Shown in pieces: positions 1-41,546 of a stretch of 41,546 nt of DNA. The first letter of the stretch is position 1, and each line of letters begins with the position of its first letter. A program made the position numbers and the translations under genes. The DNA comes from an uncultured bacterium. Lineage in GTDB: Bacteria > Elusimicrobiota > Elusimicrobia > Elusimicrobiales > Elusimicrobiaceae. The DNA is taken from the NCBI GenBank assembly GCA_949297775.1, contig CASFTM010000012.1, forward strand, positions 1-41,546. Direction: 5' to 3'. The notes below the pieces were generated by a model. That model saw only the letters and a program-made list of their open reading frames with translations, did no database searches and was not told the origin of the DNA.

Positions 1-69
1 ATGACAGGTAGTGGAAACTACTTAAAGTAGTAGCTAGTAGAGTGAGGGCTATGCCCGTATTGTGAAAAA

Positions 70-95
70 CCCCCGGCTACGCCGGGGGATATTTA
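70..95 (+). terminator. Intrinsic terminator of a gene upstream of the window
   Basis: Perfect 8-bp stem CCCCCGGC / GCCGGGGG (70-77 and 81-88) with loop TAC, followed by a T-rich stretch. It would end a plus-strand gene lying left of the window. Bases 1-69 hold no recognisable coding end. Confidence 0.75.
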
Positions 96-118
96 TTTGT
101 TGTGTCGTCTAAAAGCTA

Positions 119-164
119 GGACCTAGATAAAACATAGGTCCAAAAAATCGTTAAAAATAGGGCT
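119..164 (+). promoter_or_regulatory. Composite GACCTA/TAGGTC element upstream of the secreted-protein gene at 236
   Basis: Inverted repeat GGACCTA (119-125) / TAGGTCC (135-141) with a 9-base spacer. The right arm runs into six A residues, and a second half-site TAGGGCT starts at 158, 23 bp after the first. The same arrangement occurs upstream of the minus-strand gene at 25627, at a similar distance from the start codon. It could be a protein operator or a leader hairpin. No convincing -35/-10 pair is visible nearby. Confidence 0.5.
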
Positions 165-235
165 TTAGACCCCTGGAATTTTTGCAAAAAAAGCAGTATC
201 CTGTAAGTAAGCAGTAAAACAAGGAGAGGAATTTT

Positions 236-901
236 ATGAAAAAAATCATTACTGGTTCGCTGGCCTTGGTGTTTGCCCTGGCTGCCGGTACGGCTGCCTA
301 TGCGGAAAGCAACTTGGAACAGCGTGTGAATGCAAAAGTGCAAAAAGCAGTGCAAACCAAAAAAGTTGCCGTGCCGCAAAAAGCAAAAACGGAAGTGTCG
401 GTGCACTGGGTGGATTATAATGTTACGATGAAGCACAACCAACCCCGCTACCGCGAAGACGGCTCGGCCGTTAACGTAATGTCCTGCAGCGCGGTGCTGT
501 GCAATTATAAAGACGAAAAAGACGCCGGCGTGGTAACCGTCGCTTTTGATAAAAATTGCTTTAATGACGTACAAAAATGGAGCGACGCCCAATCGTTCTT
601 GTTTGAAGTAAACCTGGAACAGTTTGGTTCTTATACCCAGGGCGATATGGAAGGAGAACCGTTCCAATTTTCTATGGAAGTAAACAAAACGAAAGAAGAT
701 ATGGGCAAAGTGTTCCATTTCGTCAAAACGAAAAGCGGAAACGGTATGTATTTATTCAATATGCCTATCCGCACGGCGGAAGCGAAAGCGTCCTTAAAGA
801 ACTTCTTCGCTAAAAACGGTTCCGTCTCGCGGGAAGCGGCTGCCAATGCCTTAAAAGGTATGCCTAAACCAAATTGGGATTACCAATTTACCGCCAATTA
901 A
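236..901 (+). CDS. Secreted protein of unknown function
   Basis: A 221-residue protein that I do not recognise. Residues 1-23 form a Sec signal peptide (MKKIITGS, a hydrophobic core, then AYA-ES), so the mature protein should be periplasmic or exported. After a lysine/glutamine-rich stretch (about 28-52) comes a mixed alpha/beta region with three cysteines (two in the VMSCSAVLCNY segment) and many aromatics. The ATG has a good ribosome-binding site (AAGGAGAGGA, 221-230). The gene is monocistronic, with a strong terminator 20 bp downstream. Upstream it shares an unusual composite repeat with the gene ending at 25627, another secreted protein of unknown function, which suggests co-regulation. 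Function is unknown. Confidence 0.8.
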   Translation: MKKIITGSLALVFALAAGTAAYAESNLEQRVNAKVQKAVQTKKVAVPQKAKTEVSVHWVDYNVTMKHNQPRYREDGSAVNVMSCSAVLCNYKDEKDAGVVTVAFDKNCFNDVQKWSDAQSFLFEVNLEQFGSYTQGDMEGEPFQFSMEVNKTKEDMGKVFHFVKTKSGNGMYLFNMPIRTAEAKASLKNFFAKNGSVSREAAANALKGMPKPNWDYQFTAN

Positions 902-920
902 TCGTCTGTCCTTCTATAGC

Positions 921-952
921 CCCCGCCGGCATAAAACCGGCGGGGTTTTTAT
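921..952 (+). terminator. Intrinsic terminator of the secreted-protein gene
   Basis: Stem CCCCGCCGG / CCGGCGGGG (921-929 and 937-945) with loop CATAAAA, followed by TTTTTATA. Confidence 0.9.
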
Positions 953-1058
953 ATTTCGCCCAACATGCCAAATAACGTGGTTTGAAGTGTATTTTTTCGC
1001 TACATTTTATACAATACTTTTAAGTCCCGTTTCGGGCTATCTTTCTTAAGGGGGAAAT

Positions 1059-1781
1059 ATGAATAATCCGATGTTAAACGAAGCCGCCTTCCAACGCGCG
1101 CAGGAGCGCGCCGCCGCTGGCGGTGTAATGACACTGCAGGGAACTATCAACAAAACCTTCCTGCTATTGTTTTTGTGCGTAGTGGGCGGTATGATTACCT
1201 GGACCAACTACCAAAGCTGGGCCGCTTTTACGTGGCCGATTTTGATTGGCATTTGTGTAATGGCGGTGATTACCTCTTTTAAGCCGGCAGCCGCACCGAT
1301 TACCGCGCCCATTTACGCCCTGCTGGAAGGGATGTTGCTGGGGGTACTGTCGGCGATGTACAATGCGCAGTTTCAAGGCATTGTGTTCAATGCCGTAGCG
1401 GTAACGATTTTGGTGTTTTTTACGATGTTGTTCGTGTATCGCACGGGAATCATCCGCGTGACGCGCGGGCTGGCCGTGGGTATTTTTTCGGCAACGGCGG
1501 CCATTGCCCTGTTGTATCTAGGGTCTTTTATTCTGTCGCTTTTTGGAGTAAACCCGACGTATTTAACGTCCAATTCTCCGTTGGCGATTGGGATCAGCGT
1601 GTTCATCTGTGCGGTGGCGGCGTTCAACTTTTTGCTGGATTTCCGCTTTATTGACGCGATGACCTCCAACTATCAAGCCCCGAAGCATATGGAATGGTAT
1701 GCCGGATTTGGCTTGATGGTAACGCTGGTGTGGCTGTATATTGAAATTTTGGAATTATTAGCCAAATTACAGCGCAAATAA
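1059..1781 (+). CDS. BAX inhibitor-1 / YccA-family integral membrane protein
   Basis: A 240-residue protein with about seven hydrophobic segments after a polar N-terminus. The organisation and the NNPMLNEAAFQ start with an MTLQGTINKTFLLL first helix match the bacterial Bax1-I (YccA-like) branch of the TMBIM family. Members sit in the inner membrane as putative pH-sensitive Ca2+ leak channels or partners of FtsH proteolysis; the role here is inferred from family only. The ribosome-binding site is an unusual pure G run (AAGGGGGAAAT before ATG), a type shared in this window with the aaxC-like gene and the K+ channel gene. It could pair with the C-rich small RNA encoded at 17922-18023. A small CCCG/CGGG hairpin (1026-1036) precedes it. 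Confidence 0.85.
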   Translation: MNNPMLNEAAFQRAQERAAAGGVMTLQGTINKTFLLLFLCVVGGMITWTNYQSWAAFTWPILIGICVMAVITSFKPAAAPITAPIYALLEGMLLGVLSAMYNAQFQGIVFNAVAVTILVFFTMLFVYRTGIIRVTRGLAVGIFSATAAIALLYLGSFILSLFGVNPTYLTSNSPLAIGISVFICAVAAFNFLLDFRFIDAMTSNYQAPKHMEWYAGFGLMVTLVWLYIEILELLAKLQRK

Positions 1782-1876
1782 TTCCACGCCGGAGCCGTCC
1801 AAATTTTGTAAAATTTAAGGAGTAAAGCACGGCGTAAAAACTGTGCTGGAAAAAAGAAAAGGAGTCAAGAAAAATT

Positions 1877-3076
1877 ATGAATTTTGACAGCATCAAAAAA
1901 ATTCAGGATATGGACCTGAAAGATAAAAAAGTCTTGGTGCGCGTAGATTACAACGTACCGCTAAAAGACGGGAAAGTGGACAACAACAAACGCATCGTTG
2001 CCACCGAAAAAACCATTAAGCACCTGTTGGAAAACAATTGCCGCGTCGTGCTGGTGGCCCACCTGGGCCGCCCGAAGGGCAAAGTCTGCCCGGAATTCAG
2101 CTTGGCTCCTGTAGCGGCTGAAGTGGAAAAATTGTTCGGCGTGCCGGTGCACTTTGCCAAAGACTGCGTAGGCCCGGAAGCCGAAAAAGTGGTAGCCGAA
2201 ACGAAAAACGGCGAAATCGCTTTGTTGGAAAACCTCCGCTTCCACCCGGAAGAAGAAAAGAACGACCCCGAATTTGCCAAACAGCTGGCTAAACACGGCG
2301 AAGTATTTGTGCAGGAAGCTTTCGGTACGGTACACCGCGCCCACGCTTCCACCAGTGCGGTAGCGGACTTTTTGCCCGGCTGCGCGGGATACTTGGTGCA
2401 GAAAGAAGTGGAATTTTTAGGCAAAGCGCTGGAAAACCCGGCCCGCCCGTTTGCGGCGGTTGTGGGCGGCGCGAAAGTGTCCGACAAAATTATGTTGCTG
2501 AACAATTTAATGGACAAAGTGAACGTCCTTGTCATCGGCGGAGGTATGGCTTATACTTTCTTAAAAGTGCAAGGCTACGAAATTGGCAAGTCCTTGTTTG
2601 ACGCCGAAAAAGAAGCTGAAGCCAAGGCCGTGCTCGCCAAAGCGCAAGAAAAAGGCGTAAAAATCTTGCTGCCGGTGGACCACATCTGCGGCAAAGAATT
2701 TGCCGAAACGACCGAACCCGTAACGGTGGAAGACATCAACATCCCGGCGGATTTGATGGGCTTGGACATCGGCCCGAAAACGGCTGAAATGTTCCGCGAA
2801 GAACTGCTCAAATGCAAAACCATCTTCTGGAACGGCCCTATGGGCGTGTTTGAATTCCCGAACTTTGCCAAAGGCAGCTTTGCCATTGCCCAGGCGATGA
2901 TTGACGCCACGAAAGCCGGCGCCACCACGATTATCGGCGGCGGCGACAGTGTGAACGTGCTCAAAAAAGGCAAATTCAACCAGAAAGAATTGTCGCACGT
3001 ATCCACGGGCGGCGGCGCCAGTATGGAATTTGTGGAAGGGAAAGAATTGCCCGGCTTAGTGGCCTTGGCCAAATAA
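1877..3076 (+). CDS. pgk: Phosphoglycerate kinase
   Basis: Full-length (399 aa) PGK. It transfers phosphate between 1,3-bisphosphoglycerate and ADP, giving 3-phosphoglycerate and ATP in glycolysis. Diagnostic motifs are RVDYNVP (22-28), the HLGRPKGK substrate loop (62-69), the ENLRFHPEE segment, the VVGGAKVSDK hinge region, the GPMGVFEF nucleotide loop, and a C-terminal GGGDSVN and STGGGASMEFVEG. The start is supported by AAAAGGAG upstream. A TAAAAT hexamer (1809-1814) may be its -10, but no good -35 is seen. A 9-bp terminator follows directly. Together with the PPi-dependent phosphofructokinase at 27237 it points to glycolysis-based energy metabolism. Confidence 0.98.
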   Translation: MNFDSIKKIQDMDLKDKKVLVRVDYNVPLKDGKVDNNKRIVATEKTIKHLLENNCRVVLVAHLGRPKGKVCPEFSLAPVAAEVEKLFGVPVHFAKDCVGPEAEKVVAETKNGEIALLENLRFHPEEEKNDPEFAKQLAKHGEVFVQEAFGTVHRAHASTSAVADFLPGCAGYLVQKEVEFLGKALENPARPFAAVVGGAKVSDKIMLLNNLMDKVNVLVIGGGMAYTFLKVQGYEIGKSLFDAEKEAEAKAVLAKAQEKGVKILLPVDHICGKEFAETTEPVTVEDINIPADLMGLDIGPKTAEMFREELLKCKTIFWNGPMGVFEFPNFAKGSFAIAQAMIDATKAGATTIIGGGDSVNVLKKGKFNQKELSHVSTGGGASMEFVEGKELPGLVALAK

Positions 3077-3115
3077 GACGGCAATTCTTACTGTTCGTTG
3101 TTTTACCGACACAAA

Positions 3116-3146
3116 CCGGGTCCCGCAAGGGGCCCGGCTTATTTTA
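3116..3146 (+). terminator. Intrinsic terminator of pgk
   Basis: Stem CCGGGTCCC / GGGGCCCGG (3116-3124 and 3129-3137; one G-T pair) with a GCAA tetraloop, then CTTATTTTAT. Confidence 0.85.
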
Positions 3147-3183
3147 TAAAAATCCGGCCTTTGGAAATACTTTCCAAGGCCGG
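3146..3183 (-). terminator. Intrinsic terminator of pilin unit A
   Basis: Stem CCGGCC-TTGGAAA / TTTCCAAGGCCGG (3154-3183, one bulged base), followed on the minus strand by ATTTTAT. It lies back-to-back with the pgk terminator. Confidence 0.8.
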
Positions 3184-3202
3184 AAAACAATGGCGGGGGA
3201 AA

Positions 3203-3730
3203 CTAATTAAATGTGTACGGCTCCGAAGTTTTATTTGTCAGCGCTCGACAGGCTTTTCGTTGTGCGTCGGTGCTATCTGCAAGACAAACCGCCTGATCCG
3301 GATTGTTCTTATCATACGCAATGGCATAGAAATATTTGGGACCTGTCCGGCGGCAAACCGCAATATAGACTCCACTTATTTCAGAATTCCCTGTTGCCCG
3401 GCACGAAAAGTTTTTTGTAGCTTTGGATTCAGTAATTCCCGTGGTAACATCTTCACCAGGAAACTCCAAATCCAAATCATTAATATTTGTCGCCCAGGTG
3501 CCATTGGCCATATAATAAGCTTGGTTTGCCAATGCAATACTGCGCGCCAGCGAAATGCCTTCGGCCGCGCGGGATTTTTCCACCGCCATTTCGTACTTGG
3601 GCAATGCCACCGCCGCCAATATGCCTATAATCAGCACCACTACTAACAGTTCAATCAGCGTAAACCCGCCTAAACGGCCCGTGACGGGGTGTTTTTTATT
3701 CAGCACTATTTTTTGATAAATTTTCGTCAT
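3203..3730 (-). CDS. Type IV pilin-like protein, tandem unit A
   Basis: About 175 aa. A 22-23-residue basic leader ends in Gly-Gly before the prepilin peptidase signature GFTLIELLVVVLIIGILAAVALP, with the conserved Glu5 of the mature protein. This N-terminal helix is followed by YEMAVEKSRAAEGISLARSIALANQAYYMANG and a variable domain holding a pair of cysteines. The last residues, CRALTNKTSEPYTFN, are shared with units B and C. It should be an inner-membrane-anchored pilin subunit or pseudopilin assembled by a type IV pilus or type II machinery encoded elsewhere. I chose the ATG at 3730 over the TTG at 3736 because the -10 lies six bases upstream and no Shine-Dalgarno exists, so the mRNA is probably leaderless. 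Confidence 0.92.
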   Translation of the reverse strand: MTKIYQKIVLNKKHPVTGRLGGFTLIELLVVVLIIGILAAVALPKYEMAVEKSRAAEGISLARSIALANQAYYMANGTWATNINDLDLEFPGEDVTTGITESKATKNFSCRATGNSEISGVYIAVCRRTGPKYFYAIAYDKNNPDQAVCLADSTDAQRKACRALTNKTSEPYTFN

Positions 3731-3736
3731 ACGCAA

Positions 3737-3764
3737 AATTTATCAAAAAAAAAAAACAAGTCAA
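3737..3764 (-). promoter_or_regulatory. Promoter of pilin unit A (leaderless geometry)
   Basis: Read on the minus strand: TTGACT (3764-3759), a 16-bp spacer with a 12-T tract, TAAATT (3742-3737), six bases, then ATG at 3730. The identical promoter precedes units B and C. Confidence 0.65.
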
Positions 3765-3794
3765 CCCGCTCTGCATTTCATCAGCCCACAACGG

Positions 3795-3826
3795 CAAAAA
3801 ACGGCCCTTGGCAAACACCAAGGGCT
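3795..3826 (-). terminator. Intrinsic terminator of pilin unit B
   Basis: Stem GGCCCTTGG / CCAAGGGCT (3803-3811 and 3818-3826), then six Ts on the minus strand (3800-3795). Confidence 0.8.
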
Positions 3827-3849
3827 GGAAAAACAATGGCGTGGGAAAA

Positions 3850-4383
3850 CTAATTAAATGTATATGGAGCAGAAGTTTTGTTTGTTAATGCCCGGCACAT
3901 TACTTTATTAGTTTCTGCATCTCCATAGGGATTTCCAGGAACACATAAAGCCTGGCCGGGATCGCTACTATGATAAGCAATGGCGTAGGTATATTTGGGG
4001 CCTTTTCTGCGGCAAACGGAAATATACCCTTCTACTCCCGCTCCTCTGGCACGGCAGGAAAAATTTTTGGTCCCTTTGCTGTCTACGCCACCAGCCATTT
4101 CATCCGTCCCCGGAAATTCCACATCCAGCTCGTTGATATCATCCGACCACGAGCCATTTGCCATATAATAAGCCTGGTTCGCCAGCGCAATGCTGCGCGC
4201 CAGCGAAATACCTTCGGCGGCGCGGGATTTTTCCACCGCCAGTTCGTACTTTGGCAACGCCACCGCCGCCAAAATGCCGATAATCAGCACCACCACTAAC
4301 AGTTCAATCAGCGTAAACCCGCCTAAACGGCCCGTAGCGGGGAGTTTTTTATTCAGCACTATTTTTTGATAAATTTTCGTCAT
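3850..4383 (-). CDS. Type IV pilin-like protein, tandem unit B
   Basis: About 177 aa and a paralogue of the flanking pilins. The first 75 or so residues (leader, GFTLIELL helix, AVEKSRAAEGISLARS) are nearly identical to units A and C. The central part diverges (SDDINELDVEFPGTDEMAGG), and the end CRALTNKTSAPYTFN is again shared. Cysteines at NFSCRARG, SVCRRKG, ALCVPG and VMCRAL probably form the C-terminal disulphides of the pilin head. The start is the ATG at 4383, six bases after TAAATT and without a Shine-Dalgarno. It is its own transcription unit with promoter and terminator. Confidence 0.92.
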   Translation of the reverse strand: MTKIYQKIVLNKKLPATGRLGGFTLIELLVVVLIIGILAAVALPKYELAVEKSRAAEGISLARSIALANQAYYMANGSWSDDINELDVEFPGTDEMAGGVDSKGTKNFSCRARGAGVEGYISVCRRKGPKYTYAIAYHSSDPGQALCVPGNPYGDAETNKVMCRALTNKTSAPYTFN

Positions 4384-4389
4384 ACGCAA

Positions 4390-4417
4390 AATTTATCAAA
4401 AAAAAAAAACAAGTCAA
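4390..4417 (-). promoter_or_regulatory. Promoter of pilin unit B
   Basis: TTGACT (4417-4412), a 16-bp spacer with 12 Ts, TAAATT (4395-4390), six bases to ATG 4383. It is the same sequence as upstream of units A and C. Confidence 0.65.
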
Positions 4418-4448
4418 CCCGCTCTGTATTTCCTCAGCCCACAACGGC

Positions 4449-4480
4449 AAAAAACGGCCCTTGGCAAAAACCAAAGCCCG
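4449..4480 (-). terminator. Imperfect terminator of pilin unit C
   Basis: Arms 4455-4464 and 4471-4480 (CGGCCCTTGG / CCAAAGCCCG) pair with two mismatches, followed by six Ts on the minus strand. It looks like a decayed copy of the unit B terminator. Confidence 0.55.
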
Positions 4481-4501
4481 AACAAACAAAAAGGGGGGAA
4501 A

Positions 4502-5044
4502 CTAATTAAATGTGTATGGCCCCGAGGCTTTATTGGTTAACGCCCGACACATTTTTGTATTTTCTTCCACGTTAGAGTTTCCATTGCCAATGCATTGTGC
4601 TTGGTCAATATTGTCTCTATGATACACAATCGCATAAGTATATTTGGGCCCTCTCCGGCGGCACACAGCAATATACCCCCGGCTTCCTTCGTTATTTCCC
4701 GTAGCACGACAAGAAAAATTTTTGGTTTCTTTACTTGCGGTTGGAGTCGCACCAGGGGTTGTATCTTTCCCTGGAAACTCCAAATCTAAATCATTAATAT
4801 CATCCGACCACGAGCCATTGGCCATATAATAAGCTTGGTTTGCCAATGCAATACTGCGCGCCAGCGAAATGCCTTCGGCGGCGCGGGATTTTTCCACCGC
4901 CATTTCGTACTTGGGCAATGCCACTGCCGCCAAAATACCTATAATCAGCACCACTACTAACAGTTCAATCAGCGTAAACCCGCCTAAACGGCCCGTGGCG
5001 GGGATCTTTTTGTTCAGCACTATTTTTTGATAAATTTTCGTCAT
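4502..5044 (-). CDS. Type IV pilin-like protein, tandem unit C
   Basis: About 180 aa and the upstream-most of the three pilin copies. Same leader, GFTLIELLVVVLIIGILAAVALPKYEMAVEKSRAAEG helix and ALANQAYYMANG segment. The variable region differs (DDINDLDLEFPGKDTTPGATPTASKETK), and the end CRALTNKASGPYTFN is conserved. Identical ends with a divergent exposed middle fit duplication followed by gene conversion or diversifying selection, though that is inferred. The start at ATG 5044 sits six bases after TAAATT with no Shine-Dalgarno. The gene is divergent from secG. Confidence 0.92.
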   Translation of the reverse strand: MTKIYQKIVLNKKIPATGRLGGFTLIELLVVVLIIGILAAVALPKYEMAVEKSRAAEGISLARSIALANQAYYMANGSWSDDINDLDLEFPGKDTTPGATPTASKETKNFSCRATGNNEGSRGYIAVCRRRGPKYTYAIVYHRDNIDQAQCIGNGNSNVEENTKMCRALTNKASGPYTFN

Positions 5045-5050
5045 ACGCAA

Positions 5051-5078
5051 AATTTATCAAAAAAAAAAAACAAGTCAA
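5051..5078 (-). promoter_or_regulatory. Promoter of pilin unit C
   Basis: TTGACT (5078-5073), a 16-bp spacer with 12 Ts, TAAATT (5056-5051), six bases to ATG 5044. Confidence 0.65.
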
Positions 5079-5127
5079 GGCGCGGCAGACAATTTATCAA
5101 CACCCCACACAGCCTGCCAAAAATTTG

Positions 5128-5133
5128 TATAAT
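5128..5133 (+). promoter_or_regulatory. -10 element of secG
   Basis: Consensus TATAAT, 32 bp before the Met at 5166. No clear -35 can be assigned. Confidence 0.55.
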
Positions 5134-5165
5134 ACTAGTGTGATTTTTACAGGAGAATGGTTCAA

Positions 5166-5462
5166 ATGTACACTTTAATTTTGACGTTGCACATTATCGT
5201 CTGTATTCTGTTAATTTTACTCGTCCTTTTGCAAAGCGGCAAGGGGTCTGCCGCCGGCATTTTTGGTGCGTCGGGCGCGGATAACCTGTTTGCCAGCCCC
5301 ACCGCTTTTAACGCCGTTAACAAATTTACCGCTATTTTAGCCGCGGTGCTGATGTGCACTTCGGTTGTTTTGACGATTGCATCCAACAAAAAATCGTCCG
5401 AATCGGTATTGGATAATGTCCAAATCCCGGCGGCGGCAGCCCCGGCCGAAGCGGGTAAATAA
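5166..5462 (+). CDS. secG: Protein translocase subunit SecG
   Basis: A 98-residue protein with two transmembrane helices (about 3-24 and 52-73) joined by the conserved cytoplasmic loop LLQSGKGSAAGIFGASGADNLF. It is a subunit of the SecYEG channel that assists SecA-driven export in the inner membrane. The Met at 5166 is preferred over the ATG at 5157, because AGGAG (5151-5155) touches the earlier codon but sits a normal distance from the later one. The tail is alanine/proline-rich. It is monocistronic with its own terminator, and divergent from pilin unit C. Confidence 0.93.
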   Translation: MYTLILTLHIIVCILLILLVLLQSGKGSAAGIFGASGADNLFASPTAFNAVNKFTAILAAVLMCTSVVLTIASNKKSSESVLDNVQIPAAAAPAEAGK

Positions 5463-5472
5463 GTTTTTAATT

Positions 5473-5498
5473 CCCCTGCTAAGGCAGGGGAGTGTTTT
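5473..5498 (+). terminator. Intrinsic terminator of secG
   Basis: Stem CCCCTGC / GCAGGGG (5473-5479 and 5484-5490) with a TAAG loop, then AGTGTTTTG. Confidence 0.8.
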
Positions 5499-5499
5499 G

Positions 5500-5528
5500 T
5501 TGCGTGGGCTATCTTTTTTTGCTAGAAT
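5500..5528 (+). promoter_or_regulatory. Promoter of tRNA-Leu
   Basis: TTGCGT (5500-5505), a 17-bp spacer, TAGAAT (5523-5528). Confidence 0.7.
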
Positions 5529-5579
5529 ATACCTGTAACAAGACGGAAGTTCTTTCAAATCCCTCGTCGTACAGTTTTT

Positions 5580-5661
5580 GCGCAGGTGGCGGAATTGGTA
5601 TACGCGTGCGTTTGAGGGGCGCATGCCGCAAGGCTTGAGGGTTCGAGTCCCTCTCTGCGCA
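5580..5661 (+). tRNA. tRNA-Leu (anticodon GAG)
   Basis: An 82-nt class II tRNA. The acceptor stem is GCGCAGG / TCTGCGC with discriminator A. The anticodon stem TGCGT/GCGCA encloses the loop TTGAGGG, giving GAG. A long variable arm (TGCCGCAAGGCTTGAG region) and the T arm GAGGG-TTCGAGT-CCCTC are present. The 3' CCA is not encoded. Confidence 0.95.
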
Positions 5662-5670
5662 CATTTTTAA

Positions 5671-5696
5671 ACCCGGGTTCACGCCCGGGTTTTTTA
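5671..5696 (+). terminator. Terminator of tRNA-Leu
   Basis: Stem ACCCGGG / CCCGGGT (5671-5677 and 5684-5690) followed by a T tract. Confidence 0.8.
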
Positions 5697-5702
5697 TATA
5701 AT
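5697..5702 (+). promoter_or_regulatory. -10 element of the first EamA gene
   Basis: Consensus TATAAT overlapping the end of the tRNA terminator's T tract. An in-frame TTG begins exactly six bases later (5709) and an in-frame ATG lies at 5721. No good -35 is seen. Confidence 0.5.
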
Positions 5703-5720
5703 ACGCATTTGGAACGAAAA

Positions 5721-6599
5721 ATGACCCCACTTTCAGCGGCCTGGATTTGCTGGGCCATTGTTGGTTTATCACCTGTTGCGGGCAAATACGCCGTTGGCGT
5801 TATCAGCCCGGTTCTGCTCGTCTTTTTAGGCACACTGATTGGCGTTTTGTACTTCGCCCCCTGGATAACTAAAAACAAAAAATGGGGGGAATTATTCGCC
5901 CCGCAAACCCGCTGGAAATTTTTATTTATTGGCACCTTCGGCACGGCCCTTCCGTTTACTATTTCGCTCATTGCGCTCCACTACACCACACCGGGCAACG
6001 CCGCCATTTTGCAGCAGTCCGAACTGCTCTACTCGCTGCTATTTGCCGGAATTTTTCTAAAAGAATTTCCCAGCCGTCAGCAACTGCTGGGCAGTGCTCT
6101 TATTGTGGCGGGGGTACTTATCATTCTGCTAAAAGAACACTATACGCCGCGCTGGACGGGGGATTTGCTTATCGTCGGCAGTACCTGGATGCTGCAGGCC
6201 GGCTCCACCGTGGCTAAAAAACTGCCCAAACACTTGGATTACCGCGTAATTGGAATGGCGCGCAATCTGTTTGCCCTGCCGGCTTTAGCCGTAATTTTGG
6301 GCATTATGTGCCTGTGGGGGGAACCTTTTGTGCTAAAACCCAACGCCCAAATGTTTGCCGTACTGGGCTACACGGGGCTCCTAAAATACGGGCTGGCTAT
6401 GGTGGTGTGGTACAAAGCCATCCGCGCGCTGGATTTAAGCAAAGTAACGGCTATTTATCTATCGTACCCGGTTTTGTCGCTAGTCATTTCGGCGGCGCTG
6501 GGGCTGGAACACATCAGCGCGCACCAGTTTGCCGGGCTGGCGCTTACGCTCTCAGGCGCCTATTGGGTAAGCCTGACTGTTAAAAAAGAAGGCCATTAA
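5721..6599 (+). CDS. EamA-family (DMT superfamily) permease, copy 1
   Basis: About 292 aa with ten predicted transmembrane helices in two five-helix halves. Typical EamA marks are GTFGTALPFTISLIALHYTTPGN in the first half, with ILQQSELLYSLLFAGIFLKE, and the second-half LDLSKVTAIYLSYPVLSLVIS. Such proteins export amino acids, nucleotides or other metabolites across the inner membrane; the substrate cannot be read from sequence. The start is uncertain: ATG 5721 has only weak GGAACG, while TTG 5709 sits six bases after TATAAT and could be a leaderless start. It is a tandem paralogue of the next gene. Confidence 0.88.
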   Translation: MTPLSAAWICWAIVGLSPVAGKYAVGVISPVLLVFLGTLIGVLYFAPWITKNKKWGELFAPQTRWKFLFIGTFGTALPFTISLIALHYTTPGNAAILQQSELLYSLLFAGIFLKEFPSRQQLLGSALIVAGVLIILLKEHYTPRWTGDLLIVGSTWMLQAGSTVAKKLPKHLDYRVIGMARNLFALPALAVILGIMCLWGEPFVLKPNAQMFAVLGYTGLLKYGLAMVVWYKAIRALDLSKVTAIYLSYPVLSLVISAALGLEHISAHQFAGLALTLSGAYWVSLTVKKEGH

Positions 6600-6624
6600 G
6601 CTTTCCTACCCGTTCGGAATTAAG

Positions 6625-6630
6625 TAAAAT
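6625..6630 (+). promoter_or_regulatory. -10 element of the second EamA gene (leaderless geometry)
   Basis: TAAAAT followed by exactly six bases (ATATCT) and the ATG at 6637. There is no Shine-Dalgarno between them. The -35 is weak. Confidence 0.5.
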
Positions 6631-6636
6631 ATATCT

Positions 6637-7527
6637 ATGTTTACCATCAAACCGGTTTTTGCAGTCTGGATTGCCTGGTTCGCCACAGCGGCTAATTTAG
6701 TGGTCAGCAAATTTGCCGTTCCCTATGTAACATCGGCCCTGTTTATTTTGCTGGCGTGCGCCGTGGCGTCGGCGTGTTTTGTACCGTATCTGTACCAAAC
6801 CGGCGGGTGGAAAACTTTGCTGGACAAAAAAATCTGGCCCCAATGTTTGGCGATGGGCACTTTCGGCACCGCCCTGCCGATGACGATTTTTATGATCGCT
6901 TTAAATTACACTACCCCGGTAAACGGCGCTATTTTAAACCAATTTGAAATTATTTATTCACTTATTCTATCGGCCATTTTGCTAAAAGAACGCCCGACAA
7001 TCAGCCAAATCGGCGGTTCGTTGCTTATTTTGCTGGGGGTGGGGCTCCTTTTGTGGCAGGCCGGCACAACGGTACAATTAAAAGGCGATTTGATGATTAT
7101 GGGCTGTTTGTGGATGTTTCAACTCAGTCATATCTTCGCCAAGAAGCTGCCCGCACATATGGAACCGCAGCTAATCGCCGCGGCGCGCGCACTGTTTGCC
7201 ATACCGGCACTTTTGGTGCTGGTGGGGTATTTGGCTGTTTTTCAGGGGCCGTTGCAATTTGACAGCAACGCCACTTTGTGGAGTATGCTCTTTTTATGCG
7301 CCGTCGTGAACTATTTTTTAGGAAATACCTTTTGGTATCAAGCCATCCGGCATATGGATTTAAGCAAAGCCACCGCCATTATCCTATCGTACCCGGTAAT
7401 GACGTTTGCGCTTTCGGTCCTGCTGGGGCAAGACAAAATTACTGTATTTAAGGTACTGGGAATGATCCTCGCCATGGGCGGGGCATATATCGTAACCGGT
7501 ATGGTCAAACAAGGAGAAAACAAATGA
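6637..7527 (+). CDS. EamA-family (DMT superfamily) permease, copy 2
   Basis: A 296-aa paralogue of the preceding gene with the same ten-helix plan and shared blocks (MGTFGTALPMTIFMIALNYTTP, ILLKERPTISQIGGSLLILLG, HMDLSKATAIILSYPVMTFALS). The pair looks like an old duplication, and paired EamA proteins may form a heterodimer, though that is inferred. The start has no Shine-Dalgarno but a -10-like TAAAAT six bases upstream. The stop overlaps the start of the HAD gene by four bases (ATGA), so the two are translationally coupled. Confidence 0.9.
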   Translation: MFTIKPVFAVWIAWFATAANLVVSKFAVPYVTSALFILLACAVASACFVPYLYQTGGWKTLLDKKIWPQCLAMGTFGTALPMTIFMIALNYTTPVNGAILNQFEIIYSLILSAILLKERPTISQIGGSLLILLGVGLLLWQAGTTVQLKGDLMIMGCLWMFQLSHIFAKKLPAHMEPQLIAAARALFAIPALLVLVGYLAVFQGPLQFDSNATLWSMLFLCAVVNYFLGNTFWYQAIRHMDLSKATAIILSYPVMTFALSVLLGQDKITVFKVLGMILAMGGAYIVTGMVKQGENK

Positions 7528-8375
7528 AAAAACTCGTTTTATTTGATTTGGACGGAACCCTGGTCAACGCGGGGGGCGCCGGACGCACCGCTTTAAAAAA
7601 AGCCATGGAAGAGCTCTACGGCGTTAATCCGGAATTTGACCATTCGCTTATTTCCGGTCGGACGGATTTGGATAATTTTTCCATTGTTTATTCCTTAATT
7701 AAAAAAGGCAAAAAACCCACCGCCGCCGAGATGAAAAAAATGAAAGCCAAATATTTGGAACTGCTGCCGGTGGAAGTGCATGCCGCCGTGCGCTGCAAAA
7801 AATACGATTTAATCCCCGGGGTGGAAAAATTTTTAAAGCTGCTTGCTAAAGATAAAGACGTTATTTTGGGTTTAGGCACCGGAAACTTGGAAGAAGGGGC
7901 CAAAATTAAATTGGAACCCAGCAAGCTGGGGGGATACTTTACCGTCGGCGGATACGGCGAAGACGGACACACCCGCGAAGAAATGCTGCAGGCTGCTGTC
8001 AAGCGCGCGGAAAAGAAATTTAAAACCAAAATCGCGCCGGAAAACGTCTACGTCATTGGCGACACCCACCGCGATATTTGCGCCGCCAAAAACTGTGGCT
8101 TTCACAGCGCGGTGCTGACCAACGGCTTTGGCGAAGCGCAAAAAATCCAACGCGCCGCTGCCGAATTGGAAACCAAAGATTTTAACGACATTACCACGTT
8201 CTGCGTCTGGCTCGGCTTAAAAACGGACCCCAAAGGCGTCAAACGCGGCAGCTATATTATGCCCGCCAGCGCGATTGAACACGTGTTTTTCAGCCGTACC
8301 GGCATTGACGAAGACCGCTTAAAAATGCTGCGCATTAAAAAATATTCGGACTTAGAGTCCGGCACCATTATGTGA
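7524..8375 (+). CDS. HAD-superfamily phosphatase
   Basis: A 283-aa haloacid-dehalogenase-like hydrolase. Motif I is LFDLDGTLVNAGG at the N-terminus (nucleophile Asp and acid/base Asp). Motif II is probably LGLGTGN around residue 115. Motif III/IV is VYVIGDTHRDICAAKNCG, with a Lys-rich stretch before it. The cap is helical, as in phosphoglycolate phosphatase-type (subclass I) enzymes, so it likely dephosphorylates a small phosphometabolite. A roughly 60-residue C-terminal extension (SYIMPASAIEHVFFSRTG and beyond) is longer than usual. It is coupled to the upstream EamA gene and closely followed by the cyclodeaminase-fold gene. Confidence 0.88.
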   Translation: MKKLVLFDLDGTLVNAGGAGRTALKKAMEELYGVNPEFDHSLISGRTDLDNFSIVYSLIKKGKKPTAAEMKKMKAKYLELLPVEVHAAVRCKKYDLIPGVEKFLKLLAKDKDVILGLGTGNLEEGAKIKLEPSKLGGYFTVGGYGEDGHTREEMLQAAVKRAEKKFKTKIAPENVYVIGDTHRDICAAKNCGFHSAVLTNGFGEAQKIQRAAAELETKDFNDITTFCVWLGLKTDPKGVKRGSYIMPASAIEHVFFSRTGIDEDRLKMLRIKKYSDLESGTIM

Positions 8376-8384
8376 GGCCGCCGT

Positions 8385-8954
8385 ATGGAATGGTATACCG
8401 CCGCTGAACGCTTTACCGAAGCGCTGGCTTCTTCGGACCCGACCCCGGGGGGGGGCGCCGCCGCCGCTATGACGGGCGCCATGGGATGTTCGCTAGCGAT
8501 GATGGCTGTAAGCACTACGCTTAAACGCAAAGCTACGCCCGAAGAACTCCGCCCGCGCCTGACGCAAAGCTTAAAAAGGCTGACCGCTTTTAAAAACGAA
8601 TTAAAAGGCTATATCCGCCAAGACGGCGAGGCTTACGCCGCCTATCTGACGGCGAAAAAACTCTCTAAAGACAACCCGGAACGGGAAAAAGCCGTGCAGG
8701 ACGCCCTGCTGTTTGCCGCACGAGTGCCTTCAGACGCCGCCTCCGCCGCGTTACACTGCCTGCGCGAAGTGGAACAAATAAAGGGCGATGTGGCGGAAAT
8801 TATTTTATCGGATGTTTTGTGCGCCAAACACTTGCTGCAGGCGTGCATTAAATGCTCGGCGGAAAGCATCCGGGCAAACCTGGTGTTCATTAAAAACGAG
8901 GACCGGGTAAACGAAATCAACAAACAGCTGGCCACTTTGCTAAAGGCTTGCTAA
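8385..8954 (+). CDS. Cyclodeaminase/cyclohydrolase-family protein (FTCD_C fold)
   Basis: A 189-aa protein matching the C-terminal domain of formiminotransferase-cyclodeaminase, which occurs alone in bacteria as methenyl-THF cyclohydrolase (FchA-type). The signature near the N-terminus is SSDPTPGGGAAAAMTGAMGCSLAMM. An all-helical body with a KDNPEREKAVQDALLFAARVP segment follows. It would act in one-carbon (folate) metabolism or histidine breakdown. Formiminotransferase itself is not nearby, so the exact reaction is uncertain. GAGG lies seven bases before the ATG, and the gene is nine bases after the HAD gene in one operon. Confidence 0.85.
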   Translation: MEWYTAAERFTEALASSDPTPGGGAAAAMTGAMGCSLAMMAVSTTLKRKATPEELRPRLTQSLKRLTAFKNELKGYIRQDGEAYAAYLTAKKLSKDNPEREKAVQDALLFAARVPSDAASAALHCLREVEQIKGDVAEIILSDVLCAKHLLQACIKCSAESIRANLVFIKNEDRVNEINKQLATLLKAC

Positions 8955-8965
8955 AAGGAATTGTT

Positions 8966-10528
8966 ATGAGCGACAAAGCAAACAAACGCAGCGGTATGCT
9001 GGGCACCATTTATAATATGTTGCCTTCTATTGACGACGATTACGCCGCAAAACTAGTCTATACATTGGAAGACAAAAAAGCACTGACCGAACTGCAGCAG
9101 GATATTGCCGACATTGCCGCGCAGTTAAGCTCCGATTCGCCGATGACGGATACCACTGTCGCCAAAATTCTGCTGGACGAAATCACCATTCCGGCCGCTT
9201 TGCGCCAACTGCGGATTTATAACAATTCCACCTCCATCAGCGAACTCTGCTCCGCACTGGAAATTCCCTCCGCCGATACCGCCAAACTGTTGGAAGTATA
9301 CGCTTCGTTCTCTTCCCGCAAATACTTTGACGAACAATTTGCCGCCGCTTTAAAAGACGTGCAGGACAGCGATATGAAAGACGAAGAAAAAGCCCTCCAC
9401 GCCGTACGCATTTTGCTGCAAAAAGCGGATGAATTGCTGGCTTCTTCGCCCAAAACAGCCAAACAGAACAAAAAAGATATTTTTAAAACCGCCGACAAAT
9501 ATCACCTCTCCGTCAAAGCTACGGCGGAACTGGAATTGCTCTACACCCAACCGGCCAGCATTGCTTTTCAACAGGAATTTGACCGGCTGCTTAAACTGCT
9601 TTTAGCGCAAAACCCCGATAAACGCCTGTGCGCCTCGCTGGCGGCGCGGGTAATGCTGTGCCAAATCACCGCCAAAGATGCCCAGGATATTGCGCTGTTG
9701 TCCAAATTATTAAACGGGCAGCTTTTGGAAGAAGATTTACTGATTATCGCCTGCCGCTACTTAAAAGCCAAGGCGCCTGCGGATATTGCCGCCACGTTTG
9801 AGGCCGTCTTAAAGAAACTGCCGCACGTTTCCCGCCCAGAAGAAAACTTGGGCCTGGCGGTACGGGTGCTGTTGGACGGTACCGCCGCCAGTTTTGAAAA
9901 TGCCAGCCAAAAAGCGTCCATTCTGCGCGAACGCGAGGTGCTGCGAAAAGCCCTGTCCAAAAAAGACCTTTATAATGGCTACGAATATGATTTGGCGGAA
10001 CATTTTGGCGGTAAAAAGACTTTCATTCAAATAGAACGGGAAATGCAGGAATTGCTTCATTCTCTCCCGTACTGCAATAACGAAAAAGACAACAAAGAAC
10101 TTGCCTGTAAAGTGCTTTTAGGTTCCCTTAGCCAGGAAGAAGCCGCCAAACAGGCCCAATACCTGCGGGACTTAAAAGCCCAAACGCTTACCCAGGGGTT
10201 GGCGCCCGAATTAATGAAAAATTATCTTGGCACAAAATCCGCCGACGAATTGATGAAGTTTTTTGAAGAATCCCTTGCCCCTTACACTTTTTGGAAATCC
10301 AACAGGGAAAAACATATTTTTGCACTCCATACCTTGGTAGGAGAACTAAATGGCGTTTATAACCACCGGATTTCGCAATTTGTATTGGAAATGCTGGAAA
10401 ACGGATCTTCCCTGGAAGTAATGAACGATATGCTGGCTGAAATCCAAAAGAAAAAAACCAGCCCCGAAGAACTGGAAAATTTGTTAGAACGTTATAAACA
10501 AGCGCGGGCGTCTTCCAAAGCCGCCTAA
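8966..10528 (+). CDS. Cytoplasmic helical protein built of about six repeats, unknown function
   Basis: A 520-aa soluble, all-helical protein that I do not recognise. It contains about six degenerate units of 71-82 residues. Each carries a core of the type A-x-[RK]-[VI]-L-L-x-[GD] followed by an Ala/Gln helix: AKILLDEIT near base 9161, VRILLQK near 9405, ARVMLCQIT near 9645, VRVLLDGT near 9858, CKVLLGSLS near 10105, LHTLVGELN near 10325. Most cores are preceded by F-x3-[EF]-x3-L. No signal peptide or transmembrane segment is seen. ATG 8966 is preferred over 8948 because AAGGA lies at the right distance. It follows the cyclodeaminase gene in the same operon. The solenoid shape suggests a scaffold or adaptor, by inference only. 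Confidence 0.8.
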   Translation: MSDKANKRSGMLGTIYNMLPSIDDDYAAKLVYTLEDKKALTELQQDIADIAAQLSSDSPMTDTTVAKILLDEITIPAALRQLRIYNNSTSISELCSALEIPSADTAKLLEVYASFSSRKYFDEQFAAALKDVQDSDMKDEEKALHAVRILLQKADELLASSPKTAKQNKKDIFKTADKYHLSVKATAELELLYTQPASIAFQQEFDRLLKLLLAQNPDKRLCASLAARVMLCQITAKDAQDIALLSKLLNGQLLEEDLLIIACRYLKAKAPADIAATFEAVLKKLPHVSRPEENLGLAVRVLLDGTAASFENASQKASILREREVLRKALSKKDLYNGYEYDLAEHFGGKKTFIQIEREMQELLHSLPYCNNEKDNKELACKVLLGSLSQEEAAKQAQYLRDLKAQTLTQGLAPELMKNYLGTKSADELMKFFEESLAPYTFWKSNREKHIFALHTLVGELNGVYNHRISQFVLEMLENGSSLEVMNDMLAEIQKKKTSPEELENLLERYKQARASSKAA

Positions 10529-10621
10529 GCGCACTGCAAGAAAAAAGGCTGTTAAATCGCGCGATAATTTGCTATGCTTTTATCGTGCCGTGTTACATTT
10601 ATTTTTTCAAGGGTGAAAAAT

Positions 10622-13342
10622 ATGAGATATTGGGTCTATATCAACGACAAAGTAGAGGGTCCTTTTGAAGAGGACAAATTAGTCACGCTCCCGGGTTTTA
10701 CCCCGGATACGCTCATCTGTGCCGAAGAAATCGCGGCCGGAGGAAGCCAGGAATGGGTAAAAGCTTCCAGCATTTTTGAATTTGACCAAGTTGAACAGAC
10801 CGTCAACCAACCGCTTCCGGCGGCAGAAGTATTCCAAACACAAAGTCCCACCCAGCCGGTCCCGCAGGAAAGCACTGCGATTACTACTGCTAACTTGCTC
10901 CTTGAAAAAATGGATTTGTTAACCCGGGAAATTTCCGGCCTGCAAAACAAGTTGGACGAAATGCAAAACAAATTGGATGCAGCTATCACTTCGGTCCAAA
11001 ATCATTCGGGCTTTCAGGGAGATATCCCGGCTTACATTCCTCCCCAAGAAGATGCCCACAATACTATTACTTTAACCCGACAAGCCCTTGAAACTGTCCA
11101 GGAAGAAAATCATTTGCCTAACACGGAACATTTGGTTTCCCAAGCGGAAGATATTGTCAATACCGCCAACCAGGAAGAAAAACCGTTGGATATGCTTGGC
11201 CCCATAGAGTTCGGAGAAGAAAAAAAACAAGATGCCACCCCGACCGAAGTTACTCTGGGCTCCAAGGCGGAAGAAGAAGTCGTTCTCCGCTCGGCGTTGG
11301 ACTCTTTATATAATGCAAAGGCCGTTCAATCCCAAGAAGAAAAAGAAAGCACCTTCCAAGATTTACTGACACCGAAACAAGCCGAGGCGTTGGCTGCCCA
11401 GGCGGAAGTATTGCGCGCCCAAAAAGAAGCCACCAGCAAACCGACACTCGACGACGCTTTGAAAGCAGCCGCCGAGCCGGCAAAAGAAACTTCAGAAACG
11501 GCCGAAAAGGAAACTTCTGCCGGGAACTTGCCGTCCGAAGAAGAAGCTGCGAAAGATGCCTTATTAAAAGAATTAACGGCAGAGCCCAAAGAAGATATTT
11601 TGGACCAAGTCATTAAAGAAAGAGAAGAAGAACAAAAAGCCGAAACCTTTAAGATGGAACAAGCTGCAGCCACTGGCGCGGCTATAGCAGCCGAACAAAT
11701 CTTGCAAGAAAAGACTTCTGCTCCAAAGCAGCCCGCTGAAACCGAAACCCCTGGGTTTGAAACCGTGCAAGAAGCCGCCGCAGAACCTGTTGAAGAAAAA
11801 CAAACCTTGGACTTTACCCAAGCCCAACAAGAACCGCCGCTGACAATCGCCCCGGACCGTGCTGAACCGGAAAAGCAAGAACAAGTGCATCCCGCTTCAC
11901 AAATGCCGGCAGACCAACCTGCGGAAGAACAAAAACCGGAAACACAGCCGGCCCAAGCAGAAGCTGCAAAATCCGATTTGCCTTCGTTAGAAGAAAGCGT
12001 GCCCAATCCGGCAGCAGGTATTATGTCTGAAGAAGCCAAAGAAGAAACTATGCAGGAACTGGTGCCCGGTGCTAAGAGCGAGAAACCGGACGGAATTGTT
12101 ATTACAGATGCAGATCTAAATGAAGCGTTTGCCGAACATAATAAAGAAAGTGACCAATCGGTAGAGCAACTTTTTGGTATAGCTTCCCCTAGTGCCCAGT
12201 CTGCACAGCCGGCGCCGGAACAGCCGCTCCAGAACGACGAGACTGCTCATCTGCCGCAATTTAGCGACCAAACCGTTGACAAACCGTTGCCGGTGGGCAA
12301 CCCGGACGATCTGACAGAAATTGAGCTGAAAGAAGGGTCCACGTATTTAATTTCCGACTTTGTGCCTCCGGCGCAGGCCAATGCTAATGCACTGCCCAAA
12401 GAGTTGGAAGCAATGCAAACCCAAAAATCTGGTCAGAAAAATAATAATGCTGCTCATTCCAGCACCGAAAACACCGCCTCCGAAATTCAAGAAATGGTGT
12501 CTCCGGTAAGCCAGAACGAAAAACAACCCGAACAGCCGGCAGAAGGGGCGCTTAAAGATGTAACCATATCGCAAGTTATTTTGGAAAATACCATCAAAAC
12601 CAAACGCGGTGCCACGCTGGATATAAAAACTGTACCGATGGTACCTGAACCGGCCCAATCGGAACGGTTGCATTTGGATACGATGAATGATGATATCAAT
12701 GCCCAACACGATATGAAAGAGGCCGATTTAAAAACCCCGGCGAAAACGACAAAAATGCTTATGGGCATTGGCGCCACTGTTGTATTGGCTGCACTCATCT
12801 ACTTTATGCTTGCGTTTATGAATTTAATTCCGGCACAATTTAATGTATTGTCTTCCGGTCAAAAAACAGCGGCGCCGCAAAACGCCCAAATTGCAGACGA
12901 GATGCTCCCACAGGAACAACCCGCCGCTCAGCCGGGGACTGTTCCCATGGAAGCCGCTGCAGCGAACCCGATGGATAATATCCTTACGGAAGTAAAAAAT
13001 TATCCGCTGCAAAATGGGTACACTCTGCAGCAATTTATTGAAGCCAAACACCCGGCCGCCCAAAACTTGATTACCTGGGAAATTTCTACTGCGGTAGACC
13101 CCGATAACTACTCCGTTTTGGTAAAAGTTCCGCCGGAGAATCCGCAAAGTTTCAAAATTTCGTACCGCTTTAATTACAATACGGTAACGAAAGCGCTGGA
13201 TCCGACGATTTCTGACGCTAAAAACTTGTTGGATTCAGTAGCCCAAAGCATGGGGGCTCTCCCGCAAGGGCAAATGCAATTGCCGCAGCAACAAGGACTG
13301 CCTCAGCAGCCGGCGATGCCCCAGCAACCGATGCGGCAATAA
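10622..13342 (+). CDS. Large GYF_2-domain membrane protein with a long acidic low-complexity linker
   Basis: 906 aa. Residues 1-60 match a GYF_2 domain (YWVYINDKVEGPFEEDKL, then GSQEWVKASSIFEF), a small fold thought to bind proline-rich peptides. A short coiled coil follows (LTREISGLQNKLDEMQNKLDA, near 115). Next come about 580 residues of low-complexity, Glu/Ala/Pro/Gln-rich, probably disordered sequence. A single transmembrane helix lies near 713-735, and a roughly 170-residue C-terminal domain ends in a Pro/Gln-rich tail. The N-terminus is presumably cytoplasmic and the C-terminal domain periplasmic. The start at 10622 has AAGGGTG upstream and begins exactly at the GYF fold; upstream codons are not conserved-looking. 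Function is unknown; a membrane scaffold is possible. Confidence 0.82.
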   Translation: MRYWVYINDKVEGPFEEDKLVTLPGFTPDTLICAEEIAAGGSQEWVKASSIFEFDQVEQTVNQPLPAAEVFQTQSPTQPVPQESTAITTANLLLEKMDLLTREISGLQNKLDEMQNKLDAAITSVQNHSGFQGDIPAYIPPQEDAHNTITLTRQALETVQEENHLPNTEHLVSQAEDIVNTANQEEKPLDMLGPIEFGEEKKQDATPTEVTLGSKAEEEVVLRSALDSLYNAKAVQSQEEKESTFQDLLTPKQAEALAAQAEVLRAQKEATSKPTLDDALKAAAEPAKETSETAEKETSAGNLPSEEEAAKDALLKELTAEPKEDILDQVIKEREEEQKAETFKMEQAAATGAAIAAEQILQEKTSAPKQPAETETPGFETVQEAAAEPVEEKQTLDFTQAQQEPPLTIAPDRAEPEKQEQVHPASQMPADQPAEEQKPETQPAQAEAAKSDLPSLEESVPNPAAGIMSEEAKEETMQELVPGAKSEKPDGIVITDADLNEAFAEHNKESDQSVEQLFGIASPSAQSAQPAPEQPLQNDETAHLPQFSDQTVDKPLPVGNPDDLTEIELKEGSTYLISDFVPPAQANANALPKELEAMQTQKSGQKNNNAAHSSTENTASEIQEMVSPVSQNEKQPEQPAEGALKDVTISQVILENTIKTKRGATLDIKTVPMVPEPAQSERLHLDTMNDDINAQHDMKEADLKTPAKTTKMLMGIGATVVLAALIYFMLAFMNLIPAQFNVLSSGQKTAAPQNAQIADEMLPQEQPAAQPGTVPMEAAAANPMDNILTEVKNYPLQNGYTLQQFIEAKHPAAQNLITWEISTAVDPDNYSVLVKVPPENPQSFKISYRFNYNTVTKALDPTISDAKNLLDSVAQSMGALPQGQMQLPQQQGLPQQPAMPQQPMRQ

Positions 13343-13381
13343 TTTGCCAAAAGTTGCATAATAAATTACAAATGCTATTTT

Positions 13382-13413
13382 CAGCCTCCGCTTTTGCGCG
13401 GAGGCTGTTTTTT
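13382..13413 (+). terminator. Intrinsic terminator of the GYF-domain gene
   Basis: Perfect 10-bp stem CAGCCTCCGC / GCGGAGGCTG (13382-13391 and 13398-13407), then six Ts. Confidence 0.92.
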
Positions 13414-13516
13414 GCAAAAGAGGAGCATCAAAAAACGAAGCATTTGCCTCAAAAAGATTTACCCCAAACAACATCCCTTTATCCGGGCCCTTGCTTGCCC
13501 AAAAAGGCATTAAACA

Positions 13517-13545
13517 CCCCACGGTCCGCGCAAGGAACCGTGGGG
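13517..13545 (-). terminator. Possible terminator of pepT
   Basis: Stem CCCCACGGT / ACCGTGGGG (13517-13525 and 13537-13545) 21 bp past the pepT stop. The T tract on the minus strand is poor (TGTTTAATG). Confidence 0.5.
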
Positions 13546-13565
13546 GAAGATAATGAAACTCTTTT

Positions 13566-14801
13566 TTATTTAACAGCGTTTTTAACAATACTCTCCAAAA
13601 TATGGAAAGTTTTTTCCACCCAGCCCATACTCAGCCACTCATAGGGGCCGTGCGGATTTTCGTATCCGGCAAAGATATTGGGCGTAGGCAAACCGCGCAG
13701 GCTCATCTGGGAGCCGTCCGTCCCGCCGCGGGCTTGCGTCAGGCGGTATTGCACGTGGTTTTCCCGCAGGGCTTCTTCCAAAAGTTCCATCGCTTGCGGA
13801 TGTTCTTTTAAAACTTCGCGCATATTGCGGTACTGCTTTTTGAATTCAATTTCAATTTTAGCCGCCGGATATTTGCGGCGTTTCTCCGCCACTAAGTCTT
13901 CCAGCATTTTTTCAAATTGTTCAAACTTAACCAAATCGTGCTCCCGCACCAGCCCCTGCAAGACCGCTTTGTCCAAACCGCCTTCTATATCTTTAAACAA
14001 TACAAAGCCTTCTTCGCCTTCGGTCGTTTCGGGCAGTTTATCTTCCGGCCAGGAAGAAACAATATCCGCCGCAATGCGCACGGGGTTAGCCATAAAGCCT
14101 TTGGCCGAACCGGGGTGACAGGTTTTACCGATAATACGGATGGTTACAGTATCGGCATTGAAGGTTCCGCAGTCAATATCGCCCAGGGTGGCGCCGTCCA
14201 CCGTATAGGCAAAGTCCGCACCGAATTTTTGGACGTCAAAATACGAAATGCCGGTTCCGGTTTCTTCGTCAATAGTAAAGGCAGCTTTAATCGGCCCGTG
14301 TTTAATTTCCGGGTGCGCCAGCAGGTATTCGGCCAGCGTCATAATGGTAGCAATGCCGATTTTATCATCCCCTGCCAGCAGCGTGTTTCCGTCCGCCGTT
14401 ACGATATCGTCCCCGATACAAAGTTTCAAATTGGGTGCGATTTCCGGCGATAGATACATCTTTTTTTCTTCGTTAATGGTAATCCGTCCGCCGTCATAAT
14501 TGGGGTGCACGCGCGGACGAATGTTTTTTCCGTTAAAGTCGCAAACGGTGTCCATATGGGCAAAAAGCCCGATTACCGGCGCTTTTTTATCGGTATTAGC
14601 CGGCAGCACTCCGGTTACAAAGCCGTATTCGTCCACCTCCACATCCGTAAACCCGATGGCGCGCATTTCCTGTGCCAAGGTATGGGCAAAAGAAATTTGG
14701 CTGGGAGTGGTGGGGGTTATTTTGCTGGTAGGGTCGCTGGTGGTGTCTACCGACACATAGCGGACGAAACGGTTGTATATTTTTTGTTGTAAAGGATTCA
14801 T
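13566..14801 (-). CDS. pepT: Peptidase T (tripeptide aminopeptidase)
   Basis: A 411-aa cytoplasmic di-zinc aminopeptidase of family M20B that removes the N-terminal residue from tripeptides. Length and motifs match PepT throughout: GLFAHMDTVCDFNG (His82, Asp84), LLAGDDKIGIA (Asp145), FTIDEETGTG (Glu179 or Glu180), TVDGATLGDID (Asp202), and a C-terminal RGGTDGSQMS with PTPNIFAGYENPHG supplying the last zinc histidine region. The ATG has GGAGAAAAT upstream. It is divergent from the LEA14-like lipoprotein gene, and fits peptide scavenging by a gut anaerobe. Confidence 0.96.
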   Translation of the reverse strand: MNPLQQKIYNRFVRYVSVDTTSDPTSKITPTTPSQISFAHTLAQEMRAIGFTDVEVDEYGFVTGVLPANTDKKAPVIGLFAHMDTVCDFNGKNIRPRVHPNYDGGRITINEEKKMYLSPEIAPNLKLCIGDDIVTADGNTLLAGDDKIGIATIMTLAEYLLAHPEIKHGPIKAAFTIDEETGTGISYFDVQKFGADFAYTVDGATLGDIDCGTFNADTVTIRIIGKTCHPGSAKGFMANPVRIAADIVSSWPEDKLPETTEGEEGFVLFKDIEGGLDKAVLQGLVREHDLVKFEQFEKMLEDLVAEKRRKYPAAKIEIEFKKQYRNMREVLKEHPQAMELLEEALRENHVQYRLTQARGGTDGSQMSLRGLPTPNIFAGYENPHGPYEWLSMGWVEKTFHILESIVKNAVK

Positions 14802-14864
14802 ATTTTCTCCATAAAAGCTTCATTTTATTATACAATTTATTATTCTTAGACTTGGGAGGATTTA

Positions 14865-15329
14865 ATGAAGAAACTGTTTTTATTTATCGCCGCCGCCGTT
14901 CTGTTTGCCGGTTGCGCTACCGTCAAAGAAACCGAAAATATGGCCGACTGCAAATTTGCGCTTAGAAGCGTAGAGCTGACTAATTACAATTTGACTTCGT
15001 TTGATTTTGACGTCATTATCGCCATTACCAATATGAACCGCAAAGAAGCCGCCGCTCTGAAACGCTTTGAGGGGGAACTAACGGTAAATGAAGAAAAAAT
15101 GGCCGATGTATCCCTGGAAGACATCCGAATTGAACCCAACTCTACCAAAAACGCCAAAGCGCGCTTAAATGTGCCGATGACGGCATTCAACAGCAAGCTG
15201 TTGGGGCTGATTAGTATGGGCAGCGGAACCTTGGACTACCACTTAACGGGCACGATGTATTTTGAAGGACCGTTGGGGGCGGAAATCCCCGTACCGGTGG
15301 ATATCGGGCGCATTGGCAGCTACAATTAA
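14865..15329 (+). CDS. LEA14-like (LEA_2 domain) lipoprotein
   Basis: A 154-aa lipoprotein with the N-terminal signal MKKLFLFIAAAVLFAGC, a lipobox LFAGC with the lipidated Cys at 17. The rest is a beta-sandwich of the water-stress/LEA14 type: the sequence runs FALRSVELTNYNLTSFDFDVIIAITNMN and later ARLNVPM, DYHLTGTMYFEGPLG, IPVPVDIG. Bacterial members sit at the inner leaflet of the outer membrane or at the periplasmic face of the inner membrane, and their function is mostly unknown. GGGAGG precedes the ATG. A strong hairpin follows the stop. Confidence 0.85.
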   Translation: MKKLFLFIAAAVLFAGCATVKETENMADCKFALRSVELTNYNLTSFDFDVIIAITNMNRKEAAALKRFEGELTVNEEKMADVSLEDIRIEPNSTKNAKARLNVPMTAFNSKLLGLISMGSGTLDYHLTGTMYFEGPLGAEIPVPVDIGRIGSYN

Positions 15330-15342
15330 TTTTCACACAAAC

Positions 15343-15378
15343 AACAACGCCCCGGGCCGCTTGGTCCGGGGCGTTGTT
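15343..15378. terminator. Bidirectional hairpin terminator between the LEA14-like gene and feoAB
   Basis: Perfect 13-bp stem AACAACGCCCCGG / CCGGGGCGTTGTT (15343-15355 and 15366-15378) between two converging genes. T tracts are short on both sides. Confidence 0.7.
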
Positions 15379-15394
15379 ACGGAAACGGAAAAAA

Positions 15395-17338
15395 TTACAG
15401 CAGTATCAGCCGCAGTACAAACGCCGTCAGGAATGAAAGCGAAAGCGTCAGCGCCACCACTTTAAGCGTATCCTTCCAGCCGCTTTCGCGCAGCATAACA
15501 AAGAAAGTCGCCACGCAGGGCAGATACATCGCCATAAACACACACGCCACCACCAGCGCCTGCGGCGCTAGGTTAAACGGTTCCAACAGCGCTATAGAGA
15601 CGTCTTTGCGCAGGAAGCCCAAAATCAGAAGCGGCGTCGTTTCCGCCGGCAGGCCCAGCACATATTCCACAGGATAGCGCGCTAATTTGGCTATCCAGCC
15701 CGTCAAGCCGGAAAGCTGCATCAAATCCACAAACAGTACGCCAAACAAAATCAGCGGCAGCGCGTCGCCCAAATATTCTTTCATCCGAATCCACAACTTG
15801 CGAAGGAGCGGACGGATTTGCGGGATTTGCCACGACGGGATTTCCATAAACAGCTCGGGCGTTTCGCCTTTCATCAGTTTATTAAGCACCGTACCGGCTA
15901 AAATACCGTTGATAAACAGCGCAAAAAATACAATCAGCATATATTTTAAGCCGTAGGGGGACAAAATGGAAATAATCATCGCCGTCTGCGAAATGCACGG
16001 CGCCAGCACCAAAATAAGCGCCAAGGCAATAATGCGCTCCCGGCGGGTTTCCAATACGCGTATGCCCATTACCGCCGGCACTTTGCAGCCAAACCCCAGC
16101 ATAATGGGCAAGGAACCGTACCCATGGAGGCCGATTTTGTGGAGCAGGTTGTCCAACAGTACGGCTAAGCGGGGCAAATAGCCCAAATCGCCCAGGAAGC
16201 CCAGCAGGGCATAAAAAGCCAGCACATAGGCCATTACTTCAATCAAAGCAATATGCAAGCCATCGGTCAGCACGCCAAAATAATTTACGCCGCCGTCGCC
16301 CAATAAAATCATTCCCAGAGCGTTGTCTTTTATGGGCGCCAGCAGATGTTCCAAAAAGGGAACATAATAATTTTCGTACAACGGGTCCAAAAGCGCAATG
16401 ATGTTTTCGCCCACAAAGCGTACCAGGAAAAACGACGCAACCAACACCAACAAGGCAATCGGCAAGCCGGAAGCCGGCGTGGTAGCCCAGCCTTGGAGGT
16501 TTTCCCAAAACGAAGCGTGCTTGTGTTTAACCGTCTGCACTTTATGGATGATGTGCCCAATGGCGTTCCATTTGCCTTCGGCCGTGGGGGGAACGGAAAG
16601 AGGGCTTTCTGGTATTTTGTGCGAAGCAATGCGCGAAGCTTGGTAAGCCAATTCTTTCAGGCCTTCGCCCGTAGTGGCTACCGCCGGGATGACAGGGATG
16701 CCCAACAATTTTTCCAACAACTTTACGTCAATTTGAATCCCTTTGCGCTGGGCCTCGTCAAATTTATTAAGAAGCAAGATGACGGGCTTTTTAAGCTGCA
16801 TAATTTCCAGCAAGAAGTATAAGTTGCGTTCCAAATGCGAAGCGTCCGCCACGCACACGATAAAATCGTACTCCAGTTCTTTAAACAAATTGCGCTTGCG
16901 GCCTTCAATCAGCCATTCTTCCTCCAGGCGGTAAAGGCCGGGGATGTCAATAATATCGTAGGCTTCGCCGTCAAATTGGGTTTGCCCGTAATTCAGGCCC
17001 ACCGTCGTGCCCGGGAAATTGGAAGAAATAATCCCAATACCCGTCAAGCGGGAAAAGATTAAACTCTTTCCCACATTGGGGTTGCCCGCCAGCAGAAAAG
17101 TATTTTTTTTGGCGGCGACTAAAATTTTTTTGGCGGTTTCACGCCCGATGGCCACTTCCGTGCCGGACACGCTTACCACAACGGGGCTGGAACCCGGTTT
17201 ACGGGTAATAAATTGCCCGCGGACGATTCCCATAGCCGCCAGTTTTTCGGTCATTTTGGCGTCTGTGTGAATTTCTTTCACCTGAGCCGTTTGGCCCGGT
17301 TTTAATTGATGAAGGGAACGGGAATTATCTTTTTCCAT
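15395..17338 (-). CDS. feoB: Fused FeoA-FeoB ferrous iron transporter
   Basis: About 647 aa. Residues 8-75 are a FeoA SH3-like domain (LKPGQTAQVKEIHTD, KLAAMGIVRGQ). It is followed without a break by the FeoB GTPase: G1 GNPNVGKS (85-92), G2 PGTTVG (109-114), G3 DIPG (131-134), G4 NKFD (191-194). The membrane part carries the duplicated gate motifs (LPIMLGFGCKVPAVMG and YLPCVATFFVML). It imports Fe2+ across the inner membrane. In many bacteria FeoA is a separate protein. The start at 17338 is taken because FeoA homology begins there; AAGGA lies 12-13 bases upstream. A TTGTAA-17-TAAAAT promoter precedes it. It is divergent from the ferredoxin gene, an iron-using neighbour. Confidence 0.95.
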   Translation of the reverse strand: MEKDNSRSLHQLKPGQTAQVKEIHTDAKMTEKLAAMGIVRGQFITRKPGSSPVVVSVSGTEVAIGRETAKKILVAAKKNTFLLAGNPNVGKSLIFSRLTGIGIISSNFPGTTVGLNYGQTQFDGEAYDIIDIPGLYRLEEEWLIEGRKRNLFKELEYDFIVCVADASHLERNLYFLLEIMQLKKPVILLLNKFDEAQRKGIQIDVKLLEKLLGIPVIPAVATTGEGLKELAYQASRIASHKIPESPLSVPPTAEGKWNAIGHIIHKVQTVKHKHASFWENLQGWATTPASGLPIALLVLVASFFLVRFVGENIIALLDPLYENYYVPFLEHLLAPIKDNALGMILLGDGGVNYFGVLTDGLHIALIEVMAYVLAFYALLGFLGDLGYLPRLAVLLDNLLHKIGLHGYGSLPIMLGFGCKVPAVMGIRVLETRRERIIALALILVLAPCISQTAMIISILSPYGLKYMLIVFFALFINGILAGTVLNKLMKGETPELFMEIPSWQIPQIRPLLRKLWIRMKEYLGDALPLILFGVLFVDLMQLSGLTGWIAKLARYPVEYVLGLPAETTPLLILGFLRKDVSIALLEPFNLAPQALVVACVFMAMYLPCVATFFVMLRESGWKDTLKVVALTLSLSFLTAFVLRLILL

Positions 17339-17365
17339 AAAAGTTAGCTTTTCCTTACTTTTATA

Positions 17366-17394
17366 TTTTACCATAACCCGCCCCGCTTTACAAG
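17366..17394 (-). promoter_or_regulatory. Promoter of feoAB
   Basis: Minus strand: TTGTAA (17394-17389), a 17-bp spacer, TAAAAT (17371-17366), 28 bp before the chosen ATG. Confidence 0.7.
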
Positions 17395-17446
17395 GGTTCT
17401 GCCCCGACGAAAAAACAACCACAGGCACAAAAAAATATATTTTTTG

Positions 17447-17452
17447 TATAAT
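17447..17452 (+). promoter_or_regulatory. -10 element of the ferredoxin gene
   Basis: TATAAT, 37 bp before the ATG. The -35 is weak. Confidence 0.6.
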
Positions 17453-17489
17453 TTAAGTACAACTTTTACCAAACAGGAGATCTCAAATT

Positions 17490-17660
17490 ATGGCTTATAA
17501 AGTGAACCCGGATGTTTGCGTGAACTGCGGTGCTTGCGAATCCGCCTGCCCCGTCAGTGCCATCAGCGAAGTAGAAGGCAAAAGAAGCATTGATGCTTCC
17601 AAATGCATTGAATGTGGCGCCTGCGCCGGCACCTGCCCGGTGAGTGCGATTGCGTTGTAA
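17490..17660 (+). CDS. 2[4Fe-4S] ferredoxin
   Basis: A 56-residue clostridial-type ferredoxin. It has two CxxCxxCxxxCP motifs, CVNCGACESACP and CIECGACAGTCP, each binding a [4Fe-4S] cluster, in the usual internally duplicated layout. It is a soluble low-potential electron carrier for oxidoreductases such as pyruvate:ferredoxin oxidoreductase or hydrogenase, which are not in this window. AGGAG lies 11 bases upstream of the ATG. A 10-bp terminator follows. A decayed partial copy of its 3' end, including the terminator, lies directly downstream. Confidence 0.95.
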   Translation: MAYKVNPDVCVNCGACESACPVSAISEVEGKRSIDASKCIECGACAGTCPVSAIAL

Positions 17661-17682
17661 TTAAAACACGAGCGTAAAATTT

Positions 17683-17710
17683 AAACCGCTCCGTATGGGG
17701 CGGTTTTTTT
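17683..17710 (+). terminator. Intrinsic terminator of the ferredoxin gene
   Basis: Stem AAACCGCTCC / GGGGCGGTTT (17683-17692 and 17697-17706) with a GTAT loop, then a run of Ts. Confidence 0.9.
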
Positions 17711-17734
17711 ACGAACTGTTGCGCGAACCGGGCA

Positions 17735-17823
17735 GGGGGTGCCGCCCGCAGGGTCCCGGTGGGCGCGATTGCTCTGTAATGGGAATAAACGCAATATTTA
17801 AACCGCTCCGCAAGGGGCGGTTT
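17735..17823 (+). pseudogene. Decayed duplicate of the ferredoxin 3' end and terminator
   Basis: Codons ending in a TAA at 17777-17779 read GAARRVPVGAIAL, aligning in frame with the ferredoxin end GACAGTCPVSAIAL, but the cluster cysteines are lost. Downstream spacing and the hairpin AAACCGCTCC / GGGGCGGTTT (17800-17809 and 17814-17823) repeat the real terminator, now without a T tract. This looks like a tandem duplication that has decayed. Its left border is not clear. Confidence 0.5.
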
Positions 17824-17921
17824 GTGCGGGCTGTGGGGCGAAACCGTTGAACCCCAGGCCAAAAACGGGGAAACACTACACCAGCACAGCAAAAATAAGA
17901 AAGGAGGGGGGTTCTTACTAT

Positions 17922-18023
17922 AAAAAAGAGCCGGGGGATGTGCCCGGCCCTTTGGTCAGAACCGTTCGGGGGGTAAATCGAAAGGTTCTGGGGGATAAAT
18001 TGCAGTTTCTATAGAGAAACTAT
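17922..18023 (-). ncRNA. Candidate trans-acting small RNA with C-rich anti-Shine-Dalgarno motifs
   Basis: A roughly 102-nt gene predicted from structure. The promoter is TTGCTT-17-TATGAT (18058-18030), putting +1 near 18023. The transcript opens with a perfect 7-bp hairpin AGUUUCU/AGAAACU with a 4-nt loop (18021-18004). Two 15-17-nt repeats of the type AUUUAYCCCCC(C)RGAAC follow, 22 nt apart (18000-17984 and 17978-17964). The second, with six Cs, sits in the roughly 20-nt loop of a hairpin closed by AGAACC/GGUUCU. The 3' end is a terminator, GCCGGG/CCCGGC (17948-17930) with U6. The stretch CCCCCCGAACGGUU (17973-17960) is perfectly complementary to the translation start region of the antiporter gene at 38228. 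No plausible protein is encoded. Function is inferred. Confidence 0.7.
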
Positions 18024-18029
18024 ATATTA

Positions 18030-18058
18030 ATCATACAACCTACGCCCCAAAAAAGCAA
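18030..18058 (-). promoter_or_regulatory. Promoter of the candidate small RNA
   Basis: Minus strand: TTGCTT (18058-18053), exactly 17 bp, TATGAT (18035-18030, five of six consensus bases), about seven bases before the 5' hairpin. Confidence 0.65.
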
Positions 18059-18167
18059 GATTTTAAACCCAAAAATTAAGGTCTAATTTGCTATAGTTAT
18101 TTTGTATTAATATTGTTTTTAAAAATTTAAAAATAAAAATTTTTAAAAACTTTTGCTTCCGATTGGT

Positions 18168-18173
18168 TATAAT
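18168..18173 (+). promoter_or_regulatory. -10 element of the ankyrin-repeat gene
   Basis: TATAAT, 25 bp before the ATG. Upstream, 18100-18150 is almost pure A/T and could act as an UP element. A single AGGTCTAA half-site lies at 18079-18086. No good -35 is seen. Confidence 0.5.
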
Positions 18174-18197
18174 ATAGTAACTGGAGGGAGAAACCAT

Positions 18198-19895
18198 ATG
18201 AAAAAACTAGGCTTCATTTTTGTTTTTGCCTTATCCGTCACGCCGCTTTGCGCTCAAAATGCCCAAAGCCAAAAAGACGATTATTACACAGGGTATGAAG
18301 GAGTTGTACTGGGAGAACGGACGCCACGTTCCGCCACGGATGCCATTGCCCAACAGGCTACCCAGGTTCCGGGCGATATCTACCGGGGCGTTGTATTTGG
18401 CGCCGAACAAAAGAAATACGACGGCGATATTTTAGGAAACCGTCCCCGTCCGAAAACGAAATATGTGTACGACACCTCTTTGGTACGCGCGGTAAAAATA
18501 AGCGACGTAGACCGCGTGCGGACCTTAATGTATGCCAACGTGGACGTAAATGAAAAGAACTACGCAGGCATCACCCCGCTGACGATTGCCGCCGAAAAGG
18601 GAAATATGGATATTATCAAAATGTTGGTAGAAGACGGCAAAGCTGTCGTTAATGATAAATCTAGCTACGGCGTAACACCTATTATATCGGCTGCCGCCGC
18701 CGGGAACAGCGAAGTAGTGGAATACCTGGTAGCGCACGGGGCAGATGTAACCGCCAAAGACGACTGGGGCAAAACGGCCTTAATTTATGCCGCCGGTATG
18801 AATAATCCCCAATTAATTACCAACTTAATTAAATTGGATGACACCGCCGTTAATCTGCCGGACAACTCCGGCAACACCCCGCTTATCTACGCCGCCCAAA
18901 AAGGGTTAAACGATAACATCAAAATTCTGCTTAATAACGGGGCGGATGTGAACTACCGCAACCCGGCCACCGGTCTTTCGTCCATTGCCGCTGCCGCCGC
19001 GGAAGGAAATAGCAATACCATCCGCTTGTTGGTGCGCACTGGAAATGCGGACGTAAATATCTCCGACTTATCCGGCCGGACGCCTATCTTTTACGCCGTG
19101 GAACAAAACCAGGAAGACGCCCTGCGCACGCTGCTTTCGTTAGGGGCGGATCCAAACGCCCAAGATCATACCGGCGTAACGGCTTTGATGCGCGCCTCTG
19201 CCAAAGGCCGCCAAAACTGCGTGGACATTTTGCTAAAACAAAAAGGAATTCAAACGGATACCAAGGATTTTCAGGACCGCACCGCCCTTACGTACAGCGT
19301 GTACGCCGATGATTTGGGCCCGGCCCAGGCGCTTATCCAAGCGGGTGCGGACATTAACGGGCGCGACAAATCCGGGAACACGGCTGTCATGAGCGCGGTT
19401 AAATCCAAAAATGACAGAATGGCTCTTTTCTTTATCCAGCAAGGGGCCGATTTAACGGCAATTAATAATTCCGGCAAAAATGTATTTGCGTTAACGGAAG
19501 AATTCCTTCCTAATTCTATGACGGCCAATGTGCTGAGCGTCAAAAAAGCCGCCGTATACGAAGACGCCTTGCAGGTACAGGCCGCCAAACAAGCCGAAGT
19601 GGAACAGCTGGAACAACAACTGGCAGAAGAAGAAGCCCTGGTAAAACAACTGCAGGAAGAAGCGCAAGCCGCACAATCCGAAGAACAAGCCGCCCTGCGC
19701 GCCCAGGTGGAAGAACAGGTGGCCGCCCAAATGGGGGATGACCCGGAACTGGCCCGCCTGCAGCAACAATTAGAAGAAGCCAAAGCCAAACGCGAAGCCG
19801 CCATCCAGCAGGAAGTGGAACGCCAACTGGCTGAACAAGCTGCGCAAGCCGCGCCGGAGGAGCCGTCCGTCTTGCAGGAAAAGGAAACGAAATAA
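18198..19895 (+). CDS. Secreted ankyrin-repeat protein with C-terminal coiled coil
   Basis: 565 aa. A Sec signal peptide (MKKLGFIFVFALSVTPLCAQ) directs it to the periplasm or beyond. After a roughly 75-residue linker come about ten ankyrin repeats (about residues 95-430), with typical G-x-TPL-x-x-A and VxxLLxxGADVN elements, for example GITPLTIAAEKGNMDIIKML and GNTPLIYAAQKGLNDNIKIL. The last 100 residues are a Glu/Gln/Ala-rich coiled coil. GGAGGGAG lies just before the ATG; the codons upstream lack a signal. Ankyrin solenoids bind proteins; the partner is unknown. Strong terminator downstream. Confidence 0.9.
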   Translation: MKKLGFIFVFALSVTPLCAQNAQSQKDDYYTGYEGVVLGERTPRSATDAIAQQATQVPGDIYRGVVFGAEQKKYDGDILGNRPRPKTKYVYDTSLVRAVKISDVDRVRTLMYANVDVNEKNYAGITPLTIAAEKGNMDIIKMLVEDGKAVVNDKSSYGVTPIISAAAAGNSEVVEYLVAHGADVTAKDDWGKTALIYAAGMNNPQLITNLIKLDDTAVNLPDNSGNTPLIYAAQKGLNDNIKILLNNGADVNYRNPATGLSSIAAAAAEGNSNTIRLLVRTGNADVNISDLSGRTPIFYAVEQNQEDALRTLLSLGADPNAQDHTGVTALMRASAKGRQNCVDILLKQKGIQTDTKDFQDRTALTYSVYADDLGPAQALIQAGADINGRDKSGNTAVMSAVKSKNDRMALFFIQQGADLTAINNSGKNVFALTEEFLPNSMTANVLSVKKAAVYEDALQVQAAKQAEVEQLEQQLAEEEALVKQLQEEAQAAQSEEQAALRAQVEEQVAAQMGDDPELARLQQQLEEAKAKREAAIQQEVERQLAEQAAQAAPEEPSVLQEKETK

Positions 19896-19910
19896 ACTTT
19901 TTTTCAACCC

Positions 19911-19947
19911 AAAAAAACCGGAGCTGTAAAAGCTCCGGTTTTTTTAT
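19911..19947. terminator. Bidirectional terminator between the ankyrin and glycerol kinase genes
   Basis: 13-bp stem AAAAACCGGAGCT / AGCTCCGGTTTTT (19913-19925 and 19931-19943), with T runs on both strands. Confidence 0.9.
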
Positions 19948-20008
19948 TTAAAATTATTTTTACAAGCGGGCTAGGAACAGCCGGTTTGATAGGCTCCCCT
20001 AATTTCCC

Positions 20009-21448
20009 TTACCGCGGCATCTGTTTGCACCACCCCACAAACTGGCGCCAACGGGCATACAGCCGCCGGGCATCCGGACCGGATATACGGGGGGAAAACA
20101 ACGTTCCGGCAGGGCGTTTTCCGGTGTTTTGTGCAGCAAGCTGGGCGGCCCCCAGCACAGAGCTTTCCGCCTCCGGCAACGCCGTAAGCGGCAATTGCAG
20201 CAAATCGGCCTGCGTTTGCACCAGCCAAGAGGAACGCGATAATCCGCCCGACACTTGCACCGGTCCGGAAATTTCAAAACCGTTTTCCCTCAAATAAGCG
20301 GCGATATCCGCCAACAGAAACGCCACCCCGCGCAAAACGCCCGCCACCCAATCCGGCCGGCGGGTGCGGGGGGACAAACCCGCCGATACCGGCGAAAAAG
20401 AAAAATCCCAATACGGGGCCCCCAACCCGCCCAAAGCGGGCAAAAACCACACAGGCTGCTGTGCTTGGCGGCATAGCTCATCGGTTTCAGCGGGGTCAAA
20501 AGCCATTCCCTGCACCCGAAGCCACTGCAGAGCGCTTCCCGCCGCATTAACGGGACCTTCCAGCAAAAACGCACTCTTTCCGTCTGGCCCGCACGCCGAC
20601 AAAGAAGTTAACATTCCCGGCAGCAGCACGGGTTTTTCCGCCCCGGCGTGGTACAACAAAAAAGCACCCGTCCCGTAATTCATACACGCCTGGCCTTTTT
20701 CCAACCCCATAAAAGCAACCGAAGCCTGCTGGTCGCCCACGCATACCGCAAGGGGAATACGCACTCCCTTATATTCATACACGCCATAATCCGCCCGGCT
20801 GGGCAGAATTTGCGGCAGGCAGCTTTCCGGCACGCCAAACGCCCGGCAAAGCCGGTCGCTCCAGGTTTGGGTATGGATATCCAACAAAAGCATCCGTTGG
20901 GCAAGCGTCGGGTCGGCGGCGAACGTTTGGCCTTGCGTCAATTTCCAAATTAAATACGAAGCCACCGGGCCAGCGCACAAGCGCCCCTCCTGCAGGGCTT
21001 GCGCCGCCTGCGGAATATGCTTTAAACACCAGGCAATTTTAGGAGCGGAAAAATAGGGCGTTTTATACAGCCCGGTAATTTGATGCACTTCTTCCTGGGG
21101 GATATCCGCTTCATCCGCTTCGGTCTGGGCGCGGCCGTCTTCCCAGCTTAGCACCGGCGCTACGGCGCGCCCGGTTTGTTTATCCCACAGTACCACGGTG
21201 GAACGCTGCGAGGTTACCGCCAAGGCCGCCGCCTGCTCCGGCCCCACTTCGTCCAGCAACTCATTTAACACCTTCCATTGGCTGTCCAAAAGTACCTCGG
21301 CGTCGTATTCCGACAAACCTTCCCCGGGACGAACAGGAGCCAGCGGCGCGCTTTTTTGGGCGCGCACGGACCCGTCCGGCGCAATCGCAAACGCGCGCGA
21401 GCCGGAAGTTCCCTGGTCTAAGGCTATAATTAAGGGTTCAGTCTGCAT
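20009..21448 (-). CDS. Glycerol kinase-like FGGY carbohydrate kinase
   Basis: 479 aa in the FGGY kinase fold. Motifs resemble GlpK: DQGTSGSRA phosphate-binding loop at the N-terminus, SWEDGRAQ, YFSAPKIAWCL, YLIWKLTQGQTFAADPTLAQRMLLLDIHT with the probable catalytic Asp, NYGTGAFLL, and FLPALGGLGAPYWD. It should phosphorylate glycerol to sn-glycerol-3-phosphate. Several positions differ from standard GlpK (YGTGA for YGTGC, ADPTLAQR for TDYTNASR), so another polyol is possible. ATG 21448 has AAGGAG upstream and overlaps the sulfatase stop by 11 bases, so the two are translationally coupled. Confidence 0.82.
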   Translation of the reverse strand: MQTEPLIIALDQGTSGSRAFAIAPDGSVRAQKSAPLAPVRPGEGLSEYDAEVLLDSQWKVLNELLDEVGPEQAAALAVTSQRSTVVLWDKQTGRAVAPVLSWEDGRAQTEADEADIPQEEVHQITGLYKTPYFSAPKIAWCLKHIPQAAQALQEGRLCAGPVASYLIWKLTQGQTFAADPTLAQRMLLLDIHTQTWSDRLCRAFGVPESCLPQILPSRADYGVYEYKGVRIPLAVCVGDQQASVAFMGLEKGQACMNYGTGAFLLYHAGAEKPVLLPGMLTSLSACGPDGKSAFLLEGPVNAAGSALQWLRVQGMAFDPAETDELCRQAQQPVWFLPALGGLGAPYWDFSFSPVSAGLSPRTRRPDWVAGVLRGVAFLLADIAAYLRENGFEISGPVQVSGGLSRSSWLVQTQADLLQLPLTALPEAESSVLGAAQLAAQNTGKRPAGTLFSPRISGPDARRLYARWRQFVGWCKQMPR

Positions 21449-23381
21449 GAGGCTCCTTATCAGCCGTATCAAACGCCGGGTTATACCAGCGGTTGTTGTT
21501 AAGCAAAGAGGAAGCGGCTTTATCCAACGCCAGCAATTGTTGTTCGGCTTGGTCTGCGTCAAAATCATCCGTATAGGCTTTGGAAGCGATTACTTTCCCG
21601 CCGCCGTGGCGGATTTCACCCTTCTCCGTCACCAACCCCACATTTATACCGTCCGATACCAACGCCGTCCGGCCGGGCACGTCTTCAAACATATCCCGCC
21701 CAAAAGCCGTATACGCCGGATTTAAACCCGTCAGCCGGTAGAGGGTGGGGATTAAATCGGTCTGGGAAACGATATGGTCTATTTGGCGCGGCTTTAACAA
21801 ACCGGGCGCATAAATGACCAGCGGAATACGGAAGCGGTTTTGCAGGCTGTCCTCCGCCGGACCGCCGGAAGTATGGTCCGCCACAAAAACAAAAATCGTA
21901 TCCTCCAGCCAACCGTCCTCCTTGGCGCGTTTTAAGAGTTCGCCAATAGACCAATCCGCAAATGACAGGGTATTTAGAAAACCGTGTTCCCAGGAATCAT
22001 AGGGATATTTGTCAAACTGCGGCAGGGTAGACGTAAACGGTTCGTGCGTAATACCGGTAAAAAGCATTCCCATAAAATGCGGTTGAGGGCGGTTTTTAAT
22101 TTTTTCCGCCGCAAACATCAGCATATCATAATCGTAGCCAAAAGGAGCTTCTTCTTTATACGGCAAGAGCTCCGGTATATCTTCCCAGCCATAGCTTTCC
22201 TGCGCCCCCAAATAGGAAGCAAGAGCGCACAAACGGTAAGAACTGCGATGGGACGTTTGGGCAAAAAACGTATAATAGCCCGCCTCGGCAAAATGATGCG
22301 GCATCGGGGAAAGCGCGGCTAATTCCAAACCGTACCCGAAGGACGGCAACCCCGGCACCCACGGCAGCCCCGCAAACACCGACCCGAACCCTACAATACT
22401 GCGCTGGCCGGTAGCATAGGCGTTGGTAAACACTACACCGTCCCGGATAATTTGGTCAAAAACGGGCGTAGCCCCAAACCCGTTGTGGGATAGACCGTCC
22501 ACATAATACGGGTGCCAGCCTTCCAAGAGGACAATCAACACGTTGTATTCTTTTTCCGGCTTGCCGGCTTGTACACGCCGGCGCATCAGGGGATAGTTTT
22601 CATCGGGCTGTTCTTCATCCGGGGAAATAAATTGTTCTGAAGCCAAGGTTATTGCCTGCTCCTGTGGGAAAGGGTTGTTTACATCCACCGTTCCCTTCCG
22701 ACCCACCTGGTAAGCGGTAAATACTCCGTTTAGCGTTAATACGGAACCGGCGGGGGAAGAAGTGTAATTGTATACGTCCGCCACGCCCAGCGATTTGCCG
22801 CCGCCCCAATGTCCGCGGATGCCCAATACACACAAGCCGACAATGCCCAGCAACAGGGCCGCGGTTTTGCCTGCTCCCCAGCGGCGCGCCTGGTAGTGCT
22901 TATCGGTAAAGCGGGAAAACCCCCACACCGCCGCCGCAAACAGCGACAACAGCAAAATAAGCGGCAGCCAGGTCTGGGTAACCATATACGAAAGGATAAA
23001 GCCCCAGTCATTGGTCAGCTGGATGATTTCTTCAGCAATATGGCGGTTGACTTTGGGAAAATAAATCAAATCGCCGATTAAAAACCCCGCCATCACAATC
23101 CATTGCGCCAACCATACGCCCGTCCAAACTTTAACCCAGCGTGGGGACTTAACCGGACAGTTAAGCAGAAAAATCACCGGCCCCATAAAAAGCGCAATGA
23201 CGGAGAAATCAAACCGAAGCCCGTTCAAAAACGCCGAGGTAATTTCCGCCCCGGAAAGCGGGGCGAAAAAATCGGGGTTTAACCAAAAAAGCGCCAGGCG
23301 GGCGGCCGTCAACAACAGGGCCGCGGCCAAAATAAAAAGCAAAGAAAGTTTCACACGAAAGTCTTTTTTGTTCACAGCCAT
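21438..23381 (-). CDS. LTA-synthase-family membrane sulfatase (phosphoglycerol transferase-like)
   Basis: 647 aa. About five N-terminal transmembrane helices (residues 10-190) are followed by a periplasmic alkaline-phosphatase/sulfatase-fold domain. NVLIVLLEGWHPYY carries the first metal ligand, and AYATGQRSIVGF contains the expected catalytic Thr (Thr/Ser in LtaS and OpgB). HRSSYR, TGITHEPF and VFVADHTSGG supply the remaining ligands. Family members move glycerol-phosphate from phosphatidylglycerol onto polymers or glucans in the periplasm. Coupling to a glycerol kinase gene suggests handling of glycerol-phosphate units. It starts three bases after the nuclease stop. Confidence 0.88.
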   Translation of the reverse strand: MAVNKKDFRVKLSLLFILAAALLLTAARLALFWLNPDFFAPLSGAEITSAFLNGLRFDFSVIALFMGPVIFLLNCPVKSPRWVKVWTGVWLAQWIVMAGFLIGDLIYFPKVNRHIAEEIIQLTNDWGFILSYMVTQTWLPLILLLSLFAAAVWGFSRFTDKHYQARRWGAGKTAALLLGIVGLCVLGIRGHWGGGKSLGVADVYNYTSSPAGSVLTLNGVFTAYQVGRKGTVDVNNPFPQEQAITLASEQFISPDEEQPDENYPLMRRRVQAGKPEKEYNVLIVLLEGWHPYYVDGLSHNGFGATPVFDQIIRDGVVFTNAYATGQRSIVGFGSVFAGLPWVPGLPSFGYGLELAALSPMPHHFAEAGYYTFFAQTSHRSSYRLCALASYLGAQESYGWEDIPELLPYKEEAPFGYDYDMLMFAAEKIKNRPQPHFMGMLFTGITHEPFTSTLPQFDKYPYDSWEHGFLNTLSFADWSIGELLKRAKEDGWLEDTIFVFVADHTSGGPAEDSLQNRFRIPLVIYAPGLLKPRQIDHIVSQTDLIPTLYRLTGLNPAYTAFGRDMFEDVPGRTALVSDGINVGLVTEKGEIRHGGGKVIASKAYTDDFDADQAEQQLLALDKAASSLLNNNRWYNPAFDTADKEPHAD

Positions 23382-23384
23382 ACG

Positions 23385-24590
23385 TTAGTCCGCCTTTTCA
23401 ATAGTTAATTTTTCTTCCTCCGTCTTGCGGGCAAAGGCCTGTAATTGGGCTTTTGCCTGGGCCGGCACGGTATTGTCCGCCAGCAAACCGGCAACGGTGC
23501 TTTGGGTGGGCACCAACACCTTGGCTAATAACTTGAGGGTGCGCAGCAGCTCTACCACTTTTTCTTTATCGGTAAATTCCAATTTTTCCACGCGGGCAAG
23601 CTCGGCCTTGAACTGCCTGCCAAAGTGTTGCTCAAAATGGTTCTTGCGCATCAGCGCGATAATTTCCTGCTGCAACTGTTTGGCTTGCTGCAACAGCTCG
23701 CCGCAGCGGTCAATTTTTTCGCTCAGGATATCCAATTCGTCGGCGGGCTGCTGCGGAACCGGGGTGGGCTCCGGCGCCGGGCAAGCGTTTTGGGTGCCAA
23801 GCGGATTGTATTCTTTGCCGGTAAACACCGGGCAGATATTGCGGTAATCGCACCAGCGGCACTGGTTTTCGCCGGGGGTAGGTTCAAATTTTCCGGCGCG
23901 GATTTTGTCCGCCACTTGCAAGACCCCTTGCCAAAATTCAAAAATCTCCTTATCCGGCACGCGTTCAAACGTTACTTCTTCCAAGGTTGGCAAGTGGTAA
24001 AAACTCAGCTGCCCCACGCGCAGTTCTTTTACGCCCGGGTCTCTCTGCTGAACCAACGCTTTAATGGCGGGGGAATTTTCCGCCACTTTTTGGTACATAT
24101 ACAGCTGTTCCGGCTCACGCGGAACAGCCTTGCCGGTTTTATAATCCAAAATTTTAATTTTTCCGTCACCCAAATAATCAATCCGGTCCAAAATACTGAT
24201 CAGGTTTAAGCCGTCCATTTCCAGGGTGCTTTTCATTTCTACGGACAGGGGATGAAAAAACGATGCCGCGTATTTAGCATAGTAGTTCTCAATAATCCGT
24301 CTCCCTTCGGCAAAGCCTGCTAATTCCTTTTCGGCAGAGGCATAACCTTTCTGTTCAAATGAAGTTCTGTTCCAGTATTTTTCAAAAAACACAAGTGCCT
24401 GCTCCAGCGTCGGGAACGACGCATTGGCAGGGTTGTAGATGTATTCCATCACTTCGTGCAGGGCCGTGCCAAAAGCAAAGTAGGATTTGGGCTGTTCTGG
24501 CAACATATGTATATAGCGGAATTTATACTTTTGGGGGCATTCCTTATACATACCCAGCTTGGAATAGGAAAATGATAAATTTTTAACCAT
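23385..24590 (-). CDS. PD-(D/E)XK nuclease family protein (RecB/AddB C-terminal type, Fe-S)
   Basis: 401 aa. The N-terminus FSYSKLGMYKECPQKYKFRYI, the GTALHEVMEYIY helix (His of the active site), LDRIDYLGDGKIKILDYKTGK (Asp...Asp-x-Lys) and QLYMYQKVAE follow the PDDEXK_1 / AddB C-terminal nuclease order. Cys18 (in KECPQK) together with the CRWCDYRNICP triad forms the typical 4Fe-4S cluster site. A roughly 130-residue helical tail follows. Likely a DNA exonuclease in repair or recombination. CGGGAG precedes the ATG. It is the first gene of a three-gene minus-strand unit with the sulfatase and the kinase; the functional link is not obvious. Confidence 0.87.
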   Translation of the reverse strand: MVKNLSFSYSKLGMYKECPQKYKFRYIHMLPEQPKSYFAFGTALHEVMEYIYNPANASFPTLEQALVFFEKYWNRTSFEQKGYASAEKELAGFAEGRRIIENYYAKYAASFFHPLSVEMKSTLEMDGLNLISILDRIDYLGDGKIKILDYKTGKAVPREPEQLYMYQKVAENSPAIKALVQQRDPGVKELRVGQLSFYHLPTLEEVTFERVPDKEIFEFWQGVLQVADKIRAGKFEPTPGENQCRWCDYRNICPVFTGKEYNPLGTQNACPAPEPTPVPQQPADELDILSEKIDRCGELLQQAKQLQQEIIALMRKNHFEQHFGRQFKAELARVEKLEFTDKEKVVELLRTLKLLAKVLVPTQSTVAGLLADNTVPAQAKAQLQAFARKTEEEKLTIEKAD

Positions 24591-24650
24591 GCAAATACTC
24601 CCGGAGATAGTTCATAATATTTTACCATTTTGTACCCTGCAAATAGGGCA

Positions 24651-24680
24651 AAAAAATCCCCGCCGAAGCGGGGATTTTTT
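24651..24680 (-). terminator. Terminator of the secreted-protein gene at 24680
   Basis: 13-bp stem AAAAAATCCCCGC / GCGGGGATTTTTT (24651-24663 and 24668-24680) with a CGAA loop, abutting the stop codon. Confidence 0.9.
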
Positions 24681-25627
24681 TATTTTATGTTAATACCGGT
24701 AAAAGTTGTTGCTTTTGGCTGCACTTCCGGCTTGTGCTCATAAAAACCGACGGGCCGCTTTGCTTGCTGGGACTGCATACGCGGGATATTGATCTTGGCG
24801 CGCAGATAGGTATTAAATTCTGTCGGTATCGCAAGATCGATTTTGGCCGCCAGCAGCGTTAACGAATCCTTAAACAACGCCGGGTAAGAATTCAGCATAT
24901 AGACCAAATCCGAAACGTGCTGGGCCGCTTCTTTGGATAATGTAACCAACTGGCGGGAAATGGCCACAATTTTCTTGCGGTAAAAGCGCTGCATTTCAAA
25001 ATTATTGTCACATTCTTGCAACTGCTTATAAATCTTTTTAAATTCCCGGTGCTGGCGGATCATTTCTATTTCAATCGTACTTAAGCGTTTTTTAATAGCG
25101 TCTACCAACACATAAAAATCATCAGGAATGCTCTCATATTCCGGGATAGTTGTTATCCATTCGCGGTAAAAACGCGGCGTAATATGCGGATATTTCTTTA
25201 CATCCGGGGAAATCGCCAATAACCCGGGGATAGAAGAATCCTTTTTAGGCAGAAAGTTCGGGTTGCGTTCCCGCAGCAACACATCGGCCCACTGGGCATA
25301 TTCCTTTTCCTGCTGCAAATTCAGCTCAAGCAAATGGGCGGCGGATTCTTCCTGCAATTGTTTTAACAACTGCATGCGGATAGCAGATTCCAATTCTTGC
25401 TTGGACAGAATTTCCGCAATTTGGCTGGTATACATTTGCTGCAGCGTATTAATTGACTGACTCGTCAACTGGTAACGCGCCTTATACAGTTTGCTGGACG
25501 CGTTAGCGGAAACCACCTTTGGGGTCTGTTTGACAAGTGCTTTACCTACGGCTCCCAGTTTATCGGCTTGGGCAAACCCGGGAGCAGAAAGACAGAGCAT
25601 TAACAGCGGGACTAACAAGTTTTTCAT
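24680..25627 (-). CDS. Secreted helical protein of unknown function
   Basis: 315 aa with a signal peptide (MKNLLVPLLMLCLSAPGFAQA). The mature part is almost entirely helical, with long charged heptad-like stretches (SQIAEILSKQELESAIRMQ, then HREFKKIYKQLQECDNNFEM) and a basic, proline-containing tail. I do not recognise the family. The ATG has AAAGGAG upstream. About 85-150 bp upstream lies a cluster of TAGGTCT/AGACCTA repeats, closely resembling the element upstream of the secreted-protein gene at 236. The two may belong to one regulon. It ends in a strong terminator. Confidence 0.82.
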   Translation of the reverse strand: MKNLLVPLLMLCLSAPGFAQADKLGAVGKALVKQTPKVVSANASSKLYKARYQLTSQSINTLQQMYTSQIAEILSKQELESAIRMQLLKQLQEESAAHLLELNLQQEKEYAQWADVLLRERNPNFLPKKDSSIPGLLAISPDVKKYPHITPRFYREWITTIPEYESIPDDFYVLVDAIKKRLSTIEIEMIRQHREFKKIYKQLQECDNNFEMQRFYRKKIVAISRQLVTLSKEAAQHVSDLVYMLNSYPALFKDSLTLLAAKIDLAIPTEFNTYLRAKINIPRMQSQQAKRPVGFYEHKPEVQPKATTFTGINIK

Positions 25628-25646
25628 AAGTATGCTCCTTTATTTC

Positions 25647-25675
25647 TTGACATTCTCTTATATTTTTTTTAATAT
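25647..25675 (+). promoter_or_regulatory. Possible plus-strand promoter in the gap upstream of the tRNA-Arg gene
   Basis: TTGACA (25647-25652), 17 bp, TAATAT (25670-25675). If active it would drive a short transcript through the AGACCT repeats ending near the T-rich stretch at 25775-25786. The region is extremely A/T-rich, so this could be chance. Confidence 0.3.
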
Positions 25676-25707
25676 ACTATATTTTTTAAAAGTAAATCTA
25701 TTTTTTC

Positions 25708-25775
25708 AGACCTATTTTCCTCGTTTTTTAGACCTACAGCGTTTTAGGTCTTTTGGGTAAAGGCCTCCTAGACCT
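25708..25775 (-). promoter_or_regulatory. AGGTCT repeat cluster upstream of the secreted-protein gene
   Basis: Four hexamers: AGGTCT on the minus strand at 25713-25708, 25735-25730 and 25775-25770, and inverted at 25746-25751. The middle pair forms GACCTA-N8-TAGGTC followed by AAAAAA. The next TAGGTCT starts 22 bp (two helical turns) further on. The layout mirrors bases 119-164, about 100 bp before a start codon in both cases. Confidence 0.5.
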
Positions 25776-25783
25776 TTTTGTTT

Positions 25784-25812
25784 TTGAATGTTTTGCCATT
25801 TTTTTGTAAAAT
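25784..25812 (+). promoter_or_regulatory. Promoter of tRNA-Arg
   Basis: TTGAAT (25784-25789), 17 bp, TAAAAT (25807-25812), 25 bp before the tRNA. Confidence 0.75.
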
Positions 25813-25837
25813 AGTTAATGTTGCATTAAAACATTTT

Positions 25838-25909
25838 GCCCCCATAGCTCAATGGATAGAGCATCTGCCTTCTAAGCAGGGGATATAGGTTCGATTCCTA
25901 TTGGGGGTA
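25838..25909 (+). tRNA. tRNA-Arg (anticodon TCT)
   Basis: 72 nt. Acceptor GCCCCCA / TGGGGGT with a G1-U72 wobble and discriminator A. D arm AGCTCAATGGATAGAGC. Anticodon stem CTGCC..GGCAG-like around CTTCTAA, giving TCT. T arm ATAGG-TTCGATT-CCTAT. CCA is not encoded. Confidence 0.94.
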
Positions 25910-25917
25910 CTTTTCGT

Positions 25918-25949
25918 AGGCCGGCAAATCTTTTGCCGGCCTGTTTTTT
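25918..25949 (+). terminator. Terminator of tRNA-Arg
   Basis: Perfect 11-bp stem AGGCCGGCAAA / TTTGCCGGCCT (25918-25928 and 25932-25942), then GTTTTTT. Confidence 0.92.
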
Positions 25950-26004
25950 ACCGGGACGCTGCTCCCCGCGGGGGAAGTGCTACAATATATTTCCAAGGTC
26001 TTGT

Positions 26005-27063
26005 ATGCCAGTACGCAAAATTATTCATATAGATATGGACGCTTTCTTTGCTTCCGTGGAACAGCGCGACAATCCCGCCCTCTGCGGCAAGCCGATAGCC
26101 GTCGGCCACGCGGGCCCGCGCGGCGTGGTGGCCACCGCCAGCTACGAAGCCCGCCGCTACGGCGTGCACTCGGCTATGGCTGCCGAACGCGCCAAAAAGC
26201 TGTGCCCGGAACTGATTTTTATCCCCGCCCGGATGCAGGTATACAAACACATTTCGCGCACGATACGGTCCATTTTCCGCCAATATACCGAGCTGGTGGA
26301 ACCTCTTTCCATTGATGAAGCTTTTTTGGATGTGTCCCACCTGCCCTGCGCCACCCAAGCCGCCCAAGAAATAAAAGCGCTTATTTGGCAGCGCACTTGT
26401 TTGACGGCTTCGGCGGGGGTATCGGTGAACAAAATGCTGGCTAAAATAGCTTCCGACTACAAAAAGCCCGACGGACTTTTTGTAATTACTCCTAAAAATG
26501 TGGAACGGTTTGTAGCGCAGCTGCCGGTGGAAAAGTTTTTTGGCATCGGCAAAGTAACCGCCGAAAAAATGCACCGCCTGGGCATCTACACCGGCGCCGA
26601 CCTGCGCCAAAAATCCGAAGCCGAACTGGTATATCACTTCGGCAAAGCGGGCCGGGCGTATTTCGGCTACGCCCGCGGCATAGACGACCGCCCCGTAGAA
26701 CCCAACCGCAAGCACTTATCCGCCGGCGCGGAAACCACTTTCGCCGCCGATACCGACGAGCTTTCCGTTTTGCTTGCCGAATTGGCCCAAATGGCCCGCC
26801 AAGCCTGGCAGCGCGCCGAAAAAATAAACTTCCGCGGCAAAACCGTTACACTTAAATTAAAATTTGCAGACTTTAAACAAATCACCCGTTCGCAAACTTT
26901 TGACCGGTTAATTCCTTCGGAAAATGAGTTCTTTTCCGCGGGCAAAAGCTTGCTGGAGCGCACCTGTTTGCACGGGAAAAAAGTGCGACTCATCGGCCTG
27001 ACGCTTTCCAACCCGCCGCAGCCTTCCGCCGGCAACCCCCGGCAGCAGCTGTTTGATTTTTAG
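26005..27063 (+). CDS. dinB: DNA polymerase IV (Y family)
   Basis: 352 aa translesion polymerase. The palm motif HIDMDAFFASVE (8-19) and LSIDEAFLDV (101-110) provide the catalytic Asp9, Asp104 and Glu105. SYEARRYGVHSAM, SVNKMLAKIASDYKKP and the GIGKVTAEKM helix-hairpin-helix are all in place, and a little-finger domain follows. The final residues QLFDF look like a beta-clamp binding peptide. It copies damaged templates with low fidelity. The start at 26005 is chosen because homology begins at MPVRKIIHID; AAGG precedes it. Confidence 0.96.
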   Translation: MPVRKIIHIDMDAFFASVEQRDNPALCGKPIAVGHAGPRGVVATASYEARRYGVHSAMAAERAKKLCPELIFIPARMQVYKHISRTIRSIFRQYTELVEPLSIDEAFLDVSHLPCATQAAQEIKALIWQRTCLTASAGVSVNKMLAKIASDYKKPDGLFVITPKNVERFVAQLPVEKFFGIGKVTAEKMHRLGIYTGADLRQKSEAELVYHFGKAGRAYFGYARGIDDRPVEPNRKHLSAGAETTFAADTDELSVLLAELAQMARQAWQRAEKINFRGKTVTLKLKFADFKQITRSQTFDRLIPSENEFFSAGKSLLERTCLHGKKVRLIGLTLSNPPQPSAGNPRQQLFDF

Positions 27064-27135
27064 CCGCCGCGCCGCCCGCGGAAGCACGAGCTCCTCCAAA
27101 CGCGATTGCCGCGCCTCTTGAGCAAAGGCACCCCC

Positions 27136-27170
27136 GCCGGGCAAAGCACGCGCCCGCCGCGCTTTGCCGG
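27136..27170. repeat. GC-rich inverted repeat downstream of dinB
   Basis: CCGGGCAAAGC / GCTTTGCCGG arms (one bulged G) around a CG-rich loop. No T tract on either strand, so it is a weak terminator at best. Bases 27064-27172 are GC-rich and hold no recognisable gene. Confidence 0.45.
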
Positions 27171-27173
27171 GCT

Positions 27174-27200
27174 CCTTACGCGTAAGGAATTTGGTATAAT
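27174..27200 (+). promoter_or_regulatory. Promoter and palindromic operator of the phosphofructokinase gene
   Basis: A perfect 14-bp palindrome CCTTACGCGTAAGG (27174-27187) lies over the expected -35 position. It is followed seven bases later by an extended -10, TGG-TATAAT (27192-27200). An operator at this place would block or replace -35 contact. Confidence 0.55.
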
Positions 27201-27236
27201 AATTAAAAGGATTTTCATTTTGTAAGGAGATAACAA

Positions 27237-28931
27237 ATGGCCACTAAATGCGCTGTAAAATGCGAATGTTCCCAACTACAGCGGCACCGCTGCCAATTTC
27301 AGCCCGCGCTGCCCGCTATTCTTAAAAAAGGTCCCGCTTCCGTAAAGCCGAAACTCGGCAAAGCCACCAAAAGCGTAGCCGACCAGGCCGCCGTAAAACG
27401 GATTTTCCCGAACACCTACGGACTGCCGGAAATTACCTTTGTAAAAGGCGCCAACTCCGCCGTAACCAAAAAAGCCGTACGCGTGGGCGTGGTGCTCTCT
27501 GGCGGGCAGGCCCCGGGCGGGCATAACGTCATCGGCGGGCTTTTGGACGGGCTCAAAAAAGCCAACTCCAAAAACAAATTATTCGGCTTTCTGGGCGGCC
27601 CCAGCGGCATCGTGGAAAACAAATGGGTGGAAATTACGCCCGCTTTAATGAAAGAATACCGCAATACCGGCGGGTTTGATTTAATCCAGTCCGGACGCAC
27701 CAAAATTGAAACCGACGAACAATTAAAAGCCGCGAAAGACAATTTAATCGCCAACAAAATGGACGCGCTCGTGGTAGTAGGGGGGGATGACTCCAACACC
27801 AACGCCTGCGTGATTGCCGAATACCTCAAACAGCAGGGCGTAGACATCAGTGTTATCGGCGTACCCAAGACCATTGACGGCGATTTGAAAAACAAACAAA
27901 TTGAAACTTCCTTCGGGTTTGATACCGCCACCAAAATTTACGCTGAACTCGTCGGCAATATCTGCCGCGACGTCAACTCCGCGCGCAAATACTGGCACTT
28001 TATCCGCCTGATGGGCAGAAGCGCCTCGCACATCACGCTGGAAGTGGCCTTCAAAACCCACCCCAACGCCGTACTGATTGGCGAAGAAGTCTTAGCCAAA
28101 AAGATGACCCTCGGTCAAATTGTGGACAATCTGGCCCAGCTGATCGCCAAACGCGCCAAAGCGGGCAAAAACTTCGGCGTGGTGCTGGTGCCGGAAGGAT
28201 TGATTGAATTTATTCCGGAAATGAAAGAACTTATCAGCGCGCTGAACGACTCGCTGGCGGAAAACGAAGCTGAACTGTCCAAAATGAACACCGTGGCGGA
28301 AAAGAAAGCGTTTATCATTTCCAAACTGCCGGCTAAACTGGCGGATTTGATGAAATCCCTGCCCGACGGAATTTCCAGCCAGTTGATGTTGGACCGCGAT
28401 CCGCACGGCAACGTGCAGGTTTCCTTGATTGAAACCGAAAAACTGTTGGTGGAAATGATCCGCACCAAATTGGCGGAAATGAAAAAAGCCGGCAAATACG
28501 ACGGCAAATTCTCCGCCATCACCCACTTCTTCGGCTACGAAGGCCGCTGCGGCGTGCCCTCCACCTTTGACGCCAACTACACCTATGCGCTGGGTTACAA
28601 CGCGGCGGTGCTGGCGCTCAACAAGTGCTCGGGTTATCTCTCTTCCGTGCGCAAGCTGACCAAAAAAGCCCAGGACTGGGAATGCGGCGGTATCCCGCTG
28701 ACGATGATGATGAACATTGAACGCCGCAAAGGCAAAGAAAAACCCGTCATCAAAAAAGCCTTGGTGGAACTGAAAGGCGAACCCTTCAAACACCTGGCTA
28801 AGAACCGCGCCGTATGGGCGGAAGCCGATATGTACGTATTCCCGGGGCCGATTCAATTCTTCGGTCCGGCGGAAATCACGGATATGACGACCTTCACCCT
28901 GCTGTTGGAACAAGGCAAAAAAATCAAATAA
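27237..28931 (+). CDS. pfp: Pyrophosphate-dependent 6-phosphofructokinase (long form)
   Basis: 564 aa, the size of the long plant/spirochaete-type PFP. It interconverts fructose-6-phosphate + PPi and fructose-1,6-bisphosphate + Pi. Motifs are LSGGQAPGGHN (87-97), GGDDSN (182-187), PKTIDGD (210-216) and MGRSASH (259-265). The second Asp of GGDD and the Lys of PKTIDGD are the features that favour PPi over ATP. The N-terminus has an unusual cysteine group (Cys5, Cys9, Cys11, Cys19) before the family's usual SQLQ-x-x-R-x-x-x-x-P-x-LP segment. AAGGAG supports the start. A palindrome lies over its promoter and a strong terminator follows. Confidence 0.96.
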   Translation: MATKCAVKCECSQLQRHRCQFQPALPAILKKGPASVKPKLGKATKSVADQAAVKRIFPNTYGLPEITFVKGANSAVTKKAVRVGVVLSGGQAPGGHNVIGGLLDGLKKANSKNKLFGFLGGPSGIVENKWVEITPALMKEYRNTGGFDLIQSGRTKIETDEQLKAAKDNLIANKMDALVVVGGDDSNTNACVIAEYLKQQGVDISVIGVPKTIDGDLKNKQIETSFGFDTATKIYAELVGNICRDVNSARKYWHFIRLMGRSASHITLEVAFKTHPNAVLIGEEVLAKKMTLGQIVDNLAQLIAKRAKAGKNFGVVLVPEGLIEFIPEMKELISALNDSLAENEAELSKMNTVAEKKAFIISKLPAKLADLMKSLPDGISSQLMLDRDPHGNVQVSLIETEKLLVEMIRTKLAEMKKAGKYDGKFSAITHFFGYEGRCGVPSTFDANYTYALGYNAAVLALNKCSGYLSSVRKLTKKAQDWECGGIPLTMMMNIERRKGKEKPVIKKALVELKGEPFKHLAKNRAVWAEADMYVFPGPIQFFGPAEITDMTTFTLLLEQGKKIK

Positions 28932-28940
28932 ATGTGTTTA

Positions 28941-28970
28941 AAAAAGCGGGCCCCACGGCCCGCTTTTTTT
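28941..28970 (+). terminator. Terminator of pfp
   Basis: 12-bp stem AAAAAGCGGGCC / GGCCCGCTTTTT (28941-28952 and 28957-28968) and T run. Confidence 0.92.
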
Positions 28971-28993
28971 ATGCGCAGGAATAACGGCTGGCC

Positions 28994-29022
28994 TTGAGCC
29001 GTATCCCGTTTTCGTTTATAAT
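28994..29022 (+). promoter_or_regulatory. Strong promoter upstream of the methyltransferase gene
   Basis: TTGAGC (28994-28999), 17 bp, TATAAT (29017-29022). +1 would fall near 29029, leaving a 100-nt leader before the methyltransferase ATG. Confidence 0.7.
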
Positions 29023-29028
29023 AAAAGA

Positions 29029-29128
29029 CACGGCCGGACGGGCCGGCTTTCCGGGAGCCTTGCCGCAAAATGACCTGCCGGGCGGACCGCCAGGCGGCTG
29101 AAACCTAACATTTCTTTATTTATCTTCT
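29029..29128 (+). promoter_or_regulatory. Structured GC-rich leader of the methyltransferase gene, with a mini-ORF
   Basis: Transcribed leader that can form GGCU/AGCC and a nested GCCG..CCU..GGCG / CGCC..AGG..CGGC hairpin. It contains a 12-codon ORF, MTCRADRQAAET (29070-29108), with GGGAG 12 bases upstream, ending 20 bases before the methyltransferase ATG. It matches no riboswitch class I know. Confidence 0.35.
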
Positions 29129-31282
29129 ATGCAACTGTACACGCTTCGCCGTATACACCGCTATTTGCTGCAGGCGGGCTGGAATAATGAAGCCGCCCAC
29201 CAGGCCCTGCGCGCGTATGTAATGGAGCGGCTGGGCGCGCAAAACGTCACCCACACCCGCTTGGCAAAGCCGGGCCTGTCCAGCCGGGCGCTCCCGGCAA
29301 AAGTGCGGCAGTTGCTGGACGGGCTTGCCGTTGAGCCGGAAGGAAAAGAAGATGGACTTTCGCCGCAAACGCTGGCGGTATTAAATGAATTTTTTTCACC
29401 GGAGCGGAAGCAAAAAGGAATTTTTTACACGCCTTGGCCTATTGCCCGTCAACTAGCGCAAGAGGCGCTTTTGGCTCTCTTAACCCGCCGTGCCGGGCTG
29501 GAAAATGCCCCGGCCAGCCAATTATTGCACGGAAACGCCACCGCCCTGACCAAAGGAGCCAAACAGCAAGCGGAAACGTTGCTGGCAAACCTTACCGTAT
29601 GTGACCCTGCCGCCGGAGCGGGGGGGCTGCTGGTTCCGTTTGCGCTGGAACTGGCCGCCCTGCGCCGCCGGCTGACTCCCGCCCTGTCGGAAGGGGAAGC
29701 GCTGTCCTTTGTCTTAAAACACAATTTGTACGCCGGGGATATATCCGCCCAGGCGCTGGAAGATTTACAGCTCCGGTTTGCACTTCTGTTGCGCCAATAC
29801 GGGGCCCGGAAAATAGACGCCAACCCGCTTATGCATTGCTTTACCGGGGATGCTCTGCGCGCCGAAAAAGGCCAAAGCGTATGGGTTTTGCAATGCCCGG
29901 AAATATTTCGCCGCCAAGGGTTTGATGTCATTCTTTCCAACCCGCCGTATGTGGGGCAAAAAAACCACCGCGCCCTATTTGAACCCCTGCGCCAAAACCC
30001 GCTGTGGCGGTCTTACGCCGAACCCAAAAGCGATTTGTGTTATTTCTTCTTTCACCTGGCTCTTACGCTTTTGCGGCCCGGCGGCATAGGAGCGTTTTTA
30101 ACGCCGCCCTATTTTGCCACCGCCGCCGGCGCCAAAACGCTGCGCAAGCGGCTGCAGACAGACGCCGCCCTGTTGTATGTGCAGGATTTTGGAGAGGAGC
30201 GCCTCTTTGGCGCGGCGGCGGGCGGACACAGTTTAATGACCGTGTTTGAAAAAAATAACGCGCCCGCCAAACCGCTTTGCCGCATAGGGGAACAATTCTA
30301 TTCCCAACAGGAGCTCTTCGGCGGGCCGGATTTGTTTTTGCAAACCCGCCCCACAGCCGACCCCTTTTTGCAAAGCGCGCTTGCCAAAATGGCGGCAGCG
30401 CCCCGTACCTTGGGGCAAATCGCCCATATATCCAACGGACTGATGACCGGGTGCGACAAAATTTCCGCCGCCCACCTGCGCCAATTTCATCTGCCCGGCG
30501 TACAGAAGGGGGACGGCGTATTTGTGCTTTCCGCGGAGGAAAAGGAGGCGCTGGGCTTGTCCGCGGCGGAAACAACGAAACTGAAACCGTTTTTCAAAAA
30601 TTCGGATATTTCTTCCTACACCGCCGCCAAACAGCCCCAAAACTGGCTGGTGGATTTTTTCTACCCCAACGACCGGGATTTGGATTTTTCCCAATACCCG
30701 CGCCTGCGCGCCCATTTGGCGCGTTTCCGCCCGGTGCTGCTGGCCCGCAGGCAAAACAACAACGGCATTGATAAATTGCTGGCGAAAGGCATTTACTGGT
30801 TCGGCTCCGTCCGGCGGAAAATGGATTTTGAGGCGGACAAAATCGCCGTACCCCAGCGTGCGGAGGAAAATAAATTTGCCCTGGCTCCCGGTCCGTGGTA
30901 CGCGAGCTCGGACGTATATTTTATTTCCCGCCCGCAGGAAGGCCTGTCGCTGTGGTTTTTGCTGGCGCTTCTGAATTCGGCCCCGTATTTTGCCTGGCTT
31001 TCCTGCAACGGCAAACGCAAAGGACGCCTGTTGGAACTGTATTCCGCCCCGCTTAAAGCGCTCCCCGTTCCCGCCGCCACCGCCGCCCAACAAAAGCAAT
31101 TGGAAACGCTCGCCCGGCAAATCTACCGGGCAAAATCGGCAGACCCGCACGCGGACGCTTCCGCCTTGCAGGCTCAGGCGGAACTATTGGTGAACACCCT
31201 GTTTGGCTTTTCCGCCCAAGAGGCGCAGGCCCTCCAAGAACTGCACCCAACCCGTCACCCTTACTCTTCGTCGGAAAAATGA
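29129..31282 (+). CDS. N6-adenine DNA methyltransferase (Eco57I/TaqI-like)
   Basis: 717 aa. KGIFYTP (96-102) is the usual motif X region of these enzymes. DPAAGAGG (159-166) is the SAM-binding motif I (typically DPACGSG), and NPPY (271-274) is catalytic motif IV. The C-terminal half (ISNGLMTGCDKI, SDVYFISRP, LLALLNSAPYFAW, KGRLLELYSAPLKALPVP) resembles the TaqI-type target-recognition domain. It methylates adenine in a specific DNA sequence. No cognate nuclease domain or gene is seen, so it may be an orphan methylase. The start lacks a Shine-Dalgarno and is the least certain part; it follows a structured leader. Confidence 0.87.
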   Translation: MQLYTLRRIHRYLLQAGWNNEAAHQALRAYVMERLGAQNVTHTRLAKPGLSSRALPAKVRQLLDGLAVEPEGKEDGLSPQTLAVLNEFFSPERKQKGIFYTPWPIARQLAQEALLALLTRRAGLENAPASQLLHGNATALTKGAKQQAETLLANLTVCDPAAGAGGLLVPFALELAALRRRLTPALSEGEALSFVLKHNLYAGDISAQALEDLQLRFALLLRQYGARKIDANPLMHCFTGDALRAEKGQSVWVLQCPEIFRRQGFDVILSNPPYVGQKNHRALFEPLRQNPLWRSYAEPKSDLCYFFFHLALTLLRPGGIGAFLTPPYFATAAGAKTLRKRLQTDAALLYVQDFGEERLFGAAAGGHSLMTVFEKNNAPAKPLCRIGEQFYSQQELFGGPDLFLQTRPTADPFLQSALAKMAAAPRTLGQIAHISNGLMTGCDKISAAHLRQFHLPGVQKGDGVFVLSAEEKEALGLSAAETTKLKPFFKNSDISSYTAAKQPQNWLVDFFYPNDRDLDFSQYPRLRAHLARFRPVLLARRQNNNGIDKLLAKGIYWFGSVRRKMDFEADKIAVPQRAEENKFALAPGPWYASSDVYFISRPQEGLSLWFLLALLNSAPYFAWLSCNGKRKGRLLELYSAPLKALPVPAATAAQQKQLETLARQIYRAKSADPHADASALQAQAELLVNTLFGFSAQEAQALQELHPTRHPYSSSEK

Positions 31283-31344
31283 CCTTTTTTTGCTTGCTTT
31301 GGAAATATTTTTATTGTATTCTTTGAGGTAAGAGAGAATACCTT

Positions 31345-32139
31345 ATGAAAAAATCCCGCATTGTTTTGTATATCGTTCTGCTCCTTATTTTTTCTTTCGG
31401 CGCCTATGCGGCGTTTATGTATGTATACACGGAATGGAAATTCCTGCCGGTGGAACTTCTGCAGGAGCCCAATAACGCCGATCCGCACGCCGAATGGAAA
31501 GCGCCGGATACGCTTTTGTACCTGCACCAAGTAAACACGCCCCGCCGCTCCGAACGCAAGGAAAACGCCTACGGCGGTTACGAAATTGACCTTCAAACCG
31601 ACGCAAACGGCAGCCTGTGGGTGGCGCACGATAAAGAAGAAATGGCCCAGGAAATAAAACTTTCCGACATTTTTTCCGCGTTAAAAAATCCCGCCCAAAA
31701 AGCCTATTGGCTGGATTTAAAATCCGAACTGACCCCCGACCAGCTGGAGCAAATCCTGCTTACGGCCCAGGCGTTCCATATCCCGCAGGAAAACCTGCTG
31801 TTGGAAAGCGTCCCCGGCCCGACGGCAAAACTGATTAACAAAAAAGGGCTGAACCTGCTTTTGCAGCTGCCCGCCCATTTTGAAAAAGACTTTGGGGACC
31901 CGCAATCCCGCAAAGAAATCAATCAAAACGCCTTACAGGAATGGGAAGAATACCGCCCGTCGGCGGTATCGGCCAGCTTTGGCAAATACCCGTATTTGCG
32001 GGCCTATTTTCCGCAAATGCCAAAAGCTATCTATTATTCTTCCACCAAGCGCCCCAGCTTAAAAAAGCCGTTTATGGTGCGCCATATGAAGGCAGATCCG
32101 TCCGTCAAAATTTTTCTGATAGACGAATATACCTGGTAA
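31345..32139 (+). CDS. Membrane-anchored PLC-like phosphodiesterase (GDPD superfamily)
   Basis: 264 aa. An N-terminal transmembrane anchor or signal (residues 5-28) precedes a TIM-barrel-like domain. The arrangement LYLHQVNTPRR (His61), YGGYEIDLQTDANGSLWVAHD (Glu80, Asp82, His95, Asp96), then YWLDLKSE resembles glycerophosphodiester phosphodiesterases. However, HQVN replaces the usual AHRG, and the overall form is closer to the FAM151/menorin-like branch, as far as I can judge without a search. It likely acts in the periplasm on a phosphodiester lipid or headgroup. Near the ATG, AGAGAG is a weak ribosome-binding site. The HD gene follows 27 bases downstream, so they may be co-transcribed. Confidence 0.65.
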   Translation: MKKSRIVLYIVLLLIFSFGAYAAFMYVYTEWKFLPVELLQEPNNADPHAEWKAPDTLLYLHQVNTPRRSERKENAYGGYEIDLQTDANGSLWVAHDKEEMAQEIKLSDIFSALKNPAQKAYWLDLKSELTPDQLEQILLTAQAFHIPQENLLLESVPGPTAKLINKKGLNLLLQLPAHFEKDFGDPQSRKEINQNALQEWEEYRPSAVSASFGKYPYLRAYFPQMPKAIYYSSTKRPSLKKPFMVRHMKADPSVKIFLIDEYTW

Positions 32140-32166
32140 CCAGATTTTAGTTGGATAGGAGAAAAA

Positions 32167-32754
32167 ATGAATACCGCTGTCACCCGCGCCCAAGCGCTGG
32201 ATTTACTTAGAAAATACAACAAGGAGCCCTTCCATATTTTGCACGCACTGACGGTGGAAGCCGTTATGCGCCAGTTGGCAAATGAATTGGGATATGCCCA
32301 GGAAGCCGATTTTTGGGCCGTGTGCGGTTTGCTGCACGATGTAGATTTTGAACAATTCCCGCAAGAGCACTGCAAAAAAGCGCCGGAGCTGCTGGCGGAA
32401 ATTAACGCCGAGCCGGAAGTGGTACACGCCATTTGCTGCCACGGTTACGGGTTGGTAACGGACGTAAAACCCGAACACGAAATGGAAAAAGTATTATTTG
32501 CCACCGACGAACTGACCGGCCTTATCGGCGCGGCGGCACGGATGCGGCCTTCCAAAAGCGTGAGCGATATGGAAGTACCCAGCCTGAAGAAAAAATTTAA
32601 AGATAAAAAATTTGCCGCCGGCTGTTCGCGCGACGTCATCAAGCAAGGCGCCGAAATGCTGGGGTGGGAATTAGACCAACTGTTTGAAAAAACCCTTTCG
32701 GCTATGCGCGCCACCGAAAAAGCGGTACAAGAAGAGGCAGCCGCTCTTGCATAA
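32167..32754 (+). CDS. HD-domain phosphohydrolase
   Basis: 195 aa soluble protein. The metal-binding HD pattern is seen as HILHALTVE (His23/His26), GLLHDVDFEQF (His57-Asp58), HAICCHGYG and the later ATDELTGLIGA with the fourth ligand Asp. The family includes predicted nucleotide and small-phosphoester hydrolases, with the substrate unknown here. GGAGAAAAA supports the start. Terminator directly downstream. Confidence 0.88.
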   Translation: MNTAVTRAQALDLLRKYNKEPFHILHALTVEAVMRQLANELGYAQEADFWAVCGLLHDVDFEQFPQEHCKKAPELLAEINAEPEVVHAICCHGYGLVTDVKPEHEMEKVLFATDELTGLIGAAARMRPSKSVSDMEVPSLKKKFKDKKFAAGCSRDVIKQGAEMLGWELDQLFEKTLSAMRATEKAVQEEAAALA

Positions 32755-32765
32755 CGTTCTGCTGT

Positions 32766-32804
32766 AAAAAACCCCGCGTCCTTGTTGTGGACGCGGGGTT
32801 TTTT
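32766..32804. terminator. Bidirectional terminator between the HD gene and pilin D
   Basis: 16-bp perfect stem AAAAAACCCCGCGTCC / GGACGCGGGGTTTTTT (32766-32781 and 32789-32804), serving both converging genes. Confidence 0.95.
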
Positions 32805-32816
32805 AAATTAAGAGTG

Positions 32817-33329
32817 TTAGTTTTGGCATTCGCCTTCCGTACCGTCAGTACAACACACATCCACGCCAATATCTACCCCGCAAATATCCGAACACATAGC
32901 TTTCCCGGCAGAGTTCAGGCCGGTACAAGTAGTATTGTCATTAATATAGACCCGGGACAATTCATACTGGTATTCCAAGCTGCGGTTGGGGGCATAGCGG
33001 GAGGCCGTCAGCTGTCCGCCGCCATTGGTTTCCAATTCTATGCGAAAGCCGTTGCAATTGTCCCCTGTTACCGGATTGCCGCGCGTATAAAATACACTGC
33101 CGGAGGCTCCCTTGGGAGCCAAATCCAGGGTACGGTAGTCGTTGGCATATTTGCTGGTTTGCATTTCTTTGCGCCGCTGGGACTTGGCAATGCTGTTAAG
33201 CAGTTCAATCGCTTCCGTCATCCGGGCACGCTCCGCGGCACGTCCGTAATCCGGCAACGCCACCCCAATCAAAATCCCTATTATCAGAATTACCACCAAC
33301 AATTCTATTAACGTAAACCCCTGCTTCAT
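32817..33329 (-). CDS. Type IV pilin-like protein, divergent unit D
   Basis: 170 aa from the ATG at 33329, which has GAGGT six bases upstream; codons before it are not needed. The leader is only MKQG before FTLIELLVVILIIGILIGVALPDYGRAAERARM, unlike the 22-residue leaders of units A-C. The C-terminal part is different and rich in cysteine (seven, including SDICGVDIGVDVCCTDG), implying a disulphide-stabilised head. A minor pilin or a pseudopilin is likely. It also differs in having a normal ribosome-binding site. Confidence 0.9.
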   Translation of the reverse strand: MKQGFTLIELLVVILIIGILIGVALPDYGRAAERARMTEAIELLNSIAKSQRRKEMQTSKYANDYRTLDLAPKGASGSVFYTRGNPVTGDNCNGFRIELETNGGGQLTASRYAPNRSLEYQYELSRVYINDNTTCTGLNSAGKAMCSDICGVDIGVDVCCTDGTEGECQN

Positions 33330-33416
33330 TGTATTACCTCTGTACAAAGGACTTTTCTTTTACAGTTTAATAATTTATCTGCTCCTGTTGCAACGAATCT
33401 TCGGAAAGCAAAATAT

Positions 33417-34154
33417 TTACAGCTTGATTTCTTTTTCCAGCGCGGCAAAAAATTCACCCGCTTTCAGCGGAAAATACAAATCCGTTACCGCCCCGGTAAA
33501 AGCCGACGGACGCGGATTAATTTCAATAATTTTGGCTCCGTACTGTTTCGCCGTCAGCGGCAGGCTGCAGGCGGGCATTACCTGCCCGGCGGTGCCCACG
33601 ATAATCATCACATCGGCGTTTTGCGCCATTTCCAGTGATTTTTCATATGCCAGAGGGGGGATTCCTTCGCCGTAAAACACAAAATCCGGCTTTAATACGC
33701 CCCCGCAAAAACATACCGGCGGTTCGGCGGAAATGTCTACATCTTCCAATTTGTATTTGCGTCCGCAGGACGTGCACGAAAGCGTGTGGATGGTGCCGTG
33801 AAATTCCTGCACGTTTTTGGAACCCGCCCGTTGGTGCAAGCCGTCTATATTTTGCGTGATAACACCTTTTACAAACCCTTTTTGCTCCAGTTTAGCGATT
33901 ACTTCGTGCGCCTTATTGGGCTGGGCTTCGTCCATATCGGTAAAGAAAATCTTTTTCATTTCTTTCCAAGACTCGTCCGGGTGCATTTGGAAAAACGTAA
34001 TTTCAATGTACTTGGGGTCGTACTGGTTCCAAAGGCCGCCCTGCCCGGTAAACGGCGCGATGCCGCTTTCCACACTTACGCCCGCGCCGGTAAACACGAC
34101 GCCGTAGGAAGCGTCTTTAATCCATTTTGCCGCCTGTTTGATGTCGTTTGCCAT
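33417..34154 (-). CDS. NAD-dependent protein deacylase (sirtuin)
   Basis: 245 aa Sir2-family enzyme that removes acyl groups from lysines using NAD+. Seen: GAGVSVESG (23-31), TQNIDGLH (100-107), the catalytic His119 in FHG, a zinc site of Cys127, Cys130, Cys148 and Cys150, KPDFVFYGE and VGTAGQVMP. The usual FRG of the NAD loop reads FTG here (Thr36). The start has no Shine-Dalgarno; instead TACAAT lies six bases upstream of the ATG, so it may be leaderless. It is divergent from the K+ channel gene. Confidence 0.93.
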   Translation of the reverse strand: MANDIKQAAKWIKDASYGVVFTGAGVSVESGIAPFTGQGGLWNQYDPKYIEITFFQMHPDESWKEMKKIFFTDMDEAQPNKAHEVIAKLEQKGFVKGVITQNIDGLHQRAGSKNVQEFHGTIHTLSCTSCGRKYKLEDVDISAEPPVCFCGGVLKPDFVFYGEGIPPLAYEKSLEMAQNADVMIIVGTAGQVMPACSLPLTAKQYGAKIIEINPRPSAFTGAVTDLYFPLKAGEFFAALEKEIKL

Positions 34155-34160
34155 AGAGGT

Positions 34161-34166
34161 ATTGTA
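34161..34166 (-). promoter_or_regulatory. -10 element of the sirtuin gene (leaderless geometry)
   Basis: Minus-strand TACAAT (34166-34161), six bases, ATG at 34154. No Shine-Dalgarno. The -35 is poor. Confidence 0.45.
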
Positions 34167-34190
34167 TAATATTCTAACCTAAAAAATAGC

Positions 34191-34219
34191 TTGCTTCTCT
34201 AGTGAGCCTTTGTTAGAGT
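34191..34219 (+). promoter_or_regulatory. Promoter of the K+ channel gene
   Basis: TTGCTT (34191-34196), 17 bp, TAGAGT (34214-34219). The A-rich 14-mer AACCTAAAAAATAG (34176-34189) sits just upstream and recurs at 40206-40219. Confidence 0.55.
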
Positions 34220-34243
34220 AAGCCTGTTGGGGGAATCTTATTT

Positions 34244-35011
34244 ATGCCACACACCGCACATACTGTAAAACACTATTTATACAATATTTTGCAATTTAAT
34301 AACCGCAGCAAAATTACCACCGCGCTCAATGCGCTAATTATCACGCTTATTTTGCTAAGCGTCCCGGTGGACGTGCTGGAAAGCGTACAGGACATCAGCC
34401 CCGTAGTAAAGCGGTGGATCTATCACCTGGATTTGGCAATGAGTATCATTTTTGCGCTGGAATATGCCCTGCGCGTAATTACCTGCACCGAAGATCCGCG
34501 CTTTAAGCGGCCTATCGTCGGGCGGCTGAAATACATATGCACGCCTTTAATGCTAATAGACTTATTCGCCATTTCTCCTTTCTTTATTTTGGGTACGGGT
34601 ATGGTGCGTATGCTGCGCGTGTTCCGTATTTTAATGCTGATGCGCTATACCAACGCCATACAGCTCGTCAACAATGTGGTAAGCGAAAAGAAAAGCGAAC
34701 TGGCCATTTGCGGCGCGTTTATTTTAATGCTGTGGGTGTGGAGCTCGTTTATGATTTTCCGCGTAGAACACGCCGCCCAGCCGGAAGTGTTTAAAAATAT
34801 GCTGGACGCGATGTGGTGGTCCTTGGAAACTTTTACCACGCTGGGCTACGGCGATATAGTGCCTATTACGCTTTTCGGACGGATGATTACGGCTATAACG
34901 GTGGCAATGGGGCTTATTTTGTTTGCTATTACTACAGCAGTGCTTACGGCGGGGATTGTACAGGAAATCCAAAAATTTGAACGCAAGAAACAACAGCCGC
35001 CGCAAGTATAA
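34244..35011 (+). CDS. Voltage-gated K+ channel-like ion channel
   Basis: 255 aa six-helix channel in the inner membrane. The S4 helix VRMLRVFRILMLMR (121-134) carries regularly spaced arginines as a voltage sensor. The pore loop ends in the K+ filter TLGYGD (199-204), followed by S6 and a short charged tail. Tetramers should pass K+ in response to membrane potential. The ribosome-binding site is TTGGGGGAAT, one of three G-run types in the window. It pairs for seven Watson-Crick bases plus a G-U with the first C-rich motif of the small-RNA candidate. Confidence 0.93.
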   Translation: MPHTAHTVKHYLYNILQFNNRSKITTALNALIITLILLSVPVDVLESVQDISPVVKRWIYHLDLAMSIIFALEYALRVITCTEDPRFKRPIVGRLKYICTPLMLIDLFAISPFFILGTGMVRMLRVFRILMLMRYTNAIQLVNNVVSEKKSELAICGAFILMLWVWSSFMIFRVEHAAQPEVFKNMLDAMWWSLETFTTLGYGDIVPITLFGRMITAITVAMGLILFAITTAVLTAGIVQEIQKFERKKQQPPQV

Positions 35012-35033
35012 CGCCCGGCAAATTTCCTATCCG

Positions 35034-35072
35034 TAAAAAACGGCCCGCGCATGTAAACAGCGCGGGCCGTGT
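35034..35072. terminator. Bidirectional terminator between the K+ channel and TraF-like genes
   Basis: 11-bp stem ACGGCCCGCGC / GCGCGGGCCGT (35040-35050 and 35060-35070), with an A/T run on the left that gives a strong minus-strand terminator. Confidence 0.88.
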
Positions 35073-35090
35073 TGTTGACTGCCAAACGGC

Positions 35091-36665
35091 TTAGAACAAT
35101 AATCCAATCATCAGCGAAGCCGCCGCCGAATCGGGCACGCTGGTACCGTCCACATCGGTTGTACCGTCGCTTATGGCGCCGGCGAGTTCCAGGTGGAAGT
35201 GCATCATATTCAGCCCAATGCCCGCCGTGTAATAAGGCGCCACCGCCGAGCTGGCCAGGTTTTTATTATACCCCAGCCGCAGCGGAATATTAAACGTCGG
35301 GCGGTTTAATAAATTGATTTCCATCCCCACCGCCAGCTGGCGGGATTGAACGCCGTCCAGCAAGGTATCGTTTTCAGTCAAATCCAAATCGGCGGCCAGC
35401 GTCATAAACGAGAAGGGGTTTACCGCCGCGCCCATACGCACCTGCGGGCGGAGCTGGTATTTTTCCGTGTTCCAATGGGCAATAATGGCCGGGTCCAAAT
35501 CCGCGGGTGCGGACGGACGGTCAAATTTGGGACCGTTGATATTGCGCACCGTCAGGCCCAGCTGGGGGTTGAGCAGAATTTCGCGGTCCAAGGCACGGGA
35601 CAGATTAAACTGCGCCCCCAAATCCACCCCTAGGTTTACGCTGTTTTTCTTATTATCGTAGGCCTTTTCAAAAATATCTTTGATATCCTGGTCGTCGCTC
35701 AAAATCATCACGCCGCTTTGGGCGGTATAGCCGTCAATTACTTTCAGGTTCGCGCCGAGTTTTAACCCCGGGATTACCTGCATCCCGTAGCCGAGGGAAA
35801 CTTCGGCAAAAGTAGCCGCATCGGCCATGGCAAGCGTTTGGTTGTCCGCATACGAGCCGGTGGACGAAGCCGCCTGCTGGATAATTTCCGCCGCGCCGCC
35901 CATGCTGGAAACGGCTGCGTTTACGGCGTCCGCAATTTGCTGGCTGCTTCCGCCCGCCGCGGCGGCGGCGTTAATAAAAGCATTGGCCATGTCCTGGCTG
36001 TTGGCATAACCGCCGCCCAACAGCTGGTTTAGCGGGTCAAACACGCCGTAGCGGTCTATAGCGGCAGCCAGCCGCTCGGCAGCCGATTGGTTCACTCCGC
36101 CCACCGGGCCGGTGGACCCCAGCTGGAGCCCGGCGCCCGCGCCGGCTAATCCGATATTTTTCGTGTCTACCACAGGCAAAACAGCCATACTGCCCAACGC
36201 GCGGGCGGTAACGGCAAAATTTTTCATTTTAAAACCGATGCCGGCATCGGCGTCCACCAACGCCCCCATATCTTTGCCCACCAATTTGGAAATATCGTCC
36301 AATCCTTCAAAAATCGTGCTTAAATTTTCCGCGCTGACGGTATGTCTGTTATCTATCGCATCCGCTAAATTTTTGTAACGGTCCGCCATATCCGTCAAAT
36401 CACCCACGCTTTCCAGCACATTTTCCGTCGCCTGGAAAGCCGCGCCGGCATTGACGGCAAACCCGGTATCGTTCAAATCATTGTCATCTTGCGCAAGCCC
36501 GGCCGGGTTCCAGTATTGGGCGTCCACCCCGTAAGCCGTCGCCACGCCGGCGCCGCCCATACCCATTGCGCGCGTCCCCACCAACTGCCAAGATTGTGCG
36601 TCCGCCCGTAAAGCGACCGAAAAAGCGGCAAGACATAAAGCCATTGCACAGAGTTTTTTCTTCAT
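35091..36665 (-). CDS. TraF-like outer-membrane beta-barrel protein
   Basis: 524 aa. Signal peptide (MKKKLCAMALCLAAFSVALRADA) followed by WQLVGTRAMGMGGAGVATAYGVDAQYWNPAGLA, the hallmark opening of the TraF_2/FadL-like outer-membrane family found in many Gram-negatives outside conjugation. A helical insertion (about 60-270, alanine-rich) separates it from a beta-strand-rich second half (VSLGYGMQVIPGLKLGANLKV onward), ending SLMIGLLF as expected for a barrel with a terminal aromatic. The role is probably structural or transport. A near-consensus promoter TTGACA-17-CAAAAT lies upstream and AGGGGAA precedes the ATG. Confidence 0.83.
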   Translation of the reverse strand: MKKKLCAMALCLAAFSVALRADAQSWQLVGTRAMGMGGAGVATAYGVDAQYWNPAGLAQDDNDLNDTGFAVNAGAAFQATENVLESVGDLTDMADRYKNLADAIDNRHTVSAENLSTIFEGLDDISKLVGKDMGALVDADAGIGFKMKNFAVTARALGSMAVLPVVDTKNIGLAGAGAGLQLGSTGPVGGVNQSAAERLAAAIDRYGVFDPLNQLLGGGYANSQDMANAFINAAAAAGGSSQQIADAVNAAVSSMGGAAEIIQQAASSTGSYADNQTLAMADAATFAEVSLGYGMQVIPGLKLGANLKVIDGYTAQSGVMILSDDQDIKDIFEKAYDNKKNSVNLGVDLGAQFNLSRALDREILLNPQLGLTVRNINGPKFDRPSAPADLDPAIIAHWNTEKYQLRPQVRMGAAVNPFSFMTLAADLDLTENDTLLDGVQSRQLAVGMEINLLNRPTFNIPLRLGYNKNLASSAVAPYYTAGIGLNMMHFHLELAGAISDGTTDVDGTSVPDSAAASLMIGLLF

Positions 36666-36694
36666 GTATTCCCCTGAAAATCAAATTTCTTTTT

Positions 36695-36723
36695 ATTTTG
36701 CCAAATAGAATATTTGTTGTCAA
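36695..36723 (-). promoter_or_regulatory. Promoter of the TraF-like gene
   Basis: Minus strand: consensus TTGACA (36723-36718), 17 bp, CAAAAT (36700-36695). Confidence 0.7.
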
Positions 36724-36728
36724 CCCGC

Positions 36729-36755
36729 AAAAAACCCCGCCTAAAAGCGGGGTTT
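36729..36755 (-). terminator. Terminator of the aax-like operon
   Basis: Stem AAACCCCGC / GCGGGGTTT (36732-36740 and 36747-36755), then six Ts on the minus strand, 19 bp past the antiporter stop. Confidence 0.9.
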
Positions 36756-36773
36756 CGTTAGGTTGGATTTTTT

Positions 36774-38228
36774 CTAAATGCTCACCAGCCCGCGGGAAAA
36801 CACATAAATTGCCGACAGCGCGAACAACACCAACAGCACCGCCACTGCAACTTCGCCTTTGCTGAATACGGGTTTTCCGTCGTTCTGTTGGCGGCGCGCC
36901 CATACAAATACGGGTATGCCCGCCGCCAGGAAAATAACCGCCAAAAACAGGTATTTTAAGCCTGCCGCATACACCAGCCATACGCCGTAAAGCGTACCCA
37001 GCGTGGACGTAAACAGTGCTGCCGCGCGGCCTTTGGACGCAATTTTGGCGAACTCGCCGTCCTCGGTCATTTTCCACAAATAGGCCGTACTGGCAATGTA
37101 CGCCGGCAGCACCATCACGCCCGTGATGGAAAGCATCGTATTCCAGGCGTTGTTGGAAAAATAAACCATAAAAATAGCCAGCTGCATAATAATACTGGTC
37201 ACCCACAGCGACACGGACGGCGCCCCGTTTTTGTTTTGAATGGCAAACTGCTTGGGGAAGGTTCCGTTTTCAGCCGCGGCGGCGGGGATTTCGGCGGCAA
37301 TCATCGTCCAGGCCAGCCACGAAGAAAGCACCGCAATCAACAGCCCGATATTCATCACCCACGCGCCCCACGGACCGACGACTTTTTCCAACACGCCGGC
37401 GGTGGAAGGGTTGGCGACGGCGGCGATTTCTTCCTGCGTCAGAAATCCAAACGGCAGGACCGAAAGCCCGATGTAGATGACCAAACAGCCCAAAAAGCCC
37501 AAGAATGTGGCTTTGCTGACGTCGGACTGGCTTTTGGCGCGGCTGGATAACACAACAGCACCTTCAATGCCGATAAACGCCCACAGCGTAACCAGCATGG
37601 TACTTTTTAACTGGGCGGAAAGCGGGCCCAGCGTTTTGCCGTTTTCGGCGATATGGCCCCAAAAATTAAAGTCAAACTTATCCATATGAAAGCTAAACAG
37701 CAAGATAAGTATGAACAGCAAAAGCGGGACCAATTTGCCTATTGTACCGATGATGTTTAAAATAGCGGCCTGCTGCACGCCGCGCAGTACTACAAAATTA
37801 AACACCCAAATCAGCACAGACCCGCACACAATGGACAGCAAATTATTTCCGCCCGCAAAATATGGGGGGAAAAAGTAATTCAGCGCGTCCATGGTAATAA
37901 CGGCAAAGCCCACATTGCCAAAAATTTGGCACAGCCAATACCCCCAGCCGATAGTAAAGCCCACATACGGACCGAAGCCCTCGCGCGCATACATATAGAT
38001 ACCGGACGTCAAATCCGGCTTTACGCGCGAAAGAATGCTAAATGTGTTGGCGATGAAATACATCCCCACGCCGGTTACCACCCACGCCAACAGCACGGCC
38101 CCGGCGCTGGCGCCGGCGGCCATATTTTGGGGGAGGGAAAAAACTCCTCCCCCGACCATAGAACTTACCACAATGCACGCCAAGCCGATTACGCCCAGCT
38201 TGCCCGCCGTGTTGTTTTTATCTCCCAT
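36774..38228 (-). CDS. aaxC: APC-family arginine/agmatine antiporter, AaxC-like
   Basis: 484 aa with about 12 transmembrane helices of the amino acid-polyamine-organocation superfamily. SSMVGGGVFSLPQNMA in helix 1 is the substrate-binding GxG-F loop of the ArcD/AdiC-type basic amino acid antiporters. WAFIGIEGAVVLSSRAKS in helix 6 is also typical. It should exchange external arginine for the agmatine made by the neighbouring decarboxylase, exporting a proton equivalent. The gene ends the porin-decarboxylase-antiporter unit. Its ribosome-binding site is a G6 run only three bases from the ATG, embedded in a 14-base stretch perfectly complementary to the small-RNA candidate at 17922-18023. Confidence 0.88.
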   Translation of the reverse strand: MGDKNNTAGKLGVIGLACIVVSSMVGGGVFSLPQNMAAGASAGAVLLAWVVTGVGMYFIANTFSILSRVKPDLTSGIYMYAREGFGPYVGFTIGWGYWLCQIFGNVGFAVITMDALNYFFPPYFAGGNNLLSIVCGSVLIWVFNFVVLRGVQQAAILNIIGTIGKLVPLLLFILILLFSFHMDKFDFNFWGHIAENGKTLGPLSAQLKSTMLVTLWAFIGIEGAVVLSSRAKSQSDVSKATFLGFLGCLVIYIGLSVLPFGFLTQEEIAAVANPSTAGVLEKVVGPWGAWVMNIGLLIAVLSSWLAWTMIAAEIPAAAAENGTFPKQFAIQNKNGAPSVSLWVTSIIMQLAIFMVYFSNNAWNTMLSITGVMVLPAYIASTAYLWKMTEDGEFAKIASKGRAAALFTSTLGTLYGVWLVYAAGLKYLFLAVIFLAAGIPVFVWARRQQNDGKPVFSKGEVAVAVLLVLFALSAIYVFSRGLVSI

Positions 38229-38245
38229 AATCCCCCCGAACGGTT
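38229..38245 (-). promoter_or_regulatory. aaxC ribosome-binding region, predicted small-RNA target
   Basis: mRNA bases AACCGUUCGGGGGG (38245-38232) pair without mismatch with the small-RNA loop region CCCCCCGAACGGUU. The G run is the only Shine-Dalgarno-like sequence for aaxC, so pairing would block initiation. The site lies in the 29-bp gap after the decarboxylase gene. Confidence 0.6.
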
Positions 38246-38257
38246 AAATCCGTTATT

Positions 38258-38869
38258 TTAATCCAACGATTTTTTATGTGGCACGGCAGCAGGTGCAAAC
38301 TTGAAGTTTAAAAACCCCATTACCGTCAAACAATACGCAAAAGGCTGGGTAATGTTGATGTAATTGTGCCAGATTTGGAATTCGCTGTGTTTCTCCACGC
38401 CGCGGATTTCCAATTCGTGATTGAGCGATTTATTGAGCCACATATGCGCGTGCCCGGAAGCGATTTCATCGTCAATCGGCGTATCAAAATACTCCACATA
38501 TTCAGCCGCCCAGCCGCCGATTAAATTGCCTTTCTTGTCCTTTCCCCAGCATACGCCCACACCCGTAGCAATGGCTTTATGCTCCTCAATGCGGGCCCCG
38601 TTGCCGGCCATAATCACTTCCAATACGGCCCCGTGGGTAAACTGGTCGGCCACCGCGTCCACCGGGTAAATGTTTTGGTACAAATCTTTCGGCAGAACCG
38701 ACGTATACGGAATGATGTTGAAATCCTGTATTTTAGCCTGCTGCAAAGCAGAATCGTAGCAGAAAGTTTCAAACGGCTGCGGCGGAATACCGTCAGCCGC
38801 CTGCCCGGCTCCGCCGGAAATAAACGCCAATGTAGGATAGCGGGTCCCTAAAATTAACTCTTTTTCCAT
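38258..38869 (-). CDS. aaxB: Pyruvoyl-dependent arginine decarboxylase, AaxB-like
   Basis: 203 aa. Family signatures are a Ser/Gly-rich N-terminus ([10 protein letters not shown]), [16 protein letters not shown], then [33 protein letters not shown] and [12 protein letters not shown]. The proenzyme would self-cleave between Thr56 and Ser57 to make the beta chain and a pyruvoyl-capped alpha chain. As I recall, a Thr-Ser site is what chlamydial AaxB has, where archaeal homologues have Ser-Ser. It converts arginine to agmatine and CO2, consuming a proton. AAGGAG lies before the ATG. It sits between the porin and antiporter genes. Confidence 0.95.
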
Positions 38870-38904
38870 ATATTTCTCCTTATTACAGCTTGTATATTAC
38901 CCCA

Positions 38905-40125
38905 CTACAACATCACTGTTGTACGCAACCCGACCACAGTAGTTACCCCCTGGTCCGGGTTGGAAGCGGCCTTCGGATAAACCTGCAAATCCGGAGTAAC
39001 CGTTACAAATTTGCCTATACCCCACACCCATTGCAGTTCCAATACCGTTTCGCCGCTGCGCAGCTGGGGGGGATAGCCAAGCGCCTGTTCGCTCGTGCGG
39101 TTATACGCCACACCCAGCGTAAGGGCGTCCTGCGGGTTGCGGCCCAGCGGGTCCAGCCACGAAGCGCCCAGCGCATAGGAATTTTTAATGGGTACCGCTC
39201 CGCCCGTAGAACCGTTTGCCCGACCGAAAACGGCAAAATGTTTGCCTAAAAACTGCTGCATATTCACTGACCATCCGTTGACGTTTTCGTCCTGCTGGGA
39301 CACCGCCGGCTGATAATAATACAAGAAACTATACTGCCCTCCGCCCCATTTAAAAGAGGGCGTCCAGGAAACGGAACCGAAACCGGTGTACTGCCCGTCA
39401 AACGCGGTCCGCCCGTGGATTTGGGATCCGGAAATGTTGTTGGCGTCCTGATAGCCGGCGGCAAACGTCCAGCGGCTGGTCTGCGCCTGCACATACGCGC
39501 CCAAAGACGCGCCCGGATACGCCGCCGACGCATTTTGCGAAAGCGCATAGTTCATCAGCGCCGTCTGCTGGTTATCCATATAGGTTGTTCCGTCAAAGTT
39601 ATAAATAGGAAACTGCCCGACGGTAACGGACAGCCAATCCCATTTGCCCGGCAGGGTGTGGGTATAGGTAAGCTGGGAGAAATCTTCTTCGTCGGAAATA
39701 TCATCATTAAAGGCACTGACTACATTTCCCCGGTTTTGCAGGACGGAGCCTTGCTGCCCCCAATAATGCACCAAGCTATAGTTAAAATTGACGGTGCCCG
39801 AACCCCACGCTTTGTCCTCAAACAGCGTCCAGGTGACGTACGGATAATAAATGCCCTGCACCGCCGTCTGTTTGCCGCCGGGCGCCAGCCGCTGGGCCGT
39901 GTAGGAAATATCCAACCCGATTTGCAGCCCCAGCTTATCCGCGATAAAATTCTTCGCGTCTATGTACTCCTGCCCAAAAGATGAAAAAGAATGGCTTTCT
40001 ACGGTTTGGCGGGAAACCTGCCGCTGTTCGTGTTTGGCAGAAGAACTCCCGCCAGCGCCCGCCCACGCCGCTGTATGCAGCCCGATAATAAGGGCGCACA
40101 CCCCGCTTATTTTCCACGCGTTCAT
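38905..40125 (-). CDS. aaxA: OprB-family porin, AaxA-like
   Basis: 406 aa with a signal peptide (MNAWKISGVCALIIGLHTAAWAGA). The beta-strand-rich sequence is typical of the carbohydrate-selective OprB porins (LGLQIGLDISYTAQRLAPGG, VTVGQFPIYNFDGTTYMDNQQTALMNY, LGAYVQAQTSRW, TPDLQVYPKAASNPDQGVTTVVGLRTTVML). In Chlamydia an OprB-like porin (AaxA) brings arginine through the outer membrane for AaxB. The gene leads the operon, has a TTGCAC-17-TATGGT promoter and GGAG before the ATG. The link to arginine uptake is inferred from gene order. Confidence 0.86.
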   Translation of the reverse strand: MNAWKISGVCALIIGLHTAAWAGAGGSSSAKHEQRQVSRQTVESHSFSSFGQEYIDAKNFIADKLGLQIGLDISYTAQRLAPGGKQTAVQGIYYPYVTWTLFEDKAWGSGTVNFNYSLVHYWGQQGSVLQNRGNVVSAFNDDISDEEDFSQLTYTHTLPGKWDWLSVTVGQFPIYNFDGTTYMDNQQTALMNYALSQNASAAYPGASLGAYVQAQTSRWTFAAGYQDANNISGSQIHGRTAFDGQYTGFGSVSWTPSFKWGGGQYSFLYYYQPAVSQQDENVNGWSVNMQQFLGKHFAVFGRANGSTGGAVPIKNSYALGASWLDPLGRNPQDALTLGVAYNRTSEQALGYPPQLRSGETVLELQWVWGIGKFVTVTPDLQVYPKAASNPDQGVTTVVGLRTTVML

Positions 40126-40178
40126 AACATCGCTCCATTTTTAAAATTTGCAACCCGGCGTTTCCCGCCATTTGCTTC

Positions 40179-40207
40179 ACCATAACACTCTAAGGCCCTT
40201 TGTGCAA
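40179..40207 (-). promoter_or_regulatory. Promoter of the aax-like operon
   Basis: Minus strand: TTGCAC (40207-40202), 17 bp, TATGGT (40184-40179). The roughly 46-nt leader can form a GGCG-GGAAA-CGCC hairpin (near 40157-40169). Confidence 0.65.
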
Positions 40208-40369
40208 CCTAAAAAATAGATTAGTTCCTCGTTTCAAAAAAACGCCCCGAGAGAACCCTTTTCACGCGCCGCACGCCAACTAACCCTTTTTTGCCGGCCC
40301 GCACGGCTGGAGTATCCGCCAACGCCCACGCATTTTAAAGGGATTTCCGGCTTCCACGCCGCCAACAAG
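40206..40369. other. Intergenic stretch without a recognisable gene
   Basis: Between the aax promoter and the next plus-strand promoter I find no credible ORF, RNA or repeat apart from the A-rich 14-mer AACCTAAAAAATAG at 40206-40219, also present at 34176-34189. Confidence 0.5.
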
Positions 40370-40398
40370 TTTACACAAAAAAATGAAAGTGCTAGAAT
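40370..40398 (+). promoter_or_regulatory. Promoter of the HEAGH membrane-protein gene
   Basis: TTTACA (40370-40375), 17 bp, TAGAAT (40393-40398). The roughly 50-nt leader contains CGGGC / GCCCG arms. Confidence 0.7.
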
Positions 40399-40453
40399 TT
40401 TAGAAATCGGGCATTTGCGACACACACAATTCCGCCCGGAACGCTAATAACCT

Positions 40454-41092
40454 ATGACTGAAATTTGGAACCGTTTTTGGGATTTGTTGGATCCGCAACG
40501 CAAAGGACCGCTGTTTTGGCGCTATGGCTGGAAAGGAATTTTATTTATCGCAGCCGTGACCTGGTTTTTGTACAGCTGGTACGTCGGCCCGCGCCACTGC
40601 CCGCTGGCGGGGCTGTTTTGGCTTTTAACGATTGGCGTGCACGAAGCGGGACACCCAATTTTCCGTTTTTTATCAGGCGGGAACTTTGCCGTTACCATCT
40701 GGGGCGGAACGGTGATGGAATTGGGCGTCCCGCTGTTGTGCTTCTTTTATTTCTTAAGGAAAGGGCGGGAAATCCAAGCCGACGTGTGCCTGCTGTGGCT
40801 GGCGATGGCTTGCTACAGCGTGGGACAATACGCCGGCTGCAGCCTGGACCCGGTCATCAGCCTGTTAAACGCCGGGCCAGAAACCCTGCCGGACTGGGAT
40901 TATATGCACAAGTGGCTGGGCACTGAAGGTTACGAATGGCATATGCGCCACGGATTTTACGGCCTAAGCGCTTTCCTGGGGGCGCTGGGAACGTATTTGT
41001 TTTTTGCCCATTTTTGGGCGTGGAACAACCCCGATGGGCACGATTATAACCAGGACGACGACGGGCACGACCGTTTTTTTACACAAGGATAA
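40454..41092 (+). CDS. Integral membrane protein with HEAGH motif, possible M50-like metalloprotease
   Basis: 212 aa with about five membrane segments. HEAGH (63-67) lies inside a hydrophobic helix (FWLLTIGVHEAGHPIFRFLSGG), as in site-2-type M50 proteases, which bind zinc through the two His and use the Glu. The partner motif usually found in a later helix (NPDG or LDG type) is unclear: LDP occurs at 131-133, and NPDG (192-195) lies in a soluble Asp/His-rich tail. It may therefore be a non-protease relative or an unusual enzyme. No Shine-Dalgarno is visible before the ATG. Two bases separate it from the GtrA gene, so they form an operon. Confidence 0.75.
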   Translation: MTEIWNRFWDLLDPQRKGPLFWRYGWKGILFIAAVTWFLYSWYVGPRHCPLAGLFWLLTIGVHEAGHPIFRFLSGGNFAVTIWGGTVMELGVPLLCFFYFLRKGREIQADVCLLWLAMACYSVGQYAGCSLDPVISLLNAGPETLPDWDYMHKWLGTEGYEWHMRHGFYGLSAFLGALGTYLFFAHFWAWNNPDGHDYNQDDDGHDRFFTQG

Positions 41093-41094
41093 CT

Positions 41095-41499
41095 ATGTCC
41101 CGCTTTTTTCATTTTCTTCACATGCTTACCGGCCTGCCAGAAGAGTTCATCCGCTTTCTGTGCGTCGGCGCGGTGAATACCGCTTTTGCCTATGGATTAT
41201 ACGCCGGATTTATTTTTATCGGTTTTCACTACGCGCTGGCGGTATTTTTCTCTACGGTTATAGGCATTTTATTTAGTTTTAAAACACTGGGCAAATGGGT
41301 GTTTTTTAATACGGACAACCGCCGGCTGTGGCGTTTTTTTGCCGTCTATGCGGGGGGGTATTTGCTAAATGTGGGGATATTGCGCCTGCTAACGCTGATC
41401 GGCCTGAAAAACCTTTACTTCGCCGGGCTTATCAGTTCGTTTGCAGTGGCCTTGGTAAGTTTCTTTTTAAATAAATACGTGGTATTTAAACAAAAATAA
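41095..41499 (+). CDS. GtrA-family membrane protein
   Basis: 134 aa with four transmembrane helices. Family features are EEFIRFLCVGAVNTAFAYGLY in helix 1, a conserved FKTLGKWVFFN loop and the end FFLNKYVVFKQK. GtrA-like proteins are thought to flip lipid-linked sugars (bactoprenol-glucose type) or assist glycosyltransferases at the inner membrane. AAGGA precedes the ATG. It is co-transcribed with the HEAGH gene; no glycosyltransferase is in view. Confidence 0.92.
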   Translation: MSRFFHFLHMLTGLPEEFIRFLCVGAVNTAFAYGLYAGFIFIGFHYALAVFFSTVIGILFSFKTLGKWVFFNTDNRRLWRFFAVYAGGYLLNVGILRLLTLIGLKNLYFAGLISSFAVALVSFFLNKYVVFKQK

Positions 41500-41526
41500 C
41501 CCTTCCAACCACTCGCTGTATAAAGC

Positions 41527-41546
41527 AAAAACCCGCCGAAAGGCGG
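41527..41546 (+). terminator. Left part of a terminator cut by the window end
   Basis: AAAACCCGCC, a GAAA loop and GGCGG begin a hairpin, probably terminating the GtrA gene. The T tract lies outside the window. Confidence 0.6.

What the first reader, a model, noticed from the sequence alone, without database searches (positions are those of the whole stretch)
17922..18058. Undescribed small RNA gene with two C-rich anti-Shine-Dalgarno motifs
The sequence shows a full transcription unit with no protein in it. It has a TTGCTT-17-TATGAT promoter, a 7-bp 5' hairpin right at the predicted +1, two 22-nt-spaced repeats AUUUAYCCCCC, the second in a hairpin loop, and a terminator with six Us. C-rich loops that bind G-rich ribosome-binding sites are known from Firmicutes sRNAs such as RsaE/RoxS, but I know of none for this kind of bacterium. 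The combination of all elements in the right order makes chance unlikely.
Basis: partly seen in the sequence, partly recalled or inferred. Interest (0 to 1): 0.8.

Follow-up and report, generated by a model that had tools for sequence, protein, structure and literature searches.

The report
Conserved C-rich small RNA in Elusimicrobiaceae
A roughly 100-base RNA gene, unknown to the RNA-family library, is conserved through a family of gut bacteria, and its C-rich stretches match unusual G-rich ribosome-binding sites of enolase and an amino-acid transporter that have mostly changed in the sampled genomes where the RNA is missing or decayed, so it probably turns metabolic genes down.

Summary
Window 18058-17922 (-) contains TTGCTT-17-TATGAT, a 5' hairpin, AUUUAUCCCCC, a hairpin with AUUUACCCCC in its loop, and a terminator with six U. 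It is a real RNA gene: found in 30 of 37 sampled genomes of the genus (own included) by DNA search, and in three further genera of the family by covariance model. The stems change sequence while staying paired (16 of 22 pairs with two-sided changes). Promoter, loop and 5' C-rich stretch are kept; the 5' hairpin is confined to the closest relatives. No Rfam family matches.

The anti-Shine-Dalgarno idea gains comparative support. Enolase and a basic amino-acid antiporter carry GGGGG sites instead of the usual AGGAG: 16/21 and 22/22 genomes with an intact RNA, against 1/9 and 0/4 where it is absent, not found or decayed. Neighbouring genes: 1/111. In genus g15, enolase reads GGGGGUA in 14/14, up to a 10-bp perfect match to the loop.

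Weak points: few independent evolutionary events, no transcript data, six g15 genomes with the G-rich site but no RNA found, no genome-wide loss of G-rich sites in an RNA-less genome, and in g15 the element lies just upstream of a dksA-like gene without a terminator.

The parts
18053..18058 (-). -35 element TTGCTT
   Evidence: read; TTG(C/A)NN conserved in the 30 aligned relatives
18030..18035 (-). -10 element TATGAT, 17 nt from the -35
   Evidence: spacer exactly 17 nt in 25 of 30
17922..18023 (-). predicted transcript, about 100 nt; the +1 near 18023 is inferred from the distance to the -10
   Evidence: fold z-score -6.6; conserved family
18003..18022 (-). 5' hairpin, lineage-specific (window organism and nearest relatives only)
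   Evidence: searches show it absent or unrelated in most relatives; a compensated version GUUCCC/GGGAAC in G020 (L012)
17990..18000 (-). first C-rich motif AUUUAUCCCCC, single-stranded
   Evidence: present in g1, g12, g15 and g16, shortened in some
17957..17990 (-). hairpin CAGAACC-U-UUCG / CGAA-C-GGUUCUG
   Evidence: fold; 96.9% of cells paired over 41 sequences, 5 of 11 pairs with two-sided changes
17969..17978 (-). second C-rich motif AUUUACCCCC, the hairpin loop
   Evidence: nearly invariant in the genus; kept in other genera while the stem changes
17922..17953 (-). intrinsic terminator: 11-bp stem, CCCCC at the 3' side of the loop, six U
   Evidence: all 11 pairs with two-sided changes; U-tract missing in genus g15
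36774..38228 (-). candidate target gene: basic amino acid/polyamine antiporter
   Evidence: NCBIfam TIGR00905, 568 bits
38229..38237 (-). G-rich ribosome-binding site GGGGGGAUU of the antiporter, predicted pairing site
   Evidence: GGGGG in 22 of 22 relatives with an intact RNA

Best explanation
It is a stand-alone small RNA gene, about 100 nt. Shown by sequence comparison: own sigma-70-type promoter, two similar C-rich stretches (one free near the 5' end, one in a hairpin loop) and an intrinsic terminator, conserved as an RNA across the family Elusimicrobiaceae. Inferred: the C-rich stretches pair with G-rich Shine-Dalgarno sites (GGGGGUAA, GGGGGAU) of a small set of metabolic mRNAs, enolase and a basic amino-acid antiporter being the best supported, with glycerol dehydrogenase and others as candidates. 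Pairing hides the ribosome-binding site and lowers translation. The signal that controls the RNA is unknown.
For: Conservation: DNA matches in 30 of 37 sampled genus genomes; covariance matches across g1, g12, g15, g16 and nothing above noise outside the family; exact core hairpin in 46 contigs of 84,980 species' genomes, those with informative titles all Elusimicrobia. Structure: 41 sequences, 97.3% of cells paired, covariation 0.494 against 0.153 shuffled and at most 0.130 slid. Promoter. Targets: GGGGG at enolase in 16/21 and antiporter in 22/22 genomes with intact RNA, against 1/9 and 0/4 where it is absent, not found or decayed (Fisher p 0.0016 and 7e-5); neighbouring genes 1/111. Predicted duplexes mostly -11 to -21 kcal/mol with the RNA, mostly -4 to -6 in RNA-less genomes. 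In g15, enolase GGGGGUA in 14/14; GGGGGUAAAAUG in three genomes is a perfect 10-bp complement of their loop UUUUACCCCC. The RNA is cleanly missing at an intact locus in G003, G063, G008, G066, G069.
Against: No expression data. The genomes lacking the RNA or with a decayed one fall in two neighbouring clades of the enolase tree, so the association may rest on one or two events and the Fisher values overstate it. Enolase and the antiporter were picked because they had GGGGG in the window's genome. G066 lacks the RNA at the locus but keeps GGGGGG at enolase; five genomes with the RNA lack GGGGG there. Six g15 genomes have the G-rich enolase site but no RNA was found; g16 has the RNA but no G-rich enolase site. 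The overall share of G-rich sites is not clearly lower in RNA-less G063 (5.3% vs 5.8% own), and a genome-wide pattern count differed only weakly. Swapping RNAs between genomes changed predicted energies little.
Confidence: 0.7

Rival explanations
1. It is a cis-acting 5' leader (attenuator or riboswitch-like element) controlling the gene downstream: ferredoxin/FeoB in g1, g12 and g16, a dksA-like gene in g15.
For: In g15 every located copy lies within about 100 nt upstream of a DksA/TraR zinc-finger gene and its second hairpin lacks the U-tract. In g1 and g12 ferredoxin and FeoB genes follow on the same strand in most loci.
Against: The downstream gene differs between genera, and some g15 copies sit in a different neighbourhood altogether. 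In g1 FeoB is 0.3-1.8 kb away behind a strong terminator; some loci have other genes between. Complementarity to unlinked mRNAs is not expected of a leader.
Confidence: 0.15
2. The repeated UUUAYCCCC motifs are binding sites for an RNA-binding protein, and the RNA acts as a protein sponge (in the manner of CsrB) rather than pairing with mRNAs.
For: The same motif is presented two or three times, single-stranded and in loops; in one g12 genome a third UUUACCCCC lies in the terminator loop.
Against: A sponge does not predict the conserved complementary GGGGGUAA sites at enolase and the antiporter or their loss together with the RNA. No candidate protein was identified or searched for.
Confidence: 0.1
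3. Only a promoter-like stretch and an orphan terminator in an AT-rich intergenic region, with no RNA function.
For: Promoter-like and terminator-like sites each occur about as often in the region as in shuffles; the C-rich 9-mer is not rare in the window.
Against: Strong conservation of promoter, loop and stems with covariation across four genera.
Confidence: 0.02

Closest known systems
RsaE/RoxS (Staphylococcus, Bacillus)
   Same: Several C-rich regions that pair with G-rich Shine-Dalgarno sites to block translation (PMC4409812); targets in central metabolism.
   Different: No Rfam match to RsaE at E up to 10; different stems, order and phylum; motif here is UUUAYCCCC(C); no experimental data here.
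6C RNA (RF01066; B11 in mycobacteria)
   Same: Runs of six C in a hairpin loop; in M. tuberculosis reported to bind mRNAs through C-rich loops (paper title cited in PMC8388888).
   Different: 6C has two stem-loops each with six or more C; here one C-rich loop plus one single-stranded C-rich stretch. Covariance score 15.2 against a gathering score of 47.
Scr3202 (RF02833, Streptomyces sRNA)
   Same: Best-scoring sub-threshold Rfam match: a C-rich-loop hairpin followed by a terminator hairpin of similar sequence.
   Different: 24.0 bits against a gathering score of 52, E 0.12; actinobacterial; probably convergent.
FsrA and IsrR (iron-sparing C-rich sRNAs)
   Same: C-rich anti-Shine-Dalgarno sRNAs (own knowledge; IsrR in PMC9410917); the present gene neighbours ferredoxin and the iron transporter FeoB in most genera.
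   Different: No iron-responsive operator was tested or seen; the supported targets here are not iron proteins.
CCUCCUCCC-motif 'cuckoo' sRNAs and ar14/ar15 of Alphaproteobacteria
   Same: Repeated exposed C-rich motifs in hairpin loops that resemble an anti-Shine-Dalgarno sequence (own knowledge; Rfam consensus).
   Different: Motif is CCUCCUCCC; ar14 21.2 bits vs 58.8 and ar15 14.2 vs 40.

Membership tests
trans-acting C-rich (anti-Shine-Dalgarno) sRNA, as a functional kind | own promoter and intrinsic terminator around a short non-coding unit | tested here: met
   met in g1 by sequence; in g15 the terminator U-tract is missing
trans-acting C-rich (anti-Shine-Dalgarno) sRNA, as a functional kind | exposed C-rich stretches conserved while stems vary | tested here: met
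trans-acting C-rich (anti-Shine-Dalgarno) sRNA, as a functional kind | complementary, conserved Shine-Dalgarno sites in unlinked mRNAs | tested here: met
   enolase and antiporter; phylogenetic independence is low
trans-acting C-rich (anti-Shine-Dalgarno) sRNA, as a functional kind | transcript exists and changes target expression | not testable with these tools
   no expression data for these organisms
RsaE/RoxS | match to the family's covariance model | tested here: not met
   absent from the list of matches with E up to 10
6C RNA (RF01066) | covariance score at or above gathering (47 bits) | tested here: not met
   15.2 bits
6C RNA (RF01066) | two stem-loops each with six or more C | tested here: not met
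   one such hairpin loop; the terminator loop has part of a C5 run, and not in all relatives
Scr3202 (RF02833) | covariance score at or above gathering (52 bits) | tested here: not met
   24.0 bits
any Rfam 15 family | gathering-threshold match for the window element or divergent relatives | tested here: not met
   only tRNAs elsewhere in the sequences searched

The most novel reading that the evidence does not exclude
A family-wide riboregulator of Elusimicrobiaceae that coordinates glycolysis and basic amino-acid exchange through a dedicated class of GGGGGUAA ribosome-binding sites, and that in one genus became joined to the 5' leader of a DksA-like transcription factor mRNA, so that one transcript could act both as leader and as source of the small RNA.
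Probability: 0.3. Interest if true: 0.75.

Novelty: new member of a known kind. Interest (0 to 1): 0.55.

Why it matters
No paper on a small RNA of Elusimicrobium minutum was found in the literature library searched, and Rfam has no such family. This is a conserved RNA with a concrete, testable target set in a poorly studied gut phylum. C-rich anti-Shine-Dalgarno RNAs in Firmicutes, actinobacteria, alphaproteobacteria and now apparently Elusimicrobiota would look like repeated independent invention of one solution. The joint decay of RNA and target sites gives a natural case for studying how a regulator and its sites are lost. A relative with a one-contig genome carries the RNA (G091); its length (1,643,562) equals, from memory, that of the cultured Elusimicrobium minutum Pei191.

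Tried and rejected
Genome-wide enrichment of GGGGG sites as evidence for the RNA: rejected, because pattern counts differed only weakly between genomes with and without the RNA (p 0.036, phylogeny ignored, some absences being assembly gaps) and RNA-less G063 has about as many G-rich sites as the window organism. Ortholog-pair test of G-rich site conservation between three partly read genomes: too few shared genes (100 and 177 pairs; only enolase shared). Average duplex energy of the seeds at all starts: no excess against upstream or coding controls for the loop, slight for the 5' motif; many permutations pair better because they resemble the real anti-Shine-Dalgarno. Swap test for sRNA-target covariation: differences of 0.4-0.7 kcal/mol only. 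Multi-copy family in the genome: rejected, single copy. The three weak covariance matches (27-29 bits) that I read look like terminators only. dksA upstream regions in g1 and g12 do not carry the element.

Full report
What is there. On the minus strand the window shows, in order, TTGCTT-17-TATGAT (18058-18030), a short hairpin (18022-18003), AUUUAUCCCCC (18000-17990), a hairpin CAGAACC-U-UUCG / CGAA-C-GGUUCUG whose 10-nt loop is AUUUACCCCC (17978-17969), and an 11-bp terminator stem with six U ending at 17922. The predicted RNA, about 18023 to 17922, folds at z = -6.6 against shuffles. There is no ORF of 20 aa or more on that strand. The gene lies between a divergent ankyrin-repeat gene and, downstream on its own strand, FeoB, with a small ferredoxin between. 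No Rfam family reaches its gathering score at the element in the window or in divergent relatives; the weak matches include Scr3202 (24 of 52 bits) and 6C (15 of 47).

It is conserved. A plain DNA search found it clearly above the noise in 30 of 37 sampled genomes of the genus, counting the window's own, and once per genome. The aligned set keeps the promoter (17-nt spacer in 25 of 30), the 5' C-motif, the hairpin with its loop, and the terminator. A covariance model finds it in most genomes of the genus and in g12, g15 and g16 of the same family, and nothing above noise elsewhere in the phylum. The exact core hairpin occurs in 46 contigs from 84,980 species' genomes; those with informative titles are Elusimicrobia, one named Candidatus Avelusimicrobium excrementipullorum.

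It is an RNA. Over 41 sequences 97.3% of paired cells are standard pairs; 16 of 22 pairs have two-sided changes; covariation is 0.494 against 0.153 in shuffles and 0.130 at best in slid controls (the alignment was fitted to the structure, which favours it). The unfitted alignment of the genus gives the same direction, mainly in the terminator. Across genera the stem is rewritten, for example GGACAUCUUCG/CGAAGAUAUCC and GAACUCUUCA/UGAGGAGUUC, while the loop keeps UUACCCCC in nearly all and the 5' stretch keeps UUUAYCCCC or a shortened form. In g12 the terminator loop shows a third C-rich stretch, UUUACCCCC in one genome.

Neighbourhood. In g1, g12 and g16 the gene sits beside the ankyrin gene with FeoB nearby. 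In g15 it lies within about 100 nt upstream of a DksA/TraR zinc-finger gene, sometimes beside the ankyrin gene and sometimes in an unrelated place, and the second hairpin has no U-tract. In g1 and g12 the dksA-like gene is elsewhere without the element. So the neighbour changes and the RNA stays, which argues against a simple leader of one gene, but in g15 a leader role is possible.

Targets. In about half of the window's genome, the usual Shine-Dalgarno is AGGAG; 46 of 787 predicted starts carry GGGGG (start choice was partly guided by G-rich sites). They include enolase, glycerol dehydrogenase, a probable butyrate kinase and the antiporter in the window (for enolase, glycerol dehydrogenase and antiporter; the kinase is my reading of its sequence). 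Orthologs of enolase and the antiporter were then read across the genus. With an intact RNA, GGGGG stands at enolase in 16 of 21 and at the antiporter in 22 of 22. Where the RNA is absent, not found or decayed in its 5' C-motif, 1 of 9 and 0 of 4 (genomes with an unclear locus left out). Starts of six neighbouring genes: 1 of 111. Absence is real in G003, G063, G008, G066 and G069, where ankyrin and FeoB genes stand at the usual place and the RNA is missing between them; G024, at first scored absent, has its contig end inside the RNA. In g15 all 14 enolase genes read GGGGGUA, and in G097, G098 and G111 GGGGGUAAAAUG is a perfect 10-bp complement of their loop.

Limits. The enolase tree puts absent and decayed genomes in two adjacent clades, so few events underlie the association, and the two genes were chosen for having GGGGG in one genome. 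One RNA-less genome keeps the G-rich site; five with the RNA lack it; six g15 genomes have the site without a detected RNA; g16 has the RNA without the site. The overall frequency of G-rich sites does not clearly fall in an RNA-less genome. No test of energy swaps or whole-genome counts gave more than weak support. Nothing here shows transcription, pairing or repression.

Verdict. A real, undescribed RNA gene family (confidence above 0.9), most likely a trans-acting C-rich small RNA that covers G-rich ribosome-binding sites (0.7). It works like RsaE/RoxS or 6C RNA would, but is not a member of either by covariance score.

Noticed in passing
L073:4732-5397, L076:4903-5625, L080:1181-1723: In genus g15 the DksA/TraR zinc-finger protein downstream of the element carries a long lysine-rich, histone-H1-like N-terminal tail in some species and none in others.
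   Followed up: no
window 18071-18089 (-), upstream of the -35: About half of the aligned relatives share an AT-rich near-palindrome, AAATAAA-CC-TTTATTT (here AAATTAGACCTTAATTTTT), just upstream of the promoter; a possible operator or UP element.
   Followed up: no
G095, G100, G103, G107, G110, G112 (enolase loci L383, L373, L374, L367, L375, L369): Six g15 genomes have GGGGGUA enolase sites but no detected C-rich RNA; either a diverged copy was missed or another factor uses the site.
   Followed up: partly
L237 (G032:C13:5480-6001): The basic amino-acid antiporter gene of G032 is interrupted by a TGA in the matched part, a pseudogene or assembly error.
   Followed up: no
L081:5309-5416: In G036 the terminator hairpin has an unusually long loop and is followed closely by a second hairpin (GCATACAGTTAAACTGTATGC).
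   Followed up: no
window 34244-35011 (+) and 1059-1781 (+): Two more window genes with GGGGG ribosome-binding sites: an ion-channel-like protein and a membrane protein; candidate targets not checked in relatives.
   Followed up: no
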